A stretch of DNA of 62,781 bases from Bacteroides sp. (GTDB lineage: Bacteria > Bacteroidota > Bacteroidia > Bacteroidales > Muribaculaceae). How positions within the stretch are numbered: position 1 is the stretch's first letter; the number at the start of each line of letters is the position of its first letter. The position numbers and the translations under genes were made by a program. Shown here piece after piece: positions 1 to 62,781 of the stretch. Under the pieces are notes generated by a model. That model was not told where the DNA came from. It ran no database searches and saw only the letters and a list, made by a program, of their open reading frames with translations. The stretch lies in the NCBI GenBank assembly GCA_014802435.1, contig JAAVCG010000005.1, forward strand, positions 407,342 through 470,122, written 5' to 3'.

Positions 1-387
1 TGGACGCTATCAACAGTAGTGGAGCCGAACCCTCAGTTTATTAAAGAGAATCTCCAAGATATCACTCCGGAAATGGTAAAGATATGTGAAAAGATATATG
101 ATCTGATCGATACTCCAACGGTAGGGGCCTCGGGGGCTCTCTATGGCATTCTGTTAGGCTTTGCGATGCTCTTCCCGAATATGCCCTTATATTTCTTTTT
201 CATTCCGGTGCCAATCAAGGCAAAATGGATGGTTTTGGGCTATGGCGTCATCGAGCTCTTCTTTGGGGTGACGGGGCTGCAATCAGGAGTTGCCCACTTT
301 GCTCATTTAGGAGGTATGCTCGTAGCCCTGCTGTTGATTCTTTATTGGCGAAAAAATGGAGAGATTAATCGTGGACCGCTCTACTAA
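1..387 (+). CDS. Rhomboid family intramembrane serine protease (5' truncated by window edge)
   Basis: The reading frame is open from base 1, so the true start lies outside the window and only the C-terminal part is visible. Rhomboids cleave substrates within the inner membrane using a Ser-His dyad. The serine motif GASGALYG and the histidine motif AHLGGM are both present, in hydrophobic helices separated by a short loop, as in the last transmembrane segments of the family. The 3' end overlaps the next rhomboid gene by 32 bp, so the two are probably translated together. Substrates cannot be inferred. Family assignment is firm; the N-terminal half is unseen. Confidence 0.9.
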   Translation, partial: WTLSTVVEPNPQFIKENLQDITPEMVKICEKIYDLIDTPTVGASGALYGILLGFAMLFPNMPLYFFFIPVPIKAKWMVLGYGVIELFFGVTGLQSGVAHFAHLGGMLVALLLILYWRKNGEINRGPLY

Positions 388-1075
388 ATGGCTCTTGGGG
401 CTCAACCTTGGAGGTTTTATTCTGCTCCATATCCTGGCCTATTTCGGCGCCGGGATTGACGCTCTGGGGTTCTCTTTACCCCGCCCTTGGGCGTGGACTC
501 CGCTGACTTATATGTTCAGCCAGGGGTCAGCGATTGAGCTGCTGTTTAATCTGCTTTGGCTCTGGTGTTTCAGCCGATTGTTTATGCTCGTAGGAACCCC
601 GAAGCGGCTGCTGACGGCCTATATATGCGGCGGAATGGGCGGCGCCCTGATGTTTTTTACGGCATGGGCCATGGGGTTGATTCCGGGTGGAGTCCTGCTC
701 GGAGCCAGCGCTTCAATTATCGGGATAGCCGTTTGCGGCGCTATTCTTGCGCCTGACTATGGAGTAAATCTGCTGCTCATCGGGCGAGTGACGCTTCGCA
801 CCGTAGCCCTTCTGACCGTCCTTTTCAGCCTTCTGCCTTTTCTGGAACATAACGCCGGGGGCGGCTGGGCCCACATTGGCGGCGCCCTTGCAGGGGGGCT
901 CTGCGGACTGGCTATGAGACGAGGCTGGATGCCCCGCTTTTCGCGCCGAACAATCAAGAAACAAGAAGAATTGATGACCCTTGACTCGCTTTTGGACAAG
1001 GTTAAACGCTCGGGATATGCCTCGCTTAACGCGGCCGAGCGGCGTCGTCTTTTAGAATTAAGCAATAAATTATGA
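356..1075 (+). CDS. Rhomboid family intramembrane serine protease
   Basis: A 239-residue multi-spanning inner-membrane protein. The catalytic serine motif GASAS (Ser118) and the histidine in WAHIGGALAG (His173) form the expected rhomboid dyad, and an Asn in the helix ELLFNLLWLW (Asn66) matches the conserved Asn of an early helix. A basic soluble tail of about 45 residues follows the last helix and carries a run rich in Arg, Lys, Glu and Leu. The ATG at 356 lies inside the preceding rhomboid gene, and the 3' end overlaps the next gene by 4 bp (ATGA type), so rhomboid-rhomboid-EEP looks like one operon. The two rhomboids are diverged, not a recent duplication. Confidence 0.92.
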   Translation: MERLIVDRSTKWLLGLNLGGFILLHILAYFGAGIDALGFSLPRPWAWTPLTYMFSQGSAIELLFNLLWLWCFSRLFMLVGTPKRLLTAYICGGMGGALMFFTAWAMGLIPGGVLLGASASIIGIAVCGAILAPDYGVNLLLIGRVTLRTVALLTVLFSLLPFLEHNAGGGWAHIGGALAGGLCGLAMRRGWMPRFSRRTIKKQEELMTLDSLLDKVKRSGYASLNAAERRRLLELSNKL

Positions 1076-2196
1076 AACGGATTTTCCAATTTTTGAGTCG
1101 TCGCTGGCTTCCATTTTGGGTAGCCTTCAACGTATTGATAGCCGGGATTGCGGTGTTTACGGGCTTCGGGGGCGATATCGACCCGGAGAAGATGCCCTTT
1201 GCCGGACTTGCCCTGCTGAGTTTCCCGGTATGGTATATTCTGACGGGGCTGATGCTGATACTGAATCTGCTGTTATGCCGGCCATTAGCTCCGGTCAATC
1301 TGTTGGGCCTTCTGATAGCCTTGAAGCCCTTCTTGGTGTTCTGCCCTCTCAACTTCGGGAGCCACGAACTGACGGCGGAAGAGGAGCCGCGGGCGTTTAA
1401 GATTTTAAGTTATAACATTCTGAGCTTCGTTGATAACGTTGAATCCAATCCGGATTATAACAACACGATGCATGAGGTTCTGGCCTCGGGGGCTGATGTT
1501 CTTGCGCTCTTCGAGTATGAGAATCAGGGTCCGTTGAGCCGCTTTGTGCCTCAGACTCAGATTGACAGTCTGAAGGCTCTTTATCCCTATTATCAGCGCG
1601 GGGGGCGAGGTACGGTCATGTACTCCAAGCGTCCGATTCTCCACATTCAGCCGCCAGAGAATTTGCCCTCCAAGGGGTCAATCGAGGCTTTCAGGACTCA
1701 GGTTTGTCACCGTCCCATCAACGTTTTTGCGGTCCATCTGGAGTCATTCGGGCTCAACCATGAAGACAAGGAAATGTATAAGAAACTAACGGAAAACAGC
1801 CCCAAACGGAGCGAAATTAACGCGATGCGGGGGCTTATTCTCGATAAGATTTATCATGCGTTTCGTAACCGCGGCTATCAGGCATTGATTTTGCGGCAGT
1901 ATGCCGACGTGCTTGGGGGCAATACGGTAATCTGCGGCGATTTCAATGACGTTGGCGGATGCCGAGTAATCAAAGTGCTCGAGGAGGCGGGGTTTACGGA
2001 TGTCTATACGTCCATCGGGTTAGGGCCGACAGTTACGTTTAATGACCCCTATTTTTACTTCAGGATAGACCATGTGCTTTATCGCGGACAGCTAAAGGCG
2101 ATAGACATTGAAAGGGGCAACGTCGCGTCGAGCGACCATTACCCCTTGCTGACAACCTTCGTCTGGGACGAGGATGTTCCGACGATAAATTATTAG
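1072..2196 (+). CDS. Endonuclease/exonuclease/phosphatase (EEP) family membrane-anchored hydrolase
   Basis: 374 residues. The N-terminal ~100 residues hold about three hydrophobic helices, so the catalytic domain is probably tethered to the inner membrane. The remainder has EEP-fold motifs: the opening strand ILSYNIL, a Glu in ADVLALFEYEN, the Asp/Asn motif CGDFNDV and the terminal SSDHYPL motif, which supply the metal and phosphate ligands in this superfamily (DNase I, inositol phosphatases, sphingomyelinases). The substrate cannot be read from sequence. It overlaps the upstream rhomboid by 4 bp and converges on the XRE regulator, sharing 4 bp at the stop codons. Confidence 0.85.
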   Translation: MKRIFQFLSRRWLPFWVAFNVLIAGIAVFTGFGGDIDPEKMPFAGLALLSFPVWYILTGLMLILNLLLCRPLAPVNLLGLLIALKPFLVFCPLNFGSHELTAEEEPRAFKILSYNILSFVDNVESNPDYNNTMHEVLASGADVLALFEYENQGPLSRFVPQTQIDSLKALYPYYQRGGRGTVMYSKRPILHIQPPENLPSKGSIEAFRTQVCHRPINVFAVHLESFGLNHEDKEMYKKLTENSPKRSEINAMRGLILDKIYHAFRNRGYQALILRQYADVLGGNTVICGDFNDVGGCRVIKVLEEAGFTDVYTSIGLGPTVTFNDPYFYFRIDHVLYRGQLKAIDIERGNVASSDHYPLLTTFVWDEDVPTINY

Positions 2197-2705
2197 CGCG
2201 GAATGAAGCTCTGATAAGAATTATCCGAGTAAAAAACCATAATATTAACGATAGATTTAGTGCCGTCGGCGGGAATATTAACCGTAGGCGGCACTTCATT
2301 TTTTAGCTCTACGGGGTCAGCAGCGGGCTCCTCATCGCCAAACATCATAGGCTCACCGGAAGAAGAAATTCCGGGGGCAAATAATGAGCTTTGGTCATTA
2401 TCATCGGGGGCAAATACGCCCTGAGATTGATAAGCTGCAGGGGCAGCCTGAGGGGGATTTTGAGGCGCTGAGAATTGAATATTTTGAGGAGTGAGCATCT
2501 CTCCTTCGCCAAAAAGCAGCCACATGACGCTAAGGCGGGGGTATGCCTCATGAATCTTGGCAATAACCTCGTCAGAGATTTTCTTGTTACGTCCTCCGAG
2601 AATCTGAGAGAGTGAAGGACGGGGAATGTTACAAGCATCGGCAAACTGCGTGCTTGAGATATTATTAGCGGCCATAAAGGCCTTAATACGAGAAACGATA
2701 TCCAT
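2193..2705 (-). CDS. XRE/Cro-type helix-turn-helix transcriptional regulator
   Basis: 170 residues. I chose the ATG at 2705 because the helix-turn-helix domain begins there (MDIVSRIKAFMAANN); an in-frame extension to 2807 runs through promoter-like sequence. The first ~65 residues form a Cro/CI-type HTH (STQFADACNIPRPSLSQIL), ending in SVMWLLFGEGEML, a pattern typical of small Bacteroidetes XRE proteins. The rest is low-complexity, rich in Pro, Gln, Asp and Glu, and lacks a LexA-like protease domain, so this is not an obvious phage repressor. Three TTTGCAAA palindromes and a consensus promoter lie directly upstream, suggesting self-regulation. The stop overlaps that of the convergent EEP gene. 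Confidence 0.85.
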   Translation of the reverse strand: MDIVSRIKAFMAANNISSTQFADACNIPRPSLSQILGGRNKKISDEVIAKIHEAYPRLSVMWLLFGEGEMLTPQNIQFSAPQNPPQAAPAAYQSQGVFAPDDNDQSSLFAPGISSSGEPMMFGDEEPAADPVELKNEVPPTVNIPADGTKSIVNIMVFYSDNSYQSFIPR

Positions 2706-2731
2706 TTTGCATTTACATTTTGCAACTTTTG

Positions 2732-2800
2732 ACTTTGCAAAGTTAAACAAAAAATTTGAAACTGCAAAATTTATTTTTGTAAACTTTGCAAATTTGCAAA
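2732..2800. promoter_or_regulatory. Putative operator: three TTTGCAAA palindromes
   Basis: Perfect 8-bp palindromes TTTGCAAA occur at 2734-2741 (inside the 12-bp palindrome ACTTTGCAAAGT that covers the -7 box), 2785-2792 and 2793-2800 (adjacent copies). Their position on and behind the promoter of an HTH gene suggests an autoregulatory operator. That function is inferred. Confidence 0.5.
2738..2768 (-). promoter_or_regulatory. Promoter of the XRE regulator
   Basis: On the minus strand, TTTG (2765-2768), a 19-nt spacer and TAACTTTG (2738-2745) match the Bacteroidetes -33/-7 consensus. It predicts a 5' leader of roughly 28 nt before the ATG at 2705. Confidence 0.7.
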
Positions 2801-3429
2801 TTAACAAATGAAATTATTTACATTTTATTTGTAAACTACCCACAGTGACGTAATCCCTATCAGCGGCAAGAGCATGACCGGACAGCCCGGATATAATAAC
2901 GCTTTTCTTTAAGTATTTTAGGCAATAATCTGATTATATGAGCGTTTATGCGCTCATATAGCGCTTAATATCGCCAATAAACAGCAAAAGCGCACTGCTG
3001 AGGCTATTAAACCCGCAATGCGCTTTAATTTTATGGTATAACAAGCTGAGTTTCAGCAGCTATATACCGTTTGTTAAAAAATCTTAACTCTTTATATTTT
3101 CAATCCGTAAACGGTTTGCATTTCCCAATCCGCCCAATCATCTGCTGTTAACTTTTGCATCTCACCGATGATGATTGCATTTTTAAACTGAGGTTTAATA
3201 TTGCAAATTTTAGTAATTTGTAATCAATGTCAATTTTAACATTTCTAAAAATTGCTTTTCTGAATTTTTGATGTTTGCATTTCCGTTAATGATTTACATT
3301 TCTTAATCATCACAGATGCAAACTCTTGAATTTCTATTTGGGAAATTTTTGCAAGCCGTTTCAATGTACTCCTGAGGACTTCTCCTCTACTCTATTTCAA
3401 CAACTTGCCCCAAGAGAAGGTTCAAGAAA

Positions 3430-3453
3430 GAGGCGCTGAGAATTGAATATTTT
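3430..3453. repeat. 24-bp direct repeat of a segment of the XRE gene (other copy 2462-2485)
   Basis: The 24 bases at 3430-3453, beginning GAGGCGCTGAG and ending GAATATTTT, are identical to 2462-2485 inside the XRE regulator coding sequence. Flanks differ. A match of this length within 1 kb is very unlikely by chance, so it is probably the remnant of a local duplication or recombination. Confidence 0.75.
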
Positions 3454-3565
3454 TGTCGGCGCGACCAATTACCCTGAAATATTCCCTCCCCGGTTATACG
3501 AAAACGGGGGGCAGTTGCGTTAAATAATCATGCGCGCGCAAATGCGCCCTACTCCATTTTTTTGT

Positions 3566-5968
3566 ATGAAACTTCATCCACTCATTATAACATTTCTCCT
3601 GGCGATGCTTGCGCCGGCGGTTCAAGCTCAGGTCAAGATTCACGGCAAGGTCAGTCATGGCGACGGGGCCGCGGCCGAACCTCTTGAATTCGTAACCGTA
3701 GGAATCAAGGGCACGGCCATCGGCACATTCACGAGCCTTGAAGGCGACTACTCACTCTCCGCCCCCGAGGCCGACACCATCATAGTGACGTTTCACTGCG
3801 TGGGCTATCATGACATGGAACGCAAGCTGATTTCGCCCAAGGGCGACATGACCCTCAACGTCAAGATGCTTCCGTCGACGGTGCTAACCGAGCTGGAAGT
3901 CACCGAGTACAGAAAGCAGACCGGTGGGGTTCAGAAAATAGACCATCAGGCCTACAAATATGCAGCCGATGCCAGCGGCGGCTCCATAGAGAGTCTGCTG
4001 ACGACGATGGCCGGAGTGAGCTCCACGAATGAGATGTCGTCACAATACTCGGTTCGCGGCGGCTCCTATGATGAAAATTCCGTCTATATTAACGGAGTTG
4101 AAGTTTACAGGCCTCAACTCGTCAGCTCGGGCCAACAGGAAGGGCTGAGCATTATCAATCCGGCGATGGTGCGCGAAGTAGAATTCTCAACGGGTGGCTT
4201 CCCCGCCGAATATGGCGACAAGATGAGTTCAGCCCTCTCCATTACCTATCGGCAGCCGGAAAGCTTTGAAGGCTCAGTCAGCGCCTCGCTGATGGGCGCG
4301 TCACTTGCCCTGGGCACCGGGAGCAAACGCTTCAGCCAGCTCCACGGAATCAGATATAAGCGCAACAACTCGCTTCTCTCCTCGCTGGAAACTCAAGGAG
4401 AATATAATCCTAACTTCTTTGACTATCAAACGAACCTCAACTTCCGCATCAATCAGAAATGGAAGGCTTCATTTCTGGGTAACATAGCCATCAATAATTA
4501 TCGCTTCACTCCGGCCACACGGCAAACCAACTTCGGCACATCAGAAGACGCCAAGCAATTCACAGTCTATTTCGACGGCCGGGAGAAGGACCGCTTCGAG
4601 ACCTACTTTGGCGCGGCGATGCTTAACTTCCGACCCTCGCGCACCATGGACTTCACCCTGCTGGCCTCCGGTTACTATACCAACGAACTTGTCAGCTACG
4701 ACATTTCCGGCGAATACTGGCTTGACCAGGCGGGCACCGGTTCCGTAGGCGGCGAACTTGGAGTAGGCAAATATAAGGAACACGCGCGCAACCGCCTCAA
4801 AGGCTCAGTGTTCACCCTTGCACTGCGCGGCAATACGGGGCTTAACAACCATAATCTGAGCTATGGGGTCAGCTATAACACGGAGCGTATTCTTGACCGT
4901 TCACGCGAATGGGAGATGAGAGACTCCGCCGGCTATTCCCTGCCGTTTAATCCTGATGCGGTCAAGGTTATTTATAATCAGTATTCTCATCATGACTTGG
5001 AGACATCGCGCCTGGCCTTCTTCATTCAAGACTCCTGGCGCATCAACTCCAGCGCGGGATTCCTGACGGTCAATGCGGGTATTCGCGGCTCCTACTGGAA
5101 CTTTAACCGGGAATTTCTCTTCTCGCCTCGCGCCTCAGTGGGTTTTGTGCCTGATGCTCATTCCTCATGGGCCTTCCGTTTTGCGACGGGTCTTTACTAT
5201 CAAAGTCCGTTCTATAAGGAATATCGCCAACCGATTGAGGACGCCGACGGCAATTCAATAATTCAGCTCAACCGGGGCATCAAGTCGCAACGCTCCCTGC
5301 AGTTTATTGCCGGCGCGGACTATTCATTCCGCTCCATGAACCGCCCGTTCAAGCTCTCGGCCGAGGCCTATTATAAGGCCTTGGGCAATCTGATTCCCTA
5401 TGAGATTGACAATCTGAAGCTGAATTACTCAGGAGTCAACGGCGGCTCAGGCTATGCCATGGGACTCGACATGAAGCTCTTCGGTCAATTCGTTCCGGGG
5501 TCTGACTCATGGATTTCATTCTCATTGATGAAGACTCAGGAGAATCTTAACGGAGTGAAAGTTCCGCGACCAACGGATCAGCGCTACTCCATCGCCCTCT
5601 ACTTCACGGATTATTTCCCCAAATTTCCGAAGCTGAAATTCTCGCTCCGCGGCATCTTTTCTGACGGGCTTCCCGTTACTCCTCCGCGCTCCACCCGCGA
5701 TAAGGGCTACTTCCGCACTCCCGCCTATAAGCGCGTCGACATCGGCCTGAGCTACGCACTGCTCTCCGAACTCAAGGAAGGGGAAACGCGCAGCGGCTTT
5801 CTGCGTCATTTCAAGAGCATCTGGATTGGGCTTGACTGCTTCAACCTGCTTGATATTTCCAATGTCAGCTCCTATTACTGGGTCACGGACGTCAATAATA
5901 TCCAGTATGCCGTGCCCAACTATCTGACGCGCCGACAATTTAACATCCACTTGAACATAGAATTTTAA
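3566..5968 (+). CDS. TonB-dependent outer-membrane receptor
   Basis: 800 residues from the ATG at 3566, chosen because it opens a good signal peptide (MKLHPLIITFLLAMLAPAVQA); the frame is open 36 bp further upstream. Residues ~22-105 are a carboxypeptidase-regulatory-like beta-sandwich, ~120-230 a plug domain (YSVRGGSYDENSVYINGVEV), and the rest an outer-membrane beta-barrel ending NIHLNIEF with a terminal Phe. It should import a ligand across the outer membrane with TonB-ExbBD energy. No SusD partner lies beside it, so it is not a typical polysaccharide-utilisation SusC; the ligand is unknown. rmuC begins 4 bp after its stop. Confidence 0.92.
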   Translation: MKLHPLIITFLLAMLAPAVQAQVKIHGKVSHGDGAAAEPLEFVTVGIKGTAIGTFTSLEGDYSLSAPEADTIIVTFHCVGYHDMERKLISPKGDMTLNVKMLPSTVLTELEVTEYRKQTGGVQKIDHQAYKYAADASGGSIESLLTTMAGVSSTNEMSSQYSVRGGSYDENSVYINGVEVYRPQLVSSGQQEGLSIINPAMVREVEFSTGGFPAEYGDKMSSALSITYRQPESFEGSVSASLMGASLALGTGSKRFSQLHGIRYKRNNSLLSSLETQGEYNPNFFDYQTNLNFRINQKWKASFLGNIAINNYRFTPATRQTNFGTSEDAKQFTVYFDGREKDRFETYFGAAMLNFRPSRTMDFTLLASGYYTNELVSYDISGEYWLDQAGTGSVGGELGVGKYKEHARNRLKGSVFTLALRGNTGLNNHNLSYGVSYNTERILDRSREWEMRDSAGYSLPFNPDAVKVIYNQYSHHDLETSRLAFFIQDSWRINSSAGFLTVNAGIRGSYWNFNREFLFSPRASVGFVPDAHSSWAFRFATGLYYQSPFYKEYRQPIEDADGNSIIQLNRGIKSQRSLQFIAGADYSFRSMNRPFKLSAEAYYKALGNLIPYEIDNLKLNYSGVNGGSGYAMGLDMKLFGQFVPGSDSWISFSLMKTQENLNGVKVPRPTDQRYSIALYFTDYFPKFPKLKFSLRGIFSDGLPVTPPRSTRDKGYFRTPAYKRVDIGLSYALLSELKEGETRSGFLRHFKSIWIGLDCFNLLDISNVSSYYWVTDVNNIQYAVPNYLTRRQFNIHLNIEF

Positions 5969-5972
5969 AAAC

Positions 5973-7046
5973 ATGATTGCAGGAATCATCATTCTCAGCC
6001 TCCTGCTCCTGGGGGCTATTATATATATAATGCGTCTGACGGCCGAAAAAGCGTCGCTTCAGGCGCGCATAGAATCCTCAGAACAGAGCGAGGAGAAATT
6101 TCAGTCCATAGCGGGCGAGATAATGAACCGCCAGCGCGCCGACCTGCGTTCAGAAACGTCGGCCCAGATGCAGATGCTTCTCGAGCCGCTTCGGCGCGAA
6201 ATGGACACGTTCAGCCGCACCGTGTCAGAAAAATATTCCCGCGAAGCCTCCGAGCGCTTTGCCCTGCGCGAAAAAGTTGATGAACTGCGCGAACTCAACA
6301 TGGCCATCGGTCAGGAGACGCGGCGCCTCTATAACGCCCTGCGCGGCAACAATAAGGAGCAGGGAAAATGGGGCGAGCTCGTCTTGCAAACCATCCTGGA
6401 GAATGCCGGACTGACTGAGGGGCGAGAGTTCGTCACTCAGCAAGTTGCGGGGGATTTGCGCCCCGACGTGGTTGTTAATTTTCCCGGGGCGGGATGTGTC
6501 GTCATCGACTCCAAGACTTCGATGACCTCTTATATGGCTTACTGTGATGCGGAAACCGAGGAGCAGCGCCAGATTGCCGCCAAGGGACACGTAGCCTCCG
6601 TTCGCCGACACATTGATGAGCTTGCGCGCAAGAATTATCAGGCCATTACGGGGCGTGACAAGCGCCTGGAGTTCGTCATGATGTTTATGCCGAATGAGGG
6701 AGCATATCTGGCAGCCATGCAATTTGAACCGGGGCTCTGGGAGGAGGCTTATCGCAAGCAGGTAATCATCATTTCGCCGACTCATCTGCTCTCCGTGTTG
6801 CGCCTGGTTCAGCAGATGTGGCGCCACGATGCACAAAACAAGAATGCCCTCGCCATAGCCGAAGAGGCCGGAAAGATGTATGATAAGTTCATCGGCTTCG
6901 TGGATAATCTGTCTGATGTTGAAAAGAAACTTGCTCAGGCCTCTGAAGCCCTGAGTCGGGCACAGCGCCAACTTGACTCCGGCCCGGGCAATCTTGCCTC
7001 AAAGGCCCTCAAACTCAAAGAAATGGGCGCCAAGACGAGCAAATGA
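5973..7046 (+). CDS. rmuC: DNA recombination protein RmuC homologue
   Basis: 357 residues. One N-terminal transmembrane helix (residues ~2-22) is followed by a long coiled coil (to about residue 105) and then the RmuC nuclease-like domain, with KWGELVLQTILENAGL, the PD-(D/E)xK-like strand RPDVVVNFPGAGCVVIDSKTS and FMPNEGAYLAA. RmuC limits rearrangements at short inverted repeats in E. coli; the family is predicted to be a nuclease. The gene lies 4 bp behind the TonB receptor, and a composite tandem-repeat array begins 5 bp after its stop codon. Confidence 0.92.
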   Translation: MIAGIIILSLLLLGAIIYIMRLTAEKASLQARIESSEQSEEKFQSIAGEIMNRQRADLRSETSAQMQMLLEPLRREMDTFSRTVSEKYSREASERFALREKVDELRELNMAIGQETRRLYNALRGNNKEQGKWGELVLQTILENAGLTEGREFVTQQVAGDLRPDVVVNFPGAGCVVIDSKTSMTSYMAYCDAETEEQRQIAAKGHVASVRRHIDELARKNYQAITGRDKRLEFVMMFMPNEGAYLAAMQFEPGLWEEAYRKQVIIISPTHLLSVLRLVQQMWRHDAQNKNALAIAEEAGKMYDKFIGFVDNLSDVEKKLAQASEALSRAQRQLDSGPGNLASKALKLKEMGAKTSK

Positions 7047-7050
7047 TGGG

Positions 7051-7205
7051 AAAATACAAAATACTAAATACAAAATACAGAATACAAAATACAAAATACA
7101 AAGTACAAAGTACAAAGTAAAAAATACAAAATTATAAGATTTATAAGATTTATAATCAGCACTAAACACTAAACACTAAACCATAAACCATAAACTTTAA
7201 ACAGA
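7051..7205. repeat. Composite tandem array 1: 7-bp, 9-bp, 7-bp blocks
   Basis: Block A, 7051-7134: twelve in-phase 7-mers of AAAATAC and variants (TAAATAC, AAAGTAC). Block B, 7132-7158: three 9-mers of TTATAAGAT type. Block C, 7164-7205: six 7-mers AAACACT, AAACCAT, AAACTTT. It fills most of the gap between rmuC and the DUF6249 gene. The same block order occurs at 58806-59010, and blocks B and C at 62678-62781. Confidence 0.85.
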
Positions 7206-7272
7206 AATGTTACCTTTCGGGGAGCCGGGGTGTCTTATTTGTGAAGTTTAACCATTAATCATCTTTTTAATT

Positions 7273-7689
7273 ATGTTTCAAGACATCACAAACCTCCTGA
7301 TTCCCATCTCCATCTGCGTAGTGCTCCCCATTGCAATCGTGTGGATTGTAATGCACACGGCTCAACTTCGTGACCGCCAACGCGCCGACATCATCCTCAA
7401 GGCCATCGAGACCAACAACGCCATCGATGCCAATCAGCTGCTCGGAGCGCTCTCCAAACCGCATAAGGCTCCGCGCACACCAGAGCAGCAACTTAACCTT
7501 CGCCTGACCATCGGCTCAATCTTCACCCTGCTCGGAGTAATGCTGACCGTCCTTACCGTGTTCATCTTCATTGAAGAGCCGATTCTGGGAATGATTTTTG
7601 CTATTTTCTGCATTATCTGCCTCAGCCTCGGCATTGGATTCCTTATCAGCTATCGCTCCATGCGCAAGCACATTAAGGCAGGAAAGTGA
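7273..7689 (+). CDS. DUF6249-type small membrane protein
   Basis: 138 residues. One hydrophobic helix at the N-terminus (residues ~8-27) precedes a cytoplasmic-type linker (RDRQRADIILKAIETN...LGALSKPHKAPRTPEQQ), then two helices (~75-98 and 101-124) and a basic tail. This arrangement resembles DUF6249 proteins that commonly precede an ECF sigma factor in Bacteroidetes. The stop codon overlaps the GTG start of the sigma factor gene, so the two are translationally coupled. A role in sensing or modulating sigma activity is inference from context; no function is established. Confidence 0.7.
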   Translation: MFQDITNLLIPISICVVLPIAIVWIVMHTAQLRDRQRADIILKAIETNNAIDANQLLGALSKPHKAPRTPEQQLNLRLTIGSIFTLLGVMLTVLTVFIFIEEPILGMIFAIFCIICLSLGIGFLISYRSMRKHIKAGK

Positions 7690-8165
7690 ACCGTCAAGAA
7701 TTCATTCACCTGACCACACGGCATCTTGAGGACCTTCGGCGCTTGCTGACGGCCCTCTGCTGTGGCGACCGAATGACGGCTGATGACTTGGCTCAAGACA
7801 CCCTGCTGAAGGCTTATGTGCAGATTGATTCACTGAAAGATGCTGAGAAATTCCGCGCGTGGCTGATGAAGATTGCCTATACCACTTTTCTGAACTCCCG
7901 GCGCGCGCTGAAACAGACTGAACCGGTGGATAATGCCATCGGCTTGATGACCGACTCAACGGCCGACAATTCATTCGATTATCAGGAACTATACTCGGCC
8001 CTCAACCGCCTCACCCCAATGGAGCGCACCTCCGTAACTCTCTATTATATTGAGGGATATGCAATCAAGGAAGTGGCAGAAATCATCGGGGTGAGCCCTG
8101 AGGCCGTCAAACAACACATTTATCGCGGACGCCAACACCTCCGCACTCTTTTAACTCACCTATGA
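7686..8165 (+). CDS. ECF-type RNA polymerase sigma-70 factor
   Basis: 159 residues, starting at a GTG that overlaps the previous stop. Region 2 is recognisable in MTADDLAQDTLLKAYVQIDSL and FRAWLMKIAYTTFLNSRR, and region 4 in ALNRLTPMERTSVTLYYIEG with the HTH IKEVAEIIGVSPEAVKQHIYRG. It should direct RNA polymerase to an alternative promoter set. It sits between two small membrane proteins, overlapping both by 4 bp, which suggests that one or both neighbours control its activity. Confidence 0.93.
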   Translation: MNRQEFIHLTTRHLEDLRRLLTALCCGDRMTADDLAQDTLLKAYVQIDSLKDAEKFRAWLMKIAYTTFLNSRRALKQTEPVDNAIGLMTDSTADNSFDYQELYSALNRLTPMERTSVTLYYIEGYAIKEVAEIIGVSPEAVKQHIYRGRQHLRTLLTHL

Positions 8166-8536
8166 CACAAGAAGATAACGACCTGCGCGACCTGTTAAGC
8201 ACCTTTTCTCCGGCCCAGACTCCGGAGCTTGACTTCATGGCTCGCCTCCAAAGCCGGATGGACACCGTAGACCTGGTCAAGGAACAAATAGCCATCGAGC
8301 GGCAGCGAAATCGTCGGGCCATAGTCATTGCGGCTCTGTGCGGGGTGATTGTCGGCGCTCTGCTGGCCCTGACCCTCCCGCTGATGGTTTCAATCATTAA
8401 ACCCTTGATAATGTTGCTGATAATAGCAGGCGCGACCATAGCCGTCACCTTGGCCGCCTATTATATATGCCGGATTTTGACCCCAATTGAAGGAATTGTT
8501 GAAAAAAAATTGGGTTCAGATTGCGGTTCGTATTGA
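8162..8536 (+). CDS. Small membrane protein, candidate anti-sigma partner
   Basis: 124 residues. The N-terminal ~55 residues are soluble and helical (LRDLLSTFSPAQTPELDFMARLQSRMDTVDLVKEQ), followed by two transmembrane helices (about 56-77 and 80-104) and a short tail. The order, a sigma factor followed by an overlapping gene for a soluble-N/membrane-C protein, is typical of ECF sigma/anti-sigma pairs, but I see no zinc-binding HxxxCxxC motif, so the role is inferred from context only. Confidence 0.6.
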   Translation: MTQEDNDLRDLLSTFSPAQTPELDFMARLQSRMDTVDLVKEQIAIERQRNRRAIVIAALCGVIVGALLALTLPLMVSIIKPLIMLLIIAGATIAVTLAAYYICRILTPIEGIVEKKLGSDCGSY

Positions 8537-8545
8537 TTTTTTCAG

Positions 8546-8553
8546 TAACTTTG
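8546..8553 (+). promoter_or_regulatory. Promoter -7 element upstream of the HU-like/SPOR gene
   Basis: TAACTTTG at 8546-8553, with TTG at 8521-8523 (22-nt spacer). The predicted ~30-nt leader contains a 5-bp GGGCC/GGCCC hairpin at 8564-8579 just before the ATG at 8589. Confidence 0.6.
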
Positions 8554-8588
8554 CAAACGATTTGGGCCACAAAAGGCCCGCCAATTAA

Positions 8589-9533
8589 ATGTCAGAACTA
8601 ATTAACCGCCACATTATCACGCTCCTTCGCCGACATGACTGCGTAATCATGCCGGGGATTGGCGCATTCGTAGCAACGAAAGTGGCGGCCGGTTTTGATT
8701 CACTGACAGGAAAATTCAATCCCCCGGCCCGCATTATCAGCTTCAATCCGGCCATCAATTATGATGACGGCCTGCTGGCCTCATCAGTTAGCCGCCGCCT
8801 GAAAATCAGTTTTGAGCAGGCGCGCGAACGAGTTGAAGAAGAAGCGGAACTGATGCGTCGCCGCCTGAAAGCAGAAGGCGCCCTGAGCATTTCCAGAGTA
8901 GGCACTCTCTATCGCCGCTCTGACTCCCGGCTTGATTTCCGCCCCGCCGCCTCCTGGACTCCCCGACTGCCTATTGTGAGCTGCCCGGCTCAGCGCCCCG
9001 CAGCCCCGATTATTGAACTGGTGCGTCCGAGTGTGGATAGCGAAAAGAGTGTCGCCGTAGTCCGCGTTCCGCTGCGCTTGCGGCGCCTGCGTGCGGCTGC
9101 TGCAGCCATGCTGATTTTCCTTGTCGGCTTTGCCCTCTCAACTCCGATAGACCTCCGGCAGGCCCAATATGCCTCGCTCGCCGCTCCCTCCTTTACGGCG
9201 CCCGAGCCCGAAGTGTTTGAGCCCCTACCCGCTCCCGCCGGAATGGAATTAAACATTGCCTCCGCCCCGGCTGATGGAATCCTCTCCATCGCGAAGCCCG
9301 AACCGGAGAAGCCGAAAAATTATGTCGTCGTCGTTGCCTCGCTGGCAACCCTTGAGCAGGCCAAAGAATTCATTACCAATTCAGCCCTTTCCGGACTGCA
9401 AATCCTGCAGAGCGGCGATAACTATCGCGTCTATTGCGCAAGCGGTGCCTCTCAAGAAGAAGCTCTGAGCGCCGCCGATGCCATTGACGGTTTCCGCTCG
9501 GCTTTTCCTGATGCTTGGGTATGCCGTCGATAA
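8589..9533 (+). CDS. HU-CCDC81-type and SPOR domain protein
   Basis: 314 residues. The first ~120 residues resemble the paired HU-like (CCDC81-type) domains of Bacteroidetes proteins (LINRHIITLLRRHDCVIMPGIGAFVA; GALSISRVGTLYRR). A single transmembrane helix lies near residues 168-186, and the last ~75 residues form a SPOR domain (NYVVVVASLATLEQAKEFI ... NYRVYCASG) of the type that binds glycan strands stripped of stem peptides at division sites. The topology suggests a cytoplasmic HU-like part linked to a periplasmic peptidoglycan-binding part. It overlaps the next gene by 13 bp. Confidence 0.8.
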   Translation: MSELINRHIITLLRRHDCVIMPGIGAFVATKVAAGFDSLTGKFNPPARIISFNPAINYDDGLLASSVSRRLKISFEQARERVEEEAELMRRRLKAEGALSISRVGTLYRRSDSRLDFRPAASWTPRLPIVSCPAQRPAAPIIELVRPSVDSEKSVAVVRVPLRLRRLRAAAAAMLIFLVGFALSTPIDLRQAQYASLAAPSFTAPEPEVFEPLPAPAGMELNIASAPADGILSIAKPEPEKPKNYVVVVASLATLEQAKEFITNSALSGLQILQSGDNYRVYCASGASQEEALSAADAIDGFRSAFPDAWVCRR

Positions 9534-10852
9534 TCCGTAACACTCTCTGTCTCTCCATGATAGCATTGGCCTCACAGCAGGCTGATGCTCAACTCATTAT
9601 TTCCGGCACTGCCCTTCCGGCCATAGAGATTGACGCCCCGGGCTCAACGGGACTGGAGAAAATCTACGTGGTTGAATCCGCTGACGGAATGGAAGTAAGC
9701 TATCCGGCAGCTGACGGGCAATGGCAACGCTTCAGCGCCATGGGTGCCGCTTATGGCGAGGCAGTTGCCTCAACCGCGTCAGGCAACAGCAGCATCCTTA
9801 GCCGCCCGGAAGGCAACGTTGGTTATGCCGTGACCTCTGAGGGCAAGACTCATTATTACTGGATTGTCAACTACTCGGCTTATCCCTTTGCGCTCCGCGA
9901 CCTGAAGCTAAATCCCGCCGACACCGATTGCGGAACGACATGGCTTGACGTTGACGGCGAAGGGGAACGGATTCCCTATTACTCCATTAACGGGGTGCCG
10001 CAATGGCTCAGCCGCGAACTCCGACTCAGCTACACCACTCTGGAATTTGACGAAGAAACCTTTCAGTATCAGCCGGTTGAAACGACCGAGACTCTCGACG
10101 GGTTTACTGACGAGACGATTCAATGCCCCTCTCCCCTCTGCCAGACGGATTTCACCCTTAGCGGCGACCGCTTTCAGCGGCTGTGGGGCCGGGAGGAATC
10201 CATAGTCAGTCCGACGTATGACCCGATTGCCGTCGGCGTTCAAACCCGCGCTACTCAGGCCGCACGCGATAATGACAATGAAGTCAAAGTAGACACCGGA
10301 CTTGGCGGCAGCGGCCCCGTTGACATCACGTTTGAGGCAACGGTTACGGACGCAACGATTTTTCATGAGTGGGAATTGGGCTATGACGCTGATTTCCAGC
10401 AGGTGTTCATGCGTTCACGCGACTTGGACTTTTCATATACCTTCCGCGAGCAGGGCACAATCTACGTCAGGATGGTCGGCGCCAACTCTGACGGCTCATG
10501 TGAGACCTACGGCGATACATATGAAGTCTTCATTGGCGAATCACAGCTCAAATGTCCGAATGCCTTCTCTCCCGGCTCCACTCCGGGCATCAATGATGAA
10601 TGGAAGGTAAGCTATAAGTCAATCACCGAATTTGAATGTCACATCTTTGACCGCCATGGGCGTCAATTAGCCCACCTGACAGACCCCTCGCAGGGCTGGG
10701 ACGGCAAGCGCGGCGGCAAAACAGTCGGGCCCGGCGTCTACTTCTACGTAATCCGCGCCAAGGGAACCGACGGCAAAAAATATAACCTCAAGGGCAACAT
10801 TAACGTCGTTGGCCATAAACAAACGAACCGAACAAGCAATGCAACGGAATGA
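9521..10852 (+). CDS. Secreted protein with T9SS type B (gliding-motility-like) C-terminal sorting domain
   Basis: 443 residues from the ATG at 9521, which opens a signal peptide (IIRNTLCLSMIALASQQADAQ); a TTG two codons upstream is possible. The middle contains beta-rich, Ig/PKD-like sequence without a recognised enzymatic motif. The last ~95 residues match the type B sorting domain: CPNAFSPGSTPGINDEW, FECHIFDRHGRQL, GWDGKRGGKTVGPGVYFYVI and a final beta-strand. The protein is therefore a probable type IX secretion substrate. It overlaps both neighbours. Confidence 0.82.
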   Translation: MPSIIRNTLCLSMIALASQQADAQLIISGTALPAIEIDAPGSTGLEKIYVVESADGMEVSYPAADGQWQRFSAMGAAYGEAVASTASGNSSILSRPEGNVGYAVTSEGKTHYYWIVNYSAYPFALRDLKLNPADTDCGTTWLDVDGEGERIPYYSINGVPQWLSRELRLSYTTLEFDEETFQYQPVETTETLDGFTDETIQCPSPLCQTDFTLSGDRFQRLWGREESIVSPTYDPIAVGVQTRATQAARDNDNEVKVDTGLGGSGPVDITFEATVTDATIFHEWELGYDADFQQVFMRSRDLDFSYTFREQGTIYVRMVGANSDGSCETYGDTYEVFIGESQLKCPNAFSPGSTPGINDEWKVSYKSITEFECHIFDRHGRQLAHLTDPSQGWDGKRGGKTVGPGVYFYVIRAKGTDGKKYNLKGNINVVGHKQTNRTSNATE

Positions 10853-12080
10853 TTTTGAAATCATGGCTCCCGTAGGCTCGCCGGAATCGCTCCGCGCGGC
10901 AATCCATGCGGGCGCCAATGCCGTATATTTTGGTATTCAAGGACTTAACATGCGTTCGCGCGCAGCCGTCAATTTCACTATTGATGACCTGCCTGCCATT
11001 GCGGCAGAATGTGAGGCCGCCGGAGTTCGCACCTATCTGACGGTGAACACCATCCTCTATGACAATGACCTGGGGAAGATGCGCGAGATAATCGATGCCG
11101 CCAAGGGCGCCGGCATATCGGCAGTCATCGCCTCAGATATTGCCGCCATCCTCTATGCGCGCTCGCGGGGAGTGGAAGTCCACATCTCCACTCAAGCCAA
11201 CATTTCCAATATTGAGGCCGTTAGATTCTACTCTCAGTTTGCCGACACCGTAGTGCTCTCGCGCGAGCTTAACCTTGACCAGGTCAAGGAGATACACTCC
11301 GCCATCATCAGCGAGGGAATCTGCGGCCCGGGCGGACAGCCGGTCAAGATTGAGATGTTTTGCCACGGGGCGCTCTGCATGGCCGTCAGCGGCAAATGCT
11401 ATCTGAGCCTCCATGAGAAAAACTCCTCGGCAAATCGCGGGTCATGCACTCAGATATGCCGGCGCGCCTACACCGTAACTGACAAGGAATCAGGTGAGCA
11501 GCTCGAAATAGACAATCAATACATCATGTCGCCCAAGGACCTGAAAACCATTCATTTCCTCAATAAGATGGTTGACTCGGGAGTGACGGTTTTCAAAATC
11601 GAGGGTCGCGCCCGCGGCCCGGAGTATGTCGCGGAAGCCGTCGGCTGTTATTCCGAAGCGCTGGAAGCGATATGTGACGGCTCATTCACCGACGAAAAGA
11701 TTGCCAGCTGGGACTATCGGCTCGACCGAATCTTCAATCGCGGATTCTGGGACGGCTACTACCTGGGGCAACGGCTCGGAGAATGGAGCGCCCGCTATGG
11801 GTCATCAGCCACTCGCACAAAGCGTTACTGCGCCAAGTGCACGAAGTATTTCTCCAAGCTGGGAGTAGGCGAATTCCTGATGGAAAGCGGCGAACTCAAG
11901 CGGGGAGACGAGATTGTCATCATCGGTCCGACTACCGGGTCAATCATCCTGACCCTTGAGGAAATGCACCTTGATTCCGGGCCGACCGAAACCGTTAAGA
12001 AGGGAGACCTCTTCTCAATCAAGGTGCCGGAAAAAGTGCGCCTCTCTGATAAACTTTACCTTTGGGAGAAAAACGACTGA
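10839..12080 (+). CDS. Peptidase U32 family protein (TrhP/YegQ-like, tRNA hydroxylation)
   Basis: 413 residues from the ATG at 10839, inside the end of the previous gene. The U32 core is clear: MAPVGSPESLRAAIHAGANAVYFGIQGLNMR, a TIM-barrel-like body and the Cys-rich segment containing FCHGALCMAVSGKCYLS and GSCTQICRRAY. Known members of this group (RlhA, TrhP) act in RNA hydroxylation rather than proteolysis and carry an Fe-S-type Cys cluster. An extra CAKC motif lies near the C-terminal barrel. The stop overlaps the HAD gene start by one base. Confidence 0.88.
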   Translation: MQRNDFEIMAPVGSPESLRAAIHAGANAVYFGIQGLNMRSRAAVNFTIDDLPAIAAECEAAGVRTYLTVNTILYDNDLGKMREIIDAAKGAGISAVIASDIAAILYARSRGVEVHISTQANISNIEAVRFYSQFADTVVLSRELNLDQVKEIHSAIISEGICGPGGQPVKIEMFCHGALCMAVSGKCYLSLHEKNSSANRGSCTQICRRAYTVTDKESGEQLEIDNQYIMSPKDLKTIHFLNKMVDSGVTVFKIEGRARGPEYVAEAVGCYSEALEAICDGSFTDEKIASWDYRLDRIFNRGFWDGYYLGQRLGEWSARYGSSATRTKRYCAKCTKYFSKLGVGEFLMESGELKRGDEIVIIGPTTGSIILTLEEMHLDSGPTETVKKGDLFSIKVPEKVRLSDKLYLWEKND

Positions 12081-12691
12081 TGAAAGCTTATTTATTTGAT
12101 CTTGACGGGGTTCTGATTGATAGTGAGGGCCTCTACACACGCTTTTGGGCCGATACGGAACGTGAATTTCCGACGGGAATCCCTGATTTTGCCAAGAAAA
12201 TCAAGGGCACAAACCTCAAAAGCATCATGAACTACTTCAGCGAGGAAGACCGGCCCAAGATTCTGGCCAAGATATATGACTTTGACAGCCATCTGACTTA
12301 TGAGCCGTTTGACGGAGCGGAGGAACTTCTCCGGCGCCTGAAAGCCTTAGGGATTAAAACGGCGCTGGTGACCAGTTCAAATACGGAAAAAATGGAGCAA
12401 TTCCATAAGGTATTGCCCCAATTTCGCTCATATTTTGATGTGATTATCGACGGGTCAATGGTTACGAAAGGGAAGCCTGACCCTGAGGGCTATCTGCTTG
12501 CCGCGGAGGCCCTTGGCGAAGAGCCGGGTAACTGCATAGTCGTTGAAGACTCTCTGCAGGGAGTAATGTCAGGCCGTGCAGCCGGAGCTGAAGTATGGGG
12601 ACTGACCACTACCCTTACGGCAGAAACCCTTGCACCTCATGCCCACAGGCTCTTTGGCAATATAGCGGAAATCCTACCCTTGATAGGATAG
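12080..12691 (+). CDS. HAD-superfamily phosphatase/phosphoglucomutase-like protein
   Basis: 203 residues from the ATG at 12080 (TGATG junction with the U32 gene). HAD motifs are complete: motif I FDLDGVLIDSE, motif II LVTSSN, the Lys of motif III in GKPDPEGYL and motif IV VVEDSLQGVMSGRAAG. The four-helix cap after motif I resembles beta-phosphoglucomutase and small-metabolite phosphatases. The substrate is not determined by these motifs. The 3' end overlaps a convergent small gene by 18 bp. Confidence 0.88.
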   Translation: MKAYLFDLDGVLIDSEGLYTRFWADTEREFPTGIPDFAKKIKGTNLKSIMNYFSEEDRPKILAKIYDFDSHLTYEPFDGAEELLRRLKALGIKTALVTSSNTEKMEQFHKVLPQFRSYFDVIIDGSMVTKGKPDPEGYLLAAEALGEEPGNCIVVEDSLQGVMSGRAAGAEVWGLTTTLTAETLAPHAHRLFGNIAEILPLIG

Positions 12692-12901
12692 GATTTCAGG
12701 CGAATGGATTGTTACGCCAAACTTGGCGGCCTTCTGGAGAATAGCTTTGGCCAATTCGGGGCGTAAGCTCTCCGGGCAATAACGGAAATAAGCCTCAGCG
12801 GCTCTGACATGAGCCGCATCGGGCATCGGATACTCCCTTCGCTCAGGGAGTCCGAAATCCGATGCGGGCAATGAGTTTTTCTCTTCAGAATCAAGTCTCA
12901 T
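12674..12901 (-). CDS. Small conserved protein with FGLPE-x3-YPMPDAxHVRxA motif
   Basis: 75 residues. The central block DFGLPERREYPMPDAAHVRAA followed by YFRYCPE resembles a short motif seen in many bacterial and phage proteins (DUF6582-like; recalled, not verified). The C-terminal half is helical (RPELAKAILQKAAKFGV). The ATG overlaps the stop of the upstream barrel gene (TCAT on the plus strand), so it is probably cotranscribed and coupled with it. Its coding DNA contains a long inverted repeat at 12823-12865. The function is unknown. Confidence 0.65.
   Translation of the reverse strand: MRLDSEEKNSLPASDFGLPERREYPMPDAAHVRAAEAYFRYCPESLRPELAKAILQKAAKFGVTIHSPEILSYQG
12823..12865. repeat. Inverted repeat inside the 75-residue ORF
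   Basis: GCATCGGAT (12823-12831) pairs with ATCCGATGC (12857-12865), and ACTCCCT (12832-12838) with AGGGAGT (12845-12851). The loop is 6 nt with a 5-nt bulge on one side. The hairpin has no T-run and encodes the conserved GLPERREYPMPDA part of the small protein. Confidence 0.7.
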
Positions 12902-13449
12902 CAGAATGCATATTTGAAACCGACCTGAACAAGACCTTGGGCACCGAAGCCGAGTTCGCCAAACATATAGGCATGAGGAGTAAACGCAACCTCAGCGCCG
13001 ATGGGTGAAATCTGGCCGCAGAAATAACCCTTGTTGTAGCTTTCCTTATACTTAGGCATCATGTGAGCGATTACAGCACCGGCACCGGCATGGCCATAAA
13101 GATTGACGATGCTGTTATGCCAATAGTCCACCTTTACGTTAAGCATGATGGCGTGGTAACCGACCTTGCTCTTGAGGTCATAAGTGCCCAAATCAGGGAT
13201 ATCATAAGCGGCAGCGGGAGTAAACTGGCTTGAGTAAGTATAACTCGGGCCGACTTTGACGCCCTTAGCCACGGGGAGATACAAACTTACGTTCACGGCA
13301 CCCCAAGCATTATTAGTCTTATCAAAACCTTTGTGGTTGTTGACGGCGTCCATCTGAGTGTAACCGCCATAGCTGATAGCCACTTCCTGAGCGGCTGCTC
13401 CGCCTGCTATACCAAGCATGAAAGCGAGAGCGAGTAATGTCTTTTTCAT
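12901..13449 (-). CDS. Small outer-membrane beta-barrel protein
   Basis: 182 residues with a signal peptide (MKKTLLALAFMLGIAGGAAAQ) and alternating aromatic/polar strands through to the terminal QVGFKYAF, giving about eight beta-strands as in OmpX/OmpW-size barrels. No ligand-binding motif is apparent. It is followed by the 75-residue ORF with a 1-bp overlap. I found no consensus TAnnTTTG promoter in the 200 bp upstream, which it shares with the divergent sigma factor gene. Confidence 0.8.
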   Translation of the reverse strand: MKKTLLALAFMLGIAGGAAAQEVAISYGGYTQMDAVNNHKGFDKTNNAWGAVNVSLYLPVAKGVKVGPSYTYSSQFTPAAAYDIPDLGTYDLKSKVGYHAIMLNVKVDYWHNSIVNLYGHAGAGAVIAHMMPKYKESYNKGYFCGQISPIGAEVAFTPHAYMFGELGFGAQGLVQVGFKYAF

Positions 13450-13521
13450 AAATAAATGATTAAAAAGTTAAGTTATTTTTCATCATTATAACAATAATTC
13501 AGCAAAAAAGGTTTAAGAAAG

Positions 13522-13553
13522 TTTGCATGAATGGAAAATTATTCGTAACTTTG
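13522..13553 (+). promoter_or_regulatory. Promoter of ECF sigma factor gene 13653
   Basis: TTTG (13522-13525), a 20-nt spacer and TAACTTTG (13546-13553). The leader before the ATG at 13653 would be about 95 nt. Confidence 0.7.
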
Positions 13554-13652
13554 CATAATCATAAAACAACAATATCTAATAACTTTAAAAACCTGAATTG
13601 CCTATCGCCCTACTGCTACTCCTAATAAACCATTAAGAGAAAACAACGACTA

Positions 13653-14246
13653 ATGCAGCAGAATCTGACTAAGCTCACTGACCAAGAATTAGTGACGGCT
13701 TATGCCAATGGCGACAACGCAGCCTTTGATGCCCTCCTTAACCGGCACCAAAAGAGTGTGTTTGACTATATCCGCCATACTGTAAAAGATATAGACCTTG
13801 CGAATGACCTGTTTCAGGAAACGTTTGTCAAGGCCATCACTACCATACGCCAAGGCCGCTATGAAGACAGCGGCAAGTTTGGCGCCTGGCTTAACCGAGT
13901 GGCCCACAACCTGATAATAGACCATTATCGACGCAACAAGAGCGAGAACACCGTCAGCAATGACTCCGCCGAGCAGGACCTGCTCAACAACAAGGACCTC
14001 TGTGAGGGCTCCATTGAGGACGAAATGATGGAACTGCAGCTCACTCAAGACCTGCGCAAGCTGATCCACAGCCTGCCGGAGGAGCAGCGTCGCGTCCTGA
14101 TGATGCGAATTTATCGCGACATGTCGTTCAAGGAAATCGCCGCTGAAACCGGGGTGAGCATCAACACCGCCCTCGGACGCATGCGCTATGCCCTGCGCAA
14201 TATGCGCCGGCTGGTTGACGAAACTCGCCTCCTGGAAGCCGTCTGA
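13653..14246 (+). CDS. ECF-type RNA polymerase sigma-70 factor
   Basis: 197 residues. Region 2 is visible in FDYIRHTVKDIDLANDLFQE and FGAWLNRVAHNLIIDHYRRN; region 4 in LIHSLPEEQRRVLMMRIYRD with the HTH FKEIAAETGVSINTALGRM. Unlike the sigma factor at 7686 it has no adjacent membrane or anti-sigma gene; upstream is a divergent barrel gene and downstream a tiny secreted protein with its own promoter. An abundant single-gene ECF/SigW-like sigma of this type is common in Bacteroidales. Its regulon is unknown. Confidence 0.93.
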   Translation: MQQNLTKLTDQELVTAYANGDNAAFDALLNRHQKSVFDYIRHTVKDIDLANDLFQETFVKAITTIRQGRYEDSGKFGAWLNRVAHNLIIDHYRRNKSENTVSNDSAEQDLLNNKDLCEGSIEDEMMELQLTQDLRKLIHSLPEEQRRVLMMRIYRDMSFKEIAAETGVSINTALGRMRYALRNMRRLVDETRLLEAV

Positions 14247-14277
14247 CCGACAAATACGCAAAAAAATTACGGAAAAA

Positions 14278-14309
14278 TTTGCACCGATGCAGATTTTTTC
14301 GTATCTTTG
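14278..14309 (+). promoter_or_regulatory. Promoter placed immediately before the ATG at 14316
   Basis: TTTG (14278-14281), a 20-nt spacer and TATCTTTG (14302-14309), with the start codon only 6 nt after the -7 box. The mRNA should therefore be leaderless or nearly so. Confidence 0.65.
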
Positions 14310-14315
14310 CGTATT

Positions 14316-14615
14316 ATGAAACGGATAATTCGCATATTATTTATGGCGCTTTGCATGGCCTGCGGCTCTGCAAGCGTTAGCTATATATCTGCTACTGAGC
14401 GTATTGACAACCTCACCGAGACAGCAACGGTTACTCCGGTGCGCGGCGGCATCGAGGTTAATTCAACCGAGCAGACCCGCTTTGAAATCTACTCCATCAC
14501 CGGGCAGCAGATTAAAAGCGTGACCGTCAACGGCGAATCGCAGACCATCGAGCTCCCTAACGGATGCTATATTGTCCGCACTCCCGGATGGTCAAAAAAA
14601 GTCATTGTAAAATAA
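14316..14615 (+). CDS. Tiny secreted protein consisting mostly of a T9SS type A sorting domain
   Basis: 99 residues from the ATG at 14316 (a TTG at 14307 would overlap the promoter). The first ~26 residues are a signal peptide with a hydrophobic core and a Cys, so a lipoprotein is an alternative. The mature part ends with the pattern of the Por secretion C-terminal domain: RFEIYSITGQQIKSV, an ELPNGCYIV turn and the terminal KKVIVK. Almost no cargo remains between signal and sorting domain. It could be a remnant of a larger cargo, or a free surface-attached domain. It is followed by a good terminator. Confidence 0.72.
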   Translation: MKRIIRILFMALCMACGSASVSYISATERIDNLTETATVTPVRGGIEVNSTEQTRFEIYSITGQQIKSVTVNGESQTIELPNGCYIVRTPGWSKKVIVK

Positions 14616-14652
14616 GACTGAGTATCACTCACATTCCACCTATTTAATAGAC

Positions 14653-14687
14653 GAAATCTCTGAATTTTTCAGGGATTTCTGATTTTT
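14653..14687 (+). terminator. Rho-independent terminator
   Basis: An 11-bp stem (14653-14663 with 14669-14679, one G-T pair), a 5-nt loop and a T6 run at 14682-14687, located 38 bp after the 99-residue ORF. Confidence 0.75.
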
Positions 14688-14698
14688 TAAAGTTTGTT

Positions 14699-15622
14699 AT
14701 GCTATTACAAGTTAACGAAGTCAGCAAGACTTTTACGGGCCATCAGGCGCTTGACAACGTAAGCCTTGAAGTTCCCCGCGGCTCTATTTACGGCCTTTTG
14801 GGGCCAAACGGAGCCGGTAAAACCACCCTAATCCGCATTATCACTCACATCACGGCCCCGGACTCCGGCACAGTGCTTTTTGACAGCCATCAGCTGACGG
14901 CGGCCGACACCGCCCATATCGGCTATCTGCCTGAAGAACGCGGCCTTTACAAGAAAATGAAGGTAGGCGACCAGGCAATGTTCTTTGCCCGGCTCAAGGG
15001 ACTGAGCAAGCGCGACGCCGAACAGCGTCTCAAGGCATGGTTTGACCACTTCGGGATTTCCGACTGGTGGAACAAAAAAGTCTCGGAACTCTCCAAGGGT
15101 ATGGCCCAGAAGGTTCAGTTCATAGTGACGGTGCTCCATGAGCCGAAGTTGCTGATTTTTGATGAGCCCTTTTCCGGGTTTGACCCCCTCAATGCCCAAT
15201 TGCTGAAAGATGAGATTCTGCGTCTGCGCGATAATGGAGCCACCATTATTTTCTCCACTCATAACATGAGCTCGGTTGAGGAAATCTGCGATAGCTTCAC
15301 TCTGATTAACAAGAGCCATAACATCCTCTCGGGCAGGGTTTCAGACGTCAAAAGAGAGTTTGCCCAAGGGCGCTATGACTTCACGATTCAGGGCGACACT
15401 ACGCGATTGATTCCGGCCCTGATGCCGATGGTTGAAAGTCACAGCTTCACGGATTTGGACAACGGCCGCACTCAGGTAAGCGTCAAGCTCCTGCCGGAAG
15501 TTTCACTTCATGATGCCGTCAGCGCCGTCAATGATAACTCACTCCTCGTCGGGTTCAGTGAAAATCTCCCGACAATGAACGATATATTCATCTCAGCCGT
15601 CAATAAAGCCAACCAGCAATGA
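14699..15622 (+). CDS. ABC transporter ATP-binding protein (ABC-2/NatA-like)
   Basis: 307 residues. Walker A GPNGAGKTTL, the signature LSKGMAQKVQF, Walker B LLIFDEPFSGFDP and the switch His in IIFSTHNMSS are all present. A C-terminal domain of about 85 residues (DUF4162-like) follows. It powers the membrane protein encoded next, with which it overlaps by 4 bp. The pair resembles NatAB-type exporters; the substrate (ions, drug or lipid-like molecule) is undetermined. Confidence 0.93.
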   Translation: MLLQVNEVSKTFTGHQALDNVSLEVPRGSIYGLLGPNGAGKTTLIRIITHITAPDSGTVLFDSHQLTAADTAHIGYLPEERGLYKKMKVGDQAMFFARLKGLSKRDAEQRLKAWFDHFGISDWWNKKVSELSKGMAQKVQFIVTVLHEPKLLIFDEPFSGFDPLNAQLLKDEILRLRDNGATIIFSTHNMSSVEEICDSFTLINKSHNILSGRVSDVKREFAQGRYDFTIQGDTTRLIPALMPMVESHSFTDLDNGRTQVSVKLLPEVSLHDAVSAVNDNSLLVGFSENLPTMNDIFISAVNKANQQ

Positions 15623-16935
15623 GCCAGTCAGTAACCTCCATCATCATCAGACGCGAATACATGGAGCGCGTCACCAAGAAAAGTTTCATAGTCACCACCC
15701 TCCTGGTGCCGATCCTGATGCTTGTCATGGCCCTCCTGCCGACGGCCATCATGCTCTTTGCCACGGGGGATACGAAGACCATAGCCGTCGTTGACGACTC
15801 AGGGCTGATACTGCCCCATCTGGAATCGACAGACGATGTCAGGTTCATCAATGCCCAAGGCTCACAGGAGCAGATGCTCTCCAATGACTCCATCTATGGC
15901 GTCCTGGTCATTGATCGAAACATCATCAAGCGCAACTCCGGGCTTAAGTTATTGACCCCTAATGCGGCCTCGGTCAGCGTTGAATCAGAAATCACTGGGC
16001 AGATAGAAAAAATCCTGGAGACGGAGAAACTCAAGGCCTATGATATCGAAAATCTTGACCAAATCCTTTCAGAAGTCAACACAAAAGTGACGCTCCAAAC
16101 CCTGCGCACTGATGAAAGCGGCGAAGAGGGCGAGAGCCAAAGCGCCGCCATCAGCTCGGCGATAGGCACAGTGCTGAACTTTGTGCTCTATATGTTCCTG
16201 CTGATGTATGGCAGCCTTGTAATGAACTCAATTATCGAGGAGAAGAATAACCGTGTGCTTGAAATAGTTGTCAGCTCGATAAATCCCAAGTCACTGATGT
16301 TAGGGAAGATTATCGGTGTAGGCCTGGTTGCCCTGACTCAGATAGCCATCTGGGCCGTCATCATGTTTGGCATCACGTCCTTTGTGCTTCCGTCAGTCAT
16401 TCCGGCCGACGTCATGGCCGAGGCTCAGGCCATCAATTCCGGCACCGCCGACATGGGCTCGGTGAGCCTCGATTCAGACCTTGCCATGGCCCTTGGAATG
16501 TTTACTAACGTTGGATTCGTCATGAAAATCATGGGTCTGCTGCTCCTGTTCCTGATTGGCGGCTACCTGATTTACGCGTCCATCTTTGCGGCCATCGGCG
16601 CCTCAGTTGATAATATTCAGGATGCCTCCCAACTGCAAACCATCGGCATCATACCGATTTTCATCGGCCTGTTTGCATCACTGGCGGTCATTGCCGACCC
16701 CAATTCCACGTTTGCAATGGTCATGTCACTGATACCGTTCACATCGCCCATGGTAATGATGGCGCGAGTGCCGTTTGACGTTCCGGGCTGGCAGATATGC
16801 CTGTCGTTGGTTCTGCTTTATGTGACCATCATCTTCATGATATGGCTCGCGGCCAAGATTTATCGCATCGGCATCTTCATGTATGGCAAGAAGCCAACAA
16901 TCAAGGACCTCATCCGCTGGGCCCGCTACAAATAA
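15619..16935 (+). CDS. ABC transporter permease (ABC-2/NatB-like)
   Basis: 438 residues. One N-terminal transmembrane helix (VTTLLVPILMLVMALLPTA), a periplasmic domain of about 140 residues, then five to six helices, as in the NatB/YhaP type of ABC-2 permease. The conserved segment SIIEEKNNRVLEIVVSSINPKSLM precedes the second helix. It is translationally coupled to the ATPase by a 4-bp overlap, and the two genes form a complete exporter. The transcription unit ends in a strong bidirectional terminator. Confidence 0.92.
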   Translation: MSQSVTSIIIRREYMERVTKKSFIVTTLLVPILMLVMALLPTAIMLFATGDTKTIAVVDDSGLILPHLESTDDVRFINAQGSQEQMLSNDSIYGVLVIDRNIIKRNSGLKLLTPNAASVSVESEITGQIEKILETEKLKAYDIENLDQILSEVNTKVTLQTLRTDESGEEGESQSAAISSAIGTVLNFVLYMFLLMYGSLVMNSIIEEKNNRVLEIVVSSINPKSLMLGKIIGVGLVALTQIAIWAVIMFGITSFVLPSVIPADVMAEAQAINSGTADMGSVSLDSDLAMALGMFTNVGFVMKIMGLLLLFLIGGYLIYASIFAAIGASVDNIQDASQLQTIGIIPIFIGLFASLAVIADPNSTFAMVMSLIPFTSPMVMMARVPFDVPGWQICLSLVLLYVTIIFMIWLAAKIYRIGIFMYGKKPTIKDLIRWARYK

Positions 16936-16968
16936 AAAAAATGCCGCTCGATTGGGCGGCATTTTTTT
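16935..16968. terminator. Bidirectional rho-independent terminator
   Basis: AAAAAAATGCCGC pairs with GCGGCATTTTTTT around an 8-nt loop (16935-16947/16956-16968), with T-runs on both strands. It serves the ABC permease gene (+) and the BI-1 gene (-). Confidence 0.88.
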
Positions 16969-16987
16969 ATATCTGAGGGGGAGGGAA

Positions 16988-17698
16988 TTAATCGCGGCTG
17001 GAGCCGAAAATGCGGAGGAGATAGATGAAGAGGTTGATGAAGTCAAGATAGAGGCTGAGGGCTCCGAGAGTGGCCAGATGGCCGGCGGAAGAAGCGGGGA
17101 GCTGTTCGGCCATAGTCTTGATTTGCTGAGTGTCCCAGGCAGTGAGGCCAACGAAGATAATCACTCCGGCAATGGAGATAATCCAGTCGAGAGTAGAGCT
17201 ATGCATGAAGAGATTAACGACGATAGCGATAATCAGACCCCAGAGAGCCATATAGAGCAGTGAGCCAATCTTTGAGAGGTCTTGCTTGGTGGTGTAGCCA
17301 AAGACGGTCATTCCGCCGAAGGTGCCGGCCGTGATGAAGAAAGTCTTGGCCAAAGAAGCTCCGGTATAGACAAGGAAAATGGAGCTCAGCGCCAAACCAT
17401 TGATTACTGCAAAGAGATAAAACAGAGCGGCGGCTGATGAGGAGCTCATCTTTGAAATTCGGGCGCTAAGGAAGAATACGATAGCGATTTCAGCAATGAA
17501 AAGGCCCCAGTAAACCATGCTGTGAGTGGCCATATAATAAGCGAAGCCCTGAGAGCTTGCCAGGAGAGCGACGAAGGCAGTTACGAGCAGCCCGAAGGTC
17601 ATGCGGAGGTAGACACCCTTCATCACCGTCGACACCCGCTGCGAGAGCGAATAGTCAGTGCCGCCATATTGCGGCATGTCATAAGGATAGTTATTCAT
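16988..17698 (-). CDS. Bax inhibitor-1/YccA family membrane protein
   Basis: 236 residues with seven hydrophobic helices. Family signatures include the N-terminal block with LRMTFGLLVTAFVALLAS, FGGMTVFGYTTKQDLSKIG and the C-terminal GLTAWDTQQIK followed by LSLYLDFINLFIYLLRIFGSSRD. Bacterial members form pH-sensitive calcium-leak channels (BsYetJ) or modulate FtsH (YccA). It lies 23 bp downstream of argS with no promoter seen between, so the two are probably cotranscribed. Confidence 0.92.
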   Translation of the reverse strand: MNNYPYDMPQYGGTDYSLSQRVSTVMKGVYLRMTFGLLVTAFVALLASSQGFAYYMATHSMVYWGLFIAEIAIVFFLSARISKMSSSSAAALFYLFAVINGLALSSIFLVYTGASLAKTFFITAGTFGGMTVFGYTTKQDLSKIGSLLYMALWGLIIAIVVNLFMHSSTLDWIISIAGVIIFVGLTAWDTQQIKTMAEQLPASSAGHLATLGALSLYLDFINLFIYLLRIFGSSRD

Positions 17699-17721
17699 AA
17701 TAGGTTATAAAATAGGTTAAT

Positions 17722-19509
17722 TTACATTCTTTCAACAACTCCGATGCCAAGGAGGTTCAATGCCGTGCGGACCACAGAGGCCACGGTTTCGCAGAGTTGG
17801 AGACGCAGAGAGCGCACTGCGGGGTCTTCTTCCTTGAGGATTGAGCAGTCATGATAGAACTGGTTATATTCCTTGACGAGGTCGTAGACATAGTTGGCAA
17901 TGAGCGCGGGCGAATAAGTGCGTCCGGCTTCCTGAACAACTGCGGGGAAGTCAGCCAGGCGCTGAATCAGGGTTATTTCCCTTTCGCCGGGAATTGCCGT
18001 TGAGTAATCGCCAATGGTCATTCCGGCCTCGGCAGCCTTGCGGAGGACTGAGCGGATACGGGCGTAGGTATACTGAATGAAGGGCCCGGTATTGCCGTTA
18101 AAGTCAATGCTTTCAGCGGGATTGAAGGTAATGTTCTTTCGGGGGTCAACCTTGAGGAGGAAATACTTGAGCGCACCGAGGCCAACTGTTTCAGCCACCT
18201 GAGCGGCTTCTTCATTGCTGAGGCCGTCGAGTTTGCCGAGTTCGTCAGAAACCTTTCGGGCATCAGCCACCATCGCGTCCATCAGATCATCGGCATCAAC
18301 GACGGTGCCCTCACGTGACTTCATCTTGCCATTGGGGAGCTCAACCATGCCGTAAGAGAAGTGGACCAGGTCCTTGCCCCATTCAAAACCGAGCTTATCA
18401 AGGAGCAGAGAGAGCACCTGGAAATGATAATTCTGCTCGTTACCAACGACATAAATCATCTTTGAGATGGGATAATCCTGATAGCGGAGCTTTGCAGTGC
18501 CGATGTCCTGAGTCATATAGACGGAAGTTCCGTCAGCGCGCAACAGGAGTTTATGGTCAAGGCCATCAGCAGTGAGGTCAGCCCATACGGAGCCGTCATC
18601 CTTGCGATACATGATGCCTTTTTCCAGTCCTTCCATGACTTTTTCCTTGCCTTCAAGGTAAGTTTGGCTTTCATAATAAATCTTGTCGAAGCCAACCCCC
18701 ATTCGCTTGTAAGTTTCGTCAAATCCGGCATAAACCCATCCGTTCATCATCTCCCAGAGAGCGCGGACTTCGGAGTCGCCCTGCTCCCAGCGGCGAAGCA
18801 TTTCACGGGCTTCGGCCATCAGGGGCGATTGAGCGGCGGCTTCCTCGTCAGAGAGGCCCTTCTCCTTGAGGGCATTGAGTTCTTCCTTGTAATGCTTGTC
18901 AAAGAGGACATAGAAATCGCCAATGAGATGGTCGCCCTTCTTGCCGGTGGATTCGGGAGTGGCACCGTTGCCCCACTTCTGCCATGCGAGCATTGACTTG
19001 CAGATGTGGATGCCTCGGTCATTGACAATGTTAGTCTTGACCACTTTGTTGCCGCAAGCTTCAAGAATCTGAGCCAGCGAGAACCCGAGGAGGTTATTGC
19101 GAACGTGGCCCAGATGGAGCGGCTTATTAGTGTTAGGCGATGAATATTCCACCATAACCAGCGGAGATTCATCGGTCGGAGCTACGAGTCCATAGTCAGG
19201 CGTTTCAGCGACATGGCGGAGCACTGCGTTCCAGTAAGTAGGCTCAATGACGATATTGAGGAACCCCTTGATTACGTTGAAACGATTGACGGCGGGCTCA
19301 TTGTCAACGAGCCAGTTACCAATTTCCGTACCGACCTGTTCGGGGCTCTTACGGGCAGCCTTGACCCAGGGGAACGTAACGACGGTCAGGTTTCCTTCAA
19401 ACTCCTTACGAGTGGCCTGGGGGACAATCTGCTCCCAGGGGGTGTCAACGCCATAGAGGGCATTGACAGCGCGGCTCACGGCCTGCGAAATAATATTATC
19501 AATAAGCAT
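17722..19509 (-). CDS. argS: Arginyl-tRNA synthetase
   Basis: 595 residues, full length for class I ArgRS. The HIGH motif appears as HLGH (residues 132-135) within SSPNTNKPLHLGHVRNNLLG, and the KMSKS-like loop as GKMKSREGTVV. The N-terminal Add-1 domain and the C-terminal DALR anticodon-binding domain (NTGPFIQYTYARIRSVLRKA to the end) are intact. It charges tRNA-Arg in the cytoplasm. Promoter elements lie directly upstream. Confidence 0.97.
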   Translation of the reverse strand: MLIDNIISQAVSRAVNALYGVDTPWEQIVPQATRKEFEGNLTVVTFPWVKAARKSPEQVGTEIGNWLVDNEPAVNRFNVIKGFLNIVIEPTYWNAVLRHVAETPDYGLVAPTDESPLVMVEYSSPNTNKPLHLGHVRNNLLGFSLAQILEACGNKVVKTNIVNDRGIHICKSMLAWQKWGNGATPESTGKKGDHLIGDFYVLFDKHYKEELNALKEKGLSDEEAAAQSPLMAEAREMLRRWEQGDSEVRALWEMMNGWVYAGFDETYKRMGVGFDKIYYESQTYLEGKEKVMEGLEKGIMYRKDDGSVWADLTADGLDHKLLLRADGTSVYMTQDIGTAKLRYQDYPISKMIYVVGNEQNYHFQVLSLLLDKLGFEWGKDLVHFSYGMVELPNGKMKSREGTVVDADDLMDAMVADARKVSDELGKLDGLSNEEAAQVAETVGLGALKYFLLKVDPRKNITFNPAESIDFNGNTGPFIQYTYARIRSVLRKAAEAGMTIGDYSTAIPGEREITLIQRLADFPAVVQEAGRTYSPALIANYVYDLVKEYNQFYHDCSILKEEDPAVRSLRLQLCETVASVVRTALNLLGIGVVERM

Positions 19510-19528
19510 AATTTCAAAAATTAGACTG

Positions 19529-19559
19529 CAAATTTACGAAAAAATGCCTGAAAATGCAA
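19529..19559 (-). promoter_or_regulatory. Promoter of argS
   Basis: Minus strand: TTG (19557-19559), a 20-nt spacer and TAAATTTG (19529-19536), giving a leader of about 14 nt before the ATG at 19509. Confidence 0.65.
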
Positions 19560-19573
19560 GAGTTTACCCAACA

Positions 19574-19607
19574 TAAAAAGACCGGGGAGGCGCAATGCCT
19601 CACCCGG
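19574..19607 (-). terminator. Rho-independent terminator of the OmpA-family gene
   Basis: A stem of CCGGG and GAGGC segments (19582-19591 with 19597-19607, one bulged base), followed on the minus strand by a T5 run. It lies 34 bp after the stop at 19641. Confidence 0.75.
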
Positions 19608-19640
19608 CTTATATAACTGGAGTTTGGTTTGTTGGGGTCT

Positions 19641-20843
19641 TTACTGTTGAGTGAAGATTACGATACGGTTCCAGTTGTTAGTGTCATAGGGCTGTTCGGC
19701 TGAGCCTTCAGCGCTCTTGGTCAGGCGGTCAGCGCTGATTCCGTAGTTATTGACGAGGATGTCATAGACGGCTTGAGCACGCTTTTCAGAGAGCTTCTGG
19801 TTATAAGTTGCGGTGCCGGTGTCCTTATCAGCATAGCCGGTGATTACGACCTTGGTATCGGGGTTAGCCTTCATGTATTCGGCCACGTTATAGACATTAA
19901 CCATCTCCATGGGCGATACCTTAGCAGAATTGATGGTGAAGCGGACGGTGCTCATGAGCGGAGCGGCCTGAACGGGCTGAGGAGCAGCGGTTTCAACAAC
20001 CTTGACTTCCGGGCAGGGGAGCTGGCTTTCGGCCTGAGCGAGGGCAGCGGCAGTTACAGCAAGTTCGGCACGGAGATCGTTAACCTGTCCGTTGAGGTCA
20101 GCAATGTAGGCCTGGTCAGCACAGGGGTCATAAGTCTGGAATGACTTGCCGCCGAGATTGAATGTGAAGCCACCGGTTCCCTGGAAGCCCATATCAACGG
20201 GGCGACCTCCGGCAATGTTGTTAAAGTTATCGCCGGCAAAAGTTGCGCGACCTTCGAGGAAGAAGTCAACATAGCGGCAAAGACGGAAGCGGAGCTGCAA
20301 ACCGGCATAAACGGGGATTGACCATTCATTGCCGCGGACATGACCGCCGGTCATTACGTTTTCAGCGCCCGTAGCACCGGTGAAATGATAATTATAAGCG
20401 CCACCGATACCGACGAAGGGCACAACACTTACGGGACGATTGAGGTTTACACCTCCGAGGGAGTTACACATATCCCACATCAAATCGCCATAGATTCCGG
20501 CGCTGCGATAGTGCATTACTCCACCGGTCACCGGCTCGGCGACATTGCCGTAAGCACCGCTGAAACGGAAGCCTAAATAGGGCGAGAACCAGCGTCCGAA
20601 GCCGCCAACATATTGAGCGCCAACCTTGATATTATCAGACTTGAAACCCTCGGCTATGGGGAAATTTACACCGGCACCAAGCTGAATAAACCAGCCGTCG
20701 CGCCATGAGTTAGTATACTTGACGTCACAAGAAGGGACCTCGGTAACTGTAACTGATTCCTGGGTGATGACTGCGTCTTGAGCAGCAACGGAACCTGCGC
20801 CCATGCAGAGGGCAACAATCGGGAGTAATGCGTGTTTTTTCAT
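19641..20843 (-). CDS. OmpA-family outer-membrane protein
   Basis: 400 residues. A signal peptide (MKKHALLPIVALCMGAGSVAAQ) is followed by an N-terminal eight-stranded-type barrel to about residue 235, a short helical linker (DLRAELAVTAAALAQAE), a Pro-rich hinge and a C-terminal OmpA peptidoglycan-binding domain (VVITGYADKDTGTATYNQKL, SEKRAQAVYDIL, NRIVIFTQQ). Such proteins anchor the outer membrane to the cell wall and are abundant in Bacteroidales. It lies 77 bp downstream of metH but looks like a separate unit with its own terminator; I saw no perfect promoter. Confidence 0.92.
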   Translation of the reverse strand: MKKHALLPIVALCMGAGSVAAQDAVITQESVTVTEVPSCDVKYTNSWRDGWFIQLGAGVNFPIAEGFKSDNIKVGAQYVGGFGRWFSPYLGFRFSGAYGNVAEPVTGGVMHYRSAGIYGDLMWDMCNSLGGVNLNRPVSVVPFVGIGGAYNYHFTGATGAENVMTGGHVRGNEWSIPVYAGLQLRFRLCRYVDFFLEGRATFAGDNFNNIAGGRPVDMGFQGTGGFTFNLGGKSFQTYDPCADQAYIADLNGQVNDLRAELAVTAAALAQAESQLPCPEVKVVETAAPQPVQAAPLMSTVRFTINSAKVSPMEMVNVYNVAEYMKANPDTKVVITGYADKDTGTATYNQKLSEKRAQAVYDILVNNYGISADRLTKSAEGSAEQPYDTNNWNRIVIFTQQ

Positions 20844-20920
20844 TTAATATAAAAAATAGTTAAAATTTGTTTTCTTCTGCTATCTAAACAACATTACTCC
20901 TGATTTGGTTCAAAAAAAAC

Positions 20921-23900
20921 TTAAAAATATCGGGCTCGGGGATGGGCAATGATTATTCCGCAGGTGGAAGAGCCGGGGTGCATCGCTCCATTTTCAGTCA
21001 GCGTAATTCCCAGAGGGGCAAGCGGTAAAAGGCGGTCAATGCGGAAGATAAGCTGCTGGTCAGGGAGCGACGAATAGCCCACGGCGGGACGGATTGAGCG
21101 TCCGGCGCCCCAGAGGTCAGAGTCCACCCGGCGGTTGAGCCATTCGGTAGTGGCCTCGGCAAGCCGATGGCCCAGAGTCTGGCGGAGCATGGAGCGGAAC
21201 TCATCGCCCTCGTCGGCAAACTGACAGCAGACAGCAAAGAGACCTATGAAATCATCAGCGGGGGCCACGAAATCAGCCAGGGCCAGACATTGCCCGTCGG
21301 CCGTATTGGGCTTCAGGGAGCGTGGAGTTGGTAATTCAACGGAGCCTACGGTAATGACTTCGGGGGCCGAACGGCGCGCTGAAAGGATTTCAACGACAGC
21401 ATTAATATTGACATCCATGGATTCGAGCTCGGCGCGGGCCTCCTGAAGGAGGCGGCGGGCCTCATCAGAGTCACCGTTAGGGTTCATGCGCCATTCGCCA
21501 AGGAAAGCCCTCCAGTTAATCAGGGGGGTCAGTTCCTGAACTGACGGATGAAACTCATGGCGCCCGGGGCGTAGCGGCGCGGGAGCCGGAGATTCAACGG
21601 GGCGGGCAGATGCCCGGGCCTGCTCAAGGGTCAGCGAGGGTGCTTTATCGGCATGATTGACCCGCAGGGACTCTTGCTCGCTGCGGATGGATTCAATTAC
21701 TTGCGGATCAGATATTTGCTTGGCAATAGCGGGAAGAGAGGCGGCATCAGCAGTGCGCACGACGGGACCGGAATAAAGCGGAGCGATTTTCAGGGCCGTA
21801 TGGAGTTCAGAAGTGGTTGCACCGCCAACAAACAAGGGGACCTTCAGTCCGCGCTCCTCCAGTTTGGAGGCCACATTGGCCATCTCCTTTAGCGAGGGGG
21901 TAATCAGCCCGCTGAGGCCAATGGCATCAGCATGCTCGTTAATAGCCGTCTCAATGATTTTTTCCGGGGGAACCATGACTCCAAGGTCAATGATGCGGAA
22001 ACCGGCACATCGCATAACGACGGCGACGATATTTTTGCCTATGTCATGGACATCGCCCTTAACCGTAGCCAGGACCATCACGGGGCGCGCGGCGTCAACT
22101 CCGTCGGCCATTCCCTCGGCCTCGATTCGTGGGGTCAGATACTCAACGGCACGCCTCATGACCGCGGCGGAGCGGACCACCTGAGGGAGAAACATTTTTC
22201 CGGCGCCAAAGAGTTCGCCGATGCGGTTCATAGCCTCCATCAGCTCGCCATTAATTACGGCCATTGCTGACCCTACTTTCTCCAATGAAGCGTCGAGTTG
22301 CGCCTCCAGGCCGTCGGCAGAGCCGGAAATCAGCAATTCACCCAGGGTCAACTGATGTTTTTCCTTGGTAGCTGAGGCCTTTGGTGCAGCAGCGGCGGGA
22401 ATGGAGCGCGCGGCAATTTCAGTCAGGCGCTCCGTGGCGTCGGACCGGCGGCAGAACAACAGGTCATCAATGGCCCGGAGCATCTCCTCATCCATTTCAG
22501 CGGTAGGCTCAATGGGCGCAGTCGGGTTCATGATGGCCATTCCGAGGCCTCGCTGCCGCCCATGGTTGATAAAGAGGGCGTGCATTGCCTTGCGCAGGGG
22601 GTTATTGCCGCGGAATGAGAAGGAAAGATTGCTGACACCGCCGCTGACCCTTGCGCCGGGAAGATTTGACGTGATCCACTCGCAGGCCCGCAGGAAGTCA
22701 AGCGCATAAGCATCATGAGCCGGAATTCCGGTAGCGACGGCCAGAACATTGGGGTCAAAAACGATTTCGCGGCCAAGGAATCCGGCCTTTTCAGTCAGCA
22801 GTTTATAAGAGCGTTCACAGATTTCGATTTTGCGCTCAAAAGTATCGGCCTGTCCTTTTTCATCAAAGGCCATGACGACGACCGCGGCGCCCAACCGGCG
22901 AATCAGGCGGGCATGTTCAAGGAAGGCGTCTTCTCCCTCCTTGAGGCTGATTGAGTTGACGATGGAGCATCCTTGGATGAGCTTCAGAGCGCGTTCAATC
23001 ACTGAGAACTCGCTTGAGTCAATCATCAGGGGGACGGGAGCCGTTACGGGGTCAATAGTCAGCAAGTTAACAAAACGGGCCATTGCTTCAGGGGCGTCAA
23101 GGAGGCCATCGTCCATGTTTATGTCAAGGACGCGGGCACCGGCGCTGACCTGAGCGCGGGCAATATCGAGCGCCTCAGTGAAATTTCCCTCTTTGATAAG
23201 GTTGAGAAACTTCTTGCTGCCGGCAACGTTGCAGCGTTCGCCTACTTTAATGAACTCACCCTGAGGGACGTTAAGCGCCTCAAGACCTGAGAGATGCAGG
23301 TCAGAGTCAGGCGCAGGGACAGGTCTGGGCCGCGCCCCTTCATTTACGGCCTGCTTGATGAGGGCGATATGGGCGGGAGTAGTTCCGCAACATCCGCCAA
23401 TGATGTTGACCAAACCTTCATTGAGGATGGTTTTGACGGTCCGGGCCATGCTCTCGGGCGTTTCGTCATATTGTCCGAGTTCATTGGGCAGTCCTGCATT
23501 AGGATGGCAGCTTACACAACATTCCACATTTGTCAGCTCCCGGAGATAAGGAATCATTCCGTCGGCGCCGAATCCGCAGTTCAGACCGATAGAAATGGGG
23601 CGGGCATGGCTGACGGAATTGACAAAGGCCATGAGGGTCTGACCGGAAAGAAGGCGTCCGGCCTCAGTCAGAGTGGCGGAAATCATCAGGGGGACCTTAC
23701 GAGAGGCTTGCTGCTGCGCCTGTTCAATGCCGAAGATAGCGGCCTTGGCATTGAGAGTGTCAAAGGCGGTTTCAATCATCAGCAGGTCCACCCCACCCTC
23801 CAGCAAGCCCAAAGCCTGGTCACAATAAGCCGCGGCGAGAGCGTCAAAGTCAACGTCGCCGCCCAGGGAGAGGGAAACATTTGTAGGCCCCATAGAGCCG

Positions 23901-24244
23901 CAAACCAGAGTTTGCGTTCCCTCGGCGGCCCGGCGAGCCACCTCAGCTCCGGCGCGGGCTATTTCACGGGCCATATGACCTAAACCATAGTCGCCGAGCG
24001 AGATGGAGTTAGAGTTGAAAGTATTGGTTTCAATAATGTCGGCCCCGGCGGCAATGTATTCGCGATGAATACTCTCAATTGCCTGAGGGCGAGTAAGATT
24101 CAAGACGTCGTTACATCCGCGGAGTTCCCCGGGATGATTCTCAAACCGGGAGCCGCGAAAGTCAGCTTCGGTGAGCCCCAGGCGCTGAATCATCGTGCCC
24201 ATGGCTCCGTCAAGAACCAAGACTTGATTTTCGAGTCGTTTCAT
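20921..24244 (-). CDS. metH: Cobalamin-dependent methionine synthase, short activation domain
   Basis: 1107 residues, against about 1227 in E. coli MetH. The homocysteine domain has the zinc cysteines (GLNCGFGADG; GGCCGTTPAH), followed by the pterin domain (VGERCNVAGSKKFLN), the cap, the B12 domain with GDVHDIGKN (His733 as lower cobalt ligand) and an AdoMet-binding reactivation domain (RPAVGYSSLPDQ; TENGAMHPGSSTCG). Only 374 residues follow His733, compared with about 468 in E. coli, so the loss lies in the reactivation half. The ATG directly follows the stop of metF; together they move a methyl group from methylene-THF to homocysteine. Confidence 0.95.
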   Translation of the reverse strand: MKRLENQVLVLDGAMGTMIQRLGLTEADFRGSRFENHPGELRGCNDVLNLTRPQAIESIHREYIAAGADIIETNTFNSNSISLGDYGLGHMAREIARAGAEVARRAAEGTQTLVCGSMGPTNVSLSLGGDVDFDALAAAYCDQALGLLEGGVDLLMIETAFDTLNAKAAIFGIEQAQQQASRKVPLMISATLTEAGRLLSGQTLMAFVNSVSHARPISIGLNCGFGADGMIPYLRELTNVECCVSCHPNAGLPNELGQYDETPESMARTVKTILNEGLVNIIGGCCGTTPAHIALIKQAVNEGARPRPVPAPDSDLHLSGLEALNVPQGEFIKVGERCNVAGSKKFLNLIKEGNFTEALDIARAQVSAGARVLDINMDDGLLDAPEAMARFVNLLTIDPVTAPVPLMIDSSEFSVIERALKLIQGCSIVNSISLKEGEDAFLEHARLIRRLGAAVVVMAFDEKGQADTFERKIEICERSYKLLTEKAGFLGREIVFDPNVLAVATGIPAHDAYALDFLRACEWITSNLPGARVSGGVSNLSFSFRGNNPLRKAMHALFINHGRQRGLGMAIMNPTAPIEPTAEMDEEMLRAIDDLLFCRRSDATERLTEIAARSIPAAAAPKASATKEKHQLTLGELLISGSADGLEAQLDASLEKVGSAMAVINGELMEAMNRIGELFGAGKMFLPQVVRSAAVMRRAVEYLTPRIEAEGMADGVDAARPVMVLATVKGDVHDIGKNIVAVVMRCAGFRIIDLGVMVPPEKIIETAINEHADAIGLSGLITPSLKEMANVASKLEERGLKVPLFVGGATTSELHTALKIAPLYSGPVVRTADAASLPAIAKQISDPQVIESIRSEQESLRVNHADKAPSLTLEQARASARPVESPAPAPLRPGRHEFHPSVQELTPLINWRAFLGEWRMNPNGDSDEARRLLQEARAELESMDVNINAVVEILSARRSAPEVITVGSVELPTPRSLKPNTADGQCLALADFVAPADDFIGLFAVCCQFADEGDEFRSMLRQTLGHRLAEATTEWLNRRVDSDLWGAGRSIRPAVGYSSLPDQQLIFRIDRLLPLAPLGITLTENGAMHPGSSTCGIIIAHPRARYF

Positions 24245-25198
24245 TTAAAAGACGTTCTGACACACCCGGCGAACACTCTCAGAGGCCATCAGCGAATAAA
24301 AATGCAGTCCGGGAACATTATGGGCAATCAAATCACGCGCCTGAGCGGTACACCATTCCACACCGGCTTCAACAGCCTCAGCATCCGTTTTACAGCTACG
24401 CAATTCAGCGGCAAAGGCCTCAGGGATTTCGCAGCCGAAGACGCGCGGAAGGACAGTCAGCTGGTCACGCTTGATGATGGGTTTAATGCCCGGAATGATG
24501 GGGACATTTATTCCCTCGCGACGGCAGGCTTCAACGAAGGCATAATACTTCTGATTGTCAAAAAACATCTGGGTTACAAGATATTGCGCCCCACCCTCCA
24601 CCTTCCGGCGGGCAATCTGCAGTTCCCATTCCATATTAGGCGCCTCCTCATGCTTTTCAGGATAACAGGCCATGCCGTAAGCAAACGGGCGGTCAACTCC
24701 GGGGACAGCAGTACCATCCAGACCTATGCCACGATTGAAGTCATTGACCTGAGCCTGGAGGTCAGTTGCGAATTGATTGTAAAGGGCGGGATCTTGGTTA
24801 GCCGTATCGGCGCTTTTAGAGTCGCCGCGGAGCAGCAGGAGGTTTTCAATCCCAAGGAAGTTAAGGTCAATGAGTGCATACTCGGTTTCCTCGCGGGTGA
24901 ATCCCTTGCAAATGATGTGAGGGACGGCGGCAATGCCATATTTCTGCTGAATTGCGGCGGCAATGGCCACAGTTCCGGGGCGCTTGCGGGTGACGATGCG
25001 GCGATGAGAGCCATCAGGCTGAGGGATATAGATGGCCTCGCTATGATGGGAGGTGATGTTGATATACTTAGGGTCAAATTCCCGGAGTTTATCTATCACG
25101 TTAAAAACGCGTTGTATGTTATTTCCCTTCAGCGGAGGGAGAATTTCAAATGAAAAGATGGGGCTTGAAGAAGCCTCTATGGATTCCAATACAGTCAT
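24245..25198 (-). CDS. metF: Methylenetetrahydrofolate reductase
   Basis: 317 residues, the usual length of bacterial MetF. It shows the TIM-barrel FAD enzyme pattern: FSFEILPPLKGN with the catalytic Glu near the N-terminus, YINITSHHSE, an RDGP-loop equivalent LLRGDSKS, YLVTQMFFDNQKY and IIPGIKPI. It reduces 5,10-methylene-THF to 5-methyl-THF, the substrate of the adjacent metH, whose ATG abuts the metF stop. A palindrome containing a -7 box lies right before its start, suggesting regulated transcription. No cobalamin or SAM riboswitch fits in the 74-bp gap upstream. Confidence 0.96.
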   Translation of the reverse strand: MTVLESIEASSSPIFSFEILPPLKGNNIQRVFNVIDKLREFDPKYINITSHHSEAIYIPQPDGSHRRIVTRKRPGTVAIAAAIQQKYGIAAVPHIICKGFTREETEYALIDLNFLGIENLLLLRGDSKSADTANQDPALYNQFATDLQAQVNDFNRGIGLDGTAVPGVDRPFAYGMACYPEKHEEAPNMEWELQIARRKVEGGAQYLVTQMFFDNQKYYAFVEACRREGINVPIIPGIKPIIKRDQLTVLPRVFGCEIPEAFAAELRSCKTDAEAVEAGVEWCTAQARDLIAHNVPGLHFYSLMASESVRRVCQNVF

Positions 25199-25199
25199 A

Positions 25200-25237
25200 A
25201 AAAATGCGTAAATTAGACCTCAAATTTACGCATTTTT
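25200..25237. promoter_or_regulatory. Palindrome with embedded promoter in front of metF
   Basis: A 15-bp inverted repeat (25200-25214/25223-25237, 8-nt loop). On the minus strand TAAATTTG (25221-25228) fits the -7 box, and T6 directly precedes the metF ATG. It could be an operator, an attenuator-like hairpin, or a second terminator for the upstream C10 gene. Confidence 0.6.
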
Positions 25238-25259
25238 TTCCAAACAAGCAACAAAAGGG

Positions 25260-25288
25260 AAAAATCCCCCTGTTAGAGGAGGATTTTT
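25260..25288 (-). terminator. Terminator overlapping the stop codon of the C10 protease gene
   Basis: An 11-bp stem (25260-25270 with 25278-25288, one G-U pair) whose 7-nt loop contains the stop codon of the protease; a short T run follows on the minus strand. Confidence 0.65.
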
Positions 25289-27555
25289 TTGCCTTGGCGG
25301 ATGTATATGCCATGTTTTGCGGGCTGTTTGATGTATTGTCCCTGAAGGTTGTAAACGGCTGATGAATTATCGGTGTCAGCTTCCGTTTGGTCAATTCCGG
25401 TTGCAGAGTCGCTGACGGTGAAATAGACCGGGCCGGTAAGTTGCGTCTGTCCATTGAAAACGGCGGCCATGTATTCGCCATATTCAAGCTGAGCGATGGC
25501 AACAGAGGCTTCTTCCGAATCAGATTCGCCGGCGGCAATATAGGCCATGGGGGTTGACGCCGAGGTCAGAGATGAGCCGCCGGAAGTCGGGAAGACGGCG
25601 ATAGTCAGCTTATCAGCAAAGTAACCTTCAGTGCAATTAACGGTCAGCGAGAAAATTACTTCATCGGAGGTTTGAGTCTGAATCTTGAAATTGCTGACTG
25701 AGATTGACGTTTGAGCGGGCGCATCATTGAGGGTGACTTCAATAGGCGAGCTGATTGAGCGTCCGGTTTCAGCATTCATCATCACCAGGAAGTAAGTTCC
25801 GGCCTGCGGGACAGCTCGAGGGGCGCGGAATGAACCGGAATAGCTCTGCTCGGCGGTTTCACCGGTCTGCACATCAATGGGATAGCTGCTGCCTTCAGCC
25901 ACGAGGGTGTTAGTCCCGTCGGCAGTGAAGAGGCAAGGAATCAGAGTGCCGAAATATTCAGCTTCCCCGTCATTGACGGCATTGAAAGTCATGGTGAAAG
26001 GCGAGCCCCAATAAAGGGCGGAGGTGAGCTCCATGTCAGTGATTTCAATGTCGGGGGCATCATTTTCAGCAAAAGTAACGGTTGAGTTGCTGACAGTTGC
26101 GGTCAGTTCGCCGTTGGCACTGAGCGGGGCGCGCATCGTCTGCCATTCGCCGTCGACGGGCTTGAATGCGGGCTTGACCGTATAGGTTCCTTCGGCCATA
26201 TCGGCGGGGAAAGTTGCGGCGAGGCGTGAGGTACCATACATTGGTTTGAGCTCCTCAGAGAGCTTACCGGCGCTGAGATATTGAGTTTCAGACCCATCGG
26301 CGGGAATCACTTCGATGCCGAATTCCGTGCCGACGGGGAGAGCCAAACAGCTATAATTATAGAATCCGCCGTCGAAAGAGGCTTTAGAGCCGAGGCTGAC
26401 ACTCTGGGATACGGGGAGGAAATTGCTTGAACAGTACATCAGCGCGACTGCTTTAGAGTCCTCACGGGCGGGACGCATATCGAGCACCACGGCCTGATTA
26501 GAATTGAATCCGCCGGCACCGCCGCCAATTCCGAGGCTCGGCGGGTCAAGGGCAGTGAGCTGGAAATAGCCGTCGCTGAGTCCGCCCCAGCCCCAGTTGA
26601 AATGGAAGAATCCGTCAGATGAATATCCATCACAGATAAACTGGTGGCCACCGGCAGTGCCCTGACCGCAATAAAGCACGGGGAGCCCCTCGGCGAGGTT
26701 AGAGTAAATCATGTCTTCCCATTCTTCGAGGCCATAATATTGGCGTTCAGGCTGCCAAATGCCTTTGTCATAGCCGAAATAATCAATCAGCGAGGGGCCG
26801 ATGAGGATTGAAGCGGCGCCCGATTCAGAGGCCGTATAATCCATGTCGACGCTGACCCCGCAAGCCTTCATGAGGGTTGCAACGGCCTGACGCTGCTCCT
26901 CAGTTGCGGAGTCATCATAAGTGTCAAGCATATTGTCCCAGTCAAAGGCAGTAGAGCCGAAATTGAAGCTCACGGTTTCATTTCCGGTAGTCCAGTCATA
27001 GCTGTGAGAGCCAATTCCTTGCGGGGGATAATTATGATATTTCATGGCCTGAGCCATAGCCGTAGCGACACATCCGGTTACGGCATGCACGCCATTGATT
27101 TCCGGAGTCATGTCATTAAAAGGAGCGGATTGATTCCATCGGGTCTGAATCAGCGGCGCAATGGCGGGACGGGATACTCGGAAAATCTGACTACTCTTGG
27201 CGGGGGAATTAGCCGCGGCAGCAATCTGTTGCTGATAAGTTGAAAGCCACCATTGGAGCGCCGGATTGCCCTCAATATCAAACTCGCCCGAATCGGCATA
27301 AGCCAACAGAGGCTGAGCGACATCATCAGCGGGAAGAATCATGAATCCATCGCCGCTTTCAGGAGCAAAGACATAGAGCTCCGGGAGCGAGGCAATCTGA
27401 TTCATTCTGTTGACGCTATGGTGTTTAGAAATCATTTTATGAGCGCCGGAGTCACTATTAAGGCGCTGAAGTGCTTGCGCGGGAGTCACGGGCGCAGCGA
27501 ATGCACCCATCGCCGCGGATGCAATAAAAATGCCAAGAGTAATGTGTTTTTTCAT
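25273..27555 (-). CDS. C10-family (streptopain-like) cysteine protease with T9SS sorting domain
   Basis: 760 residues: signal peptide (1-20), Spi-like inhibitory propeptide (about 21-130), and a C10 protease domain with Cys162 in VTGCVATAMAQAMKYH and His304 in AGGHQFICDGY followed by FHFNWGWGG. Beta-rich repeats follow, and the C-terminus (SSAVYNLQGQYIKQPAKHGI, then GKKILL) is a type A sorting domain. It is likely exported by the type IX system and released or surface-attached, as with interpain and periodontain. The window also encodes PorU and PorQ. Gene end and terminator overlap. Confidence 0.92.
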   Translation of the reverse strand: MKKHITLGIFIASAAMGAFAAPVTPAQALQRLNSDSGAHKMISKHHSVNRMNQIASLPELYVFAPESGDGFMILPADDVAQPLLAYADSGEFDIEGNPALQWWLSTYQQQIAAAANSPAKSSQIFRVSRPAIAPLIQTRWNQSAPFNDMTPEINGVHAVTGCVATAMAQAMKYHNYPPQGIGSHSYDWTTGNETVSFNFGSTAFDWDNMLDTYDDSATEEQRQAVATLMKACGVSVDMDYTASESGAASILIGPSLIDYFGYDKGIWQPERQYYGLEEWEDMIYSNLAEGLPVLYCGQGTAGGHQFICDGYSSDGFFHFNWGWGGLSDGYFQLTALDPPSLGIGGGAGGFNSNQAVVLDMRPAREDSKAVALMYCSSNFLPVSQSVSLGSKASFDGGFYNYSCLALPVGTEFGIEVIPADGSETQYLSAGKLSEELKPMYGTSRLAATFPADMAEGTYTVKPAFKPVDGEWQTMRAPLSANGELTATVSNSTVTFAENDAPDIEITDMELTSALYWGSPFTMTFNAVNDGEAEYFGTLIPCLFTADGTNTLVAEGSSYPIDVQTGETAEQSYSGSFRAPRAVPQAGTYFLVMMNAETGRSISSPIEVTLNDAPAQTSISVSNFKIQTQTSDEVIFSLTVNCTEGYFADKLTIAVFPTSGGSSLTSASTPMAYIAAGESDSEEASVAIAQLEYGEYMAAVFNGQTQLTGPVYFTVSDSATGIDQTEADTDNSSAVYNLQGQYIKQPAKHGIYIRQGKKILL

Positions 27556-27609
27556 AAAGTAAATAGTTAGTTTCTATATACTTACAAACACACATCACCG
27601 GCATTTTGT

Positions 27610-29508
27610 TCACCCTACCCCCTCCTGACGCAAGTTTTCAGCAATATCGCTCTGCAGCAATTCTAACATCTCCTCCTCATGAATTCTACATTCCTGATCA
27701 ATCCATTTCTGCTCAGAATGTTTCTCAATTATTCCTCCCATCAGGCGGAGTTTAAGGCTTCCCTTGGCAATTGAATCACCGTAGGACTTCATTTTGCTCT
27801 CCGGCGACAGATTCGAGAACCTGGAGTTAACACTTCTGGAAACAATACAAAGATTGCCAAAAGTATCTTTATCATCCCATGGACTTTTGTTTTCCAACGG
27901 ATGCTGAGGATACCAATGTTCAACCGAGTTGCGGAATTCAAAGGCGAATCCCTCCTTATAGTTATCTCTCTTCCAGAGGAGATAATCAAGATAATTGAAC
28001 ACGATATGCGGAGTGAGGGTTCCTAACTTGAAATCCCCGGATTTAAGGAAGTTATCATTGACAGCTTTTCGGGCATAATTCAAGGCCTCGTCAAGCAGCT
28101 GAGCCTTTCCGTCAGGATTAGGTGCGAGCCAATTAAGCAATTCAGTAATCCAGTGCATAATCTTGGGCGAAGTATAAGAGACTCGCAGTGCGGCCTGAAT
28201 CATCAGACATTGATTATTACGCGGGCCAAGAGTCTTTTCATTCCATTCCTTGGAGTTTTCAAACGACTTTAACTTCGTTTCAACATAATAAGCCTTCTTG
28301 GCGGAAACCTGCAATTCCTTCAAGCTCCATTTACCGTCCTTATCACCCGTTAAGAATTCACGCTTAATAATGTACTTATCGAACTGAAAACGGGTTTTCA
28401 GAAGCAGGATTATGAATCGCTTGGCGAATCTGCTTTTGTTCCTCTCCAAGTTTATGATTGTGTTGAAATCAGAAAGGAGCTTTTTATCATCGAGCAGACG
28501 GCCTACGGTTGAAGTATCGTGACCGTATTGTTTGATATAAACCCTCAGAGTATGCAACAAAAAAAACGGGAAGTTGATCATGCTTTCAAATCGGTCAGGC
28601 TCATAGTCTTTTTGTTCCTGCCTGACTTTTTCAATGGATTCAGCGTTAATGATTTGGTTTAGAGTCAAACTGTTATTACTGACTGAAGAATCTGTCAGCT
28701 CCATATTTGTAAAATCCTCCCATTTCAAATCCGGGAAGTCATTCCATGAGTTGCCAAAGATTTTAGCCCTCCAGTCCGTATTAAAATGCATCTGGACATA
28801 TCCATCCATATCAGCGCAGGCATCCCAAATGGTTGCAAAGAGTTGGCCTTGAGCCTCATTCTCTTGGGAAATCGCGCCCATCAAATCCGCCTTTAAAATA
28901 TCGTGCATCTCCAGTTGCTCGCCGCGGGTATTCATAATTTCAAAGTAACGGTTCAGGTCAGTATGTTCCGGCACTTCAATGCGAAAAAGCACAACTCGCT
29001 TGAGCTTCTCAATGAAATCATCTTTATCAATTTTTGACTCCTCAAACTTCTGACGAATGTCTTTTACTCCTGAAAAAATTTCCCGCATATAAGATTCAAT
29101 TTTTTTCTCTTCTAACCGAGTACGGTTTGTTATATGCGCAATAATTTGCTGAATCTCACCAAGAGTAGTGTTTGAAACCGGGCGACATTCAAAGCTCAGA
29201 GCCGGCACCGGCTCCTTGATTAGATTTAAATAGTTCAGCAGAAGGAAAAGGGTTGTCAGTCGCTGCTGACCATCAACGACTTCAAACATATCAGCATCTT
29301 TCTTCAAACGGGAAACGACAAGCGAACCTATGTAATAATTCCGATTATCATCACTGAGGCCGTCAATATCCTCAATCAGCTGAACTATCTCTTTTTGCTC
29401 CCATGCATAAGGTCGCTGATAGTGAGGAATGACATACTTATCGCCCAAGTCAAAGAGCGTTTTCTTATCAATTATCTTGAGTTCAATGACTTTGTTATTG
29501 TGATTCAT
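27610..29508 (-). CDS. DUF262/DUF1524 (GmrSD-like) protein, candidate restriction effector
   Basis: 632 residues from the ATG at 29508 (a TTG at 29523 would extend it by five residues). DUF262 motifs are present near the N-terminus: YQRPY at 30-34 and DGQQR at about 79-83, plus FEIMNTRGEQLEMHDILKAD. A DUF1524 HNH-like part follows near the C-terminus: EH at 530-531 (VEHWYPQHP) and GNLCIVSRSVNSRFSN. In GmrSD, BrxU and SspE this pairing couples NTP hydrolysis to cleavage of modified or phage DNA. It lies 11 bp after a second DUF262 gene, and its base composition looks more AT-rich than that of its neighbours. Confidence 0.85.
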   Translation of the reverse strand: MNHNNKVIELKIIDKKTLFDLGDKYVIPHYQRPYAWEQKEIVQLIEDIDGLSDDNRNYYIGSLVVSRLKKDADMFEVVDGQQRLTTLFLLLNYLNLIKEPVPALSFECRPVSNTTLGEIQQIIAHITNRTRLEEKKIESYMREIFSGVKDIRQKFEESKIDKDDFIEKLKRVVLFRIEVPEHTDLNRYFEIMNTRGEQLEMHDILKADLMGAISQENEAQGQLFATIWDACADMDGYVQMHFNTDWRAKIFGNSWNDFPDLKWEDFTNMELTDSSVSNNSLTLNQIINAESIEKVRQEQKDYEPDRFESMINFPFFLLHTLRVYIKQYGHDTSTVGRLLDDKKLLSDFNTIINLERNKSRFAKRFIILLLKTRFQFDKYIIKREFLTGDKDGKWSLKELQVSAKKAYYVETKLKSFENSKEWNEKTLGPRNNQCLMIQAALRVSYTSPKIMHWITELLNWLAPNPDGKAQLLDEALNYARKAVNDNFLKSGDFKLGTLTPHIVFNYLDYLLWKRDNYKEGFAFEFRNSVEHWYPQHPLENKSPWDDKDTFGNLCIVSRSVNSRFSNLSPESKMKSYGDSIAKGSLKLRLMGGIIEKHSEQKWIDQECRIHEEEMLELLQSDIAENLRQEGVG

Positions 29509-29519
29509 TATTGTAAGGG

Positions 29520-30836
29520 TCAACTTTTAAGTTTGGTCAGAATGACTAATAAATCGCGAGCTTCCTGACTGTCATTATTAGATTCATGAACTGAGATTGT
29601 TAAACTGACAATTTCAGAGTGACGTCGGGCATTGGTAATCAACGAAAACATTGCAATATTGTTAGAATACCTGTCATTTCCATCCCCTATTGCATACTTA
29701 TTAATGGAATCATATCCCAAGTGAATCATATCCAGGCGCAGCATCATTGCCCAGAGAAGGAGATTCTTTACGGCGTTAACATTGAAATTGCGGAATCGGT
29801 CATAATAACAGAGCAGACTACACAGAAACAACTCCTGAGCATAAACCATCCCCTTTGACCGGGCTGAGCGAAGGCGTGATTGGTCAAATTCACTGACTGA
29901 TTGAGGGGTCCCGGAGCCCACAAAGACTTCCCGAATAAATGAAAGTCTCTCGTCAGTGATAATTTCTTCCTTAATGTTATGCAGCATCTGCATATAATGG
30001 TCAACCATCAGGAAGAAATCACTTCCGGCAATAAAAGTTTCAGTCAGTTGAAAATAAGGAGAGGCCCTATGCGCTCTCTTTGCATAAGAATAAGCTGAAT
30101 CGGCTTCAATCCCCTTGAACATGTCAATATCCGAGCTTTTGAAGCTGTAACATTTCAGTTGCCGACTCCAATTTCTGATTGGAAAGAGATAGTTATCAAA
30201 TAATTCACGGATATTCTCCTGAGCATAAGCCTCCCATTTCGAGACGGCGCTTTTAAGCTCATACTTATCAGCAATTTCTCTCAGATGAAAAGCCTTTAAT
30301 AAATCATGAGGATAAAGCGCCCGGCCTCTTGAGTTCTGAGAATCAAATAATTGAAATGCCTCCTCAAGCTGAGTTACAATTAGAATGACGGCTTCAAGGG
30401 TGGAGCTGAACATCACGCGGAGGTCAGCCTTAAACTTATCGTCCAAGGATGCGACCCACTGCCTGAACTTGCCGTAATTATTATGGAGATTATAGATAGT
30501 TTCCTTATTGTCAAACTGCTGATTGAGCAAAGTGCTTCCGCTGAATCCGGGGTCAAGGCTTAATATTAACAACAATAAGGATAGGATTCTCTGTTGACCG
30601 TCAACAACCTCGTAACAGCCCATGTCCTCCCGATGAAAAAGGATGATGCTCCCGATTCGATAACGGAAGTCACCCTTAAACTTCACGAACTCGTCATGAC
30701 ACGCCTCAATGTCATTGATTAAGTCTGTGATATTTTTTTCAGTCCACTTATATGGGCGCTGATATTTTGGAATAACCAGGTTTAACCGGAGAATATTGTC
30801 GATTGAATCGATTGTTGCCGACTCTCTTTGACTCAT
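29520..30836 (-). CDS. DUF262-only protein, partner of the DUF262/DUF1524 protein
   Basis: 438 residues from the ATG at 30836; a GTG two codons upstream is also possible. DUF262 signatures: PKYQRPYKWTEKNI (residues ~23-36), IGSIILF, EVVDGQQRILSLLLL (about 76-90) and FDSQNSRGRALYPHDLLKAF. I see no EH...N DUF1524 motif in the C-terminal half, which is helical. It may act as an NTPase/sensor subunit beside the nuclease-bearing neighbour, as GmrS and GmrD halves do, but the two proteins share only the N-terminal domain. It lies 18 bp behind the EptA-like gene, so it may be read from that operon. Confidence 0.8.
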   Translation of the reverse strand: MSQRESATIDSIDNILRLNLVIPKYQRPYKWTEKNITDLINDIEACHDEFVKFKGDFRYRIGSIILFHREDMGCYEVVDGQQRILSLLLLILSLDPGFSGSTLLNQQFDNKETIYNLHNNYGKFRQWVASLDDKFKADLRVMFSSTLEAVILIVTQLEEAFQLFDSQNSRGRALYPHDLLKAFHLREIADKYELKSAVSKWEAYAQENIRELFDNYLFPIRNWSRQLKCYSFKSSDIDMFKGIEADSAYSYAKRAHRASPYFQLTETFIAGSDFFLMVDHYMQMLHNIKEEIITDERLSFIREVFVGSGTPQSVSEFDQSRLRSARSKGMVYAQELFLCSLLCYYDRFRNFNVNAVKNLLLWAMMLRLDMIHLGYDSINKYAIGDGNDRYSNNIAMFSLITNARRHSEIVSLTISVHESNNDSQEARDLLVILTKLKS

Positions 30837-30854
30837 AGACACACAGAATGAAGG

Positions 30855-32600
30855 TTAGAGGGTTGAGAGGAGAGTGAAGTCGCGGGAGGTGAATCCGGCG
30901 TCCTGGAGCGATTCGGCACGATTCAGGTCGTTAAGGAACTTGAATTCCTCAGGAGCGGAATAGTTTATGGTTGTGAGGGCCTTGGTAGAGTCCGCTTTTT
31001 CAGTGAGCAGTCCTGCCATGGATAAGAGAGTAGGCGTATAGCTTGCGGATGAGCTGACCGGATGGACTTCATTTGCCTTTGCGGCCATCCAGAGGTCAGG
31101 GTTAGAGGAGCGCAGGGCCGGAGTCATGTAGACAATGAAGGGGACGTGGAGCTGATGGAAAGTAGGAATTGGAGAAGCATGGAGGAATCGACCGCGCTCA
31201 TCGTCAAAAATATCTTCGCCATGGTCAGAGGAAAAAATCAGTCCTCCGGAGCAGCCGATAGAGTCCAGCCGGTTAATGAGTTCGACGAGGAGATGGTCAG
31301 TCTGGCGGATTGAGTTATCATAAGCATTCATCAACCGTCCGCGCTGAGCCTGCGAGGCTGCTTCATAATGGTCAGGGAGGAAATAGGCCTGTTCGCGCGG
31401 ATAACGGTCAAAGTAATTGAAATGAGAGCCATAGAGATGAATAACAATCAGTTGCTTGCCGTGGCCGGAGCGGAGGATAGAGTCAACAAGCGGAAGAGCA
31501 TCAATATCAGAGACTTCATGATTGACGATTCCGGGCTCGGGTTCGCGGAGGAAGACTGTAGAGTCGGCCTCGTAGGCAAAAAAGTCGATGTAGCTACGAT
31601 TGCGGGCCTGCATGGAGATGAAATCCGTTGCATAACCGGCTTCTTTAAAGGCGGAAACGACTGATTTGGTGCGGTTAATCTGCTTTCCGAAGTTATCAGA
31701 GGTGAGAGTTGATAGCAGCAGCGGAACGGCCTTGTGAGTGGTGTTACTTTCAGAGAGTGTGTGAGCATAAGCGGCAAGTGCCGAGTCAGGCATCGAGCAG
31801 AGATAAGGAGTAGTAAAGCGGTCGTAGCCAAACAGTTGCCAGTTATCAGCGCGTGAAGTTTCGCCAATGACGGCAATATAGACTTCACGAATGGAATCAG
31901 GGCGCTCGGAGCTTACGCCAAAAGAGAAATCTGCAGAGTCACGATAATAATTCTTGGTCCGATAGCTGCGTTTGAAGGCTTCGGCCATGTTGTTACAAAC
32001 ATTGACGGGATAGAGGTCTTCATCAATCTTGTAAGAGCGTTCAGATGAAAGCGAAGTAGCGAGGGCGAGAGTCCCGACGGCGGCAATCAGACAGCCGACA
32101 AAAGCGGCCATGCGGCGTCGGGGACTATTTACGCCCCACCCCCGGCGAGTTATCATGATGGCTATGATGAGTACGGGGAGATAGAGGGCAATACAAAGGG
32201 CGATTGCGGGGAGGAGATTGCCCAGGAGTTCAAGGGCCTCGGAGCTGTTAGTGGTAACGACATTGAGAAACATATCTACGCCAATGATAGAGCCATCAGC
32301 ATAGAGGAAAAGGAGCACAATCTGGAATGCGGCCAAGGCCATGAACGGAAGCAGGCAGAGAGTGGTGATTCCCACTCGGCGCCAAACAGAGAGCAGCACA
32401 AGCATGACCCCCATTGGCAGGAGGACCTGAGTCAGCGAGGCCGCCCAGCTATAATGGCCCATTATTGAGAGGGCTACGGCGGGAATACTCAGGATAAGGG
32501 GTACGCTCCACATCAGGATGACGGGGAGAATGCGCTGGTCAGGCGCAACGTTATTCTGCTTTTTATCTGACTGCTTTTTTCTGAATTTAGAATGCTTCAT
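30855..32600 (-). CDS. Phosphoethanolamine transferase (EptA-like), sulfatase fold
   Basis: 581 residues. A basic N-terminus leads into five transmembrane helices (to about residue 183), followed by a periplasmic sulfatase-fold domain. The nucleophile motif is GETSRADNWQLFGYDR (Thr248), metal ligands appear in SSDHGEDIFDDERGRFLHAS, and the family motif NTTHKAVPLLLSTLTS is present. The family transfers phosphoethanolamine to lipid A or other envelope glycans, affecting cationic peptide resistance. The start overlaps the end of the BamA-like gene by 14 bp, so the two are coupled. Confidence 0.9.
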   Translation of the reverse strand: MKHSKFRKKQSDKKQNNVAPDQRILPVILMWSVPLILSIPAVALSIMGHYSWAASLTQVLLPMGVMLVLLSVWRRVGITTLCLLPFMALAAFQIVLLFLYADGSIIGVDMFLNVVTTNSSEALELLGNLLPAIALCIALYLPVLIIAIMITRRGWGVNSPRRRMAAFVGCLIAAVGTLALATSLSSERSYKIDEDLYPVNVCNNMAEAFKRSYRTKNYYRDSADFSFGVSSERPDSIREVYIAVIGETSRADNWQLFGYDRFTTPYLCSMPDSALAAYAHTLSESNTTHKAVPLLLSTLTSDNFGKQINRTKSVVSAFKEAGYATDFISMQARNRSYIDFFAYEADSTVFLREPEPGIVNHEVSDIDALPLVDSILRSGHGKQLIVIHLYGSHFNYFDRYPREQAYFLPDHYEAASQAQRGRLMNAYDNSIRQTDHLLVELINRLDSIGCSGGLIFSSDHGEDIFDDERGRFLHASPIPTFHQLHVPFIVYMTPALRSSNPDLWMAAKANEVHPVSSSASYTPTLLSMAGLLTEKADSTKALTTINYSAPEEFKFLNDLNRAESLQDAGFTSRDFTLLSTL

Positions 32601-33819
32601 TGATACTGAATATTAGGCCGTTTTCATGCTGCCCGAATCCATAGTCAACGCGGACATTGACCCGGTGTTTGAACTCCCAGCGCAGGCCGACGCCGGCGTT
32701 CCACAGCAGATGAGTGTTAAAAATATCCTTAGGTTTAGCGAAGACTTCACCCACTCCGCCCCAGACGACGGCGCCGAAGCGACTGAAGAGATGCTGACGC
32801 AGCTCAAGGGTGAAATCCGCCGCACATTTGTCATTGTAACGTCCCTCCCAGTAGCCGCGCATAGTGTAGCTTCCGCCGAGTTTCGACATCAGGCCCCAGG
32901 GAGTGTTGCCATAAGTCAGGCGCGAATGGAGGCGTCCGGCCAGTACTCCGGTGCGCCATAGTTGGTGATAATAAGAGACGGTAACTTCAGTTGAGGAGAA
33001 GGCATATCTGTTGCCGATAAAGCGAGGGGCAAAGAGCTGGTCAATGCGTGCATAGACTCCTTTATAGGCATTAAAGACGTTATCACGGGTATCAAACTCA
33101 ACGGCCAGACCTATGGCATCAGTGAAGGTCTTGTTGCGCTGAAAGTTCCATAGCTGAGGTTGCTTGATGTTTTTGCCGTCAAGATAGTCAATAAGCAGTC
33201 GCGGACCAAGATAGAGCCCGGGATGGCCAATGTTAATCAGAAACGAAGCATCAAGCTGGGCATGCCAGCGCTTATACTTGGTCATATTTGAGTTTTGAGA
33301 GGCCATATCGTAGCCGATGCCCCAGAATTTATCCGGCATTGACTCGAAGGAAAGGTCATAGGCCATGCGGTATTTTTGACCGCTGAAAAATTGCGAGCCG
33401 CGAACCCCAACTTTATAATATCCCGTAATAGAGATGTCGCCATAGATATTGACCTGTCCGGCGGGATTGATTGTATCGTTTAGGTTGCGGCGATACAGTC
33501 CGGCGGCGACAATGCCTATACCTAATTTGGTATCGCTGCTGTAATAAGGGCCGCCGATAACCGAGAAATCAAACTTCTTGGCGGGTTTGACATCATTTGA
33601 CTCGGCAAAATAGCGATAAATTTTCTGAATGAAGGAAGGGCGATGATAGATAATATCATGCCGCTCCTGCTCAGAAAGCAGAGTGTCAGGAATGGCCGGA
33701 GCGGCCTTATCGCCGTAAATGTCAATGTAGCGAACCTCAGTCTCTGCAGCGCTCAAACGCCCGGCCAGAGCCATGAAAGCCATAAGGCAGAATATTTTAA
33801 CGGTTCTTGACATTAACAT
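32587..33819 (-). CDS. BamA/TamA-like outer-membrane beta-barrel protein
   Basis: 410 residues with a signal peptide (VKIFCLMAFMALAGRLSAA). There is no room for POTRA repeats; after ~80 linker residues a 16-strand-type barrel follows. Barrel signatures of the surface-antigen D15 family include GLAVEFDTRDNVFNAYKGVY and LRQHLFSRFGAVVWGGVGEV. It ends RVDYGFGQHENGLIFSINEAF with a terminal Phe. Family members insert outer-membrane proteins or translocate phospholipids or exopolymers. Coupling with an EptA-like transferase suggests an envelope role. Confidence 0.82.
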   Translation of the reverse strand: MLMSRTVKIFCLMAFMALAGRLSAAETEVRYIDIYGDKAAPAIPDTLLSEQERHDIIYHRPSFIQKIYRYFAESNDVKPAKKFDFSVIGGPYYSSDTKLGIGIVAAGLYRRNLNDTINPAGQVNIYGDISITGYYKVGVRGSQFFSGQKYRMAYDLSFESMPDKFWGIGYDMASQNSNMTKYKRWHAQLDASFLINIGHPGLYLGPRLLIDYLDGKNIKQPQLWNFQRNKTFTDAIGLAVEFDTRDNVFNAYKGVYARIDQLFAPRFIGNRYAFSSTEVTVSYYHQLWRTGVLAGRLHSRLTYGNTPWGLMSKLGGSYTMRGYWEGRYNDKCAADFTLELRQHLFSRFGAVVWGGVGEVFAKPKDIFNTHLLWNAGVGLRWEFKHRVNVRVDYGFGQHENGLIFSINEAF

Positions 33820-33933
33820 AAATAAATAGTTTCCAATTAGTTTTCGTTTCAGTTATTTAACGCTTTTTAGCGGTTAAATGTTCAGTCAACGAATATATAG
33901 ACACGTGAGGAGGGAAAAAATTTTATGTCCGAC

Positions 33934-33981
33934 AAAAAAATAAGGAAAGGCAGATTCGTGTCAACCATTCCTTATTTTTTT
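33934..33981 (-). terminator. Rho-independent terminator after porU
   Basis: A 14-bp stem AAAAAAATAAGGAA/TTCCTTATTTTTTT (33934-33947 with 33968-33981) and a 20-nt loop, beginning 9 bp after the porU stop; it may work in both directions. Confidence 0.75.
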
Positions 33982-33989
33982 AACCGCCG

Positions 33990-36900
33990 TCAATCAATGA
34001 TGATGACTTGCTTGGCTGAGGAGCCGATGAAGTTTTCACCCTGATGCTGAGTGTAAACTCTGTAGACTCCGGCGGGGAGGCCTGAAATCTTGGCCGGGAG
34101 AGAAGAGGCCTTGACGTCTTTGACGACTTCGCCATCAAGAGTCTCCACGATCACACGGGACACTGCATCAACCGAGAGAGTGCAGTCAACGGTGACTTCA
34201 CCGGGGGCGGTCACTTCGGCGGTCATTTCAACCTCGTTGACGTTATTGACGGCAAATTCCAGTTCGGCATAGTCCTCATTGCCGGTTTCATCCTTGACGA
34301 GGAGTTCAACCGTGTGTCGTCCGCCGGAAAGAGCCCCGGCAGGATAGACGAGTTTATAGATTCCATTGCCGGCGAATGTGACGAGCTGAATGGCATCGGC
34401 GTGGCCGCGATTGTCAATTGACAGGCGCAGCGAGGAGCGCAACAGTCCGGTAGTAGAGAGTCCGTTAGGGGCATATATTTCAGCCAAGATTACGGGCTGA
34501 CCGGAAGAACAATGGTCAAACGAGGCCTCGTCAGTAGCCAGCGAGAGAATCTTGATTTCTCCTCGGGAGGCCAATGCCGGGCTGTCATGCTCAATGGTGG
34601 AAGTAAGTCCGGCAATGTAGCCGATGGCGCGGGCGGTTTCGTCTTCATTATAGGCATAGGCCTGGATGCGTTGGGTGCCTTCAGTCAGCGGGTACGGGGC
34701 ATTGAAATCAACGGAGAAGCGTCCGTTTTTAACCGTTCCGACAACCTGCTTGAGCACGGTAAAATCCTCAGTAATCTGAGCCATGTACTCATTATCAGAG
34801 GTAAGGCCCTGCTGAATGAGGTTTTTACGAACGGAGGGAACATCGAAAATATTGAGCACGATGGTTCCGGAGAATCCGGGGTCAGGCTCTCCGGCGGCGT
34901 TCATAATAACGCCTTCAATGCGGTTAGCGCCACCAATGAAGAGAGTAGCGTTATCGTCATTAACCTTATGGATAGCCACCTTACGGTCAGCCTTATAGAC
35001 GGGCACGAGAGGATCACCGACAAAAGTGTAACACAGATGGTTAAGCAGGGTGCGGCGATTAGTTGCGGCGGCAGTGACGGCCTTTGACTGCGCGCGACGG
35101 TAAACATCGCCCCAGAGGTCGCCATCCTTGGCGGCATCATAATCCTTCACGAATTGCAGGCCGAGCACACCGTTTTCTTGCTGAAACACTTCGCGAGTAG
35201 AGGCAATGACGCCGATAAAGCCGCCATTCTTATTTTTAATCAATGAATTAGGGACGTTTTCAGGATTGACGTCGCTGCGGCCAACATTACATGAGCCAAT
35301 GAAGCCGAAGGGATAACGAAGAGGCGAAATATATGATTCGGCAAGGTTCAAGGGCATCAGATAGTCGCCCTTGACTGAGCCGATTTCATCATAACGTCCG
35401 TGGCCAAAGTAGAGCATCAATCCGGCGCCATTACGGAACGAGGAGAGAAGCACCTTCTGCCCGAGTTTGAAGTCATTGACGCTAAAGAAGTTAGCCGCCG
35501 GGCGAATAACCGTCAGCTCCTTTTCAAAGCGGTCAGCCAACGGGGCGGCGACGGCCTCTGCATCAGCATAATGCATCGGCGCTCCGGGAGTTCCCTCAAA
35601 GTCAGAGGCCACAATGATAGTGCCGGGCGAGGGTACATGAGGCTTATACGTCAAATAATCCTCCACCTTTTTAATATAGTCACGAATCTCGGCGGGAGAG
35701 GTCAGCGGAATGCGGCCAACGGCAATGTCCATGTCATTTCCATGGACCTGATAGAAAGTATGGCGCACGCCCCAGTTGCCGGAAGTCTTGGGGTTGGACA
35801 GGCGGCCATAGAAGGTATCAGAATAGAAGCTGCGTACCTCATATGTATCATCGTCGTAACATTCATTTTGAGCGGTCACCACTGCCGAGCCGAAGGGTTC
35901 AATTGACTTGGCATTGTCAACCACCGCTCCGCCCAAAATAATCAGGGCCTTGAGTTTACCGCCCTGCTTGCGATTGAGGTGAGCCATGAAGCGGCGAACG
36001 GATTCAGGGGATATATTGCCGGAGCCGAATTCATTAAAAATCTTCTGCTGGTCAACCACTTGGACATCATAACCCTGAAGGCGGCGATGAACATCAGCCA
36101 GCGCCTCAGCTACATCCATGAAGAGCGCGGAAGTCAGAATGACCGCATCAGGAGTCTTCATTGCGTGAAGATTCTGATTAGCCACAGTTTCAATAATTTC
36201 GGGCGAAGGGAGCTCCTGATTCATGTCAAAAGCAACAATGTAAGCTCCCTCAAATGAGGAAGGAAGAGCATTGACACAGCCTATCAGCTGCGAATCATCA
36301 CCCTCCACCATCTCACACTCCTTGGTCTCCAAGGGCTTGGTGACGTCCCAGAAATGCCAGTCGGAGCCTTCGTCAAGGTTACAGACGGCAAACTGATTGC
36401 TCTTTGCCATGTTTTTGGAGTCAAAACACATGGTTACCTGCTTCTCTCCGCCAAGGTCATTCCGGCGGGAGTAAATAATGGTCCAATAGTCAATTGCGGC
36501 CTGATTAAAGGAAGTGAACTCCGGGCTGACACTGAAAGTCACCTTATAAGTTGCCGGCTCATCCTTCACGGGGAAGAGCAACTGCTGATAGCGGCGATAG
36601 GAGCCGATGACCTGATGAGTGGATGAAGTGGCGACGATGGCCATCTGAGCGCCATCAGCGGCCTGAGTGCGCACCCCGTTAGTGAACGAAGTCAGCAGCG
36701 GAGCCTTTTTGCCGCCATATGTGTCAAGTCCCTGATAATGAATGCGTGCAAGGCCGCTGTTGGCCACCTTTTTCAGCTCAAAGGGATAAGTAAACGTATC
36801 AGAAGCCGAGCGGAAAATATCACCGACAAAGACGATGCCCCCCACTCCATAATGATTCTTATCCTCCTCAAAATGAATGATTGACGAATGATAAGTCGAG

Positions 36901-37427
36901 GCATTATCTGACAGGGTTTCCGGTGCGGAAATCTTTTCCGGTTCATTGCGGGCATAGGGTTTGTCTGTAAGAAAATACGTAGCCCCGGAAGAGAAGACGT
37001 GTTTTTTATGCTCAAACTGTGCCGGAGTAGGATAATCGGCCTCCGGCTGATTGACTGACGCCTTATATTTTTCATAGCGCCAGATTTCCGGCTCGAGGTC
37101 AAGGTTTGACTTGGCATAGAAAACCAGCTTCCCATCAGCATACATCGAGGGAATCTGATTTAAATCTGCCGGAATAGTGTTAAAATTATGGGTTAACAGC
37201 AAAGTCGGGTTATAACCGAACACCGTAACTTCCTCCGGACTGGAAAAGCCGAGGGCGGTAAGTTCGGAGTCAGTCAGCTGATAGACTCCGTCAGAATTGA
37301 CCCTGAATTTAACCCATTTTCCGGAATTCAACGCCGAATTTGACGGCTCAATATAAGAAATAGCGGCAGAAGTAAAACCTAATAGGGCCGTAAGAAAAAT
37401 GAGAGGGAGAGATATGAATTTTTTCAT
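33990..37427 (-). CDS. porU: Type IX secretion system sortase PorU
   Basis: 1145 residues from the ATG at 37427, chosen for its signal peptide (MKKFISLPLIFLTALLGFTSA); the frame is open 108 bp upstream into the neighbouring gene. The length matches P. gingivalis PorU. The gingipain-type C25 domain has His676 in LYFGHGRYDE and Cys713 in FIGSCNVGRSD. The C-terminus (ETLDGEVVKDV, GLPAGVYRVYTQ) is a sorting-domain fold, which PorU also carries. PorU removes the C-terminal signal of T9SS cargo and attaches A-LPS. No porV lies next to it; a 155-residue unknown gene is 10 bp upstream and probably in the operon. Confidence 0.92.
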   Translation of the reverse strand: MKKFISLPLIFLTALLGFTSAAISYIEPSNSALNSGKWVKFRVNSDGVYQLTDSELTALGFSSPEEVTVFGYNPTLLLTHNFNTIPADLNQIPSMYADGKLVFYAKSNLDLEPEIWRYEKYKASVNQPEADYPTPAQFEHKKHVFSSGATYFLTDKPYARNEPEKISAPETLSDNASTYHSSIIHFEEDKNHYGVGGIVFVGDIFRSASDTFTYPFELKKVANSGLARIHYQGLDTYGGKKAPLLTSFTNGVRTQAADGAQMAIVATSSTHQVIGSYRRYQQLLFPVKDEPATYKVTFSVSPEFTSFNQAAIDYWTIIYSRRNDLGGEKQVTMCFDSKNMAKSNQFAVCNLDEGSDWHFWDVTKPLETKECEMVEGDDSQLIGCVNALPSSFEGAYIVAFDMNQELPSPEIIETVANQNLHAMKTPDAVILTSALFMDVAEALADVHRRLQGYDVQVVDQQKIFNEFGSGNISPESVRRFMAHLNRKQGGKLKALIILGGAVVDNAKSIEPFGSAVVTAQNECYDDDTYEVRSFYSDTFYGRLSNPKTSGNWGVRHTFYQVHGNDMDIAVGRIPLTSPAEIRDYIKKVEDYLTYKPHVPSPGTIIVASDFEGTPGAPMHYADAEAVAAPLADRFEKELTVIRPAANFFSVNDFKLGQKVLLSSFRNGAGLMLYFGHGRYDEIGSVKGDYLMPLNLAESYISPLRYPFGFIGSCNVGRSDVNPENVPNSLIKNKNGGFIGVIASTREVFQQENGVLGLQFVKDYDAAKDGDLWGDVYRRAQSKAVTAAATNRRTLLNHLCYTFVGDPLVPVYKADRKVAIHKVNDDNATLFIGGANRIEGVIMNAAGEPDPGFSGTIVLNIFDVPSVRKNLIQQGLTSDNEYMAQITEDFTVLKQVVGTVKNGRFSVDFNAPYPLTEGTQRIQAYAYNEDETARAIGYIAGLTSTIEHDSPALASRGEIKILSLATDEASFDHCSSGQPVILAEIYAPNGLSTTGLLRSSLRLSIDNRGHADAIQLVTFAGNGIYKLVYPAGALSGGRHTVELLVKDETGNEDYAELEFAVNNVNEVEMTAEVTAPGEVTVDCTLSVDAVSRVIVETLDGEVVKDVKASSLPAKISGLPAGVYRVYTQHQGENFIGSSAKQVIIID

Positions 37428-37437
37428 TAGACCGGTA

Positions 37438-37905
37438 TTATTTGATTGAGACCTCAATGACCTGACGGCCCTCAAGTTCCACTTGAATTTTTTCATTAAT
37501 ATTGACAGGATAGCGAAGAGAGTCAGCGGAGTCAATGATGATTACATCACCCTGCTTGATGGTTGAAAATCGAGCTACTTTAACAATTGCGTCACTTTCC
37601 TCAGGAGTCAATCCGCCGGGGCCTACCGGAATCCAGTCGCCCAAAATAACGGCTCCGTCCATAAAGTCAGGCGCGGGATTCTCCGTAGCCTCCGGAATCC
37701 ATGCCAGGGTGTGCTCCTCAACGTAGCGCCCGGCAAATTCAGGGCGCACCCCCTTGCCGAGGCGCGAAATTCTCAGCGCCGGAGCGCAATGCCAAGTCCA
37801 GTCACGTCCGAAATCAGGAAGGAACCATGGATGATGATTTCTTCCCAATGCCGAATCGGCAATGACGCGATTATTTCCTGTATCTGTGAGTATGATGGTT
37901 TTCAT
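37438..37905 (-). CDS. Unknown protein encoded immediately upstream of porU
   Basis: 155 residues. I do not recognise the family. There is no signal peptide or membrane helix. Visible features are an N-terminal strand MKTIILTD, a His/Trp-rich block (NHHPWFLPDFGRDWTWHC), DFMDGAVILGDWIPVG and a C-terminal half of short strands (QGDVIIIDSADSLRYPVN). The predicted soluble cytoplasmic location contrasts with the secreted sortase encoded 10 bp downstream; both are probably read from the promoter at 37982. A role in type IX secretion is not implied by sequence and rests only on the operon. Confidence 0.75.
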   Translation of the reverse strand: MKTIILTDTGNNRVIADSALGRNHHPWFLPDFGRDWTWHCAPALRISRLGKGVRPEFAGRYVEEHTLAWIPEATENPAPDFMDGAVILGDWIPVGPGGLTPEESDAIVKVARFSTIKQGDVIIIDSADSLRYPVNINEKIQVELEGRQVIEVSIK

Positions 37906-37981
37906 TTTTCAAGTAAGTTCTCCGCTATAAAATAATTATGCAGGTTAACTAATTTAGCGGTTATGCATTGTAAATAACGCG

Positions 37982-38013
37982 CAAAGTTAATAAAAATTGC
38001 GCAAACTAACAAA
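37982..38013 (-). promoter_or_regulatory. Promoter for the 155-residue gene and porU
   Basis: Minus strand: TTTG (38010-38013), a 20-nt spacer and TAACTTTG (37982-37989). The leader would be about 70 nt. Confidence 0.7.
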
Positions 38014-38017
38014 TTGC

Positions 38018-38048
38018 TTGCAAGTTTGCGGATAAAATCGTAAATTTG
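38018..38048 (+). promoter_or_regulatory. Promoter for the C69 dipeptidase-queF-queC operon
   Basis: TTG (38018-38020), a 20-nt spacer and TAAATTTG (38041-38048), back to back with the minus-strand promoter, the two -33 elements being 4 bp apart. Confidence 0.65.
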
Positions 38049-38071
38049 CAGAGAAAAAATTGCTTTTGAAT

Positions 38072-39709
38072 ATGAAATTACGATTGTTTATTTCGCTCAC
38101 TGCGCTTGGCATAGCGTCATCTGCCCTGCCCTGCACGAGCCTCATTGCCGCTAAAGGAGTTGCCGCCGATGGCTCCGTAATGATTACTTATGCGGCTGAT
38201 TCACATACCCTCTATGGCGATATGCCCTCAACTCCGGCTGCGACTCATCGGCCCGGAGCCATGCGCAAGGTCTATGACTGGGATTCCGGCAAATTCCTGT
38301 GTGAAATCCCTCAGCCCGCCGAGACCTACTCAACCATCGGCCACATCAACGAACACGGACTCGCCATGGCCGAAAGCACATGGGGCGGACGCGAAGAGCT
38401 ATGGGACATGGACAACGGCGGTATTGACTATGGCTCACTGATTTACATCACTCTTGAACGCGCCAAAACCGCCCGCGAGGCCATTCAGATTATGACCGAC
38501 CTGGTCAATGAATATGGCTATGCCTCTGAGGGCGAATCATTCTCTATTGCTGACCCTGACGAGGCCTGGATTATGGAACTCATCGGCAAAGGACCCGGCG
38601 AGAAAGGCGCCGTCTGGGTGGCCCGACGGATTCCTGACGGCTACATTTCCGGCCATGCCAACAATCCGCGCATCCATCAATTCCCGCTTAACGATCCGGA
38701 GACGCTTTATGCCCCTGACGTTATTGACTTTGCTCGCAAAAAAGGTTATTATGAAGGTCCCGACTCGCTGTTCAGCTTCTCCAAGGCCTATCAGGTCTAT
38801 GACCATGGCGCCGTCAGAGGCTGTGATGCCCGCGTCTGGAGCTACTTTAATATGTTTGCACCGGAGGCCGCCGCTCCTTATCTGCCCTGGGCCATGGAAG
38901 GCGCCGGCGAGCCTATGCCCCTTTGGGTGAAGCCTGAAAAGGAAGTCGACGTCAGAGCCATGCAATGGGCTATGCGTGACCATTTTGAAGGCACTCCGAT
39001 GGATATGACTCAGGATATTGGTGCCGGACCGTTTGACGTGCCTTATCGCTGGCGCCCGATGAACTGGGAGGTCGACTCCGTTAAGTATTTCCATGAACGC
39101 GCCATCGCCACTCAGCAAACCGGCTTCTCCTTCGTTGCTCAGTGTAATGGCCAAGTGCCTGAGGGAATGAAGGCTACCCTTTGGTTTGGATGCGACGATG
39201 CCAACACTACGGTTTATTCTCCCGTCTATAGCTGCATGACCAGTGTGCCCCGGAGCTTTGAGGTTGGCAACGGCGACCTTTACACCATCAGCCGCGACGC
39301 TGCTTTCTGGGCCCATAATCTCGTTGCCAATCAGGCTTATAACCGCTATAGCCAAATGATTCCTGACATCCGCCGAGTGCAGAACGAGCGCGAGGACCTC
39401 GCCGCCAAGACTCACGCGCAGATGATGGAAATGGTCAAAGACAAGCCCCTTGACGAACAGCGCGCGCTGCTCACCTGGGCAAGCCATAATCTCGCCGACG
39501 GAGCTACTCAGGCGTTCTTTGCCCTGAATGATTTCCTGACCGTGAAATTCCTTGACGGCAACATCAAGAAGCAGAATCCCGACGGCTCCTTCGAGCGCTC
39601 GGAAACTAACCTCCCGGTTCAACCTGAATTCGGCGGTTACAATGAACGCTATTTCCGCTCTATCATCAACGAAACCGGCGATAAGTTTAAAGAAAAAACC
39701 TTGAAGTAA
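38072..39709 (+). CDS. C69-family dipeptidase, secreted
   Basis: 545 residues from the ATG at 38072. A signal peptide ([19 protein letters not shown]) ends right before Cys21, which should become the N-terminal nucleophile after cleavage, as in Ntn-hydrolase peptidases of family C69 (PepD, secernin). Family motifs follow: [59 protein letters not shown] and [16 protein letters not shown]. It probably cleaves dipeptides in the periplasm. queF starts 16 bp after it without a visible promoter, so the three genes may be cotranscribed although their functions differ. Confidence 0.93.
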
Positions 39710-39725
39710 AAAAAGTCAAAAAAAA

Positions 39726-40199
39726 ATGCGTACTGATAAAGAATTAGAAAACGTAACCCTCCTCGGGGCCAATCATACCGTTTACCCGACGGATTATTCC
39801 GCCGAGCTGCTGGAATGGTTCCCTAACAAACATCCGGAAAATGACTATCTCGTAACGCTTGATTGCCCGGAATTTACCTCTCTTTGCCCCAAAACGGGTC
39901 AACCTGACTTCGGACACATCATTATTAATTATATTCCGGGCGAAAAAATGGTGGAGAGCAAGAGCCTCAAGCTATATCTCTTCTCCTTCCGCAATCATGG
40001 CGACTTTCATGAAGACTGCATCAACATCATTATGAAAGACCTCATCGCCCTGATGTCGCCGCGCTATATTGAAGTCGTCGGGCTCTTCACTCCCCGTGGC
40101 GGAATCTCCATCCGCCCTTATGCCCAATGGGCCGATGAAGCTCACCAGGCGCTGCTGCCCATCCGTCTGGCCGCCCAAATGGCGTCTCAGGCCAAATAA
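39726..40199 (+). CDS. queF: NADPH-dependent 7-cyano-7-deazaguanine reductase
   Basis: 157 residues, the short unimodular (YkvM-like) type. The active-site region [17 protein letters not shown] carries Cys54 and Asp61, which match the nucleophile and acid of QueF, and the substrate motif [22 protein letters not shown] is intact. It reduces preQ0 to preQ1 in queuosine biosynthesis. queC follows after 33 bp, so consecutive steps are encoded together. No preQ1 riboswitch fits in the 16-bp gap upstream. Confidence 0.97.
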
Positions 40200-40232
40200 T
40201 TGTAATCGTTAACATTTAAACATCTCCTGATT

Positions 40233-40904
40233 ATGGAAAAAGATGCATTGATAGTGCTTTCCGGAGGAATGGATTCCGTTACCCTCCTCTATGACTATAA
40301 GGACTCCATAGCCTTGGCCGTAAATTTCATCTACGGGTCAAACCATAATATGCGCGAACTGGCCTGTGCACGACTCCACTGTCAGGCCCTCGGCATTGAG
40401 TTGCTGGAAATTCATCTCGACTTTATGGGTGAATACTTCCATTCATCGCTCCTTGAAGGGGGCGACGCCATCCCTGAGGGCAATTATGAAGATGACAATA
40501 TGCGTTCAACGGTTGTTCCCTTCCGTAACGGCATCATGCTCGCCACAGCCGCCGGACTGGCTGAAAGCCGCGGCCTGAGCGCCGTCATGCTGGCAAATCA
40601 TAGCGGCGACCATAGCATCTATCCTGACTGTCGGCCCGAGTTTATTGACGCCATGGCCCACGCAATTGCTGCCGGAACTTATGAGGCCATTGAGCTGCGC
40701 GCACCTTACACTAATCTCACCAAGGCACAGATTGCCATGCGCGGACGCGACTTAGGCATTGACTACTCAACGACTTACAGCTGCTATAAAGGCGGCGAAC
40801 ACCATTGCGGAGTGTGCGGAACGTGCCGCGAACGCCGTGAATCACTGGCCGAAGCCGGCATTCAGGACACTACGATTTACGTTGATGACTTCGCCAAGGA
40901 ATAA
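40233..40904 (+). CDS. queC: 7-cyano-7-deazaguanine synthase
   Basis: 223 residues. The PP-loop ATP motif VLSGGMDSVTLLYDY lies at the N-terminus, and the zinc site near the C-terminus is SCYKGGEHHCGVCGTCRERRE (four cysteines). QueC converts carboxy-deazaguanine to preQ0 with ATP and ammonia, feeding queF encoded just upstream. The stop is followed directly by A8 and a hairpin which, on the opposite strand, looks like a terminator for a possible small RNA. Confidence 0.97.
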   Translation: MEKDALIVLSGGMDSVTLLYDYKDSIALAVNFIYGSNHNMRELACARLHCQALGIELLEIHLDFMGEYFHSSLLEGGDAIPEGNYEDDNMRSTVVPFRNGIMLATAAGLAESRGLSAVMLANHSGDHSIYPDCRPEFIDAMAHAIAAGTYEAIELRAPYTNLTKAQIAMRGRDLGIDYSTTYSCYKGGEHHCGVCGTCRERRESLAEAGIQDTTIYVDDFAKE

Positions 40905-41025
40905 AAAAAACGAAAGTGCGCATCTTCACAGACACGCACCTCCCTCATAACCAAAATTCAAGTATATAATTCTTATTGTCTAACAAAACGATGGCTGAAA
41001 AGTTCTCAGGAGAGAGGCTTTCAGC
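40905..41025 (-). ncRNA. Candidate intergenic small RNA (about 120 nt)
   Basis: On the minus strand TTG (41058-41060), a 20-nt spacer and TAACTTTG (41030-41037) predict a start near 41025. The transcript would begin with a 7-bp hairpin (GCTGAAA/TTTCAGC, 40994-41000/41019-41025) and end with a GTGCG/CGCAC hairpin (40916-40920/40935-40939) followed by TTTCG and T8 next to the queC stop codon. No ORF with coding character lies inside. It is not an obvious known RNA class. Confidence 0.4.
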
Positions 41026-41029
41026 AATG

Positions 41030-41060
41030 CAAAGTTAGCAATAATTATGTAAACTTGCAA
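41030..41060 (-). promoter_or_regulatory. Orphan promoter pointing into the queC intergenic region
   Basis: TTG-N20-TAACTTTG on the minus strand with no minus-strand gene downstream before queC; supports the small RNA candidate. Confidence 0.55.
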
Positions 41061-41141
41061 GAGTTTGAGTCCTAAAAAGCGTTAATTCAGAATGTTAAAA
41101 TTTTCACATTACTTAATTTAACATAATCCCTCCTTTGGAGG

Positions 41142-41267
41142 GGTTGAAGGTTGAAGGATTAAGGTTGAAAGTTTTAGGTTGAAGGTTGAAGGATTAAGGT
41201 TGAAAGCTTAAGGTTGAAAGCTTAAGGTTGAAAGCTTAAGGTTGAAGGCTTAAAGTTGAAAGTTGAA
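41142..41267. repeat. Tandem array 2a: eighteen 7-mers GGTTGAA/AGCTTAA
   Basis: Eighteen consecutive in-phase heptamers, mainly GGTTGAA alternating with AGCTTAA or GGATTAA, so that the middle reads as a 14-bp repeat. It is followed by AT-rich TTAATGT-type units running into the four-helix-bundle gene. Confidence 0.88.
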
Positions 41268-41316
41268 TATATAATGGATATTTAATGTATAATGTTTAAT
41301 GATGTTGAATGATATG

Positions 41317-41697
41317 ATGCAGAATTTTGAAAAGCTTGAAGTTTGGCAACAAGCTCGAATTCTTGTTAATGATATATATGCGATTACTCGCGAGTTTCCT
41401 GAAGAGGAACGTTATGGACTTACGCCCCAGTTGCGACGTGCCGCTATTTCTATTAGCTCAAATATTGCAGAAGGAGCAGGAAGAGTCTCCCCTAAAGACC
41501 AAAAACACTTTTTCACAATGGCATTTGGATCTATATATGAGGTTCTCAGTCAGATAATTCTATCATTTGATTTAGGTTTTATTAATGAAGATATTCTTCA
41601 AAAAATTCGAACCCAAATTAAAACAATCAGCGGACAGCTTGCCTGCCTAAGCTCATATATTGACAAAAAAATAAATAACTCAACCCCCAAACCTTAA
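41317..41697 (+). CDS. Four-helix-bundle protein (S23/23S rRNA IVP, Avd-like)
   Basis: 126 residues from the ATG at 41317; ATGs at 41299, 41302 and 41314 are in frame. Family motifs: FEKLEVWQQARILVNDIY, FPEEERYGLTPQLRRAAISI, SSNIAEGAGRVSPKDQ and a final helix pair. Members occur as 23S rRNA intervening-sequence proteins and are related to Avd, the accessory protein of diversity-generating retroelements; most have no known role. The gene is flanked by repeat blocks: 7-mers upstream and AAACCNT 7-mers downstream, and its last codons (TPKP) are already repeat-like. No reverse transcriptase is present in the window. Confidence 0.88.
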   Translation: MQNFEKLEVWQQARILVNDIYAITREFPEEERYGLTPQLRRAAISISSNIAEGAGRVSPKDQKHFFTMAFGSIYEVLSQIILSFDLGFINEDILQKIRTQIKTISGQLACLSSYIDKKINNSTPKP

Positions 41698-41702
41698 CCA
41701 TT

Positions 41703-41787
41703 AAACCAACTTTAAACTTTAAACCCTAAACTTTAAACCTTAAACCTTAAACCAACCTTAAACCTTAAACCTTAAACCTTAAACCCA
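41703..41787. repeat. Tandem array 2b: AAACCTT-type 7-mers between the four-helix-bundle gene and priA
   Basis: AAAC recurs every 7 bp (AAACTTT, AAACCCT, AAACCTT), interrupted by two 11-bp units beginning AAACCAAC. The array ends about 10 bp before the priA ATG. Confidence 0.85.
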
Positions 41788-41796
41788 AAGAAGAAT

Positions 41797-44268
41797 ATGG
41801 AATTTGCTGAAGTAATTGTCCCGCTGCCGCTTAATGCGGTGTTTACCTATGCTGTACCCGAATCGTTGAGGGGGAAAATCAGCGTCGGCAGCCGGGTCCT
41901 TGTGCCTTTTGGACCTCGCAAATTCTATACCGGCATTGTGGAGGCCCTGACCCCTATCCCTCCTAAAGGGTTTGAAGTAAAGGAGATTATGCGACTGATT
42001 GACAAGGCCGATGACCCGATTTTATGCAATCCGCAGCTGAAGTTTTGGCGTTGGATGGCTGATTATTATCTTTGTTCCATCGGCGAAGTGATGCGTGCCG
42101 CGCTCCCCTCCGCGCTCAAGCTTGAAAGTGAAACTTTCATTGAGCCAACGGCCGATGCTGACCGTGAAAACCTCGTCGGCCTCACTGATGAAGAGGCCCT
42201 GATGCTGGCCACTCTCTGCAATGAAGGGCGCATATCTCTGGGCGACCTTTCCAAGAAAACGGGACTGACGGCGGCGCCTGACCGCGTTGTCGGCGCGCTG
42301 ATTTCCAAGGGGCTGGCGATGATCAGCGAGAAAGTAATTGAAAAATATCGCTCGCAAAAACACACCCTGATTTCCCTGCCTCCGGAGGCCGATACTCAGG
42401 GTTGGCGGACTTCAGCGTTTGCAACCATCGGGCGCGCCGCCAAACAGGAAAAGCTGCTGCTGACAATGCTGCAATTCCATTCCGGCGGTGAACGCAGCGT
42501 TGAAAAATCGCGCCTGTTGGAGCGCGCAGCCGTTACTCCGGCAATTCTGAAAACCCTTATTGACAAGGGTTTACTCCTTTCTGAAACGAAAATAGTCAAT
42601 CGCTTTGCGGCCCGCGAAGGTGCCGAAACGGCCCCCCTCCCCACTCTCAGCCCCGCGCAAACCGGGGCGCGAAACCGCCTGCTTGACCTTTGGGAGCAGG
42701 AGGGAAAGACGGTCAACCTTCTTCGCGGCGTAACGTCGAGCGGCAAGACTGAAATTTATATCCATCTGATTGACCGAGTGTTACGCGACGGCCGACAGGT
42801 GCTTTTCCTTGTTCCGGAAATTGCCTTGACCACTCAGCTCACTGAGCGTCTGCAGCGCGTATTCGGCTCTAAAGTGCTGGTCTATCACAGCAAATTTACT
42901 GATAATGAGCGCGTTGACATCTGGACCCGGCTGCTTCATAGCCGCGAGCCAATGGTGATTGTCGGCGCCCGCTCGTCGGTCTTCCTCCCGTTTCGCCGAC
43001 TGGGACTCATCATCATTGATGAAGAACACGAGCCGAGCTTCAAGCAATATGACCCGGCTCCGCGCTATAATGCGCGCGATTCGGCCATAGTATTGGCCGG
43101 AATGCATGGCGCGAAAGTGCTCTTAGGGAGCGCCTCGCCTGCCGTGGAGACCTATTATAAGGCACAAAGCGGACGCTACGGACTGGCCGAGCTGACTGAG
43201 CGTTACGGCGGTGTGGCCCTTCCGGAAATCAAGGTGATTGACATGAAAAAGGAATGGAAAAAGTTCCGTACAAACCGCCCCCTGTCAGAGGAAATGCACT
43301 CAAAGGTGAATTCAACTCTGGCTGAAGGCAACCAGGCGATAATTTTCCATAACCGGCGCGGATTTGCCCCGATGGCGAGATGCAAGGCGTGTGCCCACGT
43401 CCCGAAGTGTGAGTACTGCGACGTCTCGCTGACTTATCATCGCCTCGAAAACCGCCTCATTTGTCATTACTGCGGTGCGCAATATCCGCTCCCTACCCTC
43501 TGCCCCGTCTGCGGCGAGCCGGCAATTGAAATTATAGGCTATGGCACTGAGCGCATTGAAGACGAAGTTGCCAAGGAATTTCCCGAGGCCAAAATCCTGC
43601 GCATGGACCTGGACACGACCCGCAATAAGGATGGCTATCAGGAAATTATCAATGCCTTTTCAGCTCATAAGGCCGACATTCTCGTAGGCACTCAGATGGT
43701 CACCAAGGGCCTGGATTTTTCCGATGTGAGCATCGTCGGGGTGCTTAATGCTGACATGATTATCAATCAGCCGGACTTCCGCTCGGCCGAGCGCGCCTTT
43801 AACATGCTCATTCAAGTTGCCGGGCGTGCGGGCCGACGCGAAAAGACGGGAGAAGTGATGGTTCAGACCTCCCAGCCGGAGCATCCGGTAATCACGTCGC
43901 TCCTACGCCATGATTATGAAGGATTCTATGACCGCGAACTGGAAGAGCGCAAAAAGTTTGCTTATCCGCCCTTCTCGCGCATGATATTCATTTATCTGAA
44001 ACACAGGGAGGAAAGCGTCGTAGAGCTGATGGCGCAACGCTATGGGGCGGAACTGCGCGCACTGCTTGGCGCGCGGGTCCACGGGCCGGAGAAACCGGAA
44101 GTGGCCAGGGTGCAGTCGCTCTATATTCGCCGATTCATGCTCAAAATCGAGCCAGAAGCCTCAACCTCAAAGGTTCGGACCCTCCTGCGCGCCACTTACA
44201 ATCAACTCCTTGAGGCCAATCCTGACCTCAAGGGAGTGCAGATTCATTATGACGTTGACCCGGCTTAA
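41797..44268 (+). CDS. priA: Primosomal replication restart helicase PriA
   Basis: 823 residues. The N-terminal 3'-DNA-end-binding domain is followed by a winged helix and the helicase core: Walker A GVTSSGKTEIY (Lys317), DEEH box IIDEEHEPSFKQYDP, motif VLVGTQMVTKGLDFSDVSIV and VAGRAGRREK. Zinc cysteines are embedded (CKACAHVPKCEYCDVSL; HYCGAQYPLPTLCPVCG). It reloads DnaB at stalled forks. The repeat array fills the space upstream and no promoter motif is visible. The 3' end overlaps the convergent mutS2 stop by 4 bp. Confidence 0.97.
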   Translation: MEFAEVIVPLPLNAVFTYAVPESLRGKISVGSRVLVPFGPRKFYTGIVEALTPIPPKGFEVKEIMRLIDKADDPILCNPQLKFWRWMADYYLCSIGEVMRAALPSALKLESETFIEPTADADRENLVGLTDEEALMLATLCNEGRISLGDLSKKTGLTAAPDRVVGALISKGLAMISEKVIEKYRSQKHTLISLPPEADTQGWRTSAFATIGRAAKQEKLLLTMLQFHSGGERSVEKSRLLERAAVTPAILKTLIDKGLLLSETKIVNRFAAREGAETAPLPTLSPAQTGARNRLLDLWEQEGKTVNLLRGVTSSGKTEIYIHLIDRVLRDGRQVLFLVPEIALTTQLTERLQRVFGSKVLVYHSKFTDNERVDIWTRLLHSREPMVIVGARSSVFLPFRRLGLIIIDEEHEPSFKQYDPAPRYNARDSAIVLAGMHGAKVLLGSASPAVETYYKAQSGRYGLAELTERYGGVALPEIKVIDMKKEWKKFRTNRPLSEEMHSKVNSTLAEGNQAIIFHNRRGFAPMARCKACAHVPKCEYCDVSLTYHRLENRLICHYCGAQYPLPTLCPVCGEPAIEIIGYGTERIEDEVAKEFPEAKILRMDLDTTRNKDGYQEIINAFSAHKADILVGTQMVTKGLDFSDVSIVGVLNADMIINQPDFRSAERAFNMLIQVAGRAGRREKTGEVMVQTSQPEHPVITSLLRHDYEGFYDRELEERKKFAYPPFSRMIFIYLKHREESVVELMAQRYGAELRALLGARVHGPEKPEVARVQSLYIRRFMLKIEPEASTSKVRTLLRATYNQLLEANPDLKGVQIHYDVDPA

Positions 44269-46709
44269 TTGAGGGTAACAACTGTGATTCCGGCGCCGCC
44301 GAGACGGACGTCCTCGTCAGCGTAACGGCTTACACCATTGACCGTTGAGAGATATTGACGGATGGCCTGACGCAAGGCGCCGGTACCGGTGCCATGGAGA
44401 ATCCTGACTCGCGAACAGCTGAAACGGATGGCATCGTCAATGAAGTAAGTAACGGCCTGCAGAGCCTCGTCGGCCCTCATTCCGCGCACGTCAATTTCCT
44501 GCTTGAACTCAAGGCGGCGTTCCCGCTGCTGCTCCTGCGAGGCGATGGCCACCTGAGTAGGTGCCGAAACTCCTGACTGAGGCTTTTGGAGCGTATGAGT
44601 CAGGCGATTAAGCTTAACCTTGGTCTTCAGCATGCCAAAGCTGACAGTGGCATCCTTCCCCTCAATGGCGAGCACCTTTCCGGGCACATTCTGCCCCTCG
44701 AGCTTGACATAATCGCCCACGGCAATAGGCCGTTTGGAGTCAGACACCGGCGCCGTCGCCTTCGGTTTCTTAGCCTTCGGAGCCTTCTTAAGCAGCGGAT
44801 GTTCAGTTTCAGCGGCCTGACTTTCAGCCTGTTCGTCACGGAGCTTCCGGCGCAATTCGCGGGTTTGCTCCTTATCAGCCTGAGCCTTGCGGATTTCATG
44901 AATGGTGCGCTCGATGGCGGCATTCGTCCCTTCGATTATCTTGCGGGCCTCTTCCTTAGCGTCGGCAAGGATTTCACGGCGGCGCTCACGGAGGTTCTGC
45001 GCATCATTTTCATATTCCTGGAGAGTATTTTCAAGTTTTTTCTCCTTTTGGCGAATCTGCATGCGCTTGTTTTCCCAATATCGGCGGTCACGGGCAATGT
45101 CGAGCAAATACTTGTCCATGTTGACATAATCCGTCCCGACAATTTGCTTGGCGCTCTCGATAATCTCCTCAGGGAGCCCTATTTTGCGCGCAATTTCAAT
45201 GGCAAAAGAAGAGCCGGCAGTGCCAACGAGGAGCTTAAACATCGGCTCCATCCGCTGGCGGTCATAAAGCATTGACCCATTGACCAGTCCGGGAGTCGTC
45301 TCGGCCATTTGCTTGAGATTCTGATAGTGAGTGGTAATTACGCCCCACACTCCCCTCTCGGCAAACCGGCCCAGAATTGACTGTGCGATAGCCCCGCCAA
45401 TCAGCGGCTCCGTGCCTCCGCCAAATTCATCAATGAGAACCAGTGAACGAGCCCCGCCACGAGCCATGAATTGCTTCATATGGGTCAAGTGAGAGGAGTA
45501 AGTAGAGAGGTCATTTTCAATCGATTGGTCATCACCGATATCGATGAAAATATCCTCAAACAGGCCGATATGGGAGTTCTCATAAACCGTTGGCAGCAGG
45601 CCGCATTGGGTCATATATTGCACTATGCCAACGGTTTTCAGCGTCACAGACTTGCCGCCGGCATTAGGACCGGAAACAATCAGCAGCCGCCGTTCAGGAC
45701 TCAGATGAATATCAAGGGGGACAATCTCCTTGCCCTGGGCACGAAGCGACATCAGTAGCCCCGGATGACACGCATGATACCATTCGATTTCCGGCTCGCG
45801 ACTCAGATGAGGCATCGTGCCGCCAACTTCCATGGCATAAAGAGCCTTGGCATGAATGAAGTCAAACTCAACGACAATTGAGTAAGAATCAACAATTTCA
45901 GGAATTGAGGGGCGGATTTCAGCGGTCAGTGCGGTCAGTATACGGGCAATTTCGCGGCGTTCCTCCATCTGGAGTTCGCGGAGCCTGTTATTTGTCTGCA
46001 CCACTTCTGCGGGCTCAATGAACACGGTCTTTCCGGAGGCGGATTCGTCATGGACAATACCTTGGATTTTACGCTTGTTCATTGGTGAGACGGGAATAAC
46101 CATGCGGCCATCGCGAACACTCGGCGCGGCATCGGCATCAATCAGCCCGGCGGCAACGGCTGAGGCCATCACGCGCCTCATTGCGGCAGCGATAGCGCCA
46201 GAGGCGGAGGCCAACTGGCGGCGAATATCGGCCAACTCGGGCGAGGCCGAGTCAAGGACATTGCCGTAACGGTCAATCACGCGGTCAATGGCGCGGACGA
46301 GCTCCGGGAAATCCCTGAGCGGCTCGGCGCGAAACGCAAGGCGCGGATAAGCCTTGGCGGCCTCCTCGCGACGGAAGAAGCGGGAGATGGCTGAAATGGC
46401 CTCCAGAGTGTCACGCGTCAGCCGCAGTTCATCGGCCGGCAGGAAAGTGCCGTCAATGCGCACTGACGCCAGGGGCTGGCGCAAATCGGCCACCCGACCG
46501 ATGGGAAGGTCTGAGCCTTCGCCCGCCTGCTCAATGGCCATCATCTCGGCCGTTGCTTCCAGCTCGGAGCGAAGTGACTCATAATCAGATGAAAACTCAA
46601 TCCGCTCCGAGCTGAGTTCAGCCCCCGGAGCGGTTAAGCATTTAGCGCGGACAGCCTCGCGGACGGAGGCAAATCCAATTTTATTTTCAAACCCTTTGGG
46701 GTAAATCAT
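44265..46709 (-). CDS. mutS2: MutS2 ATPase with Smr domain
   Basis: 814 residues. The MutS-type ATPase is seen in SGPNAGGKSVTLKTVG, LVLIDEFGGGTEPLIGG and GVWGVITTHYQNLK; a long coiled coil (about 510-620) and a C-terminal Smr domain (VRGMRADEALQAVTYFIDDA, ILHGTGTGALRQAIRQYL) complete it. MutS2 proteins lack the mismatch-recognition domain; they suppress recombination and act in ribosome rescue at collisions in B. subtilis. It begins 2 bp after the lipoprotein gene and is the last gene of the porQ-cmk-ispH operon. Confidence 0.95.
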   Translation of the reverse strand: MIYPKGFENKIGFASVREAVRAKCLTAPGAELSSERIEFSSDYESLRSELEATAEMMAIEQAGEGSDLPIGRVADLRQPLASVRIDGTFLPADELRLTRDTLEAISAISRFFRREEAAKAYPRLAFRAEPLRDFPELVRAIDRVIDRYGNVLDSASPELADIRRQLASASGAIAAAMRRVMASAVAAGLIDADAAPSVRDGRMVIPVSPMNKRKIQGIVHDESASGKTVFIEPAEVVQTNNRLRELQMEERREIARILTALTAEIRPSIPEIVDSYSIVVEFDFIHAKALYAMEVGGTMPHLSREPEIEWYHACHPGLLMSLRAQGKEIVPLDIHLSPERRLLIVSGPNAGGKSVTLKTVGIVQYMTQCGLLPTVYENSHIGLFEDIFIDIGDDQSIENDLSTYSSHLTHMKQFMARGGARSLVLIDEFGGGTEPLIGGAIAQSILGRFAERGVWGVITTHYQNLKQMAETTPGLVNGSMLYDRQRMEPMFKLLVGTAGSSFAIEIARKIGLPEEIIESAKQIVGTDYVNMDKYLLDIARDRRYWENKRMQIRQKEKKLENTLQEYENDAQNLRERRREILADAKEEARKIIEGTNAAIERTIHEIRKAQADKEQTRELRRKLRDEQAESQAAETEHPLLKKAPKAKKPKATAPVSDSKRPIAVGDYVKLEGQNVPGKVLAIEGKDATVSFGMLKTKVKLNRLTHTLQKPQSGVSAPTQVAIASQEQQRERRLEFKQEIDVRGMRADEALQAVTYFIDDAIRFSCSRVRILHGTGTGALRQAIRQYLSTVNGVSRYADEDVRLGGAGITVVTLN

Positions 46710-46711
46710 AT

Positions 46712-47017
46712 TCAGAAAATTTCGTCGGCAAGAGTTTTGTTTTGAGTACTGACATACTCCTTAAAAGCATTGATATAAGCGTCGGCGCTACGGTCAGAGC
46801 CGTTGCGACGCATTTCCCATTCACGGGCCTTGACGGAGAGCAGGGCCGAATGGATGTCCTTGACATCGCTCCCGGCAATCTCAAGGAGTGCCTGTGCGTC
46901 ATTTTGTCCGCGAACTGCCGCCTGAGGAATCTCGGCATCATCAACCGTCGCTTCCTTTTCAGCGCATGAAGTCAGGGAAAATATGGAAATAAAAAATGCA
47001 AAAATCAGTTTCTTCAT
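46712..47017 (-). CDS. Small predicted lipoprotein
   Basis: 101 residues. A hydrophobic signal with the lipobox LTSC (Cys18) predicts lipid attachment. The mature part is acidic and helical (GQNDAQALLEIAGSDVKDIH, ALLSVKAREWEM, ADAYINAFKEYVSTQNKTLA) with no recognised domain. The ATG overlaps the end of ispH by 4 bp and mutS2 follows after 2 bp, so it is translated as part of the operon. Function unknown. Confidence 0.78.
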   Translation of the reverse strand: MKKLIFAFFISIFSLTSCAEKEATVDDAEIPQAAVRGQNDAQALLEIAGSDVKDIHSALLSVKAREWEMRRNGSDRSADAYINAFKEYVSTQNKTLADEIF

Positions 47018-47862
47018 AATATTTTTTCTTTAACACGTTCCATCAGCCATCGGGGAGTTGAAGTGGCCCCGCAGATGCCGATACTTTCGGCGCCTTCAAG
47101 CAATGAGAGGTCGAGCTCATCAGGGCCGGAAATAAATTGTGTGCGCGGATTGACGGCGCGACACTCGTCAAACAAAAATTTGCCATTGGAGCTCTTCCGC
47201 CCCGCCACAAAGATTATGGCGTCATGACTGCGGGCAAACTCGCGCAGATTGTCAACCCGATGGGCCACGGACCGGCAGATGGTGTCAAACGTGTGAAATT
47301 CAACGTTTTCCGATAGATGTTCACCTAATTTGGCGGCAATATCGCGCAAGCCGTTGAGGCTCTTGGTTGTCTGCGAATAGAGATGAGTGGTGCGGTTGGG
47401 GTCAACCTTGGCCAGGTCAGCCTCGGTTTCAACCACCTTGGCATTACCGGAAGTCTGGCCGACGAGGCCGTTGACCTCCGCATGGCCCAACTTGCCATAG
47501 ATTACAATCTGAGGGGCATCCATAGAGTCATAAGCCTTCTTAATGCGCTGCTGGAGCTTGAGCACCACCGGGCAGGTTGCATCAATAATCTCAATGTTGT
47601 TTCGGCGGGCAAGCTCATAGGTTTCCGGCGGTTCGCCATGGGCGCGGAGAAGGACCTTACAGTCATGCAGCCCGGCCATCTGCTCATGGCTGATGGTCAC
47701 CAGGCCATTGAGGCGCAGGCGTTCAACCTCGTCAGAGTTATGGACAATGTCGCCCAGGCAATAAAGGGGCGTCCCCTTGGCCAATTCTTCCTCGGCCTTC
47801 TTGATTGCGGCGGTCACTCCGAAGCAAAATCCGCTTCCGGCATCAATCTCAACGGTTCTCAC
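47014..47862 (-). CDS. ispH: 4-hydroxy-3-methylbut-2-enyl diphosphate reductase
   Basis: 282 residues. The three cysteines of the 4Fe-4S cluster occur in GFCFGVTAAIKKAEE, DATCPVVLKLQ and GICGATSTPRWLME, and substrate-binding His motifs (LRAHGEPPE; GKLGHAEVNGL) are present. It performs the last step of the MEP isoprenoid pathway. It overlaps cmk by 4 bp and the lipoprotein gene by 4 bp. The order porQ-cmk-ispH recurs in Bacteroidetes. Confidence 0.96.
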   Translation of the reverse strand: MRTVEIDAGSGFCFGVTAAIKKAEEELAKGTPLYCLGDIVHNSDEVERLRLNGLVTISHEQMAGLHDCKVLLRAHGEPPETYELARRNNIEIIDATCPVVLKLQQRIKKAYDSMDAPQIVIYGKLGHAEVNGLVGQTSGNAKVVETEADLAKVDPNRTTHLYSQTTKSLNGLRDIAAKLGEHLSENVEFHTFDTICRSVAHRVDNLREFARSHDAIIFVAGRKSSNGKFLFDECRAVNPRTQFISGPDELDLSLLEGAESIGICGATSTPRWLMERVKEKIL

Positions 47863-48569
47863 TCCTTAGCGGCTGCTTTTTTGTATTGTTCAATCAACCA
47901 GGCGTTTTGCTCTTCAATGGTCATGTGTCCGTTATCCAGGTCAATGGCATCAGCGGCACGCCTCAGGGGGCTTTCCTCGCGGGTTGAATCGATATGGTCA
48001 CGATGGCGCACATTTTCCAGCACCTCCTCATAAGTGGTTTCGACTCCCTTTTCGGCAAGCTCCCTGAACCGGCGCTCGGCACGCACCTCGGCGGGCGCAT
48101 TGACGTAGATTTTCAGTTCGGCCTGGGGGAAGACGGTAGTGCCGATGTCGCGGCCATCCATGACTATGCCTTTCTGGCGGCCATAGAGCTGCTGGCGTTT
48201 CACCAAGTCATGGCGCACGGCCGGAATCGCAGCAATGGTGCTGACATAGGCGCTCACCTCCAGCGAGCGGATTTGCTGTTCAATGTCGGCGCCATTGAGC
48301 AGAGTGTGCTGCCCGTCAGGGAGCACGGCAAAGTCAATGTCAAGCCCGGGAAGAGCGGCAATCAGGTCTGCTTCCTTGACCGTCCCGTCAGGGGCAATCA
48401 GACGTGACTGCATCGCATAAAAGGTCACGGCGCGATACATGGCGCCCGTGTCGACATACCGATAGCCGATGGCACGCGCAAGGGCCTTGGCCATAGAGCT
48501 TTTGCCAGAGGATGAGAAGCCATCGATGGCAATAATAATCGGTTTCAATTCCTGATTAGAAGAAATCAT
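47859..48569 (-). CDS. cmk: Cytidylate kinase
   Basis: 236 residues. P-loop IAIDGFSSSGKSSMAKALAR, the CMP-binding region YRYVDTGAMYRAVTFYA and the lid GRDIGTTVFPQAELKIYVNA with catalytic arginines (RAERRFREL) identify CMP/dCMP kinase. The N-terminal ATG lies inside porQ (14-bp overlap). The enzyme supplies CDP/dCDP for nucleic acid synthesis. Confidence 0.96.
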   Translation of the reverse strand: MISSNQELKPIIIAIDGFSSSGKSSMAKALARAIGYRYVDTGAMYRAVTFYAMQSRLIAPDGTVKEADLIAALPGLDIDFAVLPDGQHTLLNGADIEQQIRSLEVSAYVSTIAAIPAVRHDLVKRQQLYGRQKGIVMDGRDIGTTVFPQAELKIYVNAPAEVRAERRFRELAEKGVETTYEEVLENVRHRDHIDSTREESPLRRAADAIDLDNGHMTIEEQNAWLIEQYKKAAAKE

Positions 48570-49575
48570 ATAGATTCGTTGTAAGGTTCAACATAAAAGT
48601 AGCAGCGGAGCGATGAGGCTGAGCAAACGCCACCCCCACTCCAAAGGCCTTGACGCGAACGCCGGCACCTATGGAGAAGCCGCTGAGAAAGTTGCGCTGA
48701 TATGTGGCCATATCAGTGTGAGTCTTATAATTATATCCTAAATCGACATAGAATTTGTCCGTTGGTTTCCATTCGAGCCCAAAGACGAGATGACGAAACA
48801 GATTGCTCGCAAAGCCATCTTTTTTAACGGGGTCAGACGTGCCGTCGCCATGGTCCCAGTAAGGCAAGTGCCATTTGGTCAGATTCCAGGCCGTGATGCT
48901 CAGGTTCAGAGGCGAAGAGCCCAGGCCCTTGCTCCAACCGATGCGCACATCAATCGGGAGCTTCTCCGAGCGGTCATTAAACTTCTTGACCTGGCCGCCA
49001 AGATTGCTCACTGTGAACGACAGGGAGGAGTCATGCTCCTCGTCAAACCAGTTGACGCCAAGGTCCGTAGCGATGGCCAGCGCCGAATAGCTATGATATG
49101 AGCTATAAAGGAACTTTATGGCAAATCCGCCGCGCCAGTTGCGCCCGAGGTTATGAGAATAAATTCCGCTGAACGCCACGTCTGAGGGCGAAAAAGTGCC
49201 AACTATGGTTCCGTCAGGCAGAGCTTCCTTGACTGAGCCGTAGCCATAATAGTGCAGACCGACGCCCCAGGCGCCATTTTGGCCCGCCGCACCGATATAC
49301 TTGGCATTGGCAAAGTTTGAGCCGCCAACATAGCGCATATATCCGATGCCGATTCCGCGGCTCATCTCCGGACCCGCAAGCGCCGGATTCTGGTCTGTGG
49401 CCATGACATCATCAGGGTCGACAAGCGAGATGTTAACCCCGCCCAGGCCATAGATTTTAGCCGAGCCGCTGATGTCAAGGTAATTATAAGCCGATGACCC
49501 GCCGGTCTGCGCCATCAGCGGCGCAAACCGACAAGCCAATGCGGCCATAATCGTTATAACACATTTAAAGTTCAC
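48556..49575 (-). CDS. porQ: Type IX secretion system protein PorQ
   Basis: 339 residues with a signal peptide and an FadL-like outer-membrane barrel. Family features include the start of the mature protein TGGSSAYNYLDISGSAKIYG LGGVNIS, DVMATDQNPALAGPEMSRGI and the closing GVRVKAFGVGVAFAQPHRS. In P. gingivalis PorQ (with PorZ) belongs to the attachment complex that presents A-LPS to the sortase PorU, also encoded in this window. Linkage with cmk and ispH agrees with this identification. A -7 box overlaps the stop of the upstream cotH-like gene. Confidence 0.88.
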   Translation of the reverse strand: MNFKCVITIMAALACRFAPLMAQTGGSSAYNYLDISGSAKIYGLGGVNISLVDPDDVMATDQNPALAGPEMSRGIGIGYMRYVGGSNFANAKYIGAAGQNGAWGVGLHYYGYGSVKEALPDGTIVGTFSPSDVAFSGIYSHNLGRNWRGGFAIKFLYSSYHSYSALAIATDLGVNWFDEEHDSSLSFTVSNLGGQVKKFNDRSEKLPIDVRIGWSKGLGSSPLNLSITAWNLTKWHLPYWDHGDGTSDPVKKDGFASNLFRHLVFGLEWKPTDKFYVDLGYNYKTHTDMATYQRNFLSGFSIGAGVRVKAFGVGVAFAQPHRSAATFMLNLTTNLYDFF

Positions 49576-49597
49576 GAATAATTAACGCATCGCCCTG

Positions 49598-49605
49598 CAA
49601 ATTTA
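49598..49605 (-). promoter_or_regulatory. Possible internal promoter -7 element before porQ
   Basis: TAAATTTG on the minus strand, overlapping the stop codon of the CotH gene and 22 nt before the porQ ATG. No -33 element at the usual distance, so it is weakly supported. Confidence 0.35.
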
Positions 49606-51975
49606 TTGCACGCAACGCTTAAAAGACTTTTCTCCTTGGCAAAAAATGTATATTCCCTTGCTTAAACTCCGTTCGGCATCTGATATACTGGAGAATTTAC
49701 CATAGTAACGTCCGCTCATGTCATAAACGGTAAAGACTTTCTCATATGAACCTTCTGGAATAGCTGAATCCCAAACATTCTCTCCGGGGCTAATATGCAC
49801 AAACATTGCATCTTCCGGAATAAGTAGCTCCAATCTTCCATTTGAAGTTCCTTTAATGACTTCACCATTTTCCTGCCCAATTTCATAGGTCCATGCTTCA
49901 ACATCATCGCCGGAATCGCTTACTCCATTTAAAACGAATTGATGTCCTGAAAAGAAATAACCATCAAAATCCGAGCTAATCAAATTGATTCCATTGATAG
50001 ATAACTGGCTAATCTCATCACTTTCCTTTACCTGAACCCTGACGGGAGTGCCCAAATTATAAAACTCAGCTAAATGCTGATAGAAAAAAGGCACTCGCCT
50101 CTCATACCAAGATTGAACTAAAGGTAAACGAGCCGGAGCCCAAGGCTTCCAGTCATAATAATAATAGGCAGCGTTATGATGATAAATATACTCAGGACTA
50201 ATATGCTCATACATAGCGTTCAAGCGCTGACAAACCATCTCAGGGCGAAGAAAATCACCCAAATATACGGCAGCCCGCTCAGTAAACATTTCCCTATACG
50301 CGGGAATATCCATCAACGTGCGGAATAACTGAGTATGTGACTTTTTATTAGCCCAATTATAATGATCATCATAATCAGGAGTATAGAGCCAGTCCAAGGT
50401 TTTAAATTCCGGTTCGTCCTCAAAAATACCCAAGCCAAAATCAGTATCCTTGGCTATAAAACGCCAACGTCCATCTTCCTGACGTGGCCTCCACATAACA
50501 AAATTATTGCCGGGGAAATCCTTGTTATCATACAGAAGATTCATCAACATGAAGTTCGTATATTCCTCCAAATCCATCTTCTCGGAAAATTCATCAAACG
50601 TATGACTTTCTTCAGAATAAAACTTCACAAAATCCTCGAATTCTTCTTTCGATCCCGCCTTTATTTCGTTCCAATTTTCTATCAGATTGATATCTTCGAG
50701 GCCTGCATACTTGGTATATATAAGGTCTTCATTGGTTCGAGAACGAATGTTCAGGATTCCCTTGTATTCGCCGTTAAACATCACTATAGCCGGACGATAA
50801 TACTGAAAATCCAGGTCAACATATTTTCCCACCGAGTATTGAATCAGGGCATCACGGAAATAGAGGCTATAAAAATCATTGCCCGAATTGCGAAGCTCAA
50901 ATGACTTCCAATCCGTCAATTGGGGTGCATCGTCAGGGAAAAACTCGTAATTAAACTGCTTTGTTCCGAATCTACTGTTGGCATACATTACCAATGATTT
51001 AAGCTCATATCCACGAGAACCACCACCCTTCACTCTCGTTTCTCCTAACTGATTAATTACACTCGGAGAGTCAGAGTTATCAAAAACTTCAATATTAATC
51101 GGGCGACGCCATTCATTTTTATAATTAGTCACTCCCGGATAGATATCTCCGCCAAGAAGAATTCCAAGCTCTTCCCCATAAAAGTATGAGTAATCAGTAT
51201 TCAAAGATACTACGGTGAGATTCATGTCCCTTCCAAGGAAAATATAGCTTTGGGTTACGGGAAATGGGCTAACGTAACCATCACAGAAGGTTGAGGCCCT
51301 GATAATGGTCGTAGATGAAATATCAACCGGATTTTTCCAAATAGGGCTATTAGCCGTTGGGAGCGACCCATCAAGGGTGTAACGCACAACGGACTCTGAC
51401 GGGCTACCTGGCATCACACTGATATCAAGGGTGAAGTCAGACGGATTGACGGCTCCCGGATGGCTGAACACGGGAGCAGACAGAATACCTTTAAATTCCG
51501 TCTTATCATTCGCCTCTCCGGGAGTAGCCTTCACTTGCCAGACCCATTGTCCTCTCTCATTAAGGCCCAAGGAGACATTGGGGCTAATCATCTTTGGCAA
51601 CCCCTTTGCCGAAGTGATAATCTCGACACCCTTAAATAGAAAAATCGAGCCGTTTTTTCCAGACTCAAGTCTAAATGGCAAATGCAAGCCTCCGGTTTTC
51701 TTGTCACAATAAACAACTACAAAACCTTTTGGAGGGCATTCAACATCCGGAAGGGCCGCTGCTTCCTGAAATACATCTGTCAGCCCTAAGGAATAGTCCG
51801 ACAGATTAATGGCGACATCCGAAGGATTGTATAGCTCAACCCAGGAGTCAGGAAAATCATTGGTATCATCAAGAACACAATCAATATTTGACTGCATTAA
51901 TTCAGTAATAACAAGTTCTGCACGAGAGGATAAGAATCCAATCGTGAGAAGGAGAACGAGAGATAGTTTACGCAT
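49603..51975 (-). CDS. CotH-kinase family surface protein with lamin-tail and T9SS sorting domains
   Basis: 790 residues: a signal peptide, a lamin-tail-like domain (residues ~20-130; ELMQSNIDCV, DSWVELYNPSD), a chitobiase/FN3-like domain (VRYTLDGSLPTANSPIW), and a CotH domain (GETRVKGGGSRGYELKSLVM ... RFIAKDTDFGLG) that phosphorylates proteins in spore-coat homologues. The C-terminus (FTVYDMSGRYYGKF, SKGIYIFCQG) is a type A sorting domain, so it is a likely type IX cargo. It overlaps the wecA-like gene by 8 bp, and the coding DNA looks AT-richer than its neighbours. Confidence 0.85.
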   Translation of the reverse strand: MRKLSLVLLLTIGFLSSRAELVITELMQSNIDCVLDDTNDFPDSWVELYNPSDVAINLSDYSLGLTDVFQEAAALPDVECPPKGFVVVYCDKKTGGLHLPFRLESGKNGSIFLFKGVEIITSAKGLPKMISPNVSLGLNERGQWVWQVKATPGEANDKTEFKGILSAPVFSHPGAVNPSDFTLDISVMPGSPSESVVRYTLDGSLPTANSPIWKNPVDISSTTIIRASTFCDGYVSPFPVTQSYIFLGRDMNLTVVSLNTDYSYFYGEELGILLGGDIYPGVTNYKNEWRRPINIEVFDNSDSPSVINQLGETRVKGGGSRGYELKSLVMYANSRFGTKQFNYEFFPDDAPQLTDWKSFELRNSGNDFYSLYFRDALIQYSVGKYVDLDFQYYRPAIVMFNGEYKGILNIRSRTNEDLIYTKYAGLEDINLIENWNEIKAGSKEEFEDFVKFYSEESHTFDEFSEKMDLEEYTNFMLMNLLYDNKDFPGNNFVMWRPRQEDGRWRFIAKDTDFGLGIFEDEPEFKTLDWLYTPDYDDHYNWANKKSHTQLFRTLMDIPAYREMFTERAAVYLGDFLRPEMVCQRLNAMYEHISPEYIYHHNAAYYYYDWKPWAPARLPLVQSWYERRVPFFYQHLAEFYNLGTPVRVQVKESDEISQLSINGINLISSDFDGYFFSGHQFVLNGVSDSGDDVEAWTYEIGQENGEVIKGTSNGRLELLIPEDAMFVHISPGENVWDSAIPEGSYEKVFTVYDMSGRYYGKFSSISDAERSLSKGIYIFCQGEKSFKRCVQ

Positions 51976-53116
51976 TTTCAGATTGCTCTAAGCGGGCCTT
52001 ACGGCGTCGAATACGCACTGTCAGTGTGTAATTATAAACGAGCCATGCAACGATGTCAAGGACCAACAGTAAGGCCGGATCTAAATAACAGGAGAGAATA
52101 ACATTTATGACTACCATGATGACGGATATCAGAAGAATGCTGACCATGGCCCGAGGGGTCGACATGCCAAGGTTGAGCATCTTATGATGGATATGCGTGC
52201 GGTCAGGTCTGAAAGGGTTGACGCCATTACGAATTCGATTGAAGAAGACGCGAAGCACGTCGAGACACGGCACCAGCATCGGCGCAAACGCGCAGACTAT
52301 CGGGTTGGCGTCAATAAAGATGAAGCTCTGCTTGCGGGCTATGATGACGGAAAGATACGTCAGGATGAAGCCGATACAGAGTGCGCCGGTATCGCCCATA
52401 AAGATTTTCTTGCGCTTCTTGGTGCTTCCAAAGACGTTATAGTAAAAGAATTGAAGCAGAGCGGCCAATGTAGCAAACGCTACCATGGCATTATATATAT
52501 CCCCGCTCATTGCGAATACTATTCCATAGAAAATCAGGGCTACACTGCTCAATCCGCTTGCAAGGCCGTCAATGCCGTCAATGAGATTGATGGCGTTGAC
52601 AAAGAAGACGCAGACAAGGATTGTCAGCATACTGCCGCAGAGGTCAGGCCAGTGCTCAACTCCACAGAAACCATGCAAATCATTAATCCATACGCCACCA
52701 AGGACCAGGAAACAAGCCACTATGATCTGGGCGATAAACTTGGCGCGATAGAGAACCCCGATAAGGTCATCAGCCACCCCCACCAGGTAGAGCATCATCA
52801 GTCCACAGATTCCAAACGAGAGAGCCCGCTCCTGAGAATGTTGCATCTCAGGCATGAAATCAGCCGTTTGAGGCAGCAGCGACAGCCCGATGACGAAGGC
52901 AAGAGAAAAGATTATGGCGGGTACGAAGGCTATTCCGCCAAGGCGCGGAACGCGACCCTGATGGATTTTTCGCTCATTTATTTCATCAAACAGGTTCTTG
53001 CGGAAGGCTATGAGCAAAATTTTTGGTATGATTAGTCCGGTAATAAAAAGGCTGATCAGAAACACCGCAGCGTTTACAATGATCATGATCAAGTGTGTGA
53101 CCGGTATATTATTCAT
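51968..53116 (-). CDS. Polyprenyl-phosphate glycosyl-1-phosphate transferase (WecA/MraY-like)
   Basis: 382 residues with about ten transmembrane helices. Family motifs: HQGRVPRLGGIAFVPA, the Asp-rich loop NAINLIDGIDGLASGL, FMGDTGALCIGF and the cytoplasmic His box RTHIHHKMLNLGMS, all needed for transfer of a sugar-1-phosphate to undecaprenyl phosphate. It probably starts O-antigen, A-LPS-like or capsule glycan synthesis. As first gene of the operon with cotH-like, porQ, cmk and ispH, a link to the glycan that T9SS cargo are attached to is plausible but inferred. Confidence 0.9.
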   Translation of the reverse strand: MNNIPVTHLIMIIVNAAVFLISLFITGLIIPKILLIAFRKNLFDEINERKIHQGRVPRLGGIAFVPAIIFSLAFVIGLSLLPQTADFMPEMQHSQERALSFGICGLMMLYLVGVADDLIGVLYRAKFIAQIIVACFLVLGGVWINDLHGFCGVEHWPDLCGSMLTILVCVFFVNAINLIDGIDGLASGLSSVALIFYGIVFAMSGDIYNAMVAFATLAALLQFFYYNVFGSTKKRKKIFMGDTGALCIGFILTYLSVIIARKQSFIFIDANPIVCAFAPMLVPCLDVLRVFFNRIRNGVNPFRPDRTHIHHKMLNLGMSTPRAMVSILLISVIMVVINVILSCYLDPALLLVLDIVAWLVYNYTLTVRIRRRKARLEQSENA

Positions 53117-53149
53117 ATAAGAAAGTTATGTCGGATATGAGATTTTTCG

Positions 53150-53181
53150 CAAATTTAACTATTATTTTCCAATACAGCAAA
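53150..53181 (-). promoter_or_regulatory. Promoter of the wecA-like/porQ operon
   Basis: Minus strand: TTTG (53178-53181), a 20-nt spacer and TAAATTTG (53150-53157), about 28 nt of leader before the ATG at 53116. Confidence 0.7.
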
Positions 53182-53244
53182 CTTTTCAACCCCCTTTTCA
53201 TATGTTTTAACAGCATTGGGCATAATTATAGCCCGACCGGAGCG

Positions 53245-53252
53245 TAACTTTG
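53245..53252 (+). promoter_or_regulatory. Promoter -7 element of the 70-residue ORF
   Basis: TAACTTTG at 53245-53252 gives a leader of about 50 nt to the ATG at 53309. A -33 motif at the usual distance is not evident. Confidence 0.5.
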
Positions 53253-53308
53253 CACTGTAATTAAAACAGATACATTAACCAACCCTTTTAACATCTCTCT
53301 GACTGATT

Positions 53309-53521
53309 ATGTACTCCTCCACTGATTCAATCTTCGTAACCGTTTACCATATGGGTCTCCGACTGTTTCAATTCAGAATCTCAGGCATAAATTCTCAGGC
53401 CGACCTGATGGCCGACCTGAAGAATAAGCTCGCGGGGTATGCCGGGAAGCTCCTCACCATTGAGACGCGAAATGCAACTCAGGGATGGAGCCGCAAAGCT
53501 CCCGTATTATTTGCGGCGTGA
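53309..53521 (+). CDS. Small conserved-looking hypothetical protein (70 residues)
   Basis: 70 residues with balanced composition and a plausible small alpha/beta fold: SIFVTVYHMGLRLFQFRISG, ADLMADLKNKLAGYAGKLLT, then ETRNATQGWSRKAPVLF. It has its own -7 box and lies between divergent operons; its last 15 bp overlap the end of rnr on the opposite strand. I do not recognise the family. No membrane helix or signal peptide is seen. Confidence 0.6.
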   Translation: MYSSTDSIFVTVYHMGLRLFQFRISGINSQADLMADLKNKLAGYAGKLLTIETRNATQGWSRKAPVLFAA

Positions 53522-55702
53522 CTTGCCTCCGTGCTTGTGGTCGCGTTTGCGCGGCTTGCTTGGAGTGTGTTCCAGGCCGTTGCCGTTATCGCTGACCGGG
53601 ACAAAGTCAAGCTGTCGGCGCTGAATATCGGCGCGGGCCACTCTGATCACTACCTCATCGCCCAGACGATAGCTCGTGCCCGTGCGCTCGCCGACGAGGC
53701 GATAATTTCTTTCGTCAAGATTATAATAATCATTGGCAAGGTCACGTACCGGAATCAAGCCCTCACACATATTTTCGGTCAGTTCCACGTAGAGCCCCCA
53801 TTCGGTCACTCCCGTAATCACTCCGGCATATTCCTCGCCGAGGCGGCTGCTCATGTATTCAACCTGCTTATACTTGATTGAGGAGCGTTCGGCCTGCACG
53901 GCGGTCTGTTCCATCTTGCTGCAGTGTTCACATTCCTCTTCTAACTTATCGAGGTTAACGGAGCGTCCGCCGGCAAGATACTTGGCCAGGAGCCTGTGGA
54001 CCAGCATGTCAGGATAGCGGCGAATGGGCGATGTGAAGTGAGTGTAATAGTCAAAACAGAGCCCGTAATGGCCTATGTTATTGACGGAATAGACGGCCTT
54101 GGCCATGCAGCGCACCGCCAGGGTGGACAGCAGGTTTTCTTCGCCACGGCCCTGCACTTCAGAGAGCATCTTGTTGATGGAGCGATTGATTTCGCGGGGA
54201 GTTCCCTGAGTTTTGATTTTATAGCCGAAGTTTGCGGCAAGCGACGCCAAATCAGCCAGTTTGACGGGGTCCGGTTTATCATGGATTCGGTAAACAAACG
54301 CCTTGGCTTTTTTGCGCATTCCGGGGTCGCCGATAGTTTTGGCCACGGTGCGGTTAGCCAAGAGCATCAGCTCCTCGACCAACTTATTCGCCTCCTTCGA
54401 CACCTTATAATATACGCCTAAGGGAGTTCCGTCAGGAGCGATGTCAAACTTCACCTCCGCACGGTCAAATTCCATGGCGCCCTTCTTGAGGCGTTCAGCA
54501 CGGAGCGCCTGCGCGATAGTGTTCAGCGCAAGGATGGCATCGGCATGGTCGCCCTTGCCCGTTTCAATGACTTCCTGAGCCTCTTCATAAGTGAATCGGC
54601 GGTCAGAGAGAATAACGGTCTTGGCTATGCGTTCATTATAGACTTTTCCTTCAAGGTCCATCTCGAAAATGCAGCTGAAGGTCAGTTTTTCTTCATTGGG
54701 GCGCAGCGAGCACACTCCGTTGCTGAGATGCTCTGGAAGCATAGGCACCACTCGGTCAACGAGATAGACCGATGTTGCCCGCTTGAAGGCTTCTCGGTCA
54801 AGCGCCGTCTCGGGGCGGACGTAGTGAGTAACGTCGGCAATATGAACGCCCACTTCGTAGTGGCCATTGGGCAACTGCCGAATCGAAAGTGCATCGTCAA
54901 AGTCCTTTGCGTCCTTGGGGTCGATGGTGAAGGTCAACACTCCGCGCATATCTTCGCGGCAGCTGATTTCTTCCGGAGTGATTCCATCAGTGATTTTTTG
55001 TGCCGCGCGCTCAATCTGTTCGGGGTAATGATACGGCAGACCATATTCAGCCAGGATGGCGTGAATCTCGGTGTTGTTCTCCCCTTCCTTGCCTAATACG
55101 TCAAGAACCTCACCTTCAGGCATATTGGCATGGGCCGGCCAGTTGGTGATTCGGACCAAGGCCTTATCGCCCGTCTTGCCCCCCTTGAGCTTGTTCTTGG
55201 GGATAAAGATATCCGTAGCCAGGAATTTTGAGTCAGTCACCAGCAGTGCATAAGCGCGTTCAACTTTGAGCACACCGATAAACTTGGCTTCGGCCTTCTC
55301 GATAATCTCAACCACTTCAGCCTCCGGTTCCGAACCGCGGCGACCTGCGGCCACTGAGATTTTGACCTTGTCGCCATTGAGGGCGTGCATTGAATTGACT
55401 TCGGCAACGAAGATGCTTTCGCCGTCATTATCCGTAATCACATGGTTCTTACCGTTGGAACGACGAACGAATGTGCCACTCATGAAGTTGGAGCGGGAAG
55501 GCACTTTAAACTTGCCGGGGCTGACTTCAATGAGTTCGCCCGTCTCGCTCAACTCCATCAGGCGCAGGGCCACCAAGCGCTGTTTAGCAGGGGTCTGCGC
55601 GCCGATGGCGGCCGATACCTGCTTATAATTAAACGTGTTGTTCTTCTGCTGTTTTATATACTCGGCTACTTGCCTGTTGATTTTCATTTGGTTACGATTC
55701 AT
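53507..55702 (-). CDS. rnr: Ribonuclease R
   Basis: 731 residues. An N-terminal winged-helix part, cold-shock domains, the RNB catalytic domain with DPKDAKDFDDALSI (catalytic aspartates) and HIADVTHYVRPETALDREA, and a C-terminal S1 domain (AGVITGVTEWGLYVELTENM) with a basic tail (PRKRDHKHGGKSRRK). It is a processive 3'-5' exoribonuclease that degrades structured RNA. It lies 122 bp downstream of gyrB with a terminator between. An ATG five codons downstream is an alternative start. Confidence 0.96.
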   Translation of the reverse strand: MNRNQMKINRQVAEYIKQQKNNTFNYKQVSAAIGAQTPAKQRLVALRLMELSETGELIEVSPGKFKVPSRSNFMSGTFVRRSNGKNHVITDNDGESIFVAEVNSMHALNGDKVKISVAAGRRGSEPEAEVVEIIEKAEAKFIGVLKVERAYALLVTDSKFLATDIFIPKNKLKGGKTGDKALVRITNWPAHANMPEGEVLDVLGKEGENNTEIHAILAEYGLPYHYPEQIERAAQKITDGITPEEISCREDMRGVLTFTIDPKDAKDFDDALSIRQLPNGHYEVGVHIADVTHYVRPETALDREAFKRATSVYLVDRVVPMLPEHLSNGVCSLRPNEEKLTFSCIFEMDLEGKVYNERIAKTVILSDRRFTYEEAQEVIETGKGDHADAILALNTIAQALRAERLKKGAMEFDRAEVKFDIAPDGTPLGVYYKVSKEANKLVEELMLLANRTVAKTIGDPGMRKKAKAFVYRIHDKPDPVKLADLASLAANFGYKIKTQGTPREINRSINKMLSEVQGRGEENLLSTLAVRCMAKAVYSVNNIGHYGLCFDYYTHFTSPIRRYPDMLVHRLLAKYLAGGRSVNLDKLEEECEHCSKMEQTAVQAERSSIKYKQVEYMSSRLGEEYAGVITGVTEWGLYVELTENMCEGLIPVRDLANDYYNLDERNYRLVGERTGTSYRLGDEVVIRVARADIQRRQLDFVPVSDNGNGLEHTPSKPRKRDHKHGGKSRRK

Positions 55703-55753
55703 GGTAAAAATATTTTTTACTTATTTAACACTTGGCTGGCCCATTTTGTTCTG

Positions 55754-55809
55754 AAAAAAGGACCGCTGCATTGGTCCGCTTATAAAGCGAACTCTGCGAG
55801 CGGCCCTTT
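55754..55809 (-). terminator. Rho-independent terminator of gyrB
   Basis: GGACC/GGTCC hairpin (55760-55764/55773-55777) directly followed on the minus strand by T6; a larger alternative stem with AAAGG/CCTTT reaches 55808. Confidence 0.7.
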
Positions 55810-55824
55810 AAGGCTGTATAATAA

Positions 55825-57924
<2,100 letters not shown>

Positions 57925-57936
57925 TCACCCGCTACG

Positions 57937-58818
57937 ATGAAAAAATTATTCCTCCTGGCCTCTTTGGCTCTCGCTGCTTTCTCAGCTAATGCCCAGCTTC
58001 TCTGGAAAGTTTCCGGCAATAACGCCGCCGGCGATTCTTACATTTTCGGCACTCACCATGTCGCTCCCCTCGCTATGATTGACAGCATAAAGGGAACCAT
58101 GCCCGCCCTTGAGAGCGCCGACCTGATGATGGGCGAAATCGACATGATTTCAAGTCCCGAAAACATGATGCAAATCTCTATGGCCTATGCAATGGCGCCT
58201 TCTGACTCCACTCTGACCAAGGTTTTCACCCCCGAAGAGATTAACGAAATCAACGCCGTGCTCTCTAAATATTCCGGCGGGCAGCTCTCTTGCGCCCTGC
58301 TTGATGCGCTGAAGCCCGCAATGGTTAGCACCCAGCTGGCTATGTTGCAGACCATGACCTCTTTCCCCGGATATAACCCCGCCGAGCAGCTTGACCAGAC
58401 CCTCCAGCAGGTGGCCGCCGCCAACGGTAAGAAGGTTGAAGGTCTGGAAACCATTGAGTCGCAATTTCAGCTCCTGATGGGCAATCCTATCAGCGAGCAG
58501 GCTAAAGACCTCCTGGAGGCCGTCAGAAATGAAGAAAAATCAGTCGTCAAGGCTCAGCAGCTCGCCGCCGCCTACATGGCCGAAGACCTCCCCGCCATTG
58601 AAGAATTAATCCTCAATGACCCTGACTCAGAGCCGGAAGCCATCGACCGACTGATTACTAACCGCAACGGCTCATGGGTTGAAATCCTCAAGACCAAGCT
58701 CCCTCAGCAATCAATCTTCATTGCCGTCGGCGCCGGGCACTTAATCGGCGAAAAAGGCCTCATCAACCAACTCCGCCAAGCCGGCTACACCCTCACCCCG
58801 GTCTCAAATGAAAAATGA
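57937..58818 (+). CDS. TraB/GumN family protein, exported
   Basis: 293 residues with a signal peptide (MKKLFLLASLALAAFSANA). TraB/GumN features: LLWKVSGNNAAGDSYIFGTHH near the N-terminus, the second motif KKVEGLETIESQFQLL, and FIAVGAGHLIGEKGLINQLRQAGY at the C-terminus. The paired GTHH and GAGH motifs suggest metal binding, as in Tiki-like metalloproteases; activity in bacteria is largely untested. The stop codon lies within the first units of a tandem array (AAATGAA), so the terminal residues NEK are encoded by repeat DNA. Confidence 0.9.
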   Translation: MKKLFLLASLALAAFSANAQLLWKVSGNNAAGDSYIFGTHHVAPLAMIDSIKGTMPALESADLMMGEIDMISSPENMMQISMAYAMAPSDSTLTKVFTPEEINEINAVLSKYSGGQLSCALLDALKPAMVSTQLAMLQTMTSFPGYNPAEQLDQTLQQVAAANGKKVEGLETIESQFQLLMGNPISEQAKDLLEAVRNEEKSVVKAQQLAAAYMAEDLPAIEELILNDPDSEPEAIDRLITNRNGSWVEILKTKLPQQSIFIAVGAGHLIGEKGLINQLRQAGYTLTPVSNEK

Positions 58819-59010
58819 AAAGTGAAAAGTGAAAAATAAGTTTTATAAGACTTATAAAATTTATAAAACTCATAAAACTCATAAAACTTAATTACCCGCC
58901 AAACCACTAAACACTAAACACTAAACCCTAAACCACAAACCATAAACCATAAACCATAAACCATAAACCATAAACCATAAACCATAAACCATAAACCATA
59001 AACCATAAAC
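58806..59010. repeat. Composite tandem array 3: 7-bp, 9-bp, 7-bp blocks
   Basis: Block A, 58806-58840: five 7-mers AAATGAA/AAGTGAA, beginning inside the TraB/GumN coding sequence. Block B, 58843-58887: five 9-mers (TTATAAGAC, TTATAAAAT, TCATAAAAC). Block C, 58909-59010: fifteen AAAC-starting 7-mers, ten of them perfect AAACCAT at 58937-59006. The block order equals that at 7051. Confidence 0.9.
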
Positions 59011-59015
59011 TCCCC

Positions 59016-59831
59016 TTGGAAATTAAACTCGAAAACTTAAACTTCCGCTATTCCCTGAAGAGCCCCTTGGCCCTTCAAGGGATAAGCGCGACCATTCGCC
59101 CCGGCATACACCTGCTTTTGGGCGAAAACGGCGCCGGCAAAACAACTCTCCTCCGCCTGATTGCCGGCCTTTTGAAGCCCACCGAAGGACAATGTCTGAT
59201 TGACGGTGCTAAAGCATATGACCTGCTCCCGTCAATCCTCTCAAAACTGTTTCTCTGTGGTGTCAACGTTGATTTCCCCATGAAATCTATTGCCGAGATG
59301 GTCAAATATCATGCCGTGTTCTATCCAGACTTCTCCAATGAGATGCTCCTCCGTAATCTCTCCGCCTTTGGAATCGAGGCCTCTACCCCACTCTCTGACC
59401 TCTCTACGGGCAACGCGCAAAAAGCCAAACTGGCCTATGCGCTGTCGCTCCGAACCCCGATTCTGCTCCTTGACGAGCCTACCAACGGAGTCGACATTGA
59501 ATCCAAAAAGCTGCTCCAGCAAATGATTGCCGAGTCCATCTCGCCGGAGCAAACCGTTATTATCTCAACTCACTCCGTCGCTGACCTGGAAAACTTCTAT
59601 GATGCCGTCATCGACCTCCATCAAGGCTCGCTCAACTATGCGCTGACAGTTGACCAAATCCTTGACCGCCTGAGCTTTGGCTCCGGACCGGAAGTGCCTC
59701 CCGGCGCTTTATATTCGGAGCCCTGGATTGGGAGCTTTCGCTTTGTTTTGGTGAAAGCTGATAATAAACTGACTGATATTGACTATGAGCTGCTTTATAT
59801 GGCCGCCCGCAAAACAAAGTTGCCCTTATGA
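59016..59831 (+). CDS. ABC transporter ATP-binding protein of a GntR-linked operon
   Basis: 271 residues from a TTG at 59016; no in-frame ATG exists between the stop at 58992 and the conserved N-terminus (LENLNFRYSLKSPLALQGI). Walker A GENGAGKTTL, signature LSTGNAQKAKL, Walker B ILLLDEPTNGVDI and switch His IISTHSVAD are present, so it should be functional. The repeat array ends 5 bp before the TTG, leaving no room for a normal leader. It overlaps the permease gene by 4 bp. With the GntR gene it forms a YtrABC-like operon that may respond to cell-wall stress. Confidence 0.88.
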   Translation: MEIKLENLNFRYSLKSPLALQGISATIRPGIHLLLGENGAGKTTLLRLIAGLLKPTEGQCLIDGAKAYDLLPSILSKLFLCGVNVDFPMKSIAEMVKYHAVFYPDFSNEMLLRNLSAFGIEASTPLSDLSTGNAQKAKLAYALSLRTPILLLDEPTNGVDIESKKLLQQMIAESISPEQTVIISTHSVADLENFYDAVIDLHQGSLNYALTVDQILDRLSFGSGPEVPPGALYSEPWIGSFRFVLVKADNKLTDIDYELLYMAARKTKLPL

Positions 59832-60565
59832 CCTCACTTCAAACACTTTCTAACACTGACCGCACGAGCTGGAAACGCATTGCGATGGTCTGGCGTTTTT
59901 ATCTCCCTTACACCCGGCGCAAGCTCCTGGGGTTCACTCTGCTCGCCTTTGCCGTTGAGGGCATGATGCTTTTTGCCTTTGAATATATGCCCGCTCAGCA
60001 GTCAACTCCCATCCTGCTGATGCTCTCCGTGATGATTGCCGCCCTGATGGCGTTTTCCGGGCTCGTTTTTGCCAAACCCCGCGGACGCGAATTGCAGACG
60101 CTGCTCCCCGCCCTGGGAATGGAGAAATCAATTGTCATCATCGGCTATGTAACCATCGTCATTCCCTTCCTGCTCTCCGTTCCTTCACTCCTCTCGCTGC
60201 TGTTTGGCGGATACTCGACAGAGATTAAAGTTGCCACTCTCTTTGGAGTGGAACTCAATCCGGCTGTGGCTATCTATTCGGCCCTGATGATGGAAAGCAT
60301 GGCCCTTTCATGCCTCTGGGCGGTGCTGGCCTCAAAGCGTAAATATGCAATGCGCAACGGGGTGCTCGCCGTCGCGGCGTTCTATCTTCTCCTGACCTTC
60401 GCCAGCGGGTTTGTCAGCGGCCTGATTGCCGGATTCTGCGGCTATACTGATGACCTCATCAATGTCTATTCTGAAATAATCTATTCCATTTTAGCTGCTG
60501 TTTGCGGAATTTATATTATCTTTGCATTGATTAAGTGCTGCCACATAATCAAACATGGAATATAA
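59828..60565 (+). CDS. ABC-2-like membrane protein of the GntR-linked operon
   Basis: 245 residues with six predicted helices (for example LLGFTLLAFAVEGMMLFAFEY, STPILLMLSVMIAALMAFSG, IVIIGYVTIVIPFLLSVPSL). It lacks conserved catalytic motifs, as is usual for these permeases. The 4-bp overlap with the ATPase and the 11-bp overlap with the GntR gene show a compact operon. It is the probable membrane partner of the ATPase; the substrate is unknown. Confidence 0.85.
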   Translation: MTSLQTLSNTDRTSWKRIAMVWRFYLPYTRRKLLGFTLLAFAVEGMMLFAFEYMPAQQSTPILLMLSVMIAALMAFSGLVFAKPRGRELQTLLPALGMEKSIVIIGYVTIVIPFLLSVPSLLSLLFGGYSTEIKVATLFGVELNPAVAIYSALMMESMALSCLWAVLASKRKYAMRNGVLAVAAFYLLLTFASGFVSGLIAGFCGYTDDLINVYSEIIYSILAAVCGIYIIFALIKCCHIIKHGI

Positions 60566-60941
60566 TAACAAGCAAACAATCTATCAGCAGATAACCGACT
60601 ACTGCCTGCGCCAGATCAGTGCCGGACTTTGGATTCCGGGCGAACGAATTCCCTCTACCCGAGAGCTTTCGCTTCGCCTCGGAGTCAATTCCCGCACTAT
60701 TATCCGCGCTTATGAAGAGCTTGAACAGATGGGAATAATTTACACTCAGCGTGGGTTTGGCAGCTTCACCCATGCCGACGTGATTTCCCGCCTGGCGCTC
60801 ATTCGCCGCGAGGAGTTTGCCGCTACCGGCCTCCGGGAGTTCATCCGTATGGCCCGGGAAGCAGGATTCAAGCTCAATGAGGTTATCGCCGAGATTGAAA
60901 AACAATGGAATAATGGCTCCGATATCATTTCTTCAAATTGA
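60555..60941 (+). CDS. GntR-family (YtrA subfamily) transcriptional regulator
   Basis: 128 residues. The winged HTH is complete: IYQQITDYCLRQISAGLWIP, STRELSLRLGVNSRTIIRAY, EELEQMGIIYTQRGFGSFT. The short C-terminal part (about 50 residues of helices) instead of a large effector domain is typical of the YtrA subfamily, which usually controls adjacent ABC transporters. Its place as third gene, after the transporter, differs from the usual first position. It overlaps the next gene by 29 bp. Confidence 0.9.
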   Translation: MEYNNKQTIYQQITDYCLRQISAGLWIPGERIPSTRELSLRLGVNSRTIIRAYEELEQMGIIYTQRGFGSFTHADVISRLALIRREEFAATGLREFIRMAREAGFKLNEVIAEIEKQWNNGSDIISSN

Positions 60942-62664
60942 CAAACTAACTAAAAGTTATGGCGACCGCCTCCTTTTTGGCGACGTCACTTTCGGCATAA
61001 ACCAAGGCGATAAAATCGGCCTCATCGCTAAAAACGGAACCGGAAAGAGCACCATGCTCCGCATAATTGCCGGACTGGAAAGCCCCGATAGCGGCAACGT
61101 CATTGCCCGTAGCGGCCTGAAAATCGCCTTTGTAGAGCAGAAGCCGGACCTCGGCGGAGAGGGAGCCACTCCCCTCTCCGCCTGCTCCGAGTTTGACCCC
61201 GCGACGGCTGAACGTATGTTGACCCAATTGGGCATTACGGATGTCAATCATCCCGTCGACAAGATGTCCGGCGGACAGCAAAAGCGCATAGCCATTGCCC
61301 GGGCGCTCCTTGCCGAGCCTGATTTATTGATTCTTGACGAGCCTACAAACCATCTTGACATCGCCGCCATTGAATGGCTTGAAAAGCGCCTGGCTCATGC
61401 CAATATGACCCTGCTGCTCGTTACTCACGACCGCTATTTCCTTGACCGCATCTGCAACAAAATCATTGAAATAGACCTCAGCCAAATCTTCACTTATCAA
61501 GGAAACTATAATGAATATCTCCGCCGACGCCAAGAGCGCATCGATGCCCTGACCGGCGAACTCGCAAAGGTGCGTAACACTCTGCGCCGTGAGCAGGAAT
61601 GGATGAGCCGTCAACCTCAGGCGCGAGCCGGAAAAGCCAAATTCCGAATCGATAATTTCCATGAACTCAAACGCCGCTCCCAACTATCGGCAACGGACTC
61701 TACGGCCAATGTTCAACTTGACGTCAAAGCCTCCCGAATCGGCTCTAAAATCTTTGAGGCCGAAGGAGTCTCCAAGCGCTTCGGCGACACGATTATCCTT
61801 GATGACTTCACTTACACCTTCGCCCGCATGGACAAGGTAGGCATCGTCGGCCCTAACGGCATCGGTAAATCCACTTTCATCAAGATGCTCCAAGGAATAA
61901 TTCAGCCTGATTCCGGCCGGTTTGACGTCGGCGAGACTGTCCGTTTCGGCTACTACAGCCAGGACGGACTCCATCTTCCCCCCGAAAAGAAAGTCATTGA
62001 CGCCATTACTGACCTGGCGGAAGACATTGTCCTGGCCGGAGGCGAGCGACATTCACCAATGCAATTCCTCCAGCGATTCCTCTTCTCGCCCAAGGACCAG
62101 CAAAAATATATCTCCACTCTCTCCGGCGGCGAAAAGGCCCGACTGCATTTGGCCACGGTGCTGATGCAATCCCCTAACTTCCTGATTCTTGACGAGCCGA
62201 CGAACGACCTTGATATTCTCACCTTAGGGATTCTTGAAGAATACCTCGCCGAATTTAAAGGCTGCCTCATCGTAGTGAGCCACGACCGTTATTTCCTTGA
62301 CAACATCGTTGACCATCTCTTTGTCTTCACCGGCAACGGAACAATCAAAGACTTCCCCGGAAATTACACTGATTATCGACGCTTCCTCGCCGAAACGGCT
62401 GCCGCTGCCCCTAAAGAAGAAAAAGCCAAGAAACCCGCTCGCGAAAGCGCCCCGAAACCGCGCAAGCTAACCTTCAAGGAACGCAAACGCATGGAGGAAC
62501 TCGAGCAAATAATCGAACGTCTAACCAACGAAAAAGCAACCCTTGAAGAGACTTTCACTTCCGGCACCCCTGACCAAATAAACGCCGCCTCCATCCGCTA
62601 CGAAGCCCTCAAATCCGAGCTCGACGACGCCGAACTCGAATGGCTAACCCTCTCCGAAATCTAA
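60913..62664 (+). CDS. ABC-F family ATPase (Uup-like)
   Basis: 583 residues from the ATG at 60913, where the ABC fold begins (MAPISFLQIDKLTKSYG). Two ABC cassettes: Walker A AKNGTGKSTML and GPNGIGKSTFI, signatures MSGGQQKRIAIARAL and LSGGEKARLHLATVL, joined by the ABC-F linker (QPQARAGKAKFRIDNFHELK). A C-terminal coiled coil (ERKRMEELEQIIERLTNEKA) resembles Uup. ABC-F proteins act on ribosomes, not in transport. The start lies within the GntR gene, and a repeat array follows the stop. Confidence 0.93.
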   Translation: MAPISFLQIDKLTKSYGDRLLFGDVTFGINQGDKIGLIAKNGTGKSTMLRIIAGLESPDSGNVIARSGLKIAFVEQKPDLGGEGATPLSACSEFDPATAERMLTQLGITDVNHPVDKMSGGQQKRIAIARALLAEPDLLILDEPTNHLDIAAIEWLEKRLAHANMTLLLVTHDRYFLDRICNKIIEIDLSQIFTYQGNYNEYLRRRQERIDALTGELAKVRNTLRREQEWMSRQPQARAGKAKFRIDNFHELKRRSQLSATDSTANVQLDVKASRIGSKIFEAEGVSKRFGDTIILDDFTYTFARMDKVGIVGPNGIGKSTFIKMLQGIIQPDSGRFDVGETVRFGYYSQDGLHLPPEKKVIDAITDLAEDIVLAGGERHSPMQFLQRFLFSPKDQQKYISTLSGGEKARLHLATVLMQSPNFLILDEPTNDLDILTLGILEEYLAEFKGCLIVVSHDRYFLDNIVDHLFVFTGNGTIKDFPGNYTDYRRFLAETAAAAPKEEKAKKPARESAPKPRKLTFKERKRMEELEQIIERLTNEKATLEETFTSGTPDQINAASIRYEALKSELDDAELEWLTLSEI

Positions 62665-62677
62665 CCAAGCGCAAAAC

Positions 62678-62781
62678 TCATAATTTTTATAAATCTTATA
62701 AATCTTATAAGATATAATACCCCCCATAAACCATAAACCATAAACTTTAAACCTTAAACCTTAAACCTTAAACCTTAAACC
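62678..62781. repeat. Composite tandem array 4 (continues past the window)
   Basis: Block B, 62678-62718: about four 9-mers (TTATAAATC, TTATAAGAT). Block C, 62724-62781: three CCATAAA, one CTTTAAA, four CCTTAAA and a cut unit at the window edge. No A-type block is visible between the ABC-F stop and block B. Confidence 0.88.

Follow-up and report, generated by a model that had tools for sequence, protein, structure and literature searches.

Stacked tandem-repeat blocks at intergenic junctions of a Bacteroides genome resemble the arrays that flank S23/IVP-family genes

Three composite arrays in the window

A tandem repeat whose period changes from 7 to 9 and back to 7 bp, in the same order at separate intergenic sites, raises the question of what makes such arrays and what fixes their order. 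We addressed this in 62,781 nucleotides of a Bacteroides sp. draft genome of the family Muribaculaceae (assembly GCA_014802435.1, contig JAAVCG010000005.1, positions 407,342 to 470,122; hereafter the window), in which the original prediction had described three composite arrays. Tandem Repeats Finder recovered the three arrays and their periods as described; for block B at the second and third sites its bounds, 58843-58890 and 62687-62710, start slightly inside those given below. At the first site, block A (7051-7132, plus strand, period 7, AAAATAC) starts 4 nt past the stop codon of an RmuC-family gene (5973-7046) and is followed by block B (7132-7155, period 9, TTATAAGAT, with a palindromic TTATAA core) and block C (7160-7203, plus strand, period 7, CACTAAA, of the AAACNNT type); 68 nt separate the end of block C from the called start. 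The sister genome G110 (L163) apparently preserves the sequence just 3' of this block C (7206-7272). At the second site, the position of A is taken by block E (58806-58837, plus strand, period 7, AAATGAA), which overlaps the stop codon of a TraB/GumN-family gene (57937-58818). Block B (58836-58890, period 9, TTATAAAAC) and block C (58901-59010, plus strand, period 7, AAACCAT) follow, the latter ending 3 to 5 nt 5' of the called TTG start of an ABC transporter ATPase gene (59016-59831). At the third site, block B (62678-62710, period 9) lies 13 nt past the stop codon of a gene that encodes ABC transporter domains (60817-62664), and block C (62727-62781, plus strand, period 7) runs on past the window edge (L054). 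Here the unit of block B reads TTATAAATC, which is the 7132 unit in reverse complement. Because TTATAA is palindromic, the strand of block B is undefined, and the claim that all blocks share the orientation of the neighboring genes is valid at these sites for A and C only.

None of the three composites contains an S23/IVP gene, and an Rfam search of the window returned zero families at the gathering score. The RNA of 7044-7272 is predicted to fold no more stably than its shuffles (z = -0.42). That of 58819-59015 beats its shuffles (z = -4.47), chiefly in E and B, with the centroid of the region unpaired. The proposed intergenic placement and likeness to heptamer short tandem repeats (STRRs) held up for blocks A, E, and C, which are tandem 7-nt intergenic units; block B, with its 9-nt unit, is not a heptamer repeat. 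The TAACTGA unit of described heptamers is absent from A, E, and C (units AAAATAC, AAATGAA, and AAACNNT).

Block order and abundance in the host genome

In the 2.48-Mb host draft (45 contigs), the C pattern TAAACNNTAAACNNTAAAC had 231 matches and its reversed control 0, while the B pattern TTATAANNYTTATAANNYTTATAA had 79 matches genome-wide and its control 0, many places being scored on both strands owing to the palindromic core. This abundance is far above chance. The array counts that follow cover ~0.36 Mb of the 2.48 Mb, with 100 of the 231 C matches listed, plus further array ends (24 and 18). This part of the genome holds 11 B-C composites, with B 5' of C in every one and A or E, where present, further 5'. 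When 33 nine-mer arrays were scanned separately, 12 had C 3' of them and none had it 5' alone. At L071, among these 12, weak C-like matches also stand 5' of the nine-mer array, and L051, which is below the threshold of the scan, shows the same 9-mer-then-C order. The recurrence of the order at separate loci was therefore borne out, and the order is not random in the part of the genome covered. It is fixed where blocks adjoin, yet the blocks also stand alone: B-only and C-only arrays are common. The 9-mer slot can be filled by other units (AATTAGTCC at L061 and ACCAGTCAG at L063). C points toward the start of the gene that follows in 9 of the 11 composites (L071 being a divergent pair), but in the other two (L053 and L061) it is opposed to the flanking genes, a second point on which the claim of shared orientation fell short. 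Inside C, a conserved order of unit variants was not found overall (AC before CA 7 times and after it 5 times); TA stood before CA 9 times and after it 0 times, as one among many pairs compared. Palindromic 7-mer or 11-mer arrays (inverted C, or an 11-mer unit termed D) that lack a gene and resemble IVP arms were seen at L046, L047, L055, L067, L190, and L197.

The strict B-C composite pattern occurs in 1 of 149 genomes of the host's family, the host itself, and was found in none of the named genomes and viral contigs searched, a set from which close relatives of the host are possibly absent; C-type arrays occur in other genomes. An assembly artifact could in principle produce such arrays in a draft genome with N inside them. 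Scattered N is indeed 4.4-fold denser in host arrays (55/6,914 bases) than elsewhere (638/355,753), suggestive of variation between strains or of ambiguity in the assembly, and the array lengths in the draft are uncertain. Similar repeats with unique flanks in other genomes, in isolates, and in plasmids recorded as complete nevertheless make an artifact hardly credible.

Orthologous junctions differ in their blocks

The RmuC junction of G110 (protein identity, 91%) carries A, then an inverted repeat (hairpin), then C; in other congeners the same downstream gene was not apparent by eye. The TraB/GumN-ABC junction of G110 (76% protein identity) has about four C units and nothing else of the composite, and three farther congeners that keep this gene pair (L174, L178, and L179) have an array-free spacer of 0 to 20 nt. 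These differing states indicate that the composite was built stepwise, so that it is probably a modular stack rather than one inserted unit. The idea of a single defined composite element was not supported by this comparison, given the A-hairpin-C and C-only states of G110 and the frequency of lone B and lone C. For the same reasons we regard the insertion of one mobile element as A-B-C as very unlikely: it would account for the fixed order, but it fits neither the partial and alternative middles at orthologous sites nor the foreign units in the 9-mer slot and the frequent lone blocks.

Blocks sit at preferred places around start and stop codons

Array positions were read against the calls of a crude, purpose-made gene caller, which misses IVP genes. 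The 34 non-palindromic C arrays comprised 18 sense and 6 antisense arrays in codirectional junctions, 6 in divergent and 2 in convergent junctions, and 2 at an end of the DNA retrieved. The C end had a start codon within 16 nt in 17 of 24 sense but 1 of 13 antisense cases, figures in which transcription and replication-strand bias are taken together. Among 320 C units, G stood at the two variable positions in 5 and N in 10 more. Block C is thus a G-poor leader ahead of start codons. Lone B arrays had a stop codon within 35 nt in 6 of 10 cases and a start codon in 1 of 10. Forward orientation just upstream of a start, as in known heptamer repeats, was found for C and not for A and B.

Outside the host, a 34-base (TAAACCA)n pattern matched 71 stretches in named genomes, whose titles were mostly from Bacteroidota and also from Gammaproteobacteria, Paenibacillus, and others. 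A start codon followed these AAACCAT arrays within 30 nt in 16 of 35 sense and 0 of 12 antisense cases, counted over loci whose array is not inside an open reading frame (ORF; 7 are). In several Bacteroidota (L091, L097, L104, L106, L128, L147, L150, and L156), the AAACCAT arrays begin right after a TTTTCCA-like sequence, variants included.

These positions raise the possibility that the blocks are selected mRNA elements, with C as a translation leader or regulator-binding site and B and the hairpins as transcript-end or processing signals, and that selection alone gives both their presence and their order. The placement of C near starts in the sense orientation, in the host and in other genomes, the rarity of G at its variable positions, and the position of lone B near stops all speak for such a role, and the same proposal has been made for TAACTGA heptamers in the account of PMC4679880. 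As a complete account, however, it seems unlikely, if still worth serious attention: 6 of the 34 C arrays are antisense in codirectional junctions, orthologous junctions are often array-free, and a link to IVP genes, described below, is left unexplained.

An IVP gene between inverted C arrays

The window contains an IVP gene (41299-41697, plus strand; PF05635, 121.7 bits; TIGR02436, 110.5 bits) directly before priA (41797-44268) and between inverted arms. The 5' arm (41142-41262, minus strand) is of the C type and inverted; the 3' arm (41689-41786, plus strand; C type, AAACCTT) ends 10 nt before priA. The locus lies outside 23S rRNA. PF05635 was the sole Pfam match of the gene at E 0.001, so no Y1 tyrosine transposase lies between the arms. 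At the priA site, the host has arms and an IVP gene, G110 a short array without one, and genome G061 neither.

Block C resembles the arms of this locus (41142-41786), and counterparts of other blocks were found elsewhere. Block E resembles the AAATGAA-like arms of an IVP gene between genes read as purH and mreB; in the host these arms are degenerate, with an inverted-arm score (defined below) of 37 and no tandem array at threshold. The G110 ortholog of this IVP gene has arms of AAAATAC, the unit of block A, together with AAATGAA-like units; both arms thus differ together at one site. The likeness of E to the host arms and of A to the G110 arms was judged by eye. Block B resembles arrays at a relative of the long family introduced below (C7:8358), a gene with an in-frame stop whose open frame gives no suffix-domain match. 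Arms of the 11-mer D flank an IVP gene upstream of a gene read as polA; the names purH, mreB, and polA are readings of the sequence rather than results of a profile search. Blocks B, C, and E therefore appear to match arrays at three different IVP-family (S23/four-helix-bundle) genes of the host genome, and the unit of block A appears to flank the ortholog, in the sister species, of the gene with E-type arms. A better reading is that the blocks belong to distinct repeat families, that each family is similar to the arrays of an IVP-family gene, and that they settle at preferred places, 3' of stop codons for A/E and B and 5' of start codons for C.

Inverted arms are common at the short IVP genes studied

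Given the IVP gene between inverted C arrays before priA, we examined IVP genes at large. For loci in the host genome and its relatives, the upstream flank was scored against the reverse complement of the downstream flank, with a threshold of 28, the 95% point of 344 mismatched flank pairs (maximum, 55). The window locus (L039) scored 89, and its predicted RNA fold had a z of -5.89 (20 shuffles). Short IVP genes of both sets studied had inverted, mostly 7-mer arms at 61 of 69 loci. In the first set, the inverted score exceeded 28 at 24 of 29 loci and the direct score at 2 of 29, with 4 further loci left out as having no ORF by the method used; in the second, the inverted score exceeded 28 at 37 of 40 loci (at least 33 at 35 of 40, the set's own 95% null being 32) and the direct score at 12 of 40. 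None of 70 other short genes used as controls (64 from the host genome and 6 from relatives) scored above 28. Across IVP loci the arms are mostly tandem arrays and differ between loci. The inversion means that the transcript of a short-protein locus could fold as a stem with the gene in its loop, as in 23S rRNA intervening sequences.

Plasmids gave a similar result. In a sample of 16 of 27 records, among them cyanobacteria, Azospirillum, and Riemerella, 13 of 16 IVP loci scored above a 95% null of 33. Heptamers at the plasmid loci include AGGGAGT, AAAAGGG, and AGGGTGT, and at one locus (L258) the direct-orientation score was higher than the inverted. Some plasmid IVP genes stand between functionally linked genes: those for ribonucleotide reductase beta and alpha (L257), cas6 and cas4 (L258 and L267), and cas10 and a cmr3-family gene (L261). 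Among the long relatives, inverted arms scored no better than direct ones (8 of 18 each), partly because their units are near-palindromic.

Repeat period and unit go with the protein

The long relatives are weak PF05635 matches with a median length of 197 aa. Nine were typed: six score at or above the cut-off for NCBIfam TIGR04258 (four helix bundle suffix domain), two fall just below it, and the ninth, the interrupted host gene, gives no match in its open frame; two carry a topoisomerase-type zinc ribbon. We had considered weak matches as a negative control, a use that was rejected when they proved to be flanked by 9-mer or 8-mer arrays themselves. Counted over arrays that reach the detection threshold, the two families differ in period. 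In 146 flanks of 73 short-family loci we found 87 arrays, of period 7 (56), 14 (15), 8 (13), 11 (2), and 6 (1), with none of period 9; periods 7 and 14 thus make up 71 of 87. In 126 flanks of 63 long-family loci we found 55 arrays, of period 9 (45), 8 (9), and 10 (1), with none of period 7; three loci had been fetched twice, and without them nine-mers are 41 of 51. The 32 flanks of plasmid IVPs gave 19 arrays, of period 7 (15), 14 (3), and 15 (1). At L314 and L316, long relatives with a C-terminal topoisomerase-type zinc ribbon have 8-mer arrays. At L043 (a host locus with ACCAGTCTG arrays), L044, and L323, nine-mer arrays apparently run in frame into the gene end, encoding tails such as SDQSDQ, SYQSYQ, and FYKFYK.

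On a tree of 149 proteins (124 columns), with 105 of them labelled and 64 of its 144 inner branches open, the period labels required 11 changes, compared with a mean of 42.3 after shuffling, and 0 of 200 shuffles were as low. Unit similarity correlated with protein identity, and did so also once same-site pairs had been taken out as far as short flanks allow (r = 0.33 for 7-mers, n = 54; r = 0.38 for 9-mers, n = 32; 0 of 2,000 permutations as high). Units with TTATAA were seen at 6 of the 32 nine-mer loci, and the proteins of five of them group with one more protein in a single supported clade that spans different genomes. From these comparisons, unit length appears to go with subfamily, 7 for short TIGR02436/PF05635 proteins and 9 for most long relatives, typified by TIGR04258, and unit sequence appears to follow protein similarity even across different sites.

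These associations bear on a neutral account in which microsatellites grow by slippage in short spacers, the polymerase footprint favoring period 7, and IVP genes insert there with some taste for hairpins. An excess of heptamers and the footprint idea are on record in PMC4692102, arrays differ strongly between sister species, and N enrichment is what variable repeats should show. Slippage does not predict, however, that short and long IVPs stand beside 7-mers and 9-mers without crossing, that the unit tracks protein similarity across sites, or that the blocks match different IVP loci, and we consider it rather improbable.

A proposed role for IVP-family proteins

We propose instead, with a confidence slightly better than even, that IVP-family proteins cause their own repeats to expand and spread and that the arrays persist at mRNA junctions, where they stack into the order 7-9-7. 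Each protein would recognize its own repeats, either as an RNA hairpin or in single-stranded DNA, with a register of 7 or 9 nt. Aided by replication, recombination, or reverse transcription of the host, it would make these repeats expand and copy elsewhere, so that dispersed arrays would be gene-less copies. Judging from their position, arrays might persist at mRNA junctions where they are harmless or helpful: the place behind the stop codon would go to A/E and to B (or to an inverted hairpin of 11-mers), C would settle just ahead of the following start codon as a leader almost devoid of G, and the stacking of several families at one junction would yield the order 7-9-7. Selection on the blocks as mRNA elements may hold alongside this explanation. 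A nucleic-acid-binding role fits the solved relative 2gsc and a distant likeness to Avd proteins that stays below cut-off (PF22296 [Avd] against L040, 26.9 bits, cut-off 40; NF033474 against the window IVP, 18.3 bits, cut-off 80). We infer that the proteins make or spread the arrays from the clade-specific period and unit; what the data show is association, and the correlation of unit with protein, which is part of the pattern, would arise as well from a gene that simply travelled together with its arms.

Several facts count against the proposed role of the proteins. G110 has C arrays (28 matches) and no C-type IVP among its 3 IVP matches, in an assembly that is 88% complete. In 400 kb of genome G118, no dispersed copies of its strong IVP's unit turned up. 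That stretch has 8 arrays between genes, of which only two can be tied to relatives of its own (an 8-mer shares the unit of a long relative, and a 10-mer lies beside another), and four are 9-mers without an identified gene. The gene matching block B is interrupted, the E arms are degenerate, and for block A the matching IVP locus is in the sister species only. An IVP gene was present in the fetched DNA at only 4 of the 71 AAACCAT loci of other genomes, and the idea of IVP as a general neighbor of these arrays was rejected. Also to be counted are the 8-, 11-, and 6-mer arrays of the short family, the direct-orientation scores, the long relatives without a preference for inversion, and the unconserved variant order in C.

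More tentatively, and at somewhat less than even confidence, S23/IVP and suffix-domain proteins at large could be period-setting makers and spreaders of bacterial short tandem repeats, with a unit of its own for each clade, 7 nt for short and 9 nt for long proteins, and 8 or 10 nt in side branches. Dispersed heptamer arrays, those of cyanobacteria perhaps among them, would then in many cases be gene-less copies.

Comparison with known systems

The puzzle of heptamer repeats in cyanobacteria and other bacteria goes back decades. Heptamer repeats have been reported with no known maker, Calothrix being named in the account of PMC4692102, and for S23/IVP proteins the description in PMC4990558 gives no known function. 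The pairing of clade with repeat length and sequence links these two puzzles, makes both testable, and points tentatively to a system of genes and repeats that would underlie a class of bacterial repeats long unexplained. That heptamers occur upstream of starts was known already; the surprising part is the pairing of gene and repeat. On its own, the composite would be a variant of intergenic heptamer repeats, and the main result lies beyond it. The TAACTGA heptamers of Beggiatoaceae, Cyanobacteria, and Bacteroidetes, as described in PMC4679880, and cyanobacterial STRRs are likewise intergenic heptamer tandems, often just 5' of starts, and are patchy across some of the phyla that also carry the present arrays. 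Their units differ, and the present arrays add a 9-mer block, the fixed 7-9-7 order, and the likeness to IVP-gene arrays.

In the open-access literature searched we found no report linking IVP/S23 genes to dispersed tandem arrays or to unit length, the nearest being the heptamer repeats noted upstream of the S23 ORF of Coxiella in PMC4990558. The 23S rRNA intervening sequences that this source describes have complementary ends that enclose a loop with an S23/IVP ORF, as at the present IVP loci, and it gives S23p of Xanthomonas as a homopentamer. The present loci differ in lying at protein-gene junctions, in having tandem-array arms with a changing unit, and in the many gene-less copies of the arrays. 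The P6b loop of the Nostoc trnL intron (PMC4476775) is, as here, an RNA hairpin stem of pairing 7-nt repeats with gain and loss of units; that stem lies inside a group I intron, and the account of it in that source mentions no protein gene in the loop.

A comparable layout is that of REP/RAYT systems, in which one gene is flanked by its own inverted repeats and many dispersed copies lack the gene. The gene between the present arms, unlike that of REP/RAYT, encodes a putative four-helix-bundle protein, distantly similar to the Avd proteins of diversity-generating retroelements at the subthreshold scores given above, and no tyrosine transposase.
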